41,877 nucleotides of DNA from an uncultured Oscillospiraceae bacterium (lineage in GTDB: Bacteria > Bacillota > Clostridia > Oscillospirales > Oscillospiraceae). Shown here one piece after another: positions 1 to 41,877 of the stretch. The position numbers and the translations under genes were made by a program. The notes beneath the pieces were generated by a model. The model was not told where the DNA came from. It searched no databases and saw only the letters and a list, made by a program, of their open reading frames with translations. Position 1 is the stretch's first letter. Each line of letters starts with the position of its first letter. The stretch is taken from assembly GCA_947632155.1 (NCBI GenBank), contig CANROF010000019.1:1-41877 (forward strand). Reading direction: 5' to 3'.

Positions 1-39
1 TTTCGCAAAATTCAGCGAAAATTTCCCGCACGTTCCCCT

Positions 40-71
40 TGTCGGAAAAGCCCGTCAGGGCTTTTTCGACA
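40..71. terminator. hairpin downstream of the GH3 gene, bidirectional terminator-like
   Basis: The arms TGTCGGAAAAGCCC and GGGCTTTTTCGACA pair around a GTCA loop. The arms hold A and T runs, so the structure could end transcripts on either strand. It lies just past the GH3 stop codon and the second hairpin at 76-106, so it probably ends the minus-strand UvrA-like/GH3 unit. The remaining bases 1-39 show no gene. Confidence 0.5.
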
Positions 72-75
72 GGCT

Positions 76-106
76 GCCGCGCCCTCCGTTTTTCGGAGGG
101 CGCGGC
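76..106. terminator. GC-rich perfect hairpin after the GH3 stop
   Basis: Two perfect 13-base arms (GCCGCGCCCTCCG and its complement) flank a five-base loop. There is no T run directly after it on the minus strand, so by itself it is a weak intrinsic terminator. Together with the hairpin at 40-71 it makes a double stem at the end of the minus-strand transcript. It could also be an RNA 3'-end stabiliser. Confidence 0.45.
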
Positions 107-116
107 GGCCGTGATC

Positions 117-2621
117 CTATTTTCCGTTTTCAGCCGTTGGGGCTTTGGTTTTTTCGCCGATTTTCGCTTTCAGGATGAAGCTCAGGACGTTTTTGGCGGA
201 GCGCTGGAGCTCCCCGCGGGTGAGGCCGTCGGGCAGGGACAGGGCTTTTAAGTGGGCGCTGTCGAATTTAAACTCTCCCGCGGTCCTGGTGAGCTCCCCG
301 GGCATCAGCACGTCCACCTGGGCGCGGGTGCGGTAGGCGTTGTCCTCGATGTTGGGAAATTCCGGCATTTTGTCCCGCCGCATCCACCAGTCGGTGACGA
401 CGCTGCCCTCATAGCCCCAGTCGCCCCGCAAGACCGTGGTCACCAGGTCATAGTTATAGTGGCTCCAGACGCCGTTTATCTTGTTGTAGCTGGTCATTAT
501 GCACATGGGCCGGCCCTCGCGGACGCAGTACTCGAAGTTTTTAAGGTAGATCTCCCGCAGCGCCCGCATGGAGACGCGGCTGTCGTTATGATTCCGGTTG
601 ACCTCCTGGTTGTTGCAGGCGAAGTGCTTGGGGCAGGCCGAGGCCCCGCCGGCCTGTATCCCCCGGACCGCCGCGGCGGCGGTGCGGCCGGAGAGCATGG
701 GGTCCTCGGAGTAGTACTCAAAGTTCCTGCCGCACAGGGGGCTGCGGTGGATGTTCATCCCCGGGGAGAGCACCACGTCCACGCCGAAGTGCCGGGCCTC
801 CTCCCCTATCTTCCTGAAAACGCGCTCCGTGAGCTCCGTGTTCCAGGCGCAGGCGATGGCGGTGCCGCAGGGCAGGAGCGTCGTGAAGCGTCGCACGCGG
901 AGGCCCGCCGGGCCGTCGGCGGTGATCACCGGCGGTATGCCCCGGGAGCGCAGCGCCTGCGTTATGCCGCCGAAGGCCCCGGCGTTGCCGGGGGTGCCGA
1001 GGGCCGAGCCCATCTTCCCCTCTCCCCGGGTGAGGTTAATGAGGTCCTCGTCGGAGAGGGAGGCGATAAAATCGTCCAGCGGCGCTCTTCCCGCCCGGAC
1101 GTCCTCAAAGCTTATCTCCCCCGCGCCGGAGGCGGCAAGCTCCGGGGGGAGGCCGTCGAGAATGCGCTGTCTGAGGTCCCGGGCGCCCCGGGGGATCTCC
1201 GCCGCCGGGAGCTCCGGGCCGTCAAGGGCCGGGGAGATCCTGTAGGAGCCCAGGGGGTAGAGGGCCTTGAAGACATTTTTCTCCTCCGGTACGCACGCCT
1301 CGGCGCAGCGCTCCACCACACGAGTCTCCGGGACGGTCAGCGTCCACCGGTCCCCCTCCGAGGCGCCGTCCGGGGCCAGGATGAAGTCGTAGTCCCCGGC
1401 CTCCAGCACAAAGCAGCTCCGGTTCCCCGTGACGCCGGCGTCGTCAAAGGAGGCAAAATCGCTGAACGGAACGGAGATGTTCAGCGTCTCCGTCTCCCCC
1501 GGGGCCAGAAGGCCGGTCTTTTTAAACCCGGCCAAAACCCGCGCCGGCTTGCCCAGGCGCCCCTGCGGGGCGCGGACGTAGACCTGCGCCGTCTCCTTCC
1601 CCGGGACGGGGCCGGTATTTTTGACCGCGGCCGTGAGCTCCACGCCCTCCGGCGTCCCGGCGGCGCTCAGGAGCTTCCTCTCAAACGTCGTGTACGAAAG
1701 CCCGAAGCCGAAGGGATACAGGACCCGCTCCGGGGCGAAGGTGGAAAAATACCGGTAGCCCACGTAGATGTCCTCGGCGTAGTTGTTGAAGTCCCTCCCG
1801 CCGAAGTTTGCGGAGGAGGGGTAGTCCTCATACCGCCGGGCCACGGTGTCCGAAAGCCTCCCGGAGGGGTTGACCCTCCCCGAGAGCACGTCCGCCAGGG
1901 CGTTCCCGCTCTCCTGCCCCAACTGCCAGGCGCAGAGGATGGCGGAGAGGGGGTATTCCTCCGTAAAGGACATGTCGATGATGTTGCCGCAGTCCAGCAC
2001 CAGCACCGTCCGGTCAAATTCCGCCGTCACCTTTCGGAGCATGTCCCGCTCCAGGGCGGTGAGATAGTAGCTGCCCTCCTCCAGCCTGTTCTCCCGGTCC
2101 TCCCCGGCGGCCCGGCCGATTAGGATAAGGGCGGTATCCGCCCGCTCCCGGGCCTCCCGGACGGTCCTGTCCGAGAGGGGCATCTCCGGGTGGCTGTAGG
2201 GCCAGTGGCCCCAGAAGCCCTCCTGGGCCTGGTTCTCCGGCTGCTCGCACCAGTCCTCCACGAGCTTCCGGAGGGGCCGGTCATACTCGATCCCCGCGCC
2301 CTCCAGCCCCTCAAAGAGTCCCACGGTGTAGGGCGGGTGGACGTCCCCGCCGGAGCCGTAGCCCACGTAGAACCAGTCGTGCTGGACGCGGCCGAAGATT
2401 GCCAGCCTCCGGCCCGGGCGGAGCGGCAGGACGCCGTTCTCGTTCCTGAGCAGAACGATGCCCTCCCCGGCCAGCTCCCGCAGAGTCTCCGGCATACCGG
2501 GCGTTATGTAGCGGCCGCCGCCGGCGCCGTTCTCCTCCTGGGCAAGGCCGGAGCCCATCATCCTGTTCATAAAGAGGTTGACCTGTCCCGCCGCCCATTT
2601 TTTCAAAGCGCTCTTTTTCAT
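117..2621 (-). CDS. Glycoside hydrolase family 3 beta-glycosidase, inverted domain order
   Basis: This 834-residue protein is a GH3 enzyme that should remove beta-linked sugars such as glucose or xylose from the non-reducing end. The usual order is reversed: the alpha/beta sandwich domain comes first (about 50-310, ending in the YPFGFGLSYT motif), then a fibronectin III-like domain (about 320-420), and the TIM barrel last (about 505-800). The barrel keeps the KHFACNNQE, RNFEYYSEDP and VVTDWW motifs, and D744 in the last is the expected nucleophile. E174 in GEDREN is a candidate acid/base. Inverted GH3 enzymes are known from rumen clostridia. No signal peptide is seen, so it probably acts in the cytoplasm on imported oligosaccharides. 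It follows the UvrA-like gene by 46 bp, with GGGAGGGAC before its ATG. The substrate cannot be told from sequence. Confidence 0.9.
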   Translation of the reverse strand: MKKSALKKWAAGQVNLFMNRMMGSGLAQEENGAGGGRYITPGMPETLRELAGEGIVLLRNENGVLPLRPGRRLAIFGRVQHDWFYVGYGSGGDVHPPYTVGLFEGLEGAGIEYDRPLRKLVEDWCEQPENQAQEGFWGHWPYSHPEMPLSDRTVREARERADTALILIGRAAGEDRENRLEEGSYYLTALERDMLRKVTAEFDRTVLVLDCGNIIDMSFTEEYPLSAILCAWQLGQESGNALADVLSGRVNPSGRLSDTVARRYEDYPSSANFGGRDFNNYAEDIYVGYRYFSTFAPERVLYPFGFGLSYTTFERKLLSAAGTPEGVELTAAVKNTGPVPGKETAQVYVRAPQGRLGKPARVLAGFKKTGLLAPGETETLNISVPFSDFASFDDAGVTGNRSCFVLEAGDYDFILAPDGASEGDRWTLTVPETRVVERCAEACVPEEKNVFKALYPLGSYRISPALDGPELPAAEIPRGARDLRQRILDGLPPELAASGAGEISFEDVRAGRAPLDDFIASLSDEDLINLTRGEGKMGSALGTPGNAGAFGGITQALRSRGIPPVITADGPAGLRVRRFTTLLPCGTAIACAWNTELTERVFRKIGEEARHFGVDVVLSPGMNIHRSPLCGRNFEYYSEDPMLSGRTAAAAVRGIQAGGASACPKHFACNNQEVNRNHNDSRVSMRALREIYLKNFEYCVREGRPMCIMTSYNKINGVWSHYNYDLVTTVLRGDWGYEGSVVTDWWMRRDKMPEFPNIEDNAYRTRAQVDVLMPGELTRTAGEFKFDSAHLKALSLPDGLTRGELQRSAKNVLSFILKAKIGEKTKAPTAENGK

Positions 2622-2667
2622 GAGTAAGTCCCTCCCCGCGGTTTTGGAATTCTTTTCAATTTATACA

Positions 2668-5166
2668 TTAAATATACCTGCCCGTGACGCTCTCAGGGCA
2701 CGCCTTTATGTCCTCCGGCGTGCCGCAGGCGATAACGCGGCCTCCGTGTATGCCGCCGCCGGGGCCCATGTCAACCACGTAATCGGCGGACCGTATGACG
2801 TCCAGGTCGTGCTCGATGACGACAACGGTGGCGCCCCGGGCCGTCAGGCTCCGGAACACGTCCAAAAGTGTCCTCACATCCAGCGGGTGGAGGCCGATGG
2901 TGGGCTCGTCAAAGGCAAAGACGGTGTCCTCCTGTCCCCGGCCCATCTCCCCGGCCAGCTTGAGCCTTTGGGCCTCGCCGCCGGAAAGGCCCGGCGTCTC
3001 CTCCCCCAGGGTCAGATACCCCAGCCCCAAGTCGTGGAGCACCGAAAGCCGCCGCTCCACATTGGGCAGGTCCCGGCAGGCCCTCAGCGCCTCGTCCACG
3101 CTCATGTCCATGAGCTCCGGGAGCGACCGGCCCTCCCCGCCCTTTTTGGGGACGCGCTTTATGAGATACGTCTCTTTGGAGTACCGGGAACCCCGGCATT
3201 CCGGGCAGGGGATGTCCACATCCGGCAAAAACTGCACGTCCAGGCTGATGGTCCCCGTGCCGTCGCACACGGGACAGCGGAGCCTCCCCGTGTTGTAGGA
3301 AAAGTCCCCGGCGTTATAGCCCCGGCGCTTCGCCTCCGGGGTCCGGGCGTAGGCTTTTCTCAGCTCGTCGTGGACGTCGGCGTAGGTGGCCACGGTGGAG
3401 CGCACGTTAATGCCGATGGGAGTGGCGTCGATGAGCTTCACGTTTTTTATGCCCGGGGCCTCGACGCTCTTCACGTGGGCCGGAAGCTCCGCGCCGGAAA
3501 TGAGGCTCTCCAGCGCCGGAACAAGGCTCTCCAGGACCATGGTGGTCTTGCCGGAGCCGGACACGCCGGTGACGGCGATGAGCCGCCCCTTTGGAAGCTC
3601 CACCCTCAGCGGCCGGACGGTGTGGATCTCGTCCGTCGTGAGCCGAAACGTCCCCAGCGCGAAGATCTCCCCCCGGGAAAGCCCGCTTTTTGTGCCGGCG
3701 CTCTCCCTTCCCGCTAAAAACGGGCCTATTTTCGAGTCCGGGTCCCGCAGGATTCGGGAAAGCCCGCCCTGGGCGATGATACTGCCGCCCTTGGCCCCGG
3801 CCTCCGGGCCCAGCTCGATGAGGTAGTCCGCGTGGGACAGGATAGCGGTGTCGTGGTCCACCAATATGACGGAGTTCCCGTCGGCCAGAAGGTCGTCCAT
3901 GACGCCGGTGACGCCCTCGATATTCTTGGGGTGCAGGCCGATGGAGGGCTCGTCCAGCACATAGAGCACCCCGGTGGTGCGGTTGCGCACGGCTCGGGCA
4001 AGCTGCATCCTCTGCCGCTCCCCGGTGGAGAGGGTGGAGGCCTCCCGGTCCAGGGTCAAATACGAAAGCCCCAGGTCCATAAGGCGCCTGGCGGCGTGGC
4101 TGAAGGACTCGACGATGCTCTCCGCCATGGGCCGCATCTCCTCCGGCAGGGACCCGGGCACGCCCTCCACCCAGAGGGCCAGGTCCGAGAGCGTCATCCG
4201 GCAGGCCTCCGAAAGGGGGATGCCCCGTAAAAGCGGCGCCCGGGCGGCGTCCGACAGGCGGCTCCCGCCGCACTCCGGGCAGGGGCAGGTCTTGAGGAAT
4301 TTTTCCACCCGCTTCATGCCCTTCTCGTCCTTCACGTGGGAGAGGGCGTTTTCCACGGTGTAGACGGCGTTATAATAGGTGAAGTCCATCTCCCCGGCGG
4401 TGTTGGTCTTTTCGTTGTGGTAGAGCAGATGGTATTTTTTCGCCTCCCCGTGCAGGACCGCCTCCCGCTCCCGTTCAGTGAGCTCCCGGAAGGGCACGTC
4501 GGTGCGCACGCCCAGGTGGTCCCGGGCGATGTCCTTCATAAGCGACCACATCAGCGTCTGCCAGGGCGCCACGGCCCCCTGGTCGATGGTGAGGGAGTCG
4601 TCCGGGACAAGGGTGGACTCGTCCACGGTCCTCACCGTCCCGGTGCCGTCACAGCGGCGGCAGGCCCCGGCGGAGTTGAAGGCCAGGTCCTCCGCGCCGG
4701 GGGCGAAGAAGCGCTCCCCGCACTCCGGACACGTAAGCTCCAGCCCCGCCGCCACGTTGAGGGACGGCGGGACATAGTGCCCGTTGGGACACCTGTGGGA
4801 GGCAAGGCGGGAGTACATGAGCCGCAGGGAGTTTAAAAGCTCCGTCCCGGTGCCGAAGGTGCTGCGTATCCCCGGGACCCCCGGCCGCTGCCGCAGGGCC
4901 AGCGCCGCCGGGACGTAGAGGATCTCGTCCACCCGGGCTTTCTCCGCCTGGGTCATGCGCCGGCGGGTGTAGGTGGACAGGGACTCCAGATACCGCCTGG
5001 ACCCCTCGGCGTACAGCACGCCCAGGGCCAGGGAGGATTTTCCGGAGCCGGAGACGCCGGCGATGCCCACGATCTTGTTGAGAGGGATGTCAACGTCGAT
5101 GTTTTTGAGGTTGTGGACCTTTGCCCCGCGCACCTCGATGCGTTGGGGGACGGTGTTGTCTGACAT
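2668..5166 (-). CDS. UvrA-like ABC ATPase (class II, UvrA2/DrrC type)
   Basis: The 832-residue protein has two ABC ATPase halves of the UvrA kind. Each has a Walker A (GVSGSGKSS near the N-terminus and GVSGSGKTT in the middle), a signature ([16 protein letters not shown]) and a Walker B ([20 protein letters not shown]). Cysteine pairs of the CxxC type mark zinc modules in both halves. Repair UvrA is about 940 residues; the shortfall fits class II UvrA proteins, which lack most of the UvrB-binding region and occur as second copies, some tied to resistance to DNA-binding drugs. It probably binds DNA but may not load UvrB. The start is the ATG after ACGGAGATT. The gene leads a minus-strand pair with the GH3 gene, and nothing links the two functionally. 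I would not call it uvrA. Confidence 0.88.
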
Positions 5167-5214
5167 ATGAATAATCTCCGTCTATGAAATGAGCCCGGGG
5201 GCCTTTGGGTACAG

Positions 5215-5438
5215 TATACCATACCCGCAAAGCGGGGATGGTATATTCGCCATGTTTTTCGGTTCCCGGCGAAGCCGGGGAGAAAAACGGCGTTAAATCA
5301 AGGATAATATCCGCTCATGCGGACATTATACCATACCCGCAAAGCGGGGATGGTATATTCGCCATGTTTTTCGGTTCCCGGCGAAGCCGGGGAGAAAAAC
5401 GGCGTTAAATCAAATATAATATCCGCTCATGCGGATAT
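5215..5438. repeat. Tandem duplication of a 112-bp unit with three hairpins
   Basis: Copy 1 runs 5215-5326 and copy 2 runs 5327-5438, with only three differences seen between them. Each unit holds three inverted repeats: ATACCAT-a-CCCGC with its partner, TCCCCGGC with GCCGGGAA, and ATAATATCCGC with GCGGATATTAT. It fills most of the gap between the UvrA-like gene and the TIR gene, which are divergent. It encodes no convincing protein. It looks like a structured mobile or regulatory repeat duplicated in place. Confidence 0.85.
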
Positions 5439-5483
5439 TATAGCATAGATGAAAAGGTTTTTGGCAAAAAATTTAATAAAACC

Positions 5484-5513
5484 TGTTCAAAATTTATTCC
5501 GCTATGATATAAT
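5484..5513 (+). promoter_or_regulatory. Extended -10 promoter of the TIR-LRR gene
   Basis: A perfect TATAAT at 5508-5513 is preceded by TGA (TG-n extended -10) at 5505-5507. The -35 region at 5484-5491 is poor (TGTTCAAA), which fits an extended -10 promoter or one needing an activator. The expected start near 5520 leaves a leader of about 36 bases with AGAGGGGG before the ATG at 5556. Confidence 0.6.
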
Positions 5514-5555
5514 AACGTTTATAGACAAAACCCACAGCACGAAAGAGGGGGAACC

Positions 5556-7574
5556 ATGGCAAAAAGTGAAGAGATTCTGGGCGTTGCGCCCTACAACGGG
5601 ACCGAGGACTACATATTCATCAGCTACAGCCACCGGGATACGGACACCGTCCTGCCCATCCTCCGGCGCATGAAGGAGGCCGGATACAGATTTTGGTATG
5701 ACGAGGGCATTGACCCCGGCTCTGAGTGGCCGGAGTCCATCGCCGACCACCTGAGCCGCGCCAGGGTGTGCCTGGCGTTCATGTCCGCCACCTCCCTGGC
5801 GTCCCAGAACTGCCGGCGGGAGATCAACTTCGCCCTGTCGCGCAACTTAGACTTCCTCTCCGTCATCTTAGAGCCCGTGGAGATGAGCCCGGGGATGGAG
5901 ATGCAAATCTCCACCTACCAGTCGATCCTGCGCTACAAGTATAAGAGCGGCGAGCAGTTTTTGGAAAGGCTCCTGGGCGTGGAGCTGCTTTCCCCCTGCC
6001 GTGAGGTCCCGGCGGAGACGCCCGGCCAGGTCCCCGCGGCCCAGGCACCCGCCGCCCCGGCCCCCGCGGTCAGCCCCGCGCCAAAGAGCGTCCCCAAGGT
6101 CAAAAGGCCCCCGGAGAAGGCACCCTCCGCCGGGAAAACCGGCAAGAAGAAGCGCCTTCCCCTCCTTCTCGGCGGGGCGGTCCTGGCGCTGGCGCTTATC
6201 ATCGTCGTCGCCGTGGCCTTCTCCGGCGGAGGCGGCGGCTCGGGCCGCACGGCCACGGTGGGCGGGACGATTTTGACCGACTCCTCCTCCAACGTGAAGC
6301 TGGAGGGACTGCGGCTCACCGCCCCGGAGCTGGAGGAGCTGGCGAAATTCGAAAAATGCACCACGCTCACCCTCACCGGCTGTACCTTTGAGGACAGCGC
6401 CGAGAAGAAGCTGGGGGGCTTTGCAAGCCTCCGAACGGTGAAGCTCACGGACTGCCGGGGGCTTACGGACCTCTCCTGGGCGGCGGATTTGGAGCTATAC
6501 GGTCTGACCGTCACCGGCTGCGGCATGGACGATGACGTGATGGCCACGCTGACAGGCGGCAGCTTTACAAATCTCGACCTCGGCGGGAACGGGCTGACGC
6601 GCATCCCGGTTCTCGACAACGCCGGGAAGATCACCGCCCTGACGCTGGACGGCAACCCCCTGGGCTCCGTCAAGGACCTGGAGGGCTGGACGTCCCTCCG
6701 GGAGCTTTCCGTCTCCGGCTGCTCTCTCACCGGCCTCGACGGGCTCCAGGGCCACCAGAAGCTGACCTCCCTTTGCGCTGGGGACAATGCCATTACGGAC
6801 CTTACGCCCATCGCGGACCTCATCTACCTTGAGACTCTGGACCTGAAAAACAACCAGGTCGCCACCTTAGAGCCCCTTCAGTATTGCGAAAAGCTGAGGA
6901 CCGTGTCCCTCCGCGGGAACACGGAGCTTTTGGGCGTGGGGACGTTGGCGAAGAGCGCCGGGACCCTCTCAAGGCTGGACGTCAGCGGCGTCCGGTCCGT
7001 CACCAGCCTTGATTTCCTCGCGGCCGGCTCCTCCCTCACCTTCCTCTACGCCGAGAACTGTGCCCTTACAAATCTCAAGGGGCTGGAGGACCACGCGGGG
7101 CTCATCGAGGCGGCGTTTCCGGGGAACGGCATCGACGACATCTCGGCCCTGCGGGACAAGCCGAAGCTGAGGTACCTGGACCTCTCCCGCAACGCCCTGA
7201 CGGCGCTTCCGGACCTGGGGACCACCTTCTCGGAGGGGTCCAGCCCCAGGCTGGTGCTCTCCGGCAACGGCCTTACTTCTCTCGCAAATCTGCCGGACGT
7301 CAGCTTTTTCGGGCTCCTGCTGGACGGCAACCCCCTGACTGACCTCTCCCCCCTTGCGGGAGCGCGCGGGACGTATCTGGCCTTCGACTGCGGCGAAGGC
7401 GTGTCCCTGGAGGGGCTCCGGGAGACGGGATTTTCCACCTTCTGGGTCACGGACCTGCATCTGAGCCAGCAGGCGGACCTTGAGGGGCTGGGGCACACGG
7501 TGAATTACATGACCTCCCAGGAGGCTTTCCAGAAGCTGGACGGGTATTACTCCAGCGCACAGCCCGATTTTTAA
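5556..7574 (+). CDS. TIR domain - transmembrane - leucine-rich repeat protein
   Basis: The 672-residue protein begins with a TIR domain (about 17-140). It shows the DYIFISYSHRD start, the FWYDEGIDPGSEW segment and NCRREI, in which E89 sits where TIR NADases keep their catalytic glutamate. A Pro/Ala-rich linker (about 150-190) and a basic patch (KTGKKKR) lead into one membrane helix (201-222). The basic patch places the TIR domain in the cytoplasm. A glycine run follows, then about 400 residues of leucine-rich repeats (for example LETLDLKNNQV, LRYLDLSRNAL), which would lie outside the membrane. This is a mirror image of Toll-like receptors, where the LRR part is N-terminal. Bacterial TIR domains commonly cut NAD+ in immune signalling. 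The next gene follows 12 bp later and is probably a functional partner. The ligand and the enzymatic activity are untested. Confidence 0.9.
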   Translation: MAKSEEILGVAPYNGTEDYIFISYSHRDTDTVLPILRRMKEAGYRFWYDEGIDPGSEWPESIADHLSRARVCLAFMSATSLASQNCRREINFALSRNLDFLSVILEPVEMSPGMEMQISTYQSILRYKYKSGEQFLERLLGVELLSPCREVPAETPGQVPAAQAPAAPAPAVSPAPKSVPKVKRPPEKAPSAGKTGKKKRLPLLLGGAVLALALIIVVAVAFSGGGGGSGRTATVGGTILTDSSSNVKLEGLRLTAPELEELAKFEKCTTLTLTGCTFEDSAEKKLGGFASLRTVKLTDCRGLTDLSWAADLELYGLTVTGCGMDDDVMATLTGGSFTNLDLGGNGLTRIPVLDNAGKITALTLDGNPLGSVKDLEGWTSLRELSVSGCSLTGLDGLQGHQKLTSLCAGDNAITDLTPIADLIYLETLDLKNNQVATLEPLQYCEKLRTVSLRGNTELLGVGTLAKSAGTLSRLDVSGVRSVTSLDFLAAGSSLTFLYAENCALTNLKGLEDHAGLIEAAFPGNGIDDISALRDKPKLRYLDLSRNALTALPDLGTTFSEGSSPRLVLSGNGLTSLANLPDVSFFGLLLDGNPLTDLSPLAGARGTYLAFDCGEGVSLEGLRETGFSTFWVTDLHLSQQADLEGLGHTVNYMTSQEAFQKLDGYYSSAQPDF

Positions 7575-7586
7575 GGAGGCGGCAAA

Positions 7587-9338
7587 ATGGTCATTTTGAT
7601 ACTCTATCTCATCGGCCTTGCCGGCGTGAGCTGGATACTGAGGAACAAGAGCCTGCAGCTTCGAAGCTTCCTCACGGTGGGGTATAACTACCTCTTTATC
7701 ATCCCCCTCTATTTCTTTACGCTCCTGCCGGACTGTGAGACGACGGCGGAGGTCTTGAATCTCCTTATCCGCTGCGCCTATCAGGCGCCCAAGGCCATGA
7801 CCTTCTGGGCGGATGTGGACCTTTTCAACGACCCGGCCATTACGCTGCTGTTTTACATAGTCTCCGTCTACACCGCCAGGACCCTGCTCCTCTTTTTCGC
7901 GCGGCGCTTCTTTACCGCCGCCGCCACAAGGACCGCCATAGTCCTGCGCCGCCGGGTCTTCGCCGTCTGCGGCAAGGCCGACGACGCCGCCGCCATGATT
8001 CGGGAGATACGCTCTCAGGACCGCCGCGCCCCCATCCTCTTCATCCCCCAGTGCGACGCCGACCGGGAGGCGGACCTGCGCGTCCCCACCGAGACTCGCC
8101 CCTGGGCGAAATTCCTCAGGGCGGGCCGGGACAACCACATCATACTCCTTCCGGATGAAAACCACGGGAATTTGGGGCGCCTCCGGGAGCTCAACGAGCT
8201 GGGGCGCCGGGTGCCGGGGCTGAAGGTCACGGCGTTTCTTGACAACGACATCCTCCGGTTTGACGACATGAGCTTTCCCGATCTGGACGCGTACCTCGTC
8301 TCCCGGGAGCAGCTGCTTATCCGCCGCTTCCTCATGGACGACCCGCCCCTGGCGGCCCTCAAAAAGCGCGGCGGGCGGGTGGAAAAGGGCGTCTATGTGC
8401 CGGACGGGCCGTTTTCCCTTGGAATCATCGGCCTTTCCGCGCTGAGCCGTGAGTTTTTGCTGGAGACTTGGGAGAACGCCGCCTTCGCCTCCTCCGCCCC
8501 GGACGGGCGCGGGTTTGAGGCGTTCATCGCGGACAGGAACGTTGCCGAGAGGCGCGCGCCCCTCTTCCTGGACGTACCTCAGCTCCGCGGCCAGGAGAAT
8601 TTCACCTGGATCGACGCCGCCCCGGAGTCCGAGGAGGCCGTGGCCGCCGTCCGGGAGCGCCTGGGGTCCCTGAATCAGATCCTCATCGCCACGGCGGACA
8701 CAAAGCTCAACCTGGAGCTGGCCACGCGGCTGTCGCGGCTCTTTGACCGGGAGTGCCCGGGGGACGCCCACCCGCAGCTTGTGGTGGCGGTCTTTGAGAA
8801 CGTGGACAGCGAGGTCCAGGTCCTCGCCAGGGACAACAAGGGCGTGTTTCTGAGGTGCAGCAGCGCCCAGTTCACCTACTCCGAGCTCATACAGCGCCGC
8901 ACGGACGCCGACGCCGAGGCGCTCCACCGGGCTTACGGCGGGAATTCCCTCCACGGGAAGGACTGGAACGCCATCGGAACGTACCTGCAAAACTCCAACC
9001 GGGCCGTGGTGTGGGACATCCCCAACAAGCTCCTGCTGGCCGGGGACCTCGCCGGGAAGACTCCCGAGGAGCGGGAGAGCGTCTACTGGGAGCTTGCCAA
9101 ATACGAGCACCTTCGCTGGTGTGTCTATCAGTACACCCACGGCTGGACGCTCCTGCCCGCCTCCCAGCTCACCGACCGGGAGCGGCAGGACCACGTCACC
9201 AAGCGCGCCGCCTCCCGCCGCCACGCCTGCCTCGTCCCCTGGGACGACTTGGACGCCCTGCCCCAGGAGCGCCCGGGGCTCTTGAAGTACTACGACTTTG
9301 AGAATGTCGCCGCCGTCTTCGAGAAAACGCCCCAGTGA
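7587..9338 (+). CDS. Membrane protein with Rossmann/TrkA-like regions and a C-terminal RyR domain
   Basis: The 583-residue protein has hydrophobic segments near 1-18, 32-48 and 83-105. A cytoplasmic part follows with two Rossmann-like starts, RRRVFAVCGKADDAA near residue 125 and FSLGIIGLSALSREF near 276, which resemble TrkA-N/RCK folds. The C-terminus (about 495-575) matches the RyR repeat: LAKYEHLRWCVYQYTHGWT followed by an HACLVPWDDLD motif. From memory, comparative work on nucleotide-based conflict systems (Burroughs and Aravind) placed bacterial RyR domains beside TIR and TrkA-type modules and proposed that they bind NAD-derived nucleotides. GGAGGCGGCAAA precedes the ATG, and the 12-bp gap implies co-expression with the TIR-LRR gene. 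A gated pore or membrane-disrupting role is an inference. Confidence 0.78.
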   Translation: MVILILYLIGLAGVSWILRNKSLQLRSFLTVGYNYLFIIPLYFFTLLPDCETTAEVLNLLIRCAYQAPKAMTFWADVDLFNDPAITLLFYIVSVYTARTLLLFFARRFFTAAATRTAIVLRRRVFAVCGKADDAAAMIREIRSQDRRAPILFIPQCDADREADLRVPTETRPWAKFLRAGRDNHIILLPDENHGNLGRLRELNELGRRVPGLKVTAFLDNDILRFDDMSFPDLDAYLVSREQLLIRRFLMDDPPLAALKKRGGRVEKGVYVPDGPFSLGIIGLSALSREFLLETWENAAFASSAPDGRGFEAFIADRNVAERRAPLFLDVPQLRGQENFTWIDAAPESEEAVAAVRERLGSLNQILIATADTKLNLELATRLSRLFDRECPGDAHPQLVVAVFENVDSEVQVLARDNKGVFLRCSSAQFTYSELIQRRTDADAEALHRAYGGNSLHGKDWNAIGTYLQNSNRAVVWDIPNKLLLAGDLAGKTPEERESVYWELAKYEHLRWCVYQYTHGWTLLPASQLTDRERQDHVTKRAASRRHACLVPWDDLDALPQERPGLLKYYDFENVAAVFEKTPQ

Positions 9339-9371
9339 CGCCGAGATTACAACCAAACCGCTTTGGCAACC

Positions 9372-9743
9372 CAATGTCATTAAGTCAGCAGCCATCTACG
9401 AGGAAAAGGATTGTTTCCGATAACCGCGAAATCTTCCATGTAGGGGCCGATGACCACATCGGCCCGCCCCGATTCGCGCCCGCTTTCCGTCAAATTATAA
9501 ATCCCCATTCCCGCCGTACGGGCCGCTGCCCACAGCGGCCCATTTTCCGTTCTTCGCCGTGCCCCCTTGAACGGAGGGCGGGAGCGCAACGATGGGCCGC
9601 TGTGGGCAGCGGCCCGTACAGCGAGATTGTGGGTTATCACGTTAAAATTGGGATTTTCAATAATTGCAACGTTCTTGATTGATTCGTCGGGGTGGGTTCC
9701 TCCCGCGTATGAGGCTCGGATTTTGCTTAACTTAATGACATTG
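9372..9743. repeat. 372-bp repeat with 14-bp inverted ends and internal palindromes
   Basis: CAATGTCATTAAGT at 9372-9385 is repeated inverted at 9730-9743. Inside are three palindromes of the form GGGCCGnnG...CnnCGGCCC at 9444-9465, 9520-9541 and 9594-9615. The inner sequence is clearly related to 15190-15579, which ends with the same 14-base sequence. No transposase is encoded. It looks like a small non-autonomous element or REP-like cluster. It covers most of the 426-bp gap between the RyR gene and the convergent kinase. Confidence 0.75.
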
Positions 9744-9764
9744 CCCTGCAACCGGGGCGGTTTT

Positions 9765-10643
9765 TTATGGGAATTTCAGCCATACGGTGAGGCGGTTGGA
9801 GGCGCAGGCGGCGCCGATGGAGCCGCCCATCTCCTTTGTCAGGGACCGGGCGATGGAAAGGCCCAGGCCCGTGGAGTCCCGGGCGGCCTCCACGGTGAAG
9901 AAGCGGTCAAAGAGCCTCCCCGCCGCCACCCCGTCAAGCCCCGGGGCGGTGTTGGTGAAGCGCAGCCCGCCCTCCGGGGAGAGCGCGATCTCCAGGTCCC
10001 CGGCGCTGTATTTTATGGCGTTGCTCAGGATGTTCCCCAGCACCCGACCGAGGGCCGTCCGGTCCAGGACGCGCACTACCGGGGCCTCCGGCAGCGTGAC
10101 GGACGGCTCGATGCCCCGGGCCGTCAGCGCCGCGTAGAAGCCGGATACGGCCTCCTCCACCGCGGCCCGCAGGTCCACCCGCTCGAGCCTGAGCTCCCGG
10201 GCATACCGGGTCTGCGAATAGCAAAAAAGCTCCTCCGTCAGGCGCGTCATGGCCTCCGCGCGCTCCCCGATGAGCTCCAGATACCGCCGCGCCTCCGGCG
10301 GCAGGTCCTGGCGGCTCATAAGGTCCAGATACCCCCGGATGGCCGTCAGGGGCGTTCGCAGATCGTGGGAGAGGCCCGTCACGGCCTCCCGGAGCTCCCG
10401 GTCGCCGTTCTCAAAGCGGAGCCTCCGTTCCCGGAGCTTCCGGAGCTGCCCATTGAGCGCCGAGGCCAAAGCCCTCGCGTGCCTGTCCCTGGTGGATAGC
10501 GTGAGCAGAGTATTCGTCTCTCCCTCCACCCGCTCCGAGAGCCCCTCCAGAATCTCGTCAAAGGCCCGCTCCAAAAGCCGGACCTTCCCCCAAAGCCCCG
10601 CCGCGGCAATACACAGCAAAAGGCATGGTATCCAGGCAAGCAT
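9765..10643 (-). CDS. Sensor histidine kinase, short VanS/BceS-like
   Basis: The 292-residue kinase has one N-terminal membrane helix (about 3-18) and almost no outside sensor part. A coiled linker (about 20-80) leads to the dimerisation domain with H93 in LSHDLRTPLTAIRG, and then to the ATPase domain with an N box (NILSNAIKYS), DRFFTVE and the G box STGLGLSIARS. Kinases without a sensor loop often watch the state of an ABC transporter in antimicrobial-peptide systems. It lies last in a minus-strand run of regulator, ABC ATPase, permease remnant and kinase, so its partner is most likely the regulator at 11942-12601. With the permease reduced to a remnant, its input may be lost. A 75-bp gap carrying a repeat fragment separates it from the remnant. 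Confidence 0.88.
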   Translation of the reverse strand: MLAWIPCLLLCIAAAGLWGKVRLLERAFDEILEGLSERVEGETNTLLTLSTRDRHARALASALNGQLRKLRERRLRFENGDRELREAVTGLSHDLRTPLTAIRGYLDLMSRQDLPPEARRYLELIGERAEAMTRLTEELFCYSQTRYARELRLERVDLRAAVEEAVSGFYAALTARGIEPSVTLPEAPVVRVLDRTALGRVLGNILSNAIKYSAGDLEIALSPEGGLRFTNTAPGLDGVAAGRLFDRFFTVEAARDSTGLGLSIARSLTKEMGGSIGAACASNRLTVWLKFP

Positions 10644-10678
10644 GGTATCACCCTCTTGAAAAGTTCACAAGGAAACTT

Positions 10679-10708
10679 CGCCGGACACCGTGCCGGCCCG
10701 TCCCCCGT
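10679..10708. repeat. Fragment of the dispersed GGGCCGG palindrome family
   Basis: The sequence CCGGACACCGTGCCGGCCCG is the reverse complement of the palindrome core seen at 15161-15182 and 19794-19815. It lies in the short gap between the permease remnant and the kinase. It shows that this repeat family has reached the inside of the operon. Confidence 0.6.
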
Positions 10709-10718
10709 ATGGGACGCC

Positions 10719-10943
10719 CTACTTCAGATCCTTTCTCCTGAACAAAACCAGCCCCACTCCGGTGGCGGCGGCGATAAGCGCCGCGTCGTAGAGTATGAGC
10801 AGCCACGGGCGCGATACCTCCGCCGTGACATACTGGCCGGTCTGGCCGCCGGGGAGGACATACCCCGCCGCCACGGCGCAGGAGAGCCACAGGGCGCGGG
10901 ACCGCCAAAGCCGGACAAAGCCGGCGGACAGGAGGTTACGCAT
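10719..10943 (-). pseudogene. ABC-2 type permease remnant with a large internal deletion
   Basis: The frame encodes 74 residues. Its first part (MRNLLSAGFVRLWRSRALWL) looks like the beginning of a BcrB-like ABC-2 permease, and its end (GLVLFRRKDLK, after one hydrophobic helix) looks like the end of one. About 150-200 middle residues with the other membrane helices are missing, and the frame is kept. The ATG at 10943-10941 overlaps the end of the ATPase gene and has GGAGGTGAGCGGG before it, so this was the coupled permease of that ATPase. The remaining protein has about two hydrophobic segments and could not form the usual six-helix permease. It may be inert, or a small membrane protein retained to signal to the kinase. 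Confidence 0.65.
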
Positions 10944-11850
10944 CCCGCTCACCTCCCACCAGGCCCATGAAGAAGCTCTCCAGGCTCTCGTCCCGCTCCT
11001 GGGCGGACAATATCTGACAGCCCCGCTCATTGAGGGCCAGGGCCAGCTCCGTGACGTTTATTTTGGCGTAGACGTCGGCCTCATTTTCGGAGACGACCTT
11101 ATACTCCGTCCCCATGCCCTCCAGCACCGCCGCCAGGGCCGCCGTGTCGGACACGGTGAGGCGCACGCGCTTGCGGGCGGCGGCCTCCAGCTCCCCGGCG
11201 CTCAGCTCCCGGACCATCCGCCCCCGGTCGATAAAGCCGTAGTGGGTGGCCAGGCGCGAAAGCTCGTCCAAAATGTGGCTGGAGACGAGGACCGTTATCC
11301 CCCGCTCCCGGTTGAGCCCCAAAAGGAGCTCCCGAATCTCAACGATTCCCTGTGGGTCCAGGCCGTTTATGGGCTCGTCCAGCACCAAAAGGTCCGGGTC
11401 CCCGCACAGCGCCACGGCAATTCCCAGCCGCTGCTTCATCCCCAGGGAGAAATCGCGGACCTTTTTCCTCCCCGTGTCCCCCAGTCCCACAAGGTCCAGG
11501 AGCTCCGGGATACCGGTGAAGTCCGGAAGGCCCAGAATGCGGTACTGCTGTTTTAAGTTGTCCTCCCCGGACATGTCGAGGTAGACGGAGGGCGTCTCCA
11601 CCACCGCGCCCATCCTCCGGCGGGCCCCGGAGATCTTTCCGTCCCGGCAGGATATGCCGCAGATGGAATACTCCCCGGCGGTGGGGCTCTGAAGTCCGCA
11701 GATAAGGCGGATCAGGGTGGTCTTCCCCGCCCCGTTTCGCCCCACAAGGCCGTATATCGCCCCCCGGGGCACGGTCATGTCGAGGCCGTCCAGGGCGGCG
11801 GCGCCGCCGTAGCGCTTCGTAAGGCCGCGAGCTTGCAAGTTCGGCATCAT
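10936..11850 (-). CDS. ABC transporter ATP-binding protein, BcrA-like
   Basis: The 304-residue ATPase has Walker A GRNGAGKTT (about 38-46), signature FSLGMKQR, Walker B LLVLDEPINGLDP and a switch histidine in SSHILDEL. A C-terminal extension of about 90 residues is usual for the BcrA type, which drives peptide-antibiotic export or immunity together with ABC-2 permeases. It belongs with the permease remnant that overlaps its 3' end. Two ATGs stand together at the start (11850 and 11847), and AGGAGG lies upstream. A 91-bp gap separates it from the regulator gene and holds a possible regulator site. As the local permease is broken, it may be orphaned or work with a permease elsewhere. Confidence 0.9.
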   Translation of the reverse strand: MMPNLQARGLTKRYGGAAALDGLDMTVPRGAIYGLVGRNGAGKTTLIRLICGLQSPTAGEYSICGISCRDGKISGARRRMGAVVETPSVYLDMSGEDNLKQQYRILGLPDFTGIPELLDLVGLGDTGRKKVRDFSLGMKQRLGIAVALCGDPDLLVLDEPINGLDPQGIVEIRELLLGLNRERGITVLVSSHILDELSRLATHYGFIDRGRMVRELSAGELEAAARKRVRLTVSDTAALAAVLEGMGTEYKVVSENEADVYAKINVTELALALNERGCQILSAQERDESLESFFMGLVGGERDA

Positions 11851-11909
11851 AAAAGGGACCTCCTTTTGTCAGGATGGTCCCATGATAGCAGGAAAAAATG
11901 ATAAAACGG

Positions 11910-11932
11910 TTAAGAAAAGCGTTGAGATTTGG
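11910..11932. promoter_or_regulatory. Possible response-regulator site between regulator and ABC genes
   Basis: The half-sites TTAAGA (11910-11915) and TTGAGA (11922-11927) lie 12 bp apart. A 13-base string, CGTTGAGATTTGG (11920-11932), occurs again exactly at 12963-12975, ahead of the plus-strand regulator. OmpR-type regulators bind direct repeats about one helix turn apart. A -10-like TATCAT on the minus strand (11882-11887) lies at a fitting distance for the ABC gene. The assignment is an inference. Confidence 0.4.
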
Positions 11933-11941
11933 TAAAGACCC

Positions 11942-12601
11942 TTAATTTTCCCTTAATTTGAAGCCGATTCCCCACACCGCCTCGATGACGTCCCCCGCGC
12001 CGGCGTCCCGGAGCTTTTTCCGGAGGTTGCTGACGTGGGTCTTGAGGCTGCTCTCGGTGCAGTCCGGCGTGTCGACGGATACGCGCTCCAGTATGGCGGA
12101 CTTCGTCACCACGCGCTTCGGGTCGGCCATGAGCATCCGCAAAACGGCAAACTCCGTGCGGGTGAGGCGCAGCGCGGCGCCGTTCACCGACGCCTGGCGC
12201 TTACCGGCGTCCAGGCATATCCCGCCGAAGCGCAGCGCCGCGTCCCCGGAGGCCGGCCCTCTCAATGCCGCCGCCACCCGGGCCATGAGCTCCCGGCTGT
12301 CAAAGGGCTTTGTGACGTAATCCGCGGCGCCGGAGAGCAGGAGGTCCACCTTGCTGTCCACGTCGGCCCGGGCGGAGAGGACGATGACGGGGATGCCCCG
12401 GAGCTTCGGCAGCACCTGCTCCCCGGAAAGGCCCGGCAGCATGAGGTCCAGGAGCACAAGGTCCGGTTTTTCACCGCCCAGCGTCAGCACCGCCTCGGTG
12501 CCGGAGTAGGCCCGGGTGACGGCGTGCCCCTCCCGGGTCAAAAGCTCTTCAAGAATATCCCCGATATGCACGTCGTCGTCAATGACCAATACCCGGCTCA
12601 C
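11942..12601 (-). CDS. OmpR/PhoB-family response regulator
   Basis: The 219-residue protein has a receiver domain (about 1-115) with the acidic pair D9/D10, phospho-acceptor D52 in LVLLDLMLPG and a lysine in YVTKPFD. A winged-helix DNA-binding domain (about 125-215) ends in VIEAVWGIGFKLREN, as in the VanR/PhoB group. It is the first gene of the minus-strand unit with the BcrA-like ATPase and the kinase at 9765-10643. It probably controls that ABC unit in response to a cell-envelope or peptide signal. Upstream lies TATAAT on the minus strand (12627-12632) with no clear -35. The MITE at 12681-12837 sits directly upstream and may affect its expression. Confidence 0.92.
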   Translation of the reverse strand: MSRVLVIDDDVHIGDILEELLTREGHAVTRAYSGTEAVLTLGGEKPDLVLLDLMLPGLSGEQVLPKLRGIPVIVLSARADVDSKVDLLLSGAADYVTKPFDSRELMARVAAALRGPASGDAALRFGGICLDAGKRQASVNGAALRLTRTEFAVLRMLMADPKRVVTKSAILERVSVDTPDCTESSLKTHVSNLRKKLRDAGAGDVIEAVWGIGFKLREN

Positions 12602-12680
12602 GCGCCCGCCCCCTTTTTCTATTACAATTATAATACCTGTTCATTTACCGCTAACTTTTGATTTGCAATGTATATTTTAT

Positions 12681-12837
12681 ACTAATCCCTGATTAAAAAC
12701 GCCAACCGAGCGGCGAGGATTTTTTGCGTCAGGCGAGGAAGACGGCGCAGAGAATACTGTATGTATTGTCAAGCCGTCTGACGAAGCATGGCGCAAAAAA
12801 GACCGTCGCGAATTGGAGTTTTTGATTAGGGATTAGT
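12681..12837. mobile_element. MITE-like element, copy 1
   Basis: A 157-bp sequence is bounded by near-perfect inverted ends (ACTAATCCCTGATTAAAAA and its complement with two changes). It folds along its length: GCGTCAGGCG pairs with CGTCTGACG, and GGATTTTTTGCG with CGCAAAAAAGACC. It is strongly similar over its whole length to 26841-26996. The target looks like TA, as with Tc1/mariner-IS630 type elements. There is no transposase. It occupies the gap between the two divergent response regulators; the rest of this 405-bp gap holds only promoter sequence. Confidence 0.82.
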
Positions 12838-12953
12838 TTTACAAATTCAAAAATCCGCTTACCGTCAACCTCTATAATACCAGCGAAAACCTGCCAAGTC
12901 AACGACGGCGGTTGACTGCGGGAGGGCCTTTCATTATAATATTTTTAAAGGAT

Positions 12954-12975
12954 TTGAGAATTCGTTGAGATTTGG
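12954..12975 (+). promoter_or_regulatory. Direct-repeat operator candidate ahead of the plus-strand regulator
   Basis: TTGAGA occurs at 12954-12959 and again at 12965-12970, 11 bp apart, and the second lies in the 13-base string shared with 11920-11932. A -10-like TATTAT lies at 12980-12985, so the repeats would cover the -35 region, as at promoters activated by OmpR-type regulators. It may serve for self-control. Confidence 0.45.
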
Positions 12976-13006
12976 CCTTTATTATAGGATTGCTGGGGGT
13001 GGTCTT

Positions 13007-13678
13007 ATGGCGTACCGGGTGCTGGTGGTGGACGACGAGGCGGATGTTGTGAATATGCTGCGGAGCTTCCTTACCCGCCGGGGCTTTGAGGTCAGCGCCG
13101 CCTCCGACGGGCCGGAGGCGCTGGAGCTGGCCGGGGAGAAGCCGGACATCATCCTCCTTGACATCAACATGCCCCAGATGGACGGCATCGAGGTCTGCCG
13201 GGCCATTCGGGACCGGGTGGCCTGCCCCATTCTCTTTCTCACCGCCCGGGACGGGGAGGAGGACAAGGTGGAGAGCTTCGCCTCCGGCGGGGACGACTAC
13301 ATCGTAAAGCCCTTCTCCCTGGCGGAGCTGGGCGCGCGGATAGAGGCGCACCTGCGGCGGGACCGGCGCAGCCGGGACATCCAGCGCCGGGTCTTCGGGG
13401 ACGTCACCGTGGACTACTCCGCCCGGGAGGTGTCGGTCCGGGGCGGGAAGCTGAGCCTCAGCCGCAAGGATTTCGACATTTTAAAGCTCCTCAGCCTCAA
13501 CCGCGGCCAGGTCTTTGACCGGGCGCGGATATACGACCGGGTCTGGGGGCTGGAGGGCGACGGCGACGACACCGTCATCATGGAACACATAAGAAGGATA
13601 CGGCTGGCCTTTGCCAGGGCGGGGGCCGCGGACCACATCGAAACGGTATGGGGGATAGGATACAAATGGAAAGACTGA
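13007..13678 (+). CDS. OmpR/PhoB-family response regulator
   Basis: The 223-residue regulator has a receiver domain with D9/D10, phospho-acceptor D52 in IILLDINMPQMDG and a lysine in YIVKPFS. Its C-terminal winged helix (about 125-222) carries RIYDRVWG and ends in HIETVWGIGYKWKD. The start chosen is the ATG at 13007 with GGGGGTGG just before it; the earlier in-frame ATG at 12965 lies inside the operator region and lacks a ribosome site. Its stop overlaps the start of the kinase gene, so the two are translated together. It resembles the regulator at 11942-12601, which is transcribed away from it, and the two may be old paralogues. Confidence 0.92.
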   Translation: MAYRVLVVDDEADVVNMLRSFLTRRGFEVSAASDGPEALELAGEKPDIILLDINMPQMDGIEVCRAIRDRVACPILFLTARDGEEDKVESFASGGDDYIVKPFSLAELGARIEAHLRRDRRSRDIQRRVFGDVTVDYSAREVSVRGGKLSLSRKDFDILKLLSLNRGQVFDRARIYDRVWGLEGDGDDTVIMEHIRRIRLAFARAGAADHIETVWGIGYKWKD

Positions 13679-14997
13679 AAAAACAGTTGGAGCGGGCGTC
13701 CATACCCGCGGCCTTCGTCATCTGCGGGCTGGGGTGCCTGGCGGCGGCGGTCTTGCTCACCAAGGCCACGCTCTATTTTGCCAAAACAAGCCTTCCGGAG
13801 CCCCGGAAGTCCTACGAGATCGGCGTAGTGTACGCCCCGGAGGACTCCGTCGCGGCGGTCCCGGGGACCTGGGAGGAGTTTGAGGAGAGCGGCTCCGACA
13901 CCGTGACGCTGAATCCCTCCGTGGGCGTCTATACCCCGGCGGAGGACTACGCCGTCACCGGCGGCCTTGAGGGCGCGGAGCACCGGGTGGTTTTCCTCTC
14001 CACCCAGGGGGTCCGGGTGGAGACGGTGGCGGCGAGGACGGGCGCCTCTCCCCTCCGGGGCCTCTACGACCATATGGATGAGCTGGCGGCAGTGCTGTGG
14101 TATACCGTCTGCCTGGGCGCGGCGGCGGTGATATTCTACCGCTGGAAGATACGGCGGCCCTACCGGGCGCTGATGGAGGCGGTTTTCAAGATCTCCGACA
14201 ACGACCTGAACTTTGAGATGGGCTACCAGGGCACGAACGAGCTGGGCAGGCTCTGTGGGGCCTTTGAGCTCATGCGCCGGGAGCTGGTCCGGGGCAAACG
14301 GCGGATGTGGGAGGCCGTGGAGGAGCGCAAGCGCCTCAATTCCGCCTTCGCACACGACATGCGCACGCCCCTCACCGTCATGCGCGGCCACGCGGAGATG
14401 ATCGAGTCGGAGTTGGAGGGCACGGCGGACAGCGAGAGCATCCGTTTTTCCGTGGGGGAGATCTCCCGGCAGGTGGACCGCCTCAGCGCCTTCGCGGACA
14501 CCGTGGGGAGGCTCCGGAGGCTTGAGGACTACGAGCCACGCCTCTCCCCCGTCTCCGCCGCGGAGCTGGCCTCCGCCCTCTCCGGCACCGCGCGGCTCCT
14601 GTGCCCGGGGGTCGCGGCGGAGGTGGAGAATCTGCTGGGGCCCGCGGTCCTCTATACCGACGCCGAGGCCCTGGCGCAGATATGCGAGAACATCATCTCC
14701 AACGCCTCCCGCCACGCTAAAAACAGCGTCCGGGTGGTCCTCCGGTGGCAGGGTGACAAATGCGCGGCGGAGGTCACGGACGACGGCGGCGGCTTCTCCC
14801 CCAGGGACCTGGAGTGCGCCTCCCGGGCTTACTACCGGGGCGAGCGGCGCGGGGACGACGCCCACTTCGGGCTGGGGCTCTATATAAGCTCCGTCCTCGC
14901 GAAAAAGCTGGGCGGGGAGCTCCTTCTGGAGAACTCCCCCCAGGGCGGCGCCCGGGTCACGGCGACCTTTCTCCCCTCCGGCGCGCCGGGGAGCTGA
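13666..14997 (+). CDS. Sensor histidine kinase with outside sensor loop and HAMP
   Basis: The 443-residue kinase has a first membrane helix (about 13-38), an outside region of roughly 100 residues, a second helix (about 143-158) and a HAMP segment (about 160-215). H230 in AFAHDMRTPLTVMRG is the phosphorylated residue. The ATPase domain has NIISNASRH, DDGGGF and the G box FGLGLYISS. The ATG at 13666 is preferred to 13648 because GGGGGATAGG stands six bases before it. It overlaps the regulator gene by 13 bp and is its partner. The outside loop has no domain I recognise. A strong terminator follows at 15017-15053. Confidence 0.92.
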   Translation: MERLKKQLERASIPAAFVICGLGCLAAAVLLTKATLYFAKTSLPEPRKSYEIGVVYAPEDSVAAVPGTWEEFEESGSDTVTLNPSVGVYTPAEDYAVTGGLEGAEHRVVFLSTQGVRVETVAARTGASPLRGLYDHMDELAAVLWYTVCLGAAAVIFYRWKIRRPYRALMEAVFKISDNDLNFEMGYQGTNELGRLCGAFELMRRELVRGKRRMWEAVEERKRLNSAFAHDMRTPLTVMRGHAEMIESELEGTADSESIRFSVGEISRQVDRLSAFADTVGRLRRLEDYEPRLSPVSAAELASALSGTARLLCPGVAAEVENLLGPAVLYTDAEALAQICENIISNASRHAKNSVRVVLRWQGDKCAAEVTDDGGGFSPRDLECASRAYYRGERRGDDAHFGLGLYISSVLAKKLGGELLLENSPQGGARVTATFLPSGAPGS

Positions 14998-15016
14998 CAG
15001 GCAATATGGAATCTGA

Positions 15017-15053
15017 CCGGCGGCGCGTCCCTTGACGCGCCGCCGGTTTTTTT
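15017..15053 (+). terminator. Rho-independent terminator of the regulator-kinase operon
   Basis: The stem CCGGCGGCGCGTC with its complement (loop CCTT) is followed by seven T residues at 15047-15053. It lies 20 bases after the kinase stop. Confidence 0.92.
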
Positions 15054-15111
15054 CGCGTCGCCGCCGCTCGGTATCTCATTTAAAATGAATATTCGTATAG
15101 ATCCCGAGGTT

Positions 15112-15579
15112 CGGGCGGTCCGCGTCTCCGTTTTCCTGCGATTTTCCAAGTACACCGTAAGGGCCGGCACGGTGTCCGACCCCTACGAAGAATTTGGAAA
15201 ATTTCCGATAGCCGCGAAATCGTTCATGTAGGGGCCGATGACCACATCGGCCCGTCAATCCGATTCGCGCCCACCTTCCGCCAAACGATAAATCCCCATC
15301 TCCGCTGTACGGGCCGCCGCCCACGGCGGCCCATTTCCAGTTTTTTGCCGTGCCCCGTTGAACGGAGGTCGGGAGCGCAACGAAGCGTGGGCCGATGTGG
15401 TCATCGGCCCCTACGGCGGGTATGGTAGGTCTTCGCGTTGATTTTGGAGTTATCCGTAATCGTGACATGGGCCGCTGTGGGCAGCGGCCCGTACAGCAAG
15501 ATTGTGAGTTATCACGTTGAGCGGGCGTAGAAACCCTCCCGCGTATGAGACTCAAATTTTGCTTCACTTAATGACATTG
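15112..15579. repeat. Mosaic of dispersed palindromic repeats
   Basis: The left part (15112-15160, starting GGGCGGTCCGCGTCTCCG) recurs at 19634-19676. Palindromes of the GGGCC...GGCCC type stand at 15161-15182 (imperfect), 15232-15253, 15311-15332, 15389-15410 and 15469-15490. From about 15190 the sequence follows the repeat at 9372-9743 and ends with the same ACTTAATGACATTG (15566-15579). The left inverted end is missing. It fills most of the 744-bp gap between the kinase and the transporter, and no gene was seen in it. Confidence 0.75.
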
Positions 15580-15679
15580 GCCGCGCAGTATTCCGTGGCA
15601 TTACCGCGACATTTATGGCGTTATTTGTCTATATTTCACTGGCGTTATTTGTACACGATGTCGAATTTTCATCTTCCCC

Positions 15680-15708
15680 TTGCTTATTTTTTTCAAATAT
15701 TGCATAAT
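15680..15708 (+). promoter_or_regulatory. Promoter of the galactoside operon
   Basis: TTGCTT (15680-15685) and CATAAT (15703-15708) are spaced by 17 bp, and the ATG follows 33 bp later. No clear operator for a sugar repressor was identified. Confidence 0.6.
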
Positions 15709-15741
15709 AGAGTAAATCAGATAATGAGAGGGAGACTCATT

Positions 15742-17121
15742 ATGAAGCTCACAAAATTCCAAAAGGCCGCCTATGGCATCGGCGCCGTGGGAAAGGACAT
15801 GGTCTACGCCCTGTCCGCCACTTACGTCATGTTCTACTACCAGGACCTGCTGGGGCTGTCGCCCACCTTCGTGGGGACGATCCTGATGATTGCCCGGGTC
15901 TTTGACGCCCTCAACGACCCCTTCATGGGGATCCTGGTGGCCAAGACCAGGACAAAATGGGGGCGCTTCCGCCCGTGGCTCCTGTCCGGAACGGTCCTCA
16001 ACGCCTTCACCCTCTACGCCCTCTTCTCCGCGCCGGACCTGGGGAAAGCGGGCCTCATGGTGTTCTTCTCCGTGGTCTACATACTCTGGGGCGTCACCTA
16101 CACCATGATGGACATCCCCTACTGGTCCATGATACCGGCCATCACCGACACGCCCTCCGACCGGGAGAATCTGTCCGTGGTGGGCCGCACCTGCGCCGGC
16201 GTGGGCTCCGCCCTCATCACCGTGGGGACCGTCAAGATGGTGGAGCTTTTGGGCGGCGGCAACGACAAGCTGGGCTTCGGCGTCTTCGCCCTCATCGTGG
16301 CGGCGGTCTTCATCGTCACCGAGGTCATATGCGTCCTCAAGGTCCGCGAGCACGACATCGGCAGGATGGAGACTTCCACCGTCCCCCAGATGTTCCGGGC
16401 CCTCTTCCGCAACGACCAGGCCATGATAACGGTGCTGGCGATACTCCTTATAAACGCCGCGCTGTACCTCACCTCCAACCTCGTCATCTACTTTTTTAAA
16501 TATGACATCGGCGGCTCCGACTGGCACAACAGCTACACCCTCTTCACCCTGGTGGGCGGCGTGTTCCAGATCGTAGGCATGATGGCGGTGTACCCGCTGC
16601 TGCGCAAAAAATTCGGGAACACCCAGATCTTCAAGGCGGCCCTGGGCACGGCGATGCTGGGCTACGCCCTCATTCTGGCCGTGTGCTTTGCCGGCCTTGC
16701 CGACAACATGGCGCTCATCTGCGTGTGCGGCGCTCTGGTCTTCGCCGCCAACGGCATTCTCACCGTCCTCACCACCGTGTTCCTCTCCTCCTCCGTGGAT
16801 TACGGGGAGCTGAAGACCGGCCGGCGGGAGGAATCGGTCATCTTCTCCATGTAGACCTTCGTGGTGAAGGCCGCCTCGGGCTTGGCGGTGTTCGTCACCG
16901 GCATCGGCCTTGACCTCATCGGCCTTGTGGGCAACGCCGACGAGACGGGCGAGGTGGTGGCCCAGTCCGCCTCCACCATCATGGGGCTCCGGCTTTTGAT
17001 GACCGTACTGCCCATCATCGGGCTCGTGGCGGCGTTTATCTTCTTCGTGAAAAAGTTCACCCTCACCGACAGGCGGGTGCAGGAGATCGCCGACACGCTG
17101 AAAGCGAAAAAGGGGGAATAA
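15742..17121 (+). pseudogene. GPH (MelB-like) glycoside-cation symporter split by an in-frame TAG
   Basis: The reading frame spans 459 sense codons with one TAG at 16852-16854 (codon 371). Before it are the first ten or so membrane helices of a GPH family sugar symporter, with YGIGAVGKDMVY at the start, the FDALNDPFMG motif and KWGRFRPWLL. After it the same frame goes on, with no shift, into the expected final helices and ends in a typical charged tail. The stop stands in ESVIFSM*TFVVKAASG, where relatives usually have glutamine, so a single CAG to TAG change explains it. GAGAGGGAG precedes the ATG at 15742. The GH36 gene begins 3 bp after the final stop, so the pair would import and cut alpha-galactosides. 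It is a recent nonsense mutation, a sequencing error or a readthrough site; a GTG at 16861 could restart only the tail. Confidence 0.85.
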
Positions 17122-17124
17122 GCT

Positions 17125-18726
17125 ATGCTTTTCACCTGGAGCGCCGTGATCGACACCCCCCAGGGCCCGGCGGAGCTTCGCGGCCGGGAGCCTGTGAGCT
17201 GGGGCGGCAGACTGCGCGTAAGGGCGGACCTGCCCCGGGGCGTCATCCGCTCCGTCACCGCCCGGACGGTGCTGGCCGTGCCCGAGGGCGGCAGGATCTT
17301 CATGAACGGCTATCAGACCTGGACCGTCTGCCCGGAGTACGACTCCGACAGCAAGATCCCCGGCCTTTCGGCCCTCCCCAGGTCCGTCATCGACAAGTAC
17401 GGCTTTGACCGGTACGGCGACTACCACTTTGTCCGCTACCCCAACACCCGCGGCGTCACCCACGGGTTTACCTGGTGCTACGTGCGCCGGGGCGGGGAGT
17501 ATAAGTTAGTGGCCTCCCTGGACGAGAAGCCGGGGTACACCATGTTCATGCTGGACGCCAAGACCGCGTGCCTCACGGTCACCCGGGACTGCGGGGGCCT
17601 TGCCTGCGGCGGGGAATATCCGCTTTTTGACCTCTATTTCGCCCGGGGCGGCGAGGACCAGGTTTTTGACGGCTGGTTTGCGGCCATGGACGTCACTCCC
17701 CTGCCGGCGCCCAGGATAAAGGGCTACACGAGCTGGTATAACCGCTACACCGGCATAACCGAGGACACCATCCGCTCCGACCTTCGGGGCTGTGAGGGGC
17801 TTCTGGACCCCGGGGACCTTTTCCAGGTGGATGACGGCTGGGAGCCCGCCGTGGGCGACTGGCTGGAGCCGGACAGCGGGAAATTCCCCTCCGGCATGAG
17901 GGCCCTGGCGGACGAAATACACGCCGCCGGCTTCAAGGCCGGGCTGTGGCTGGCGCCCTTCGTGGCGCTTGACGATTCGGAGCTCGCCCGGCAGCATCCG
18001 GACTGGCTGTTGAAGGTGAACGGCCGGCCCTGGAGCCTGGGCTCCAACTGGGGCGGGTTCTCGTCCCTGGATATAGACGTTCCGGAGGTCACGGACTACC
18101 TGCGGCGGGTCTTTGACCGGGTGATAAACGAGTGGGGCTTTGACCTACTCAAGCTCGACTTTCTCTACGGCGCGGCGCCCTTCGGCAATGAGCGCGAGAC
18201 GCGCGCCGGGCGGATGGCCAGGGCCGTGGACTTCCTCAGGGAGGTCTGCGGCGGCACGCCCATTTTGGGCTGCGGCGTCCCCGTGGCGTCGGCCTTCGGC
18301 AAGGTGGAGTACTGCCGTATCGGCCCCGACGTGAGCCTCTCCTGGGACGAGGAGCCCTACATGCGCCTCTGCCACCGGGAGCGGGTCAGCACCAGGCAGG
18401 CGATACTCAACACCCTCTACCGCCGCCAGCTCAACGGCCGGGCGTATCTCAGCGACCCGGACGTGTTCTTCCTCCGGGAGGAAAATCTGACGCTGCGGGA
18501 CGACCAGAAGCTTCTTCTCTCCCGGGTGAACGCCCTCTTCGGCGGGGTGCTGCTGACATCCGACGACCCCTCGGCCTATTCCGAGGCCCAGAGGGCCCTC
18601 TACCGGGAGACTGTGCGGCTCCGGGACGCCCGGAACGTCCGCTTCGACGCGGACAACAGACGGCTTGAATTTCAGCTCCAGGGCGAGGACTACATCCTTC
18701 CCCTGCCGCCGGAGCTTTTTGAGTGA
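17125..18726 (+). CDS. GH36-type alpha-galactosidase
   Basis: The 533-residue enzyme has a beta-sandwich N-terminal part (about 1-190) with the NGYQTWT motif and a TIM barrel (about 195-500). FQVDDGWE, LLKLDFLYGA and CRIGPDVS are clan GH-D motifs: D345 is the likely nucleophile and D402 the likely acid/base. It should release alpha-galactose from melibiose or raffinose-type sugars brought in by the neighbouring GPH symporter. No signal peptide is seen, so it is cytoplasmic. It is shorter than the 700-residue GH36 enzymes and is close to the compact subgroup. The gene starts 3 bp after the transporter frame, and the DegV gene follows 21 bp after its stop. Confidence 0.9.
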   Translation: MLFTWSAVIDTPQGPAELRGREPVSWGGRLRVRADLPRGVIRSVTARTVLAVPEGGRIFMNGYQTWTVCPEYDSDSKIPGLSALPRSVIDKYGFDRYGDYHFVRYPNTRGVTHGFTWCYVRRGGEYKLVASLDEKPGYTMFMLDAKTACLTVTRDCGGLACGGEYPLFDLYFARGGEDQVFDGWFAAMDVTPLPAPRIKGYTSWYNRYTGITEDTIRSDLRGCEGLLDPGDLFQVDDGWEPAVGDWLEPDSGKFPSGMRALADEIHAAGFKAGLWLAPFVALDDSELARQHPDWLLKVNGRPWSLGSNWGGFSSLDIDVPEVTDYLRRVFDRVINEWGFDLLKLDFLYGAAPFGNERETRAGRMARAVDFLREVCGGTPILGCGVPVASAFGKVEYCRIGPDVSLSWDEEPYMRLCHRERVSTRQAILNTLYRRQLNGRAYLSDPDVFFLREENLTLRDDQKLLLSRVNALFGGVLLTSDDPSAYSEAQRALYRETVRLRDARNVRFDADNRRLEFQLQGEDYILPLPPELFE

Positions 18727-18747
18727 GTGTAAAAAAGGAGGATACAA

Positions 18748-19620
18748 ATGATCAAGATCTACGCCGACAGCACCAACGACTTAACGCCCGAGCTCTGGGA
18801 GAAGTACAACATCCGCGTCATCCCCCTCTACGTCAACATGGGGGACGAGACTTACGTGGACTGGCAGAACATCACCCCCGACGAGCTCTACGCCTGGTCG
18901 GACGCCCACAACACCACCCCCATCACCGCCGCGTTCTCCGTGGGCGACGCGGAAAACGCCCTCCGGGAGGCCATCCAAAAGGGCGAGGACGTCATCTTCT
19001 TCGGCATCTCCACGGGCCTTTCCGCCTCCTGCAGCATCTTCAAGATGGCGGCGGAAAACCTGGACTATTCGGACCACGTGGCGGTCATCGACTCCCGGAA
19101 TCTCTGCACCGGCATCGGCCTTCTCATTCTGAAGGCCGCGGAAAGAATCGCGCAGGGGGAGACGGACCTGCGGAGGCTTGAGGATTATGTAAACCACTTT
19201 ATCCCCTATGTCCGCACCACCTCGGTCATCGAGGAGCTGAACTATATCCACCGGGGCGGCCGCTGCTCCGCGGCCACGGCCCTCATCGGCGGCGCTTTGA
19301 AAATCAAGCCCAAGATTTTGGTGAAGGACGGCGGGCTGGGCGTGGCCAAGAAGTACCGCGGCAGACAGTCCGACGTCATCCGCAAGTATTATGAGGACAT
19401 CGAGCCCCTTTTGAAGGACGCCGACCCCGACAACGTCTTTATCTCCCACACCGGCCGCCTCCCCCAGGAGATCATCGACGAGATAGCCGGCCGCGTCCGG
19501 GCCCTCAACCACTTCAAAAACGTCTACGTCACCCGCGCCGGTTCCGTCGTCACCATCCACTGTGGTCCCGGGACCCTGGGCGTCTTCTACGTGGCCTCCG
19601 ACCCCGGGGCCGGGTGGTAA
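18748..19620 (+). CDS. DegV family protein (fatty-acid binding, FakB-like)
   Basis: The 290-residue protein has the DegV fold: the N-terminal IYADSTNDLTPEL, a TPITAAFSVGD segment, GISTGLSASC and VIDSRNLCTG. The second domain carries YIHRGGRCSAATALIGGALKIKP and ends in TIHCGPGTLGVFYV. Members of this family bind a fatty acid; FakB proteins present it to the kinase FakA. No FakA-like gene is visible here. AAGGAGGATACAA gives a strong ribosome site, and the 21-bp gap places it in the galactoside operon, although no link to sugar use is known. It is a distant paralogue of the DegV protein at 24058-24963. Confidence 0.9.
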   Translation: MIKIYADSTNDLTPELWEKYNIRVIPLYVNMGDETYVDWQNITPDELYAWSDAHNTTPITAAFSVGDAENALREAIQKGEDVIFFGISTGLSASCSIFKMAAENLDYSDHVAVIDSRNLCTGIGLLILKAAERIAQGETDLRRLEDYVNHFIPYVRTTSVIEELNYIHRGGRCSAATALIGGALKIKPKILVKDGGLGVAKKYRGRQSDVIRKYYEDIEPLLKDADPDNVFISHTGRLPQEIIDEIAGRVRALNHFKNVYVTRAGSVVTIHCGPGTLGVFYVASDPGAGW

Positions 19621-19633
19621 TACGAATATCCGG

Positions 19634-19860
19634 GCGGTCCGCGTCTCCGTTTTCCAGCAATTTTCCAAGTTCACCATGCCGGCCCGTCCTCCCGGTTTGC
19701 ATTCACCCTCCGACAAACGCATAAACCCAAATCCCGCCTTTCCAATTCGCGTCTGCCCTCCATTCAACGGAATACGGCAATGATCCTGGGAACGGGCCGG
19801 CACGGTGTCCGGCCCCTACAAAAAACGTCGTAGGGGCCGATGACCACATCGGCCCGTCCC
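19634..19860. repeat. Dispersed palindromic repeat cluster, third copy
   Basis: It begins with the GGGCGGTCCGCGTCTCCG string shared with 15112 and holds the palindromes GGGCCGGCAC...GTCCGGCCC (19794-19815) and GGGCCGATG-ACCA-CATCGGCCC (19834-19855). It lacks the 14-base ends of the copy at 9372-9743. It fills most of the gap after the DegV gene; no protein is supported. Confidence 0.7.
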
Positions 19861-19982
19861 TCCGATTCGAACGCACTTTCCGCAAACGGGATTCGCCTCC
19901 CATTCTCTCTGCGTATGGAGCGGCGGGAGATCATTTCATGATTTTCCCTCGTTTGATCTGCGTTTTTTGTTCAAAATCACCT

Positions 19983-20011
19983 TTGACACGGCCTCCGATT
20001 CCTGATAAAGT
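19983..20011 (+). promoter_or_regulatory. Promoter of the MATE gene
   Basis: A consensus TTGACA (19983-19988) and TAAAGT (20006-20011) are spaced by 17 bp, with TG one base before the -10. The start near 20019 gives a leader of about 117 bases that contains the attenuator described next. Confidence 0.65.
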
Positions 20012-20050
20012 ATGCTTACAACGTGTGGCTCTCAAGCGTAAATCCGGTTG

Positions 20051-20121
20051 GGGGCCGCGCGTTTTATTATGTAAACTTTCTGCGGCCCCGCGGAGTTCTT
20101 CCGCTTTGGGGCCGCTTTTTT
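20051..20121 (+). terminator. Putative transcription attenuator in the MATE leader
   Basis: GGGGCCGC (20051-20058) can pair with GCGGCCCC (20082-20089), and that same strand can instead pair with GGGGCCGC (20108-20115). The second pairing extends through GCGG/CCGC and is followed by six T residues (20116-20121), which makes a strong intrinsic terminator. The two hairpins exclude each other. The loop of the first holds ATGTAA, a start codon directly followed by a stop. The terminator ends one base before the GGAGG of the gene. This is the layout of drug- or ligand-controlled attenuation of resistance genes. The inducer is unknown, and I match it to no named riboswitch. Confidence 0.7.
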
Positions 20122-20135
20122 GGAGGTTTTTAACT

Positions 20136-21524
20136 ATGAACACTGAAACGGCATCCTTAGGCAGCGAGCGCATGGGCACGCTCATGCGGCGGTACTCGCT
20201 GCCCTGCACCATATCCCTGCTGGTGGGGGCGCTCTACAACATTGTGGACCAGATCTTCATCGCCAACGCGGCGTACTTGGGCTCCTACGGCAACGCCGCC
20301 AACACGGTGGTCTTTCCCCTCACGGTCATCGCCCTGGCTGCCGCGGTGATGATTGGCGACGGCTGCTGCGCCTTTGTGAGCCTGAGTCTTGGGCGCGGGG
20401 AGACGGCGTCCGCCCGCAAAAGCGTGGGGAACAGCGTGGTCCTGGCGGCGGCCTCCGGCCTTCTTTTGTGCGCCGTCTATCTCCTGCTCCCCTCCCCCAT
20501 CCTCACCGCCTTCGGGGGCCGGGTCAACGAGGAGACTTTCCGCCTGAGCCGGGAGTATTTCTTCTGGATCTCTCTGGGGATCCCCTTTTACATGTTCGGC
20601 CAGGCCATGAATCCCATCATCCGCGCCGACGGCTCCCCCAAATTCGCCATGGCCTCCACCCTCTTGGGGGCCGCGGTCAACATCATTCTGGACCCGGTGT
20701 TCATCTTCGCCTTTCGCTGGGGCATGATGGGCGCGGCCGTGGCCACCGTGGCGGGGCAGGCGGTGACGGCGGCGCTGGCGCTTTGGTATCTTGCCCGCAT
20801 GAAGCTGGTAAAGCCCCGCGCCGGGGATCTCCGCCTGGACCGGCATATCTGCGCGAAGACCCTGGCCCTGGGCATGACCAGCTTCCTCTCCCAGATCTCC
20901 CTGGTGGCGGCCATGGCGGCCATCAACAACATGGTCCGCAAATACGGCGCCCTGGACCCGGTTTTCGGTGAGGCTCAGTACGCCCAGATTCCCATGGCGG
21001 TGGTGGGCATCGTCATGAAGTTTTTCCAGATCGTCATCTCCATCGTGGTGGGCCTCTCCGCCGGGTGCATACCCATCGCCGGCTTCAACATGGGCGCCGG
21101 GAAAAAGGGCCGGGTCCGGGAGCTCTTCACGAGGCTCCTCGCCGCCGAAACGGCGGTGGGCGTCATCGCCCTTCTCATCGTGGAGCTCTTCCCCGGGGCG
21201 CTCATCAAGATTTTCGGCGCCAGGAGCGAGAGCGCCTACTACACGCAGTTCGCCGTCAGGGCCTTCCGGGTCTACCTCTCCATGGTGGTCTTCGCCTGCG
21301 TCAACAAGGCGTGCTTCATCTTCCTCCAGGCCATGGGCAAGGCCGGGGCGTCCACGGCGCTCTCCATGGTCCGGGAGATCGTCTTCGGCGTGGGCTTCGC
21401 CCTCCTGCTGCCGGTCTTTTGGGGGCTCGACGGGGTGCTTTTCTCCATGCCCGTGTCCGACGCCCTGACCTTTTTGATCTCCCTCCTCCTCATCCGCCGC
21501 ACTTATCGGGAGTTGGGCGGATAA
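20136..21524 (+). CDS. MATE family efflux transporter
   Basis: The 462-residue protein has about twelve membrane helices. The start LMRRYSLPCTISLLVGALYNIVDQIFI and the mid-protein repeat around TLALGMTSFLSQIS are typical of the two MATE bundles. The family exports cationic drugs or metabolites in exchange for Na+ or H+. The ATG at 20136 follows TTTGGAGGTTTTTAACT. The longer frame that reaches back to 19938 runs through the promoter and attenuator and is not used. Expression is probably set by the leader attenuator at 20051-20121, which suggests induction by a compound the pump removes. The gene stands alone, and the next transporter has its own promoter. The substrate is not predictable. Confidence 0.92.
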   Translation: MNTETASLGSERMGTLMRRYSLPCTISLLVGALYNIVDQIFIANAAYLGSYGNAANTVVFPLTVIALAAAVMIGDGCCAFVSLSLGRGETASARKSVGNSVVLAAASGLLLCAVYLLLPSPILTAFGGRVNEETFRLSREYFFWISLGIPFYMFGQAMNPIIRADGSPKFAMASTLLGAAVNIILDPVFIFAFRWGMMGAAVATVAGQAVTAALALWYLARMKLVKPRAGDLRLDRHICAKTLALGMTSFLSQISLVAAMAAINNMVRKYGALDPVFGEAQYAQIPMAVVGIVMKFFQIVISIVVGLSAGCIPIAGFNMGAGKKGRVRELFTRLLAAETAVGVIALLIVELFPGALIKIFGARSESAYYTQFAVRAFRVYLSMVVFACVNKACFIFLQAMGKAGASTALSMVREIVFGVGFALLLPVFWGLDGVLFSMPVSDALTFLISLLLIRRTYRELGG

Positions 21525-21559
21525 AGAGCGGATTTTTGTGGAAATTGCATGAATTGGAA

Positions 21560-21588
21560 TTGATAAACGAAGAAAAATCTGTTAAAAT
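21560..21588 (+). promoter_or_regulatory. Promoter of the MFS transporter gene
   Basis: TTGATA (21560-21565) and TAAAAT (21583-21588) are spaced by 17 bp. Just after the -10 lies GGTTCCATCCGGATAATATAACA, within which no clear operator is seen. Confidence 0.6.
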
Positions 21589-21627
21589 GGTTCCATCCGG
21601 ATAATATAACATGAGAGGATGGAAAAA

Positions 21628-22971
21628 ATGGAAAAGCTGAAGCTCAACAACAGGCGCACCGTGCTGGTGGGTCTGGCGTTTCTCTCCATCAGCGCCTTTT
21701 GGCAGATGTACGACAACGTGGTGCCAAAGATTTTGACCCTGACCTTCGATATGCCGGAGTCCCTGGCCGGCGTCATCATGGCGGCGGACAATATTCTGGC
21801 GCTGTTCCTGCTGCCCCTCTTCGGCGGGCTGTCGGACAGGACGAACACCAAGCTTGGGCGGCGAATGCCCTACATCCTGGCGGGCACGACGGGGGCGGTC
21901 ATCCTCATGAATCTCCTGCCCATCCTGGACAACAGCTACGCGGCCCAGGCCGCGCCCTTTAAATTCGCCTCCTTCGTGGTGGTGCTGGGGCTGCTGCTCA
22001 TCGCCATGGGCACCTACCGCTCCCCCGCCGTGGCGCTGATGCCCGACGTGACGCCCAAGCCCCTCCGGTCCAAGGGCAACGCCATCATAAACCTCATGGG
22101 CGCCGTGGGCGGCCTCATTTACCTGGGCGTGGCGGCGGTGCTCTACCCCAAATCCAAGGTGGAGGGCCTTGCCCACGTGGACTATCAGCCGCTCTTCATC
22201 GTCGTCTCCGTACTTATGGCCGCGGCGGTCATCGTCCTGCTCATCACCATCCGCGAGCCCAAGCTGGCGGCTGAAAATCAGGCCCTGGAGAAGAAGCACC
22301 CGGAGTGGGACCTGGCCCAGGACGACGGCTCCGGCAACGAGGTCCTGCCCAAGCCCGTAAAGAAGTCCCTGGCGTTCCTTTTGGCGTCCATCGCCCTTTG
22401 GTTTGTGGGCTACAACGGCGTCACCACCTGGTTCACCACCTACATCGACGTGGTCATGGGCGAGGGCCTGGGCGGCGCCTCCACCTGCCTCATGGTGGCC
22501 ACGGGCGGCGCCATCGTCAGCTACATCCCCATCGGCATGGTGGCCTCCAAGATCGGCCGGAAAAAGACGATACAGGGCGGCGTCATCCTTCTGGCCTCCT
22601 GCTTCCTCCTGGGGGGCATCCTCACCAATATCTTCGACTCCATCAACATCGTCATGTACATCGCTTTCGCCCTGGTGGGCCTGGCCTGGGCGGCCATCAA
22701 CGTAAACTCCCTGCCCATGGTGGTGGAGATGTGCAAGGGCTCGGACGTGGGCAAGTTCACCGGCTACTACTACACCGCCTCCATGGCCGCCCAGGTCATC
22801 ACGCCCGTTGTAGCCGGGTGGCTTTTGGAGCACGTGGGGTATTGGACGCTGTTCCCATACTCCGCCCTCTTCGTGGGGCTGAGCTTTGTCACCATGATCT
22901 TCGTCCGCCACGGCGACACCAAGGCCGCGCCCAAGCGCGGATTGGAGGCCTTCGAGGACATGGACGACTAA
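21628..22971 (+). CDS. MFS transporter, sugar-proton symporter type (GPH/SUT-like)
   Basis: The 447-residue protein has about twelve membrane helices and a long central loop (about residues 210-240) rich in charged residues. The early FWQMYDNVVPKIL segment and the loop GGLSDRTNTKLGRRMPYILAG match the GPH/SLC45-like transporters of maltose- or sucrose-type sugars. ATG 21628 is chosen over 21619 because GAGAGGA is spaced correctly for it. The GDPD gene begins 59 bp after its stop, with its own ribosome site. A substrate cannot be named from the sequence; a role in importing disaccharides, together with the GH3 or GH36 enzymes, is plausible. Confidence 0.85.
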   Translation: MEKLKLNNRRTVLVGLAFLSISAFWQMYDNVVPKILTLTFDMPESLAGVIMAADNILALFLLPLFGGLSDRTNTKLGRRMPYILAGTTGAVILMNLLPILDNSYAAQAAPFKFASFVVVLGLLLIAMGTYRSPAVALMPDVTPKPLRSKGNAIINLMGAVGGLIYLGVAAVLYPKSKVEGLAHVDYQPLFIVVSVLMAAAVIVLLITIREPKLAAENQALEKKHPEWDLAQDDGSGNEVLPKPVKKSLAFLLASIALWFVGYNGVTTWFTTYIDVVMGEGLGGASTCLMVATGGAIVSYIPIGMVASKIGRKKTIQGGVILLASCFLLGGILTNIFDSINIVMYIAFALVGLAWAAINVNSLPMVVEMCKGSDVGKFTGYYYTASMAAQVITPVVAGWLLEHVGYWTLFPYSALFVGLSFVTMIFVRHGDTKAAPKRGLEAFEDMDD

Positions 22972-23030
22972 AATTGATCTCATACCAATACTGTTCTCCA
23001 ACAAAAAACTCGGTATAAGGAGGTAGCGAA

Positions 23031-23870
23031 ATGAAAAAGCTTAAGAAATTGGCGCTGTCTCTGGCGGCTCTGGCCGCCGCGTCGGCGGGACTGGGGGCGG
23101 CCGCCATGGCCCCACGGCGGGACTGGCCCGGCTGGGAGGGCTTCGCCGGGCACCGCTTCGCCCACAGGGGGCTCCATGATCTGGAGGAGGGCCGGCCCGA
23201 GAACTCCCTCTCCGCCTTCCGGGCGGCGGTGGAGCACGGCTTCGGCGCCGAGCTGGACGTACACCTGATGCGCGACGGCGCCCTGGCGGTGGTACACGAC
23301 AGCGATCTTAAGCGCGTCACCGGGAAAACGGCCATTGTGGAGGACCTGACGGCGGCGCAGCTTGCGGACTACCCGCTCTTGGGCTCCGGGGAGACGATAC
23401 CGCTCTTGGAGGAGGTCTTAGAGGTCTTCTCCGGCAAAACGCCCCTCATCGTGGAGCTGAAGACCCGGGGCGGCAACGCCGGGGCGCTGGTCCGGGCCGT
23501 CATGGAGCGGCTGGACGCCTACAGCGGCGCGTACTGCCTGGAGTCCTTCGACCCCAACGTCCTCATAAGCCTCAAGCGCGGCTACCCCGAGGTCATCCGC
23601 GGGCAGCTCAGCGAGAATTTCCTGCGCTCCGCCCCGCCCACGCTCACCGGCGTACAGCGCTTCGCCATGACGAATCTCCTGGCAAATCCCCTGACGCGGC
23701 CGGATTTCATCGCCTACAACCACGTTGACCGGAGCGCCCCGGCCCTCCGGGCCATGCGCGGGCTCTATCACGTCCACGAGGTCAGTTGGACCGTCCGGGA
23801 CCCCGACACCATGCGGAGGCTGGAGGCCCAGGGCTGTGTGGTCATTTTCGAGGGCTTCGTCCCGGATTGA
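23031..23870 (+). CDS. Glycerophosphodiester phosphodiesterase
   Basis: The 279-residue protein begins with a basic stretch and a hydrophobic segment (about 6-26) that would anchor it in the membrane or act as a signal peptide. The GDPD barrel follows: AHRGLHD with a nearby PENSLSAF, ELDVHLMRDG and VVHDSDLKRVTG supply the catalytic histidines and the metal-binding acidic residues, and VELKT continues the pattern. The family hydrolyses glycerophosphodiesters to glycerol 3-phosphate and an alcohol, and some members act on lipoteichoic acid. AAGGAGGTAGCGAA precedes the ATG. It may be read from the MFS promoter upstream and ends at a strong terminator at 23892-23926. Confidence 0.9.
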   Translation: MKKLKKLALSLAALAAASAGLGAAAMAPRRDWPGWEGFAGHRFAHRGLHDLEEGRPENSLSAFRAAVEHGFGAELDVHLMRDGALAVVHDSDLKRVTGKTAIVEDLTAAQLADYPLLGSGETIPLLEEVLEVFSGKTPLIVELKTRGGNAGALVRAVMERLDAYSGAYCLESFDPNVLISLKRGYPEVIRGQLSENFLRSAPPTLTGVQRFAMTNLLANPLTRPDFIAYNHVDRSAPALRAMRGLYHVHEVSWTVRDPDTMRRLEAQGCVVIFEGFVPD

Positions 23871-23891
23871 TTTTTCCTCTTTGATAAAACG

Positions 23892-23926
23892 CCGGGGCGG
23901 GACCTGCTTTCCCGCCCCGGTTTTTT
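23892..23926 (+). terminator. Rho-independent terminator after the GDPD gene
   Basis: The stem CCGGGGCGGGA with its complement around CCTGCTT is followed by six T residues. Confidence 0.92.
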
Positions 23927-23995
23927 CTCCATTAAATCATCACGTTTTCCGCGCTGTGTCCGGATTAAAGGTACATCCCGCCGTTTTATTGCATA

Positions 23996-24024
23996 TTGTG
24001 CTTTATCAAAATTTGGGATATAAT
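23996..24024 (+). promoter_or_regulatory. Promoter of the second DegV gene
   Basis: TTGTGC (23996-24001) and a perfect TATAAT (24019-24024) are spaced by 17 bp. The ATG lies 33 bp beyond. Confidence 0.6.
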
Positions 24025-24057
24025 GATGATGTGAAATAGTTGATATGGAGGCGCGCG

Positions 24058-24963
24058 ATGTCCCGATACAGGATAATTTCAGACGGCTCCTGCGACCTGC
24101 CCGAGGAGCTGGCGCGGGAGGCGGATATCCACATCGTCCCGTTTTACGTCACCATGGACGACAGGACGTATATTAAGGAGAACGTGGACATATCCAAGTC
24201 CGATTTCTACAAATGGATGGTGGAGCACCCGGACAAGTTCCCCAAGAGCTCCATGCCCCCCACCAACGACTTTTTGGAGGCCTTCGAGGACGCGGCAAAG
24301 GCCGGCGAGGACATCATCTGCATCACCATAACCCGCAAGTTCTCCTCCTGCTACGACGTGGCCGTGGCGGCAAAGGAGCTTCTGCTGGACGAGTACCCGG
24401 AGCGGCGGGTGGCGGTCATCGACTCCACCGTGGACACGGTGCTCCAGGGGCTTGCGGTCCTGGAATTATGCAAGCTCCGGGACGCCGGGTTCGACTTTGA
24501 CGAGTCGGTCCGGCGGCTGGAGGCCATCCTCCCCACCGGGCGGATCTTCTTCACCGTAGGCAATCTCGATTACCTCCGGGCCGGAGGGCGCATCGGCAAG
24601 CTGGCCGGCGTGGCCGGGGCGCTTTTGGGGATACGGCCCCTCATCACCCTCAAGGAGGGCGAGATCTTCCCCTCCGGCATCACCCGGTCCCGGAAGAAAT
24701 CCATGGACATGGTGGGCAAGCTGGCGGCCAAGTACATCTCCGAGACTTTCGCCTCCCCCGACGACTACGTGGCGGACATCGGCTACGGATACGACTACGC
24801 CGAGGGCGAGGTCTTCCGGGACAGGATCGCGGAGCACCTCTCCGACATCGGCCAAAAGCCCGCAATGCCCATCTACCACATCGGCGCGGCCATCTCCGTC
24901 CACACCGGCCCCTATCCCCTGGGCTTCTCCGCCATCAAAAAGGCGGACCTCAGAAAAGAATAA
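24058..24963 (+). CDS. DegV family protein (fatty-acid binding, FakB-like)
   Basis: The 301-residue protein shows the DegV pattern: YRIISDGSCDLPEEL at the start, KSSMPPTNDFLEAF, TITRKFSSCYDVAV and VIDSTVDTVLQG, then YLRAGGRIGKLAG and AISVHTGPYPLGF at the end. This group binds long-chain fatty acids and can supply FakA kinase. ATG 24058 is chosen because GGAGG stands just before it, while the longer TTG start at 24040 has no ribosome site. It is transcribed alone from its own promoter and ends at the hairpin 24981-25027. It differs clearly from the DegV protein at 18748-19620, so the two probably prefer different lipids or conditions. Confidence 0.9.
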   Translation: MSRYRIISDGSCDLPEELAREADIHIVPFYVTMDDRTYIKENVDISKSDFYKWMVEHPDKFPKSSMPPTNDFLEAFEDAAKAGEDIICITITRKFSSCYDVAVAAKELLLDEYPERRVAVIDSTVDTVLQGLAVLELCKLRDAGFDFDESVRRLEAILPTGRIFFTVGNLDYLRAGGRIGKLAGVAGALLGIRPLITLKEGEIFPSGITRSRKKSMDMVGKLAAKYISETFASPDDYVADIGYGYDYAEGEVFRDRIAEHLSDIGQKPAMPIYHIGAAISVHTGPYPLGFSAIKKADLRKE

Positions 24964-24966
24964 TCG

Positions 24967-24995
24967 TTGTAAATCCCGTGAAAAAGTGGTACAAT
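24967..24995 (+). promoter_or_regulatory. Promoter of the DUF362 gene, overlapping a terminator
   Basis: TTGTAA (24967-24972) and TACAAT (24990-24995) are spaced by 17 bp. The -10 lies in the first arm of the hairpin at 24981-25027, so RNA begun here would lack that arm. Confidence 0.55.
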
Positions 24996-25027
24996 GCTTC
25001 TATGCAGGAACATTGTACCGCTTTTTT
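24981..25027 (+). terminator. Terminator of the DegV gene with an embedded promoter
   Basis: AAAAAGTGGTACAATG (24981-24996) pairs with CATTGTACCGCTTTTTT (25011-25027) around a 14-base loop, ending in a T run. It stops transcripts from the DegV gene 64 bases past its stop codon. It lies 20 bases ahead of the DUF362 start. Confidence 0.8.
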
Positions 25028-25046
25028 ATGTGTCAGGAGGCGCAAT

Positions 25047-25934
25047 ATGGCAAAATCAAAGGTATATTTTACAAAAAAGCTCTCCCCGGAGACGGTGGTG
25101 GAGATGTACAGGCACCTGGGCGTCACCCTCCCCGGCAAGGTGGCCGTGAAGGTCCACTCCGGCGAGGAGGGCAACCAAAACTACCTGCGGCCGGAGTTCA
25201 TGCGGCCCATGGTGGAGCTGGTCCGCGGCACCGTGGTGGAGTGCAACACCGCCTACGACGGGGCGCGGAATTACTCGGACAGGCATCTGAAGCTCCTTCG
25301 CGACCACGGCTGGAGCGAATATTTCGACGTGGACCTTTTGGATGAGGAGGGCCCCGACGCGGCACTGGTGATTCCCGACGGCAAGGTGCTGAAGGTCAAT
25401 TTAGTGGGCAAAAAACTCTTCAACTACGACTCGCTCCTGGTGCTCTTCCACTTCAAGGGCCACCCCATGGGCGGCTACGGCGGGGCGCTGAAGCAGCTCT
25501 CCATCGGCTGTGCCTCCAGCGTGGGGAAGTGCCTCATCCACTCCGGCGGCAGGGCGGTGGACCAGAACACCATCTGGGAAAACTGCGCCCCCCAGGAGAT
25601 CTTCTGCGAGGCCATGGCCGACGCCGCCATGAGCGTCCACCGGCACTTTGAGGGCCGGGCGGCGTATGTCAGCATGATGTGCAATCTCTCCGTGGACTGC
25701 GACTGCTGCGCCGTGGCGGAGGACCCGTGCATGGCGGACATCGGTACGCTCTCCTCCCTGGACCCCGTGGCGCTGGACCGGGCGTGCCTGGACCTCATCT
25801 ACGCGGCCAAGGACGACCCCGGACAGAAGCACTTTTTGGAGCGCGTGGAATCCCGCCGCGGCGCCCACACCATCGAGGCCGCCGACGCCCTGGGCTTCGG
25901 CAGCGCCGATTACGAGCTCATCCCCGTTGACTGA
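25047..25934 (+). CDS. DUF362 domain protein (putative Fe-S protein)
   Basis: The 295-residue protein matches the DUF362 family across its length: KVYFTKKLSPETVVEMYRHLG, VAVKVHSGEEGNQNYLRPEF and the C-terminal CDCCAVAEDPC with the DIGTLSSLDPVALDRACLDL motif. The cysteines at about 218, 220, 221 and 228 may bind a metal or an Fe-S cluster, but the two 4Fe-4S ferredoxin motifs found in many longer members are absent. The function of the family is unknown. ATG 25047 follows AGGAGGCGCAAT; the longer frame from 24978 runs through the promoter and terminator and is rejected. It has its own promoter and shares no operon with its neighbours. Confidence 0.85.
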   Translation: MAKSKVYFTKKLSPETVVEMYRHLGVTLPGKVAVKVHSGEEGNQNYLRPEFMRPMVELVRGTVVECNTAYDGARNYSDRHLKLLRDHGWSEYFDVDLLDEEGPDAALVIPDGKVLKVNLVGKKLFNYDSLLVLFHFKGHPMGGYGGALKQLSIGCASSVGKCLIHSGGRAVDQNTIWENCAPQEIFCEAMADAAMSVHRHFEGRAAYVSMMCNLSVDCDCCAVAEDPCMADIGTLSSLDPVALDRACLDLIYAAKDDPGQKHFLERVESRRGAHTIEAADALGFGSADYELIPVD

Positions 25935-25963
25935 GTGCGTCGCTTCGATAAATCGTATAAAAT

Positions 25964-26005
25964 GGAGCTGTGAAAAGCCGGGCGTATGATCGCTCTTTTT
26001 CACGC
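25964..26005. repeat. Degenerate copy of the GAGCTGTGAAAAGCC hairpin
   Basis: GGAGCTGTGAAAAGCCGGGC at 25964 is identical to the first arm of the terminator at 31181-31226, and the other arm has drifted. It lies in the 97-bp gap ahead of the methyltransferase. It suggests a small hairpin repeat moved with or near the methyltransferase gene. Confidence 0.55.
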
Positions 26006-26031
26006 TAAGCGATTTGTCAAGGGGAGAAAAC

Positions 26032-26814
26032 ATGAGCTACATTGAAGATTATTATAACAGCTATGATGAGGACGGACGGTTGCTTTCCCGACATGGACAG
26101 GTGGAATACCTGACCACGATGAAATATATCCGCCGGTGTCTTGCGGGTGTGTCTGAGCCGAACATTTTAGAGGTGGGCGCGGGCACCGGGCGGTACAGCG
26201 TGACGTTGGCAAAGCAAGGCTATCGGGTGACGGCCGTGGAGCTGGTAGCGCACAATCTGGAACTGCTCAAAGCCAAATTGGACGGTTCGGAGCCGCTCAC
26301 GGCGATACAGGGCAACGCGATGGACCTGTCGGCCCTGCCGGATGGCGCCTATGACCTGACCATGCTGCTGGGACCGATGTATCACCTGTACACACGGGAG
26401 GATAAACTTAAAGCCTTGGTCGAAGCGGTGCGGGTGACAAGGCCCGGCGGGTATATACTGGTCGCCTACTGTATGAATGAGCCGACGGTCATACAGTATG
26501 TCTTTGGGCTGAACAAGCTGCATGAGGTGATGGAGCTGAACATGCTCACGCCGGATTGGCACTGTCTGAGCGAGCCCAAGGATTTGTTTGAAATGGTGCG
26601 CACGGAGGATATCGCCGCACTTGACGCGGAGCTTCCCGTGAAACGGATCAAACTGGCAGCCACTGACGGCGCGACAAACTATAAGCGGGACTATATCGAC
26701 GCCATGGACGACGACACTTTCGAAAAGTGGATGGACTATCATTTTACGATCTGCGAACGGTCCGATTTGATCGGAGCATCCCATCATACTTTGGATATCC
26801 TTCGGAAAATTTGA
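26032..26814 (+). CDS. Class I SAM-dependent methyltransferase
   Basis: The 261-residue protein has the SAM-binding motif ILEVGAGTGRYSVTLAKQGY (about 47-66) with the acidic VTAVE at the end of strand 2, then GNAMDLSALPDGAYDL and VTRPGGYILVAY, all typical of UbiE/type 11 methyltransferases. The substrate is unknown; it may be a small molecule. GGGGAGAAAAC precedes the ATG at 26032. Base use is visibly less GC-rich than in the genes on either side, and the gene is flanked by a hairpin repeat (25964) and a MITE (26841), so I infer that it was acquired horizontally. It shows no operon link. Confidence 0.87.
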   Translation: MSYIEDYYNSYDEDGRLLSRHGQVEYLTTMKYIRRCLAGVSEPNILEVGAGTGRYSVTLAKQGYRVTAVELVAHNLELLKAKLDGSEPLTAIQGNAMDLSALPDGAYDLTMLLGPMYHLYTREDKLKALVEAVRVTRPGGYILVAYCMNEPTVIQYVFGLNKLHEVMELNMLTPDWHCLSEPKDLFEMVRTEDIAALDAELPVKRIKLAATDGATNYKRDYIDAMDDDTFEKWMDYHFTICERSDLIGASHHTLDILRKI

Positions 26815-26840
26815 TAACTTCCCGTTTGTGAAGTTGTAAT

Positions 26841-26996
26841 ACTAATCCCTGATTAAAAGCTCAAACCGAGCGGCGAGGATTTTTCGCGTCAGACGAGGAA
26901 GACTGCGCAGGGAATACTTTCGTATTTCCAAGCAGGCTGACGAAGTATGGCGCGAAAAAGACCGCCGCGAATTTGAGATTTTGATCAGGGATTAGT
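26841..26996. mobile_element. MITE-like element, copy 2
   Basis: A 156-bp element closely similar to 12681-12837, with ends ACTAATCCCTGATTAAAA and TTTTGATCAGGGATTAGT. It is flanked on each side by a TA that fits a target-site duplication. The inside folds back on itself (GCGTCAGACG with GCTGACG, TTTTTCGCG with CGCGAAAAA). No protein is encoded. It lies 26 bp after the methyltransferase stop. Confidence 0.85.
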
Positions 26997-27000
26997 ATAA

Positions 27001-27039
27001 ACAGGGGCATGACCGCCCATGGGCGTGTCATGCCCCTGT
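27001..27039. terminator. Perfect hairpin between two MITE copies
   Basis: ACAGGGGCATGAC pairs perfectly with GTCATGCCCCTGT, and the loop CGCCCATGGGCGT is itself nearly self-complementary. No T run follows, so it is an unlikely intrinsic terminator on its own. It may be a processed RNA 3' end or a separate palindromic repeat. Confidence 0.4.
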
Positions 27040-27069
27040 CCGCTTTGCGTCTGCCCTCCTCTCAGCCGG

Positions 27070-27211
27070 TTATACTAATAAAATAAGGCACCGAGCGGCG
27101 AGGATTTTTCGTGTCAGACTTGGAAGATGCCGCAGGGGTCACAACGGAATTTTTTCTGGACAGCTTCAGATTTTTTTCATCCTTTTTCGTCTTCTGACCC
27201 GTTATACTAAC
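27070..27211. mobile_element. Decayed MITE copy ahead of the sigma operon
   Basis: The left part (TATACTAATA, then CACCGAGCGGCGAGGATTTTTCG and GTCAGAC) matches the two MITE copies, and the right half has diverged. TTATACTAA is found at each end in the same orientation rather than inverted. Its end (27201-27211) touches the leader of the sigma gene and may supply its promoter, for instance TATACT near 27203. The remaining bases of this 417-bp gap hold only the items listed. Confidence 0.6.
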
Positions 27212-27231
27212 AGATGCAAGGTGGTGAGCCA

Positions 27232-27765
27232 GTGGAGTACTCCGATCATGATTTGGTGCGCGGGGTGAAGGACGGGGACAAGGGCGCGCTGGATATTTTA
27301 GTCCGGCGCTGGTATCCGCGGGTTTACGGATATATCTTCAAAATCGTGGAGCACGAGCAGGACGCCTACGATCTGACCCAGGATGTCTTTATTGCCATGA
27401 TGCAAAATATCCCGAATTACCGTCCGTGGAAAAATTTCGACCATTGGCTCTTTACCATCGCGCATAACAAGTGCATGGACTTTTTTCGGATGCGAAAAAG
27501 GACCGTGCCGGAGGCCGAGGACGTTTTCGCGGACCAGGCTCCGGCGCCGCCCTTTGAGGAGGCGGCGGCGGTTTCGGTCACCGTCCGGAAGGCGCTGGGG
27601 AGTCTGCCCGCCCCACAGCGGCAGGCCGTTGTACTCCATTACTTTTATCAGCTCACCGCCGGCGAGATCGCCCGGCGCACAGGCGCCCCGCTGCCAACCG
27701 TCAAATCGCGGCTGTCCGCGGCAAAGAAAACTCTTTTCAAACTTCTGCGGGAGGATTTTCGATGA
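27232..27765 (+). CDS. ECF-type RNA polymerase sigma factor
   Basis: The 177-residue protein has sigma region 2 (about 20-85; AYDLTQDVFIAMMQN for core binding and the NFDHWLFTIAHNKCMDFFR segment) and region 4 (about 120-175; LPAPQRQAVVLHYFYQLTAGEIA with the helix-turn-helix PLPTVKSRLSAAKK). Regions 1 and 3 are absent, so it is an extracytoplasmic-function sigma factor. GTG 27232 with AAGGTGG six bases before it is preferred; the ATG at 27214 has no ribosome site. Its stop overlaps the next ATG by four bases, beginning a five-gene coupled operon ending in an ABC ATPase. It probably directs the operon's own transcription. No zinc-finger anti-sigma factor is seen. Confidence 0.92.
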   Translation: MEYSDHDLVRGVKDGDKGALDILVRRWYPRVYGYIFKIVEHEQDAYDLTQDVFIAMMQNIPNYRPWKNFDHWLFTIAHNKCMDFFRMRKRTVPEAEDVFADQAPAPPFEEAAAVSVTVRKALGSLPAPQRQAVVLHYFYQLTAGEIARRTGAPLPTVKSRLSAAKKTLFKLLREDFR

Positions 27766-28454
27766 ATGATCGCATGGAGCGGGAAATAAACCGGACGATC
27801 GAGCTGTTGCAGGCGTCGATGCCGCGCAAAAGGCCCGAGGCCGCCCTGTCGCTCCTTATCAAAACGGCCAAGAGCGAGACGGACCCTCTCCTTTTGCTGA
27901 CCCTGTTTTTGCTCTCAGCCCCGGCCGGCCTCCTTTTTTCCAGGCTCGCCTCCCCCATGATAACGGTTTTTTGCGTGAGCCCCATACCGATGCTGATTCT
28001 GTTTCACCAGTATGTGCTCCGCTCCGACCCGTCCCTGCGGGAGCTGGAGGAAACCCTCCCCTTTTCCTTTTCGGAAATGCTGGTGGGGAGGGCCGTGTGG
28101 ATCTCCGTTTATATGACCGCCGTCTTTTTGGCGCTGGCCGCGGTCCTGTCAAGCGCCTCGGGCGAGGACCTCGTGAGGCTGGCGCTGTGCGGGGCCATTC
28201 CGAACACATACCTTTGCGCCGCCCTGCTGCTCCTGGCGGCCTTTACGCGACATCAGGACGGACTGTCATTGGCCGCGGTCATTGTATGGGCCGGCATCGT
28301 CTATTGCGCTTTAGTCCTCCCCTTTGACGGCTTTTTGCTCTCCTTCCCCACCTGGGGCTACGGGTCGGTCCTGGCCGCGGGTGCGCTCTTTTACGGGCTG
28401 TGTGTCCAAAAACTCAGAAAACGGAGGTTTTTCTATGCAGTCGATATTCGCTGA
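27762..28454 (+). CDS. Multi-spanning membrane protein, possible anti-sigma partner or permease
   Basis: I do not recognise a family for this 230-residue protein. An N-terminal cytoplasmic part of about 40 residues (MNDRMEREINRTIELLQ start) is followed by about six membrane helices and a basic end. The start overlaps the sigma gene by four bases (ATGA). Position directly after an ECF sigma factor is where anti-sigma factors usually lie, and the cytoplasmic N-terminus could hold the sigma factor; it has no CxxC zinc motif. Alternatively it is a third subunit of the ABC exporter encoded downstream. Its end overlaps the next gene by 20 bp. Confidence 0.75.
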   Translation: MNDRMEREINRTIELLQASMPRKRPEAALSLLIKTAKSETDPLLLLTLFLLSAPAGLLFSRLASPMITVFCVSPIPMLILFHQYVLRSDPSLRELEETLPFSFSEMLVGRAVWISVYMTAVFLALAAVLSSASGEDLVRLALCGAIPNTYLCAALLLLAAFTRHQDGLSLAAVIVWAGIVYCALVLPFDGFLLSFPTWGYGSVLAAGALFYGLCVQKLRKRRFFYAVDIR

Positions 28455-29274
28455 GGCCCGAAAGCAGAGGTCCTTTCGGGAGGCCCGAATCGGAGCTCTG
28501 CTGGCGGTCCTTTTCCTGGCAGTATTTATCGGCATGGACCTGGCGGACCCGGATACATGGGCTCCCTGGTATTTCATCCAGCAGGACATCCGCAGATACG
28601 TGGGGGCTCTGACCGCCTTCCTGCTGGTCATCGGGCTTTCGCGCCTGATGTGCTATGAGACGGAGCGGAAGACCGCGGGCCTTATCGGGACGGCCGCCCG
28701 GGGGGCGCAGGCGACCTGGGGCGCAAAGGTGGGGCTGTCGGTCCTTTACTGCGGGTTGGTGGTGTCCGCGCTGGGGGCGGCGACGCTGGGCATCCGCAGC
28801 GCCGCCATGGGATTTCAGGGCGCGCGCCGGCCGGTGACGGACTGCGTCTATTTTGAGAGCGTCCCCATGTCCAACATCTCCTTCTGCGTCCTCCAATACG
28901 TATTTCTGTTTCTGGGGGCGCTCTATTTCGCCGGCTTTATCCTGCTGGTGGGGGCGGTGACAAAGCGCACCGCGCTCACCGTCTCCCTTTGCGGCGGGAG
29001 CTGGCTTGCGCTGCTGTGCTACCAGTTCTATTTTGTCCATTTCCTGCAAAGGTCAAGCGCTCCCGTATGCCGGGCGCTGCGGCCCGTCTGCGCCTTCGTT
29101 TTTCGCTTCAGCTTCTGCGGCTTTATGCAGTTGGAAAGCTACCGCTGGAGCGCCGCGCCGGGGTCCCTCGGACAATGGGAGGACGTCTGGAAGCCCGTCC
29201 TCTTTGTCCTGGCGGCCATTGCCGCCGAGTTTTTGGCCTTGGGGTTCCTATGGAGGCGCGGGTCAAGGACATGA
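28435..29274 (+). CDS. ABC-2-like membrane subunit, first of two
   Basis: The 279-residue protein has about six membrane helices and no strong family motif. It starts with a basic cytoplasmic stretch (MQSIFAEARKQRSFREAR), and helices run to a basic RRGSRT end, as in ABC-2 export permeases. ATG 28435 follows AACGGAGGTTTTTCT and lies inside the end of the preceding gene. Its TGA overlaps the next ATG. With the following permease and the ATPase at 29987 it probably makes an exporter or immunity complex that answers the sigma factor. Its substrate is unknown. Confidence 0.75.
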   Translation: MQSIFAEARKQRSFREARIGALLAVLFLAVFIGMDLADPDTWAPWYFIQQDIRRYVGALTAFLLVIGLSRLMCYETERKTAGLIGTAARGAQATWGAKVGLSVLYCGLVVSALGAATLGIRSAAMGFQGARRPVTDCVYFESVPMSNISFCVLQYVFLFLGALYFAGFILLVGAVTKRTALTVSLCGGSWLALLCYQFYFVHFLQRSSAPVCRALRPVCAFVFRFSFCGFMQLESYRWSAAPGSLGQWEDVWKPVLFVLAAIAAEFLALGFLWRRGSRT

Positions 29275-29990
29275 GGACAGAGCTTTTCCGAACCGTCAAG
29301 GACCCGCTCTACTGGCTTATGATCGGGTCGGGGCTTGCCGCCCGAACGGTGGCGGCGTACTTCGACAGCCTCTACAGGAGCTCCCGATTTTGGGCGTCAG
29401 CCCTTGATTTTTGGGATAAAACCGGCTCCGTCACCATGGGCCTTCTGACTTTGCTGGTCTTGATTCGACGCTTCTCCTACGATGCGGAGACAGGGGTATT
29501 TCCTGTTGTCAACAGCACCGCCTACGGCCGCCTTTCTTTGCTTTTGGCCCGGCTCGCGGGCGGAGCTATGGCGGTCATCCTGGCGGCGGCGCTCCTGTGC
29601 GGGGGAAACGCGGGGATCTCGTTTTTGCTGGGCGGCCGGATCGGGGCGCCTTACGGCTGGACAGGCTCTTTCGGCGCCAGATCGGCCGTCGCTCTGGTGG
29701 GGGTCGAGGGGTTTTTTATCGTGTCCGCGCTGGTCTGCGACCTTGCGAAAAATCAGCCCATCGCCATGAGCCTGTGCGGGCTTCCCTTTGCCGGCAGCTA
29801 TTTTATCAATTCCGGCGCGGTAAGGCCGCCGGAGGCGCTGTGGCTTTTGAAATTCGGCTTTTTTACGGAGCTTGCGCGGGGGAAGTCCATCCTGTCCTTT
29901 CCCCGGTTTTGGCTGGTCTGGTACGCGCTGCTCATTGGCATGGTATTCTTTTTTGTGCTTCGGAAGCGGAAGGAGGACTGTGAGCTGTGA
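29271..29990 (+). CDS. ABC-2-like membrane subunit, second of two
   Basis: The 239-residue protein has about six helices, a short basic N-terminus (MRTELFRTVKDPLYWLMIG) and a charged tail (FVLRKRKEDCEL). The N-terminal pattern resembles ABC-2 permease subunits. ATG 29271 overlaps the TGA of the previous gene (ATGA); an alternative ATG is at 29250, seven codons earlier. Its own TGA overlaps the GTG of the ATPase. The tight coupling of all five genes argues for a complex made in fixed amounts. Confidence 0.72.
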   Translation: MRTELFRTVKDPLYWLMIGSGLAARTVAAYFDSLYRSSRFWASALDFWDKTGSVTMGLLTLLVLIRRFSYDAETGVFPVVNSTAYGRLSLLLARLAGGAMAVILAAALLCGGNAGISFLLGGRIGAPYGWTGSFGARSAVALVGVEGFFIVSALVCDLAKNQPIAMSLCGLPFAGSYFINSGAVRPPEALWLLKFGFFTELARGKSILSFPRFWLVWYALLIGMVFFFVLRKRKEDCEL

Positions 29991-30862
29991 ATCTGGTTTT
30001 TGAAAATATCGGCAAGGTTTATAAAGAGACTGTGGCGCTGAATAGGGTAAATATTACCATGTCCAGCGGCGTCTATGGCCTGCTGGGTCCCAACGGAGCC
30101 GGGAAAACGACCATGATGAAGATCATGACCGATCTTATTCCCCCCTCAACGGGCCGGGTCCTGCTGGACGGTCAGGACATCCGCGCCATGGGGGCCGATT
30201 TCCGGAAAAAGCTGGGCTATCTGCCCCAGGACTTTGGCGTCTATCCCAACTTCACGGCGGAGCAGTTCCTGCTCTATATCGCCAGGCTCAAGGGCCTTTC
30301 CAGGTTCGAGGCCAAGCGTCAGACGGACGAGCTGCTCGTCCTGGTGGGACTCCAGGAAAAGGCCCGGAGCAGGCTGAAGGGGTTTTCAGGGGGGCAGAAG
30401 CAGCGCGTCGGCATCGCGCAGGCGCTCCTGGGCGACCCGGAGCTCCTGGTGCTGGATGAGCCGACCGCCGGGCTGGACCCGGAGGAGCGCATCCGATTTC
30501 GGGGCATCCTCAGCGGGCTGTCCCAGCAGAAGACCGTACTGCTGTCAACCCATATCGTGTCCGACGTCGAGGCCATCGCCAATCAGGTGATCTTGTTGAA
30601 AAAAGGCTCGGTATTGGATGTAAAGCGGCCCTCTGAATACCTGAAGGAAATAGAAGGCAGGGTCTGGAGCGTCACGGTCCCCGCCCAGCGCGAGGCGGAG
30701 CTGGTCAAAAAATACCCGTGCAGCAACATCATGCACACAGACGGAAAAAGCGTCGTCCGTCTCCTCTCCCACGAAAGGCCAACCCCGGACGCCGAGCCGC
30801 TCTCCCCCAATATGGAGGATATGTATGTATATTATTTCGGGCGCAATACTGAGCTCCAATAA
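29987..30862 (+). CDS. ABC transporter ATP-binding protein of the sigma operon
   Basis: The 291-residue ATPase has Walker A GPNGAGKTT (about 35-43), the Q loop in YLPQDFG, signature FSGGQKQR, Walker B LLVLDEPTAGLDP and the switch histidine in STHIVSDVEA. The C-terminal 80 residues are an extension typical of exporters of the CcmA/NatA kind. The GTG start overlaps the previous stop (GTGA). It powers the two membrane subunits upstream. With an ECF sigma factor leading the operon, the system may respond to envelope stress or a peptide. It ends 27 bp before the inverted-repeat element at 30889. Confidence 0.92.
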   Translation: MNLVFENIGKVYKETVALNRVNITMSSGVYGLLGPNGAGKTTMMKIMTDLIPPSTGRVLLDGQDIRAMGADFRKKLGYLPQDFGVYPNFTAEQFLLYIARLKGLSRFEAKRQTDELLVLVGLQEKARSRLKGFSGGQKQRVGIAQALLGDPELLVLDEPTAGLDPEERIRFRGILSGLSQQKTVLLSTHIVSDVEAIANQVILLKKGSVLDVKRPSEYLKEIEGRVWSVTVPAQREAELVKKYPCSNIMHTDGKSVVRLLSHERPTPDAEPLSPNMEDMYVYYFGRNTELQ

Positions 30863-30888
30863 AAGAATATTTTTCGGATAAGCGCCGC

Positions 30889-31170
30889 TTAAGGTGGCGG
30901 GAGTCGAATCCGCGCCGCTCCACGCGGGCCCTTTTCGGCGCTTTTCCGTTTGTCGTCGTTGCCTTGCGTCAGCAAGGCTGCCTCCTCCGCGCGGAAAATC
31001 ACTCGAAAATTGCTCCGCGTGGAGTGCGAAGCAGTTTCTGGCGAGCGGATTTCCGTCCGGGCAAGGAAAAGCCCGCAGAGAATACTTTGCGTATTGTCAA
31101 GGGCTTTGACGCCGCACGGGCGCAAATCCGCCGTCAGAAACCGACGCGCGTTCGACTCCCGTCACCTTAA
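30889..31170. mobile_element. 282-bp inverted-repeat element with tRNA-T-arm-like ends
   Basis: The ends TTAAGGTGGCGGGAGTCGAA (30889-30908) and TTCGACTCCCGTCACCTTAA (31151-31170) are inverted copies with one difference. Read outward, each end resembles the T loop and 3' acceptor strand of a tRNA (TTCGACT followed by CCCGTCACCTTA), but no full tRNA is present. The segment 31049-31133 is related to the middle of the MITE copies (GCAGAGAATACT, GTATTGTCAAG and TGACG in the same order). It fills most of the 371-bp gap between convergent genes and encodes no supported protein. Confidence 0.65.
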
Positions 31171-31172
31171 AG

Positions 31173-31226
31173 AAAAAACGCGGAGCTGTGAAAAGCCGGG
31201 CGTTCAGCGCTCTTTTCACAGCTCCG
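31173..31226 (-). terminator. Rho-independent terminator of the pyrophosphatase gene
   Basis: On the minus strand the stem CGGAGCTGTGAAAAGAG with its partner is followed by GCG and six T residues (plus-strand A run 31173-31178). It lies 8 bases past the stop codon of the pyrophosphatase. One arm recurs at 25964. Confidence 0.88.
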
Positions 31227-31233
31227 TTTCGTA

Positions 31234-32850
31234 TTACCCCCACAGCGCGGAGAGCATGGGGACGACTTGTTTTTTGCGGCTCATGACGCCGGGGAGGTAG
31301 GCCTCGTTGTCCTGGAGCTCCACATTGAAGGCCTGGAAGAAGATGTCCTCGCCGCCCAGGCACAGGATCTTGCTGCCCTCGATGAGCACGTCCGTCAGCA
31401 TCAGCATCATCATGCTGTAGCCGTTTTTCTTCTTCGTCTCGGCCATGAGCTCTAAAAACTCCCGCTTGCGCTTGAGGTGCCGCTCGGAGTCCATGCAGGT
31501 GATCTGGCTGATGCCGAAGGCGTGGCCGGCGATGTGGAACTCCTTGAAATCGGTGAACAGCAGCTCCCCCACGGGCTTATCCTCCGGCGCGGAGGCGGAG
31601 AAGATAAACCGGCCCAGCTCGGGAAGGGACAGCTCCGCGATGTTCGCCAGCCTCTCGGCCATCCTGCGGTCCCGGTCGGTGCAGGTGGGGGACTTGAACA
31701 TGACGGTGTCGGAGACGATGGCCGCCGCCATGAGGCCGGCAAGCTTTTTGGAGGGCATGAGCCCCCGCTCCTGGTACATGCCGGCGATGATGGTGCAGGT
31801 GGAGCCCACGGGCTCGTTGCGCACGTAGATGGGATTCTGGGTCTGGATGTCCGCCAGGCGGTGGTGGTCGATGATCTCCAATATCTCCGTCTCGTCAAGG
31901 CCGGGGACGGACTGGGCCAGCTCATTGTGGTCCACCAGCACCACCTTTTTCCTGCGGGGCCTTATGAGGTGGAAGCGGGAGAGCGTCCCCACCACCCGCT
32001 CGTCCCCGTCCAAAATGGGGTAGCTGCGGTAGCGGCTGCGGGTCATGACCTCCTTCACGTCGTCGATGAAGTCCGTCAGGTGGAAAGCCTCGATCTCCTC
32101 CCCCTTGGTGAGCCGCCCCACGGGGATGGCCTGGAAGACCCGGCGCACCGCCCGGAGGCTGTCGTAAGGCGTGGAGATGACCAGCGTCCCCGCGGCGGCG
32201 GCCTTCAGCTCCTCCGGCAGCTCCGCCCGGCAGAGAATGACGCACCGGACGCCGTCCTCCAGGGCCTTTTTCAGTATCTCCGGCTGGTCGCCGCAGAGGA
32301 GCACCGTGTCCCGGTCCCGGTACAGCGGCACTCCCGCCCCGTGGGGCAGGGCCAGCACCACCTCGCCGGAGACGGCGTTGACGATCTCCTCCCCCTCGGA
32401 GAGAATCTGCCCCTCCAGGACGCTCAAAATGTTGAAAAGCGGCACATCCCGCAGCGCCGGGTCGCCGATGGTGGCGATGTCGTAGGCCGCGATGGTCCCG
32501 GCGGTCATCATCCCCCGGAGGCGCCCGTCCTCGTCGGCGATGGGGATGGCGGAGATGTGCTTGTCCGCCTCCATGGCCGACCAGACGCTGTTCACCGTGA
32601 CGCCCTCGCTCAAAACCGGCGGGGTGTCGAAGTCCAGGTCCTGGACCTGCGTGCGCATGTCCTTGACGTATACGGGCGGCTCAAAGCCGAAGCGCCCCAG
32701 GATCATCTGTGTCTCGTCCGACAGGTGCCCCAATCGCGCGGCCACGTACTCCCGGTCCCCCGTGGCGTTCCGGAGGGCGGCGTAGCCGATGGCCGCCACG
32801 ATGGAGTCCGTGTCCGGGTTGCGGTGGCCGGTGACGTAGATTCTTTCCAT
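31234..32850 (-). CDS. ppaC: Manganese-dependent inorganic pyrophosphatase with CBS and DRTGG insert
   Basis: The 538-residue enzyme splits pyrophosphate into phosphate, pulling biosynthetic reactions forward in the cytoplasm. The DHH domain is split: the N-terminal GHRNPDTDSIVAAIGYA gives metal ligands, and after an insert come VDHNELAQSVPG and EIIDHHRLADIQT. The insert (about 65-300) holds two CBS-like parts around a DRTGG-type domain, known in clostridial enzymes to bind adenine nucleotides and to tune activity. A DHHA2 domain forms the C-terminus (about 400-535). ATG 32850 follows AAGGGGAGAGAGC; the longer frame to 32946 crosses the promoter. The gene is divergent from recQ. Confidence 0.93.
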   Translation of the reverse strand: MERIYVTGHRNPDTDSIVAAIGYAALRNATGDREYVAARLGHLSDETQMILGRFGFEPPVYVKDMRTQVQDLDFDTPPVLSEGVTVNSVWSAMEADKHISAIPIADEDGRLRGMMTAGTIAAYDIATIGDPALRDVPLFNILSVLEGQILSEGEEIVNAVSGEVVLALPHGAGVPLYRDRDTVLLCGDQPEILKKALEDGVRCVILCRAELPEELKAAAAGTLVISTPYDSLRAVRRVFQAIPVGRLTKGEEIEAFHLTDFIDDVKEVMTRSRYRSYPILDGDERVVGTLSRFHLIRPRRKKVVLVDHNELAQSVPGLDETEILEIIDHHRLADIQTQNPIYVRNEPVGSTCTIIAGMYQERGLMPSKKLAGLMAAAIVSDTVMFKSPTCTDRDRRMAERLANIAELSLPELGRFIFSASAPEDKPVGELLFTDFKEFHIAGHAFGISQITCMDSERHLKRKREFLELMAETKKKNGYSMMMLMLTDVLIEGSKILCLGGEDIFFQAFNVELQDNEAYLPGVMSRKKQVVPMLSALWG

Positions 32851-32893
32851 GCTCTCTCCCCTTTCGAGGTAATGACGGTATCCGTATAAATAC

Positions 32894-32922
32894 AGAATAC
32901 ACGATAATTCGGAAAATGCCAA
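32894..32922 (-). promoter_or_regulatory. Promoter of the pyrophosphatase gene
   Basis: On the minus strand, TTGGCA (32922-32917) and TATTCT (32899-32894) are spaced by 17 bp. Its -35 is only eight bases from the -35 of the recQ promoter on the other strand. Confidence 0.6.
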
Positions 32923-32930
32923 GGGCAAAC

Positions 32931-32959
32931 TTGCATTATTTTTCATTTGGCGTTAAAAT
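32931..32959 (+). promoter_or_regulatory. Promoter of recQ
   Basis: TTGCAT (32931-32936) and TAAAAT (32954-32959) are spaced by 17 bp. The two back-to-back promoters can hardly be bound at once without contact between polymerases. Confidence 0.65.
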
Positions 32960-32989
32960 GATTTTATGAATTTTGGAGGGAGACGGCGG

Positions 32990-34846
32990 ATGGACAGAAA
33001 ATATGACCTTTTGCATAAAATATTCGGCTGGAGCTCCTTCCGGGAGGGACAGGAGCCGCTGGTGGACGCGCTGCTGGCCGGACGGGACGTCTTCGGCGTC
33101 ATGCCCACGGGGGGCGGAAAGAGCCTGTGCTATCAGCTCCCGGCCATGCTGCTGCCCGGGGTGACGCTGGTGGTGTCGCCGCTCATCTCCCTCATGAAGG
33201 ACCAGGTCATGGCCCTGACGGCCCTGGGGGTCCCGGCGGCGTACATCAACAGCTCCCAAACGGGCGAGGAGGCCCGGCGGGTCTACACCGGACTCAGGGC
33301 CGGGGAATATAAGCTCCTCTACATAGCCCCGGAGCGCCTGACGCTGGAGGGCTTCACCGAGACGGTCCGGGGGCTCCGAATTCCCCTCGTCGCCGTGGAC
33401 GAGGCCCACTGTATCTCCCAGTGGGGCCAGGATTTCCGGCCCAGCTACCTGAAAATACCCGATTTCATCTCCCGGCTCCCCCGCCGCCCCAGCCTGGCGG
33501 CCTTCACCGCCACGGCCACGCCGGAGGTCCGGGAGGACGTGGAGCGGCTTTTGGGGCTGCGCTCCCCGGTGCAGGTGGTCACGGGCTTCGACCGGCCCAA
33601 TCTGCGCTTCGACGTCTTAAAGCCCCACAAAAAATACGACGCCCTCCTGCCGCTTCTCCGGGCCCGCCGGGACAAAAGCGGCATCGTCTACTGCTCCACC
33701 CGCCGGGAGGTGGAGCGGGTCTGCGAGGCCCTGCGCCTGGACGGCTTCGCCGCCACACGCTACCACGCGGGCCTTGAGGACGACGAGCGCCGGCGCAATC
33801 AGGAGGACTTCATCTACGACCGAAGCACCGTCATGGTGGCCACCAATGCCTTCGGCATGGGGATTGACAAGTCCAACGTGGGCTTCGTCATCCACTACAA
33901 CATGCCCAAGTCCCTGGAGGCCTACTATCAGGAGGCCGGCCGGGCCGGCCGCGACGGCTCCCCGGCGGACTGCATCCTGCTCTTCTCTCCCGGCGACATC
34001 ATGACGGCCCGGCACCTTATCGAAACGGGCTCCGAAAACCCGGACCTCTCGCCGGAGGAGCAGGCGCAGGTCACCATGCGCGACTACAAGCGGCTGGAGG
34101 TCATGTCCGGCTACTGCGCCACATCGGGCTGCTACCGGGCGTATATCCTGGACTACTTCGGCCAGGCCCACACGGATAGCTGCTCCAACTGCGGCAACTG
34201 CTCCGGGGATTTCGTTGAAGTTGACATGACCCGGGAGGCCCAGATGGTCCTCTCCTGCGTGCTCCGGGTCCACGACAAGCTTGGCTACTACGTGGGGCAG
34301 AGCCTCATCACCCACACCCTCCGGGGGAGCCGGGACAAGCGGGTCCTGGCCCTGGGGCTGGACGGCCTCTCCACCTACGGAATCTTGCGCGGCGCCGACC
34401 AGGGGAAGACGCGGGAGTACTTTGACGCGCTCCTCACCGGGGGGTATCTGCGAAAGGACGAAACCCACGCCACCCTTATCCCCACCGAGAGCGCCCGGGA
34501 GGTGCTTTTCCGCGGAAAGCGCGTCCTCCGGCGGCAAAAGCGCGCCGCCGTCAAGGAGACGCCCCGCTCCCCCTCCCGGGGCGCCGCCCGGAGGGAGATA
34601 CCGGAGCCCTTTTCGCCGGGCGAGAGGGAAAACGGCCTTTTGGAGGCGCTGAAGCTCCTGCGGCTCAACATCGCCCGGGAGGAGGGCGTGCCGCTCTACG
34701 TCGTATTCTCCAACGCCACGCTCATGGAGATGGTCCGCTTAAAACCCCGCACAATGGCGGATTTCCTGGCGGTCCCCGGGGTGGGCACGGTAAAAGCCAA
34801 ACGGTACGGTGAGATTTTCATGTCGGAAATAGGGAAATTTGTGTAA
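32990..34846 (+). CDS. recQ: ATP-dependent DNA helicase RecQ
   Basis: The 618-residue protein is a 3'-5' DNA helicase of recombination and repair. Motif I is MPTGGGKSLCYQ, motif II is VDEAHCISQWGQDFRP, with the aromatic-rich loop included, and motifs V-VI give TNAFGMGIDKSNVGFVIH and YYQEAGRAGRDG. The RQC part has a zinc site (CATSGCYR and CSNCGNC) and a winged helix. An HRDC domain ends the protein (about 540-618, NATLMEMVRLKPRT and FLAVPGVG). ATG 32990 is chosen because GGAGGGAGACGG lies just before it; the ATG at 32966 lacks a ribosome site. The length is normal for RecQ. Confidence 0.95.
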   Translation: MDRKYDLLHKIFGWSSFREGQEPLVDALLAGRDVFGVMPTGGGKSLCYQLPAMLLPGVTLVVSPLISLMKDQVMALTALGVPAAYINSSQTGEEARRVYTGLRAGEYKLLYIAPERLTLEGFTETVRGLRIPLVAVDEAHCISQWGQDFRPSYLKIPDFISRLPRRPSLAAFTATATPEVREDVERLLGLRSPVQVVTGFDRPNLRFDVLKPHKKYDALLPLLRARRDKSGIVYCSTRREVERVCEALRLDGFAATRYHAGLEDDERRRNQEDFIYDRSTVMVATNAFGMGIDKSNVGFVIHYNMPKSLEAYYQEAGRAGRDGSPADCILLFSPGDIMTARHLIETGSENPDLSPEEQAQVTMRDYKRLEVMSGYCATSGCYRAYILDYFGQAHTDSCSNCGNCSGDFVEVDMTREAQMVLSCVLRVHDKLGYYVGQSLITHTLRGSRDKRVLALGLDGLSTYGILRGADQGKTREYFDALLTGGYLRKDETHATLIPTESAREVLFRGKRVLRRQKRAAVKETPRSPSRGAARREIPEPFSPGERENGLLEALKLLRLNIAREEGVPLYVVFSNATLMEMVRLKPRTMADFLAVPGVGTVKAKRYGEIFMSEIGKFV

Positions 34847-34852
34847 TTAAGC

Positions 34853-34881
34853 TTGAAACCGCGGCTCTTCGGTGCTATAAT
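34853..34881 (+). promoter_or_regulatory. Promoter of the M3-SLH peptidase gene
   Basis: TTGAAA (34853-34858) and a perfect TATAAT (34876-34881) are spaced by 17 bp. It lies directly after the recQ stop. Confidence 0.7.
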
Positions 34882-34945
34882 CCTTATATATATCTTTATT
34901 GATATACATAGTAAAATAAAAAAACCAAAAATGGAGGAAACACAC

Positions 34946-37414
34946 ATGAAAAAGAAGCTGCTATCTCTGCTTCTGGCGCTGTGCATGGTGCTCACCCTGG
35001 CGCCTGCCGCGCTGGCCGACGAGGAGACTGGCGAGGAGCCGCCCACCACAGCCCCCGCCACATCAACTGCCCCCGCGGAAGAACCCCGCGACACCAATTT
35101 CTTCACCGATGTTCCCCACGCCGACATGGACTGGGAGGATATGGAATATATCCCGGTGGACGGAGACGAGTTCCTCGCCGCCATTGACCAGGTCGAGGCT
35201 CTCATCGGCACCTCCGCTAACGCCGTAACGGTCGAAGAGCTGTTCAAGAACGTGGCCGACATGTACATGACCATCCGCGCCAACATAAGCTGGCTGAATA
35301 TCCAGCTCTCCCTGGATTACGCGAATACGGAATATTCCGACGCCTACGACGCCGAATACGATCTCTATCTGGATATCTTCGACCCGTTCATTTTCCTGGT
35401 CAAGGACATTCTGAACTCCCCCTGCAAGGACTATTTCGTGGAGCAGGAGAAGCTGACCCAGGACGACATCGACTCCTACCTTGAGTACGGCGGGATGACC
35501 GATGAGCAGAAGGAGCTGCAGTCCCAGATCGCCACGCTTGAAAACTCCTATGACGCCGTAGCGGCCACCTGCCCCGACAGCGTTGAGATCGACGGTGTGG
35601 TGTGGACCGAGGAGTCCCTTGATGCCGCCTACACGGCCGAGGAGATCACCGACGAGGAATATATCACCATCCTCAACGCCCTTATTGACGCCGAGTATTC
35701 CCCTCTCGGCGAGCTCTATATGCAGCTTCTGGACCTGAACACCCAGCTTGCCGCCACCTATGACTATGATAATTACAGCGAGTTCTCCTACGTGGAGGAG
35801 TACGGCCGGGACTACACCGCGGAGGAGATCGCGGCGTTCTGCGAGGCCGTCCGGGAATATTATGTTCCCCTCCGTTATATTCTTTCGCAGTCCGTGGACG
35901 AAGAAGGCAAAAATAACTTCGTTATTCAGGAAACCGTCAACGATCTGTTCTTCCAGGACCCCGTGGCCTACAATATGGTCATGACCACGGACTTCACCAC
36001 GGACGAGGTCCTTGCCATGGTCGAGCCCTACATCGGCAAGATGTCCGACGAGCTCCTGGAGGCCTATGACTACATGCTGGAGCACGGCCTTTACGACATC
36101 GCCCCCGACGAGAAAAAGGGCGAAGGCGGCTTCACCACCGTCATCAGCCGTTACGGCTCTCCCTTCTTCTTCAATAACCCCTATGGCTACTATGCTGATT
36201 TCAGTACCATCATCCACGAGTTCGGCCACTACGATAACTTCTACTGGCATCCCAGCGGATGGAACGACGGAAGCTGCTCCATCGACGTGGCCGAGGTCCA
36301 CTCCCAGGCCCTGGAGCTGCTATTCCTGCAGTTCTATGAGGACATCCTGGGCTCCGCCTCTACGTTCATGGCTGAGGAAACTGTCTCCAACATCCTTGGC
36401 GGCGCCATGGTGCAGGGAGCCCTTATCGGAGAGCTTGAGAACTACGCCGGTTCCACCGAGGATGTGACCCTGGAGGATATCTGCGACAAGTACGCCCAGT
36501 TGCTCATGGACTATGGCATGACCGACAACGAGATGGTCGCCCAGATCAACCGGTACGGTTGGCTGGAAATCCACCATGTCATTGAACAACCCATGTACTA
36601 CATAAGCTACGCCACCTCCGCTTCCGGCGCCTTTGCCTTCTGGCTGGAGGCCCAGAGCGACGGTTACGAGGCCGCCACCGACCATTATCTGGAGTTCGTC
36701 AGCCAGTCCGTCTACACCCCGTTTCTGGAGCAGTTCGAGAACGCCGGTGTGGATAACCCCCTGACCCCCGAGTATGTCAAGGCGGTTTCCGAGGCCATTA
36801 ACGAGTACTTCGATCTGGAAGCCCGTTACAACGAAATTCTCAACCCCACCCCCACCTTCAGCGACGTCCCCTTTGACGATTCCTACAACACCCTTGTGGA
36901 GTTTGCCCACAGCATCGGCGCCATTGACGGCGACGGCAGCGGAAGCTTCCATCCCAACGACGCCACCAACCGGGCGCAGGTCGTTCAGGCCCTGTACAGC
37001 GTGTTCGGAAAATACCTCCCCGCCAGCGGCGAGGCTTCTCCCTTTGCCGATATTACCGGCACGGAGTGGTACGCCGAGGCCGCCAACTGGGCTTACGAGT
37101 ACGGCATAATCACCGGAATCTCCGAAAATGACCTGCTCACTTTCAACGGCGGCAGCGGTGTCACCCGCGAGATGATGGCCACCATCATTTACAAAGTCGC
37201 CACCCTCTTCTACGGCCCCCAGACCCCGGAGGATCAGCCCTACACAGACGCCGCCAGCATCAGCCCGTGGGCCGTTGAAGCCATCAACTGGCTCACCGAG
37301 GTGGGAATGCTCTCCCCCGTGGACGACGCCGGGAACATCAATCCCCAGGCCGCTATGAACCGCCTGAACCTCGCAAGTTACGCTGTAAACCTCTTCCAGA
37401 CAATTTTCGCGTAA
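34946..37414 (+). CDS. Secreted M3-like metallopeptidase with three C-terminal SLH repeats
   Basis: The 822-residue protein has a signal peptide (MKKKLLSLLLALCMVLTLAP, cleavage near ALA-DE at about 24) and a Thr/Pro/Ala-rich stretch. The body (about 60-620) is a mostly helical M3-type peptidase: H424-E-F-G-H428 forms the HExxH zinc site, and E450 in AEVHSQALE stands where thimet oligopeptidase has its third ligand. Three S-layer-homology repeats follow (about 638-693, 695-755 and 765-822), with FSDVPFDDSYNTLVEFA and FADITGTEWYAEAANWA. M3 enzymes are mostly cytoplasmic peptide-cleaving enzymes, so this one appears moved to the cell surface. ATG 34946 follows ATGGAGGAAACACAC. It has its own promoter and a terminator. 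Confidence 0.9.
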   Translation: MKKKLLSLLLALCMVLTLAPAALADEETGEEPPTTAPATSTAPAEEPRDTNFFTDVPHADMDWEDMEYIPVDGDEFLAAIDQVEALIGTSANAVTVEELFKNVADMYMTIRANISWLNIQLSLDYANTEYSDAYDAEYDLYLDIFDPFIFLVKDILNSPCKDYFVEQEKLTQDDIDSYLEYGGMTDEQKELQSQIATLENSYDAVAATCPDSVEIDGVVWTEESLDAAYTAEEITDEEYITILNALIDAEYSPLGELYMQLLDLNTQLAATYDYDNYSEFSYVEEYGRDYTAEEIAAFCEAVREYYVPLRYILSQSVDEEGKNNFVIQETVNDLFFQDPVAYNMVMTTDFTTDEVLAMVEPYIGKMSDELLEAYDYMLEHGLYDIAPDEKKGEGGFTTVISRYGSPFFFNNPYGYYADFSTIIHEFGHYDNFYWHPSGWNDGSCSIDVAEVHSQALELLFLQFYEDILGSASTFMAEETVSNILGGAMVQGALIGELENYAGSTEDVTLEDICDKYAQLLMDYGMTDNEMVAQINRYGWLEIHHVIEQPMYYISYATSASGAFAFWLEAQSDGYEAATDHYLEFVSQSVYTPFLEQFENAGVDNPLTPEYVKAVSEAINEYFDLEARYNEILNPTPTFSDVPFDDSYNTLVEFAHSIGAIDGDGSGSFHPNDATNRAQVVQALYSVFGKYLPASGEASPFADITGTEWYAEAANWAYEYGIITGISENDLLTFNGGSGVTREMMATIIYKVATLFYGPQTPEDQPYTDAASISPWAVEAINWLTEVGMLSPVDDAGNINPQAAMNRLNLASYAVNLFQTIFA

Positions 37415-37427
37415 AATCAGCGTCCCT

Positions 37428-37457
37428 CCCCTCCGGGATACCCGGAGGGGGTTTTTT
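37428..37457 (+). terminator. Rho-independent terminator of the M3-SLH gene
   Basis: CCCCTCCGGG pairs with CCCGGAGGGG around ATA, and a run of T residues follows (37452-37457). Confidence 0.93.
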
Positions 37458-37489
37458 GCGTGGATGTGATAATTATTTAACGATTTCTA

Positions 37490-37522
37490 TTGACAACCGA
37501 TGCGTACTCTGGTATAATACCA
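37490..37522 (+). promoter_or_regulatory. Consensus promoter with palindromic -10, Crp/Fnr operon
   Basis: A perfect TTGACA (37490-37495) and a perfect TATAAT (37513-37518) are spaced by 17 bp. The -10 lies inside TGGTATAATACCA (37510-37522), whose arms TGGTAT and ATACCA are complementary. A strong promoter with a palindrome on its -10 suggests repression, possibly by the Crp/Fnr-like product itself. Confidence 0.75.
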
Positions 37523-37562
37523 CAGGTTTTGTACCATATGAGACATTTTGGGGGGCGATTTT

Positions 37563-38210
37563 GTGCCGGACAAGGCGGAGCTTGAGCTGCTGAGCGGGAC
37601 GTTTTTGTTTCGCGGGCTGTCCGCCCAGGCCGTGGGGGAGCTTCTGCGGGCCGTGGAGCCGGAGCTCTGCGTCTTTCGCCGGGGGCAGGTCATCTACTCG
37701 CCGGAGAGCTTCCGCCGGGAGCTGGGGCTGATCCTCCGGGGCTTCGTAACGGTGACCAAGGGCGCGCTGACGGTCAGCGAGCTGGCCGCCGGGGATCTCT
37801 TCGGCGCGGCGGCGCTCTTCACCGACGAGGAGCGGTACGTCTCCACCCTCACCGCCCGGACGGAATGCCGGGTGCTGTTCCTGTCCCAGGCGGCGGTGGG
37901 CTCGCTCATTGATAACGAACCCCGGGTGCGGGAAAACTACATCCGGTACCTGGCGGCGCGGATACGCTTCCTCTCGGCCAAGGTGGACGCCCTGTCCTCC
38001 GGCACCGGGGAGCGGAAGCTGACGGACTTTCTTCTCAACAGCGCCGGGGAGTCCGGCGCCGTGACGGTGCGCTCCATGACGGAGCTGGCGGCAATGCTGG
38101 GGATAGGCCGGGCGAGCCTCTACCGGGAGCTTTCGAAGCTCACGGAGGCGGGAATCATCTCCCGTTCCGGGAAAACCGTGATACTGTTGAAGCCGGAGCT
38201 GCTGCGGTAG
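37563..38210 (+). CDS. Crp/Fnr family transcription regulator
   Basis: The 215-residue protein has an effector domain (about 5-120; LFRGLSAQAVGELL, GLILRGFVTVTKG, LAAGDLFGAAALF), a long dimer helix, and a winged helix-turn-helix (about 160-205; MTELAAMLGIGRASLYRELSKLTEAGI). The cAMP-binding arginine-serine motif is not evident, and there is no FNR cysteine cluster, so the signal is unknown. GTG 37563 is chosen because GGGGGG stands seven bases before it. It is 42 bp ahead of the importer genes and shares their promoter, so it probably controls uptake of the importer's substrate. Confidence 0.88.
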   Translation: MPDKAELELLSGTFLFRGLSAQAVGELLRAVEPELCVFRRGQVIYSPESFRRELGLILRGFVTVTKGALTVSELAAGDLFGAAALFTDEERYVSTLTARTECRVLFLSQAAVGSLIDNEPRVRENYIRYLAARIRFLSAKVDALSSGTGERKLTDFLLNSAGESGAVTVRSMTELAAMLGIGRASLYRELSKLTEAGIISRSGKTVILLKPELLR

Positions 38211-38252
38211 CTTCGTCTCAAAATAAACTATTTTCCACTTTTGGAGGAAACC

Positions 38253-39239
38253 ATGAAAAAGCTTCTGATTCTTCTCTTAACGCTGTCCCTTGTCCTGCCC
38301 CTGGCCGCCTGCGGCGGCGAGAGCGAGCCCGTGTCCGTCAATGTGGCTGTCCTCACCGGCCCCACCGGAGTGGGCGCCGTGGGGCTCTGGGAGGCCGCCG
38401 ACGCCGGCAGCACCGCGGATAAGTACGCCGTCTCCGCCGTGGCGGACAACACCCAGATCCGCGACGGGCTCATCAACGGCGACTACGACATCGCCGCCGT
38501 CGCCACCAACGTGGCCGCCACGCTCTACAACAAAAACGACGGCGGCGTCCGGGTCATCGCCCTCAACACCCTGGGCGTGCTCTACATCCTGGAGAAGGGC
38601 GACACCATCCACTCCGTGGCTGACCTGAAGGGCAAGACCGTCCACGCCGCCGGACAGGGCGCCAACCCCGAGTATGTCCTCACCTACATCCTCACCCAAA
38701 ACGGCCTCACCGTCAGCACCTCCGTAAACCCGGTGGAGGGCGCGGACGTGGAGGTGGTCTTTGACGAGGCCGCCGCCATCCAGACAAGGATGGCCTCCGG
38801 GGAGATAGATGTCTGCATGCTGCCCGTCCCCGCCGCCACTGCGGTGCTCATCAACAACCAGGAGGTCCGCTCCGCCCTGGACCTCACCGCCGAGTGGAAC
38901 GCCCTGGGCACCGGCGGACAGCTCACCATGGGCTGCGTCGTGGCCCGGACGGAGTTCATCGACCAGCACCCCGAGGCCGTAAAGCGGTTTTTGGAGGAAT
39001 ATGAGAAGTCCATAAACGGCGTCAAGGACGACCCCGACCACGCCGCCGAGCTGTGCGAGAAGTACGGCATCGTCCCCAAGGCCGCCATCGCCAAGCGGGC
39101 CATCCCCGACTGCAACCTGACCTTCGTCTCCGGCGCGGACATCAGGACCACCCTCGAGCCCTATTTCCAGGTGCTCTTCGACGCCAACCCCGCCTCCGTG
39201 GGCGGAGCCATGCCCGATGAAGGCTTCTACTACGCTTAA
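38253..39239 (+). CDS. ABC importer substrate-binding lipoprotein, NitT/TauT type
   Basis: The 328-residue protein starts with a lipoprotein signal (MKKLLILLLTLSLVLPLAAC, lipobox LAAC with the lipid on C20). The mature part is a two-lobed binding protein of the SsuA/ThiY/NMT1 kind: INGDYDIAAVATNVAATLY, the LKGKTVHAAGQGANPEY segment and EEYEKSINGVKDDP. This group binds nitrate, sulfonates, taurine or pyrimidine precursors of thiamine; which one is unclear. ATG 38253 follows TTGGAGGAAACC. Its end overlaps the permease gene by 23 bp. It would be tethered to the outer face of the membrane and feed the permease. Confidence 0.9.
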   Translation: MKKLLILLLTLSLVLPLAACGGESEPVSVNVAVLTGPTGVGAVGLWEAADAGSTADKYAVSAVADNTQIRDGLINGDYDIAAVATNVAATLYNKNDGGVRVIALNTLGVLYILEKGDTIHSVADLKGKTVHAAGQGANPEYVLTYILTQNGLTVSTSVNPVEGADVEVVFDEAAAIQTRMASGEIDVCMLPVPAATAVLINNQEVRSALDLTAEWNALGTGGQLTMGCVVARTEFIDQHPEAVKRFLEEYEKSINGVKDDPDHAAELCEKYGIVPKAAIAKRAIPDCNLTFVSGADIRTTLEPYFQVLFDANPASVGGAMPDEGFYYA

Positions 39240-39978
39240 AAAAGCTGTAAAAATTGCGGCCCCGGTCATTTTTTGGCTGGGGCTTTGGCAGCTTGCGTCC
39301 TGTGTCCTGGGGAAGCCCCTGCTGCTCCCCTCCCCCGTAGAGGTCCTGAAGACCCTGACAGCCCTCGCCGGGACGGCCCGGTTCTGGCGCTTCACCGGGG
39401 CGACGCTGCTGCGGATACTCTCCGGGACGCTCCTTGGGGTGATGTCCGGGACGCTCCTGGCGGCTCTGACGCACTTCTCCCCCGCGGCGGACGTCCTCGT
39501 GAGCCCCGCCCTCCGGGTGCTCCGGGCCACGCCGGTGGTGAGCTTCATCATCCTCATCATCCTCTGGACCGGCGCCGACCTTGTCCCCGTGGTCATCTGT
39601 GCCCTGATGGTGGCGCCGGTGGTGTGGGAAAATCTCCGGGCGGGACTGGCCTCCCCGGACCCCGCGCTTTTGGAGATGGCCGCCGCCTACGGCATGGGCC
39701 CGGGGCGGAAGCTTTCGTACATCTACATCCCCGCCGCCCTCCCCTATCTGCGCTCCGGGGTCCTGAGCTCCATGGGACTGGCGTGGAAGTCCGGCGTGGC
39801 GGCGGAGGTGCTGTGCATCCCCCGGGAGGCCGTCGGGACGCAGATCTACTGGTCGAAGCTGTACCTCGAGATTCCCGCCCTCTTCGCCTGGACGGTGGTG
39901 GTGGCGGCGCTCTCCATGGTCCTGGAGCTTCTGGCCCGGCGGGCCCTCATGAGGGGAGGCGGAAAAAATGCGCGTTGA
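39217..39978 (+). CDS. ABC importer permease, NitT/TauT (SsuC-like) type
   Basis: The 253-residue protein has about six helices and the BPD-type EAA loop: EMAAAYGMGPGRKLSYIYIPAALP (residues about 148-171). The first helix (VIFWLGLWQLAS) and the LLLPSPVEVLKTL motif are common in SsuC/TauC. The gene overlaps both the binding-protein gene (23 bp) and the ATPase gene (11 bp). It forms the membrane channel of the importer. Confidence 0.9.
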   Translation: MKASTTLKKAVKIAAPVIFWLGLWQLASCVLGKPLLLPSPVEVLKTLTALAGTARFWRFTGATLLRILSGTLLGVMSGTLLAALTHFSPAADVLVSPALRVLRATPVVSFIILIILWTGADLVPVVICALMVAPVVWENLRAGLASPDPALLEMAAAYGMGPGRKLSYIYIPAALPYLRSGVLSSMGLAWKSGVAAEVLCIPREAVGTQIYWSKLYLEIPALFAWTVVVAALSMVLELLARRALMRGGGKNAR

Positions 39979-40549
39979 AAACGTGTCGTTTGCCTACGGG
40001 GATAAGGTGATTTTGGACCGCTTCACCCTCACCCTCCCCGATACCGGCGTCACGGCCCTCTCCGGGCCCTCCGGCTGCGGGAAGACCACGCTTCTGCGGC
40101 TTATCGCCGGGCTGGAGCGGCCCCGGGCGGGCCGTATCGAGGCCCCGGGCCTTGCGAAGACGTCCTTCCTCTTTCAGGAGGACCGGCTGCTCCCCGGCTT
40201 CACCGCCGCCCGCCAGCTCAGGGCCGTCCTGCCCCGGGGGGCGGAGGTCCTGCCGTATTTAGAGGACGTGGGCCTGGGCGGCGAGGCGGAGACGGCTGTC
40301 TCGGAGCTCTCCGGCGGGATGCGCCGGCGCGTGGCTCTGGCCCGCGCCATGGCCTACGCCGGGGGCAAGGCGCTTCTCATCCTGGACGAGCCCTTCACCG
40401 GCGTGGACCCGGAGACGTCCAGGGCCGTCATGGCCCGCCTCCGCCGCCGCCTCCAAATTCCCATCCTCCTCTCCGCCCACGAGTCCGAAACCCTGTCCCT
40501 TGCCGACACCGTCATCAACCTCCACGGCCCTCCCCTGACCGTTATATAA
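39968..40549 (+). CDS. ABC importer ATP-binding protein, short NitT/TauT type
   Basis: The 193-residue ATPase has Walker A GPSGCGKTT (about 33-41), a Q loop in FLFQEDRLLP, signature LSGGMRRR, Walker B LLILDEPFTGVDP and switch histidine in LSAHESET. It is shorter than the 240-residue SsuB/TauB proteins because the helical parts and C-terminus are trimmed, but all core motifs are intact. It overlaps the permease gene by 11 bp and completes the importer with the genes at 38253 and 39217. The terminator at 40548-40590 follows directly. Confidence 0.9.
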   Translation: MRVENVSFAYGDKVILDRFTLTLPDTGVTALSGPSGCGKTTLLRLIAGLERPRAGRIEAPGLAKTSFLFQEDRLLPGFTAARQLRAVLPRGAEVLPYLEDVGLGGEAETAVSELSGGMRRRVALARAMAYAGGKALLILDEPFTGVDPETSRAVMARLRRRLQIPILLSAHESETLSLADTVINLHGPPLTVI

Positions 40550-40590
40550 ACCACTCCGGCGTCCCGATTTGGGGCGCCGGTGTGGTTTTA
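40548..40590. terminator. Hairpin terminator between convergent genes
   Basis: AAACCAC and TCCGGCG pair with CGCCGG and GTGGTTT around a GC-rich loop, and T residues follow. A and T runs on both sides would allow it to serve the importer operon and the convergent permease gene at 40630. Confidence 0.8.
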
Positions 40591-40629
40591 TACTATTTTC
40601 AATTATCTGCTTTTTATAAGCAATCAGTA

Positions 40630-41877
40630 TTATTCTTCCTTCGCGCCGCTTACGATGTTGTAGTAGGCGTTGGAGGTGGCGCGGTAGACGAGGGTGTAGA
40701 AGATTGCGAAGAGGGCCACGGTGATGGCGGTGGTCCTGGCGAAGAGGGCCACGTTATTGAGGTTGAAAAGCCGCAGGAGCTTTTCGATGATGGGGAAGGC
40801 GAAGGCGATGTGCAGGGCGGCGAAGCCCAGGGGCAGGAAAAAGACCGTCAAAAGCTGGGAGTTGATGCTCTTTCGTATCTCCCGCCGGGTCATGCCCACC
40901 TTGCGCATGATGGCAAAGCGGGACTGGTCCTCGTAGCCCTCCGACACCTGCTTATAGTAGATGATGAGCACCGCGGCCAGGAGGAAGACGATGCTGAGGA
41001 TGATGCCCAGATAGAAAAACGCCCCGAAAATCGCCATATAGTCCCTGTACTCCAGCTCCCGGACCTCCACCGTGCGGGAGTTCATGCCGTAGAGGGCGGC
41101 AAAGTCCGCGCCGTGGATGGCCTCCCGGAGCATGTTATAGAGCCTCTCCTGCCCCGCCGGGGACAGGCCGGTGTCGAATAAATAGACGGACCGGTAACTC
41201 AAAAGCGCGTTCCCGGCGGAGGTGGTCATCTCCCGAAGGCCCCCGACGGCCCTCTCCAGGTCCGGCACCGCCACCACCATACTGGCGGTTATGTCCATGG
41301 CGGCGTTGTTGTCCTCCGGGAATCTGTCGTCCCTGTAGGCGACCTTCAGCGTCTCGCCGCCCCGGAAGGAGAGGGTGTCCCCCTCGTAGGAGCCGCGGTT
41401 GACGCAGACCAGCGCCTCGCCGTCGGCAAGGGCATACTCCGTCCCCACGGCGGCGTTGTAGTCGTCGATGGGCATGAAGAGGAAGTTCCAAACATCACCC
41501 ATGATTCCCACGCTCAGGCTGTTTACGGCGTTGACGTCCGTCTCCACCTCTCCGTCCACAAAGACCCCGGCCACGGCGGCGGTGCGGCTTCGGACGATGT
41601 TCCGTGGCTCCGCGCCGTTTTCCCGCAGGACCTGATCGACCCGCTCCATAAGCGCCCCGGTGTTCCTGTCGCCCAAGTCGTCAAGGTCCGCGTAGCGGAA
41701 GGTCATGTTGATCTCCCTGGGGTAGCGGTGAGCTATGGTGTCCTGGCCCCCGAAGTAGAGGCAGGTGGTGGAGGCCATCATCACCAGCACCATGGTGGCG
41801 AGGATGCAGATGGACGCCAGCCCCGCGCCGTTGCGCTTCATGCGGTAGACCATGGACGCCACGGAGACGAAGTGACC
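40630..41877 (-). CDS. FtsX/BceB-like ABC permease, C-terminal part (runs off the window)
   Basis: The reading frame stays open to the end of the window, so the N-terminal part is missing; about 415 residues are seen. The start of the visible part (SVASMVYRMKRNGAGLA, ICILATMVLVMMAS) is the middle of a BceB-type permease, not a true N-terminus. A membrane helix and an outside domain of about 200 residues follow, then a three-helix FtsX module near the C-terminus (YLGIILSIVFLLAAVLIIYYKQ, and MRKVGMTRREIRKSINSQ in the cytoplasmic loop). BceAB transporters remove or sense peptide antibiotics such as bacitracin. The partner ATPase should lie upstream, outside the window. Confidence 0.85.
   Translation of the reverse strand, partial: GHFVSVASMVYRMKRNGAGLASICILATMVLVMMASTTCLYFGGQDTIAHRYPREINMTFRYADLDDLGDRNTGALMERVDQVLRENGAEPRNIVRSRTAAVAGVFVDGEVETDVNAVNSLSVGIMGDVWNFLFMPIDDYNAAVGTEYALADGEALVCVNRGSYEGDTLSFRGGETLKVAYRDDRFPEDNNAAMDITASMVVAVPDLERAVGGLREMTTSAGNALLSYRSVYLFDTGLSPAGQERLYNMLREAIHGADFAALYGMNSRTVEVRELEYRDYMAIFGAFFYLGIILSIVFLLAAVLIIYYKQVSEGYEDQSRFAIMRKVGMTRREIRKSINSQLLTVFFLPLGFAALHIAFAFPIIEKLLRLFNLNNVALFARTTAITVALFAIFYTLVYRATSNAYYNIVSGAKEE

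Follow-up and report, generated by a model that had tools for sequence, protein, structure and literature searches.

The window analyzed here, a 41,877-nt stretch of DNA from an uncultured gut bacterium of the Oscillospiraceae, contains a two-gene unit in which a TIR-TM-LRR gene is followed, after a gap of 12 bp, by a membrane-RCK-RCK-RyR gene (Table 1), and the adjacency of such TIR and RyR genes recurs in many bacteria and is conserved, not a matter of chance. With a probability of about one half, this unit is a two-gene signaling system of the Thoeris kind, in which the TIR domain would make an NAD+-derived signal and the RyR domain would read it and gate the membrane protein. Of 47 loci, 35 have a TIR gene no more than 6 kb from the RyR gene; counted per cluster at 80% identity, this holds for 28 of 40 clusters, far above the chance expectation of about 1-1.3% derived from TIR density; as a control, none of 66 TrkA_N matches from 22 carrier genomes has a TIR nearby. 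Rare adjacency of homologs, which an earlier note on this DNA had named as evidence against a linked system, is thus not what was found. It is highly improbable that the two are chance neighbors or unrelated membrane genes: 12 of the 47 loci have no TIR nearby, and in 6 of these the contig stops less than 4 kb away on one or both sides, but this reading is opposed by the excess over chance among the clusters and by the fact that the pairing is kept in tandem, divergent and convergent gene order.

Table 1. Features of the two-gene unit (positions in the window)
Feature	Positions	Strand	Basis or remark
Promoter-like site TTCAAA-16-TATAAT, TG ahead of second hexamer	5486..5513	+	10/12 positions, consensus match only
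Gene 1, TIR-TM-LRR protein, 672 aa	5556..7574	+	
TIR domain, aa 20-124	5613..5927	+	Pfam TIR_2, E 3.2e-20
Predicted catalytic Glu89	5820..5822	+	aligned Glu
Membrane helix, best 19-residue window aa 203-221	6162..6218	+	positive charges on N-terminal side
Leucine-rich repeats, about aa 246-640, internalin-like	6291..7475	+	limits approximate
Ribosome-binding site AAGGAGG ahead of gene 2	7573..7579	+	
Gene 2, membrane-RCK-RCK-RyR protein, 583 aa	7587..9338	+	
Membrane part: helices 2-17, 23-49, pore-like helix 53-74, helix 83-120	7590..7946	+	predicted model
Filter-like segment aa 68-76, PKAMTFWAD, not TVGYGD	7788..7814	+	family alignment
RCK1 Rossmann domain, about aa 121-250	7947..8336	+	profile and predicted model
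RCK2 Rossmann domain, about aa 274-425	8406..8861	+	predicted model
RyR Repeat12-like domain, about aa 430-578	8874..9320	+	profile match and predicted model
His508...Trp511, counterparts of RyDEP H75 and W78	9108..9119	+	28/28 rows
His546, counterpart of RyDEP H100	9222..9224	+	28/28 rows
Asp570, counterpart of RyDEP D117	9294..9296	+	28/28 rows
Terminator-like stem-loop	9520..9541	+	sequence scan

Among 29 regions seeded with Pfam RyR, only 9 have a TIR close by; of the 11 small RyR-only frames (~100 aa) in these regions, 7 stand beside TIR genes, as does L054. The genome of the relative L007 carries a second TIR-RyR pair with adjoining frames. Across the pairs, the RyR protein is constant while the sensor attached to the TIR varies (LRR, WD40-like, TIR-TIR, NB-ARC-TPR, Sel1), and for several TIR partners, NB-ARC-TPR ones among them, no membrane helix is predicted. 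The arrangement TIR-TM-LRR is a rare form; the general unit is a TIR with some sensor beside the constant RyR protein. Its distribution is patchy (3 of 295 genomes of the order, the window's own counted) and, together with the swapping of sensors, gives the unit the look of an immune system. Among the papers listed, no description of the TIR-RyR gene pair was found in the literature; comparative genomics by Burroughs et al. (NAR 2015) may have connected prokaryotic RyR domains with TIR or TrkA_N before.

For gene 1, the TIR_2 score of 73.3 bits lies above the Pfam cut-off of 28 and Glu occupies the Glu89 column in 11 of 11 aligned TIR domains, confirming the TIR domain and glutamate named in the earlier note; the single membrane helix and the leucine-rich repeats that it was said to join to this domain were likewise recovered, the repeats by Pfam LRR_4 (8.5e-28). 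The only PDB sequence match to the TIR domain at E <= 0.01 is Cat1, a CRISPR-associated TIR (E 0.0021), and the PADLOC model of ThsB is matched partially (E 5.2e-5). The repeats are closest to internalin A (3e-31), and among the ten listed of 14 plasmid records matching gene 1 the match falls in the LRR region. Their proposed location outside the cell fits the positive charges ahead of the helix and the internalin type of the repeats. Listeria internalins, which are secreted or wall-bound proteins, share the LRR type of gene 1 and have no TIR. The suggestion that the protein mirrors Toll-like receptors holds for the layout, as in both cases LRR and TIR lie on opposite sides of one membrane helix. 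Unlike in Toll-like receptors, however, the order is reversed (TIR-TM-LRR), the LRRs are internalin-type and the partner is a membrane RyR protein; homology to these receptors was rejected because order and LRR type differ, and the resemblance does not go beyond layout. The internalin-type repeats could also point to surface sensing in the gut in place of antiviral defense, in which case the LRR would read a ligand of host or microbial origin and the pair would shift the membrane state reversibly. The surroundings of the pair, in which no clear defense island was seen, and the comparison with the L007 relative (LRR part 45% identical vs. 83% for the TIR) agree with such a role, but it appears rather improbable considering that patchy distribution and exchange with helix-free NB-ARC-TPR sensors look like immune systems.

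In the predicted model of gene 2 (mean pLDDT 89.8), a tandem RCK gating ring was recognized, with CASTOR/DMI1 and GsuK as closest folds, which gives substance to the Rossmann parts that had been noticed in this membrane protein. Matches to GsuK structures extend over the membrane part, and the modeled layout resembles that of a GsuK-like K+-channel gating-ring protein. Annotation as a NAD-binding oxidoreductase was rejected, as RCK rings rank higher among the fold matches. The gating ring is shared with the RCK-gated K+ channels and rings GsuK, MthK and CASTOR/DMI1, whereas gene 2 differs from these in lacking the TVGYGD filter and in carrying an added C-terminal RyR domain. The selectivity filter T.G[YF]G was found in 0 of 28 aligned rows of the gene 2 family, and a profile comparison of the membrane part alone with K+ pores (hhalign) gave no significant alignment; ion conduction by gene 2 is therefore putative.

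The C-terminal RyR assignment of the earlier note is upheld by fold and pocket residues, although gene 2 does not reach the Pfam gathering score for RyR (PF02026; 13.5 bits vs. a cut-off of 27.4). Foldseek on the domain alone is weak (best E 0.028). The call was made because the 28 best VIA-align rows for the predicted model are all RyR domains of the Repeat12 fold, because a profile match exists and because the protein is homologous to channels with above-cut-off RyR domains. Animal ryanodine receptors have this fold in common with the C-terminal domain and are otherwise unrelated in architecture. RyDEP numbering was assigned to the pocket residues only by way of L054, an RyR-only protein in which they are spaced as in RyDEP (His, +3 Trp, +25 His, +42 Asp); among RyR-only proteins, the second pocket His varies, being Thr in L058 and L062. 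Within clade A, conservation along the protein peaks in RyR: mean pair identities are 0.59 for its second repeat and 0.53 for its first, compared with 0.30-0.41 in the membrane and RCK regions. This bears on a further explanation, according to which the TIR itself kills as an NADase, and the RCK/RyR protein senses the fall of NAD+ or rise of ADP-ribose, its adjustment of K+ or membrane potential being secondary. Cat1, the nearest TIR by PDB sequence, destroys NAD+, and GsuK, a close fold, has structures with NAD and with ADP, as judged by entry titles. We regard this explanation as distinctly unlikely, since a GxGxxG motif is absent from the gene 2 sequence and conservation is highest in RyR, not in RCK.

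Relatives of gene 2 bear on its proposed output. Fourteen of the 47 loci, all from more distant relatives, have a TVGYGD frame next to or overlapping the RyR frame, and three TVGYGD proteins that were scanned each combine Ion_trans_2 with an above-cut-off RyR domain at the end. This K+ channel-RyR family is homologous to the gene 2 family from RCK1 to RyR. In clade A, a TVGYGD gene stands beside the RyR gene in 0 of 20 cases, and of 16 genomes, namely the window's own plus 15 from clade A, just one has a frame with both Ion_trans_2 and RyR. The adjoining TVGYGD genes and the K+ channel-RyR relatives argue for RyR-linked gating. Of the pore opening or ion flux proposed earlier, the gating-ring layout and the distant relatives beside a K+-channel gene speak in favor, and the TVGYGD filter is missing from the window protein itself.

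The closest parallel is Thoeris with TM-macro ThsA, where the gene for a TIR enzyme is next to that for a membrane effector recognizing an NAD+-derived nucleotide (PMC11204291). By analogy, the window places a TIR gene beside a membrane protein that is a putative nucleotide reader. Unlike in that system, the reader here would be an RyR domain mounted on an RCK ring in place of macro or SLOG, and the TIR protein bears an LRR part beyond the membrane helix; of the ThsA-type effectors (SIR2-SLOG or TM-macro), Pfam recognized neither SIR2 nor SLOG nor macro in gene 2. Phage RyR-domain proteins bind 2'/3'cADPR (6 of 8 tested homologs), and the founding protein RyDEP degrades the Thoeris signal and contacts its ligand through H75, W78, H100 and D117, with His75 and Asp117 being catalytic; other tested homologs did not degrade the signal (PMC13232231). 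The earlier idea that RyR domains bind NAD-derived nucleotides thus has its precedent in these phage proteins. As in RyDEP, gene 2 has a RyR-type domain with counterparts of the four pocket residues and, unlike in the phage anti-defense proteins, this domain belongs to a membrane protein of the host whose gene neighbors a TIR gene. Gene 2 could accordingly act as an off-switch that binds or hydrolyzes the TIR signal at the membrane and restrains the TIR, as RyDEP does to Thoeris: His508 and Asp570 correspond to the pair that destroys signals in RyDEP, a canonical pore is absent and RyR-only frames also adjoin TIR genes. However, a gating ring and membrane part would be superfluous for a degrader, the non-founding phage homologs argue against degradation and the related K+ channel-RyR proteins favor gating, making an off-switch unlikely.

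In the favored Thoeris-kind signaling unit, LRRs outside the cell would recognize a ligand from phage, host or another bacterium, which would bring TIR domains together. The TIR would then cleave NAD+ through Glu89 to yield an ADP-ribose-type signal, to be bound by the partner RyR domain via His508, Trp511, His546 and Asp570. A change in the shape of the RCK ring may open or cluster the membrane part, whereupon ions would flow and the cell would stop growing or die. More tentatively, the pair could represent a bacterial surface receptor that converts an outside ligand, through a TIR-made nucleotide, into gating of a channel-like protein with an RyR domain, so that two genes would make up an entire immune pathway from receptor to ion flux, and the K+-channel relatives might suggest that RyR domains first sensed TIR-made cADPR-type signals. 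If true, bacterial TIR systems would include ion flux via an RyR-carrying gating-ring protein as output, with sensors interchangeable on either membrane side (LRR or WD40-like beyond the helix, NB-ARC inside). Host RyR domains would gain a function matching the 2026 report of phage RyR domains acting against Thoeris signals. The origin of RyR as a cADPR sensor would become directly testable in a small bacterial protein, and would bear on how cADPR acts on animal ryanodine receptors.

Gene 2 matched no viral contigs and, even at E 1, no PADLOC models; at E 0.001, PADLOC likewise gave none for one K+ channel-RyR protein, its RyR neighbor, one RyR-only protein and the L053 RyR protein. A UvrA-like neighbor gene (2668-5166, minus strand) matches the PADLOC mad3 model (E 4e-69), but the window also encodes an ordinary ABC ATPase that matches this model (E 1.7e-24), and both matches were provisionally taken as a shared ATPase fold instead of mad3 identity. 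Terminator-like stem-loops number 8 in the region vs. 5.0 (sd 2.4) in shuffled sequence.

Both genes lie in the window where the earlier note had placed them, and its reading of gene 1 is borne out by Pfam, which detects a TIR_2 domain at residues 20-124 (E 3.2e-20) and leucine-rich repeats (LRR; E 8.5e-28), and by a single membrane helix at residues 203-221, before which stands KKKR. The solved structure closest to the repeats is internalin A. The RyR domain that it had proposed for gene 2 was the only Pfam match in that protein but remained below threshold (E 0.088). Each gene gives a single match in the source genome, and the two form an isolated pair, both flanking genes being on the opposite strand. 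Upstream of gene 1 lies a 121-base element of palindromes, which has nine matches in the whole genome (93-100% identity) and is thus a dispersed repeat. No clear defence island surrounds the pair in the 24 neighbouring frames scanned with Pfam and the 10 scanned with PADLOC: the former, six of which had no match at E 1e-6, contain no known defence gene, while among the latter the two ABC-type ATPases hit ATPase models, mad3 among them, and the response regulator gives a weak SduA match. The mad3 match in the second half of the UvrA-like gene (E 4e-69) probably reflects the shared ABC ATPase fold. A large, ordinary protein with an S-layer homology domain is encoded further downstream.

The earlier note's view of the pair as one system is supported by how often relatives of the two genes are neighbours. 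One scan of genome contigs yielded 46 loci with relatives of the RyR gene, 47 with the window; L001-L006, being duplicates of the window, of L017 and of L024, were excluded from the counts. TIR frames were sought with a profile built from 11 TIR domains, each from a protein with a Pfam TIR_2 match, and widened once. By this profile, 35 of the 47 loci have a TIR frame no more than 6 kb from the RyR gene, and in 21 the distance is at most 200 bases. Because the profile was drawn from these loci, its matches to them are partly built in; the Pfam scans do not depend on it. In clade A (window and L007-L025) the corresponding counts are 17/20 and 16/20; after clustering at 80% identity they are 28/40 and 17/40 overall and 12/15 at both distances in clade A. 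By chance, the TIR_2 density (48 matches in about 57.8 Mb, from rounded sizes, in 22 carrier genomes) predicts approximately 1.3% within 6 kb and 0.4% within 200 bases, estimates that are too high because the carrier genomes themselves contain TIR-RyR pairs. As a control, none of the 66 TrkA_N matches in the same genomes had a TIR match within 6 kb, and only one shared a contig with one, at 68 kb. The order of the paired genes varies (tandem, divergent or convergent). Within 6 kb, no TIR frame was found in 12 of the 47 loci, namely L025, L031, L037, L040, L044 and L045 and six in which the contig is short (<4 kb on at least one side): L016, L024, L028, L038, L039 and L049. A truncated frame at the contig end of L028 resembles, by eye, the post-helix part of the L030 TIR-TM protein, and a TIR partner may have been lost beyond that end.

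Features of the window and of related loci
Feature	Locus	Position	Remark
Gene 1, TIR-TM-LRR	window	5556-7574 (+)	672 aa
Gene 2, membrane-RCK-RCK-RyR	window	7587-9338 (+)	583 aa
UvrA-like gene	window	2668-5166	upstream of gene 1; strand opposite to pair
Histidine kinase gene	window		downstream of gene 2; strand opposite to pair
Promoter-like site	window		upstream of gene 1
AAGGAGG site	window		upstream of gene 2
Palindromic element	window	5215-5445	two tandem copies
S-layer homology protein	window	34853-37414
TIR-TM-LRR	window, L007
TIR-TM-WD40-like	L008, L012, L019, L021		Pfam; WD40 or propeller matches mostly weak or partial
TIR-TIR-TPR	L017, L018	11790-14599 (L017)	over two frames in L017
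TIR-NB-ARC-TPR	L014, L020, L023
TIR-Sel1	L020
K+ channel protein with terminal RyR domain	L026	9742-11259	adjoins RyR protein and TIR gene
K+ channel protein with terminal RyR domain	L027	10926-12506	adjoins RyR protein and TIR gene
K+ channel protein with terminal RyR domain	L030	9331-10875	adjoins RyR protein and TIR gene
Truncated frame	L028	8160-9815	at contig end
Membrane-RCK-RyR frame	L053		adjoins TIR frame; carrier genome
TIR-TM and RyR-only frame	L054	6274-6567 (RyR-only)	RyR-only frame 98 aa; carrier genome
RyR and DUF4062-like protein	L055	6185-10441 (DUF4062-like)	small custom profile; carrier genome
DUF4062-type protein	L025	5185-9825	Pfam
DUF4062-type protein	L025	12323-15304	custom profile
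TrkA_N protein, TGHRD frame, TIR gene	L052	10956-13932	Metabacillus litoralis

Beside related RyR proteins, the sensor part of the TIR partner is exchanged (Table). L009-L011, L013 and L022 were grouped with L008 on N-terminal sequence or a TIR profile match alone, and L015 with L018 on two TIR matches only. In the tree, the window and L007 stand together (support 100/100); three WD40-type rows, whose own node is weak (86/75), join them to make a group of five (100/100); the two share 125/150 residues in the TIR part and 194/427 in the LRR part. The complete TIR-TM-LRR form is rare: among 295 genomes of the order, only the window's own gave a whole-length match, and 11 others matched gene 1 in the TIR region. 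The TIR-TIR-TPR gene of Agathobaculum desmolans (L017) occupies two overlapping frames, compared with a single frame in L018.

The gene 2 protein has a channel-like layout, and ion conduction by it is considered putative because the T.G[YF]G pattern occurs in none of the 28 rows of its family alignment and its membrane part alone gave no significant profile alignment to a K+ pore. Clade A carries TF.[GA] or similar residues at the filter position, with Phe73 kept in 16/16 rows and replaced by another residue in clade B, the more distant relatives. A TVGYGD frame overlaps or adjoins the RyR frame in 14 of the 47 loci, all outside clade A, and the three such proteins scanned all combine Ion_trans_2 with an above-cut-off RyR domain; that of L027 matches nothing in the PADLOC defence library. 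Between RCK1 and RyR, this family, represented by 11 of the 14 TVGYGD loci and L056, shows homology to that of the window in hhalign (probability 99.9, E 1.7e-33). In 16 genomes, comprising the window's own and 15 from clade A, L056 is the one case of a single frame with both Ion_trans_2 and RyR, and the 12 kb retrieved there yielded no TIR frame.

According to PMC13232231, the founding RyDEP, a phage RyR-domain protein acting against Thoeris signals, degrades the cADPR isomers 2'/3'cADPR, while six of eight further phage RyR homologues bind them and none of the eight degrades them. In TM-macro Thoeris, a TIR protein signals to a membrane effector (PMC11204291). Since these precedents accompany a conserved pairing, a TIR-made signal that would be read by the RyR protein is the most economical interpretation. 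The RyR protein also keeps the RyDEP catalytic pair, so it could instead act as an off-switch that restrains the TIR signal, a reading that we judge unlikely. With a signal passing from TIR to RyR reader, the putative output would be ion flux, as suggested by the architecture and the K+-channel relatives.

A survey of 391 genomes of the class, seeded with Pfam RyR, gave 31 matches spread over 26 genomes, and a TIR frame lay within about 1 kb in 9 of 29 regions, seven of them accounted for by small RyR frames (11 in all). TIR linkage of these genes is thus above chance and far from universal, and some RyR genes therefore do other things. RyR-only frames of approximately 100 aa adjoin TIR genes in Clostridia (L054, L058, L061-L063, L065-L067) and are possibly host counterparts of phage RyDEP. 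DUF4062-type proteins occupy the place of the TIR gene in L055 and in L025, where they flank the RyR gene on both sides, hinting that DUF4062 may act like TIR. In L052, a TrkA_N protein whose RyR match stays below threshold is followed by a small TGHRD frame and then a TIR gene.
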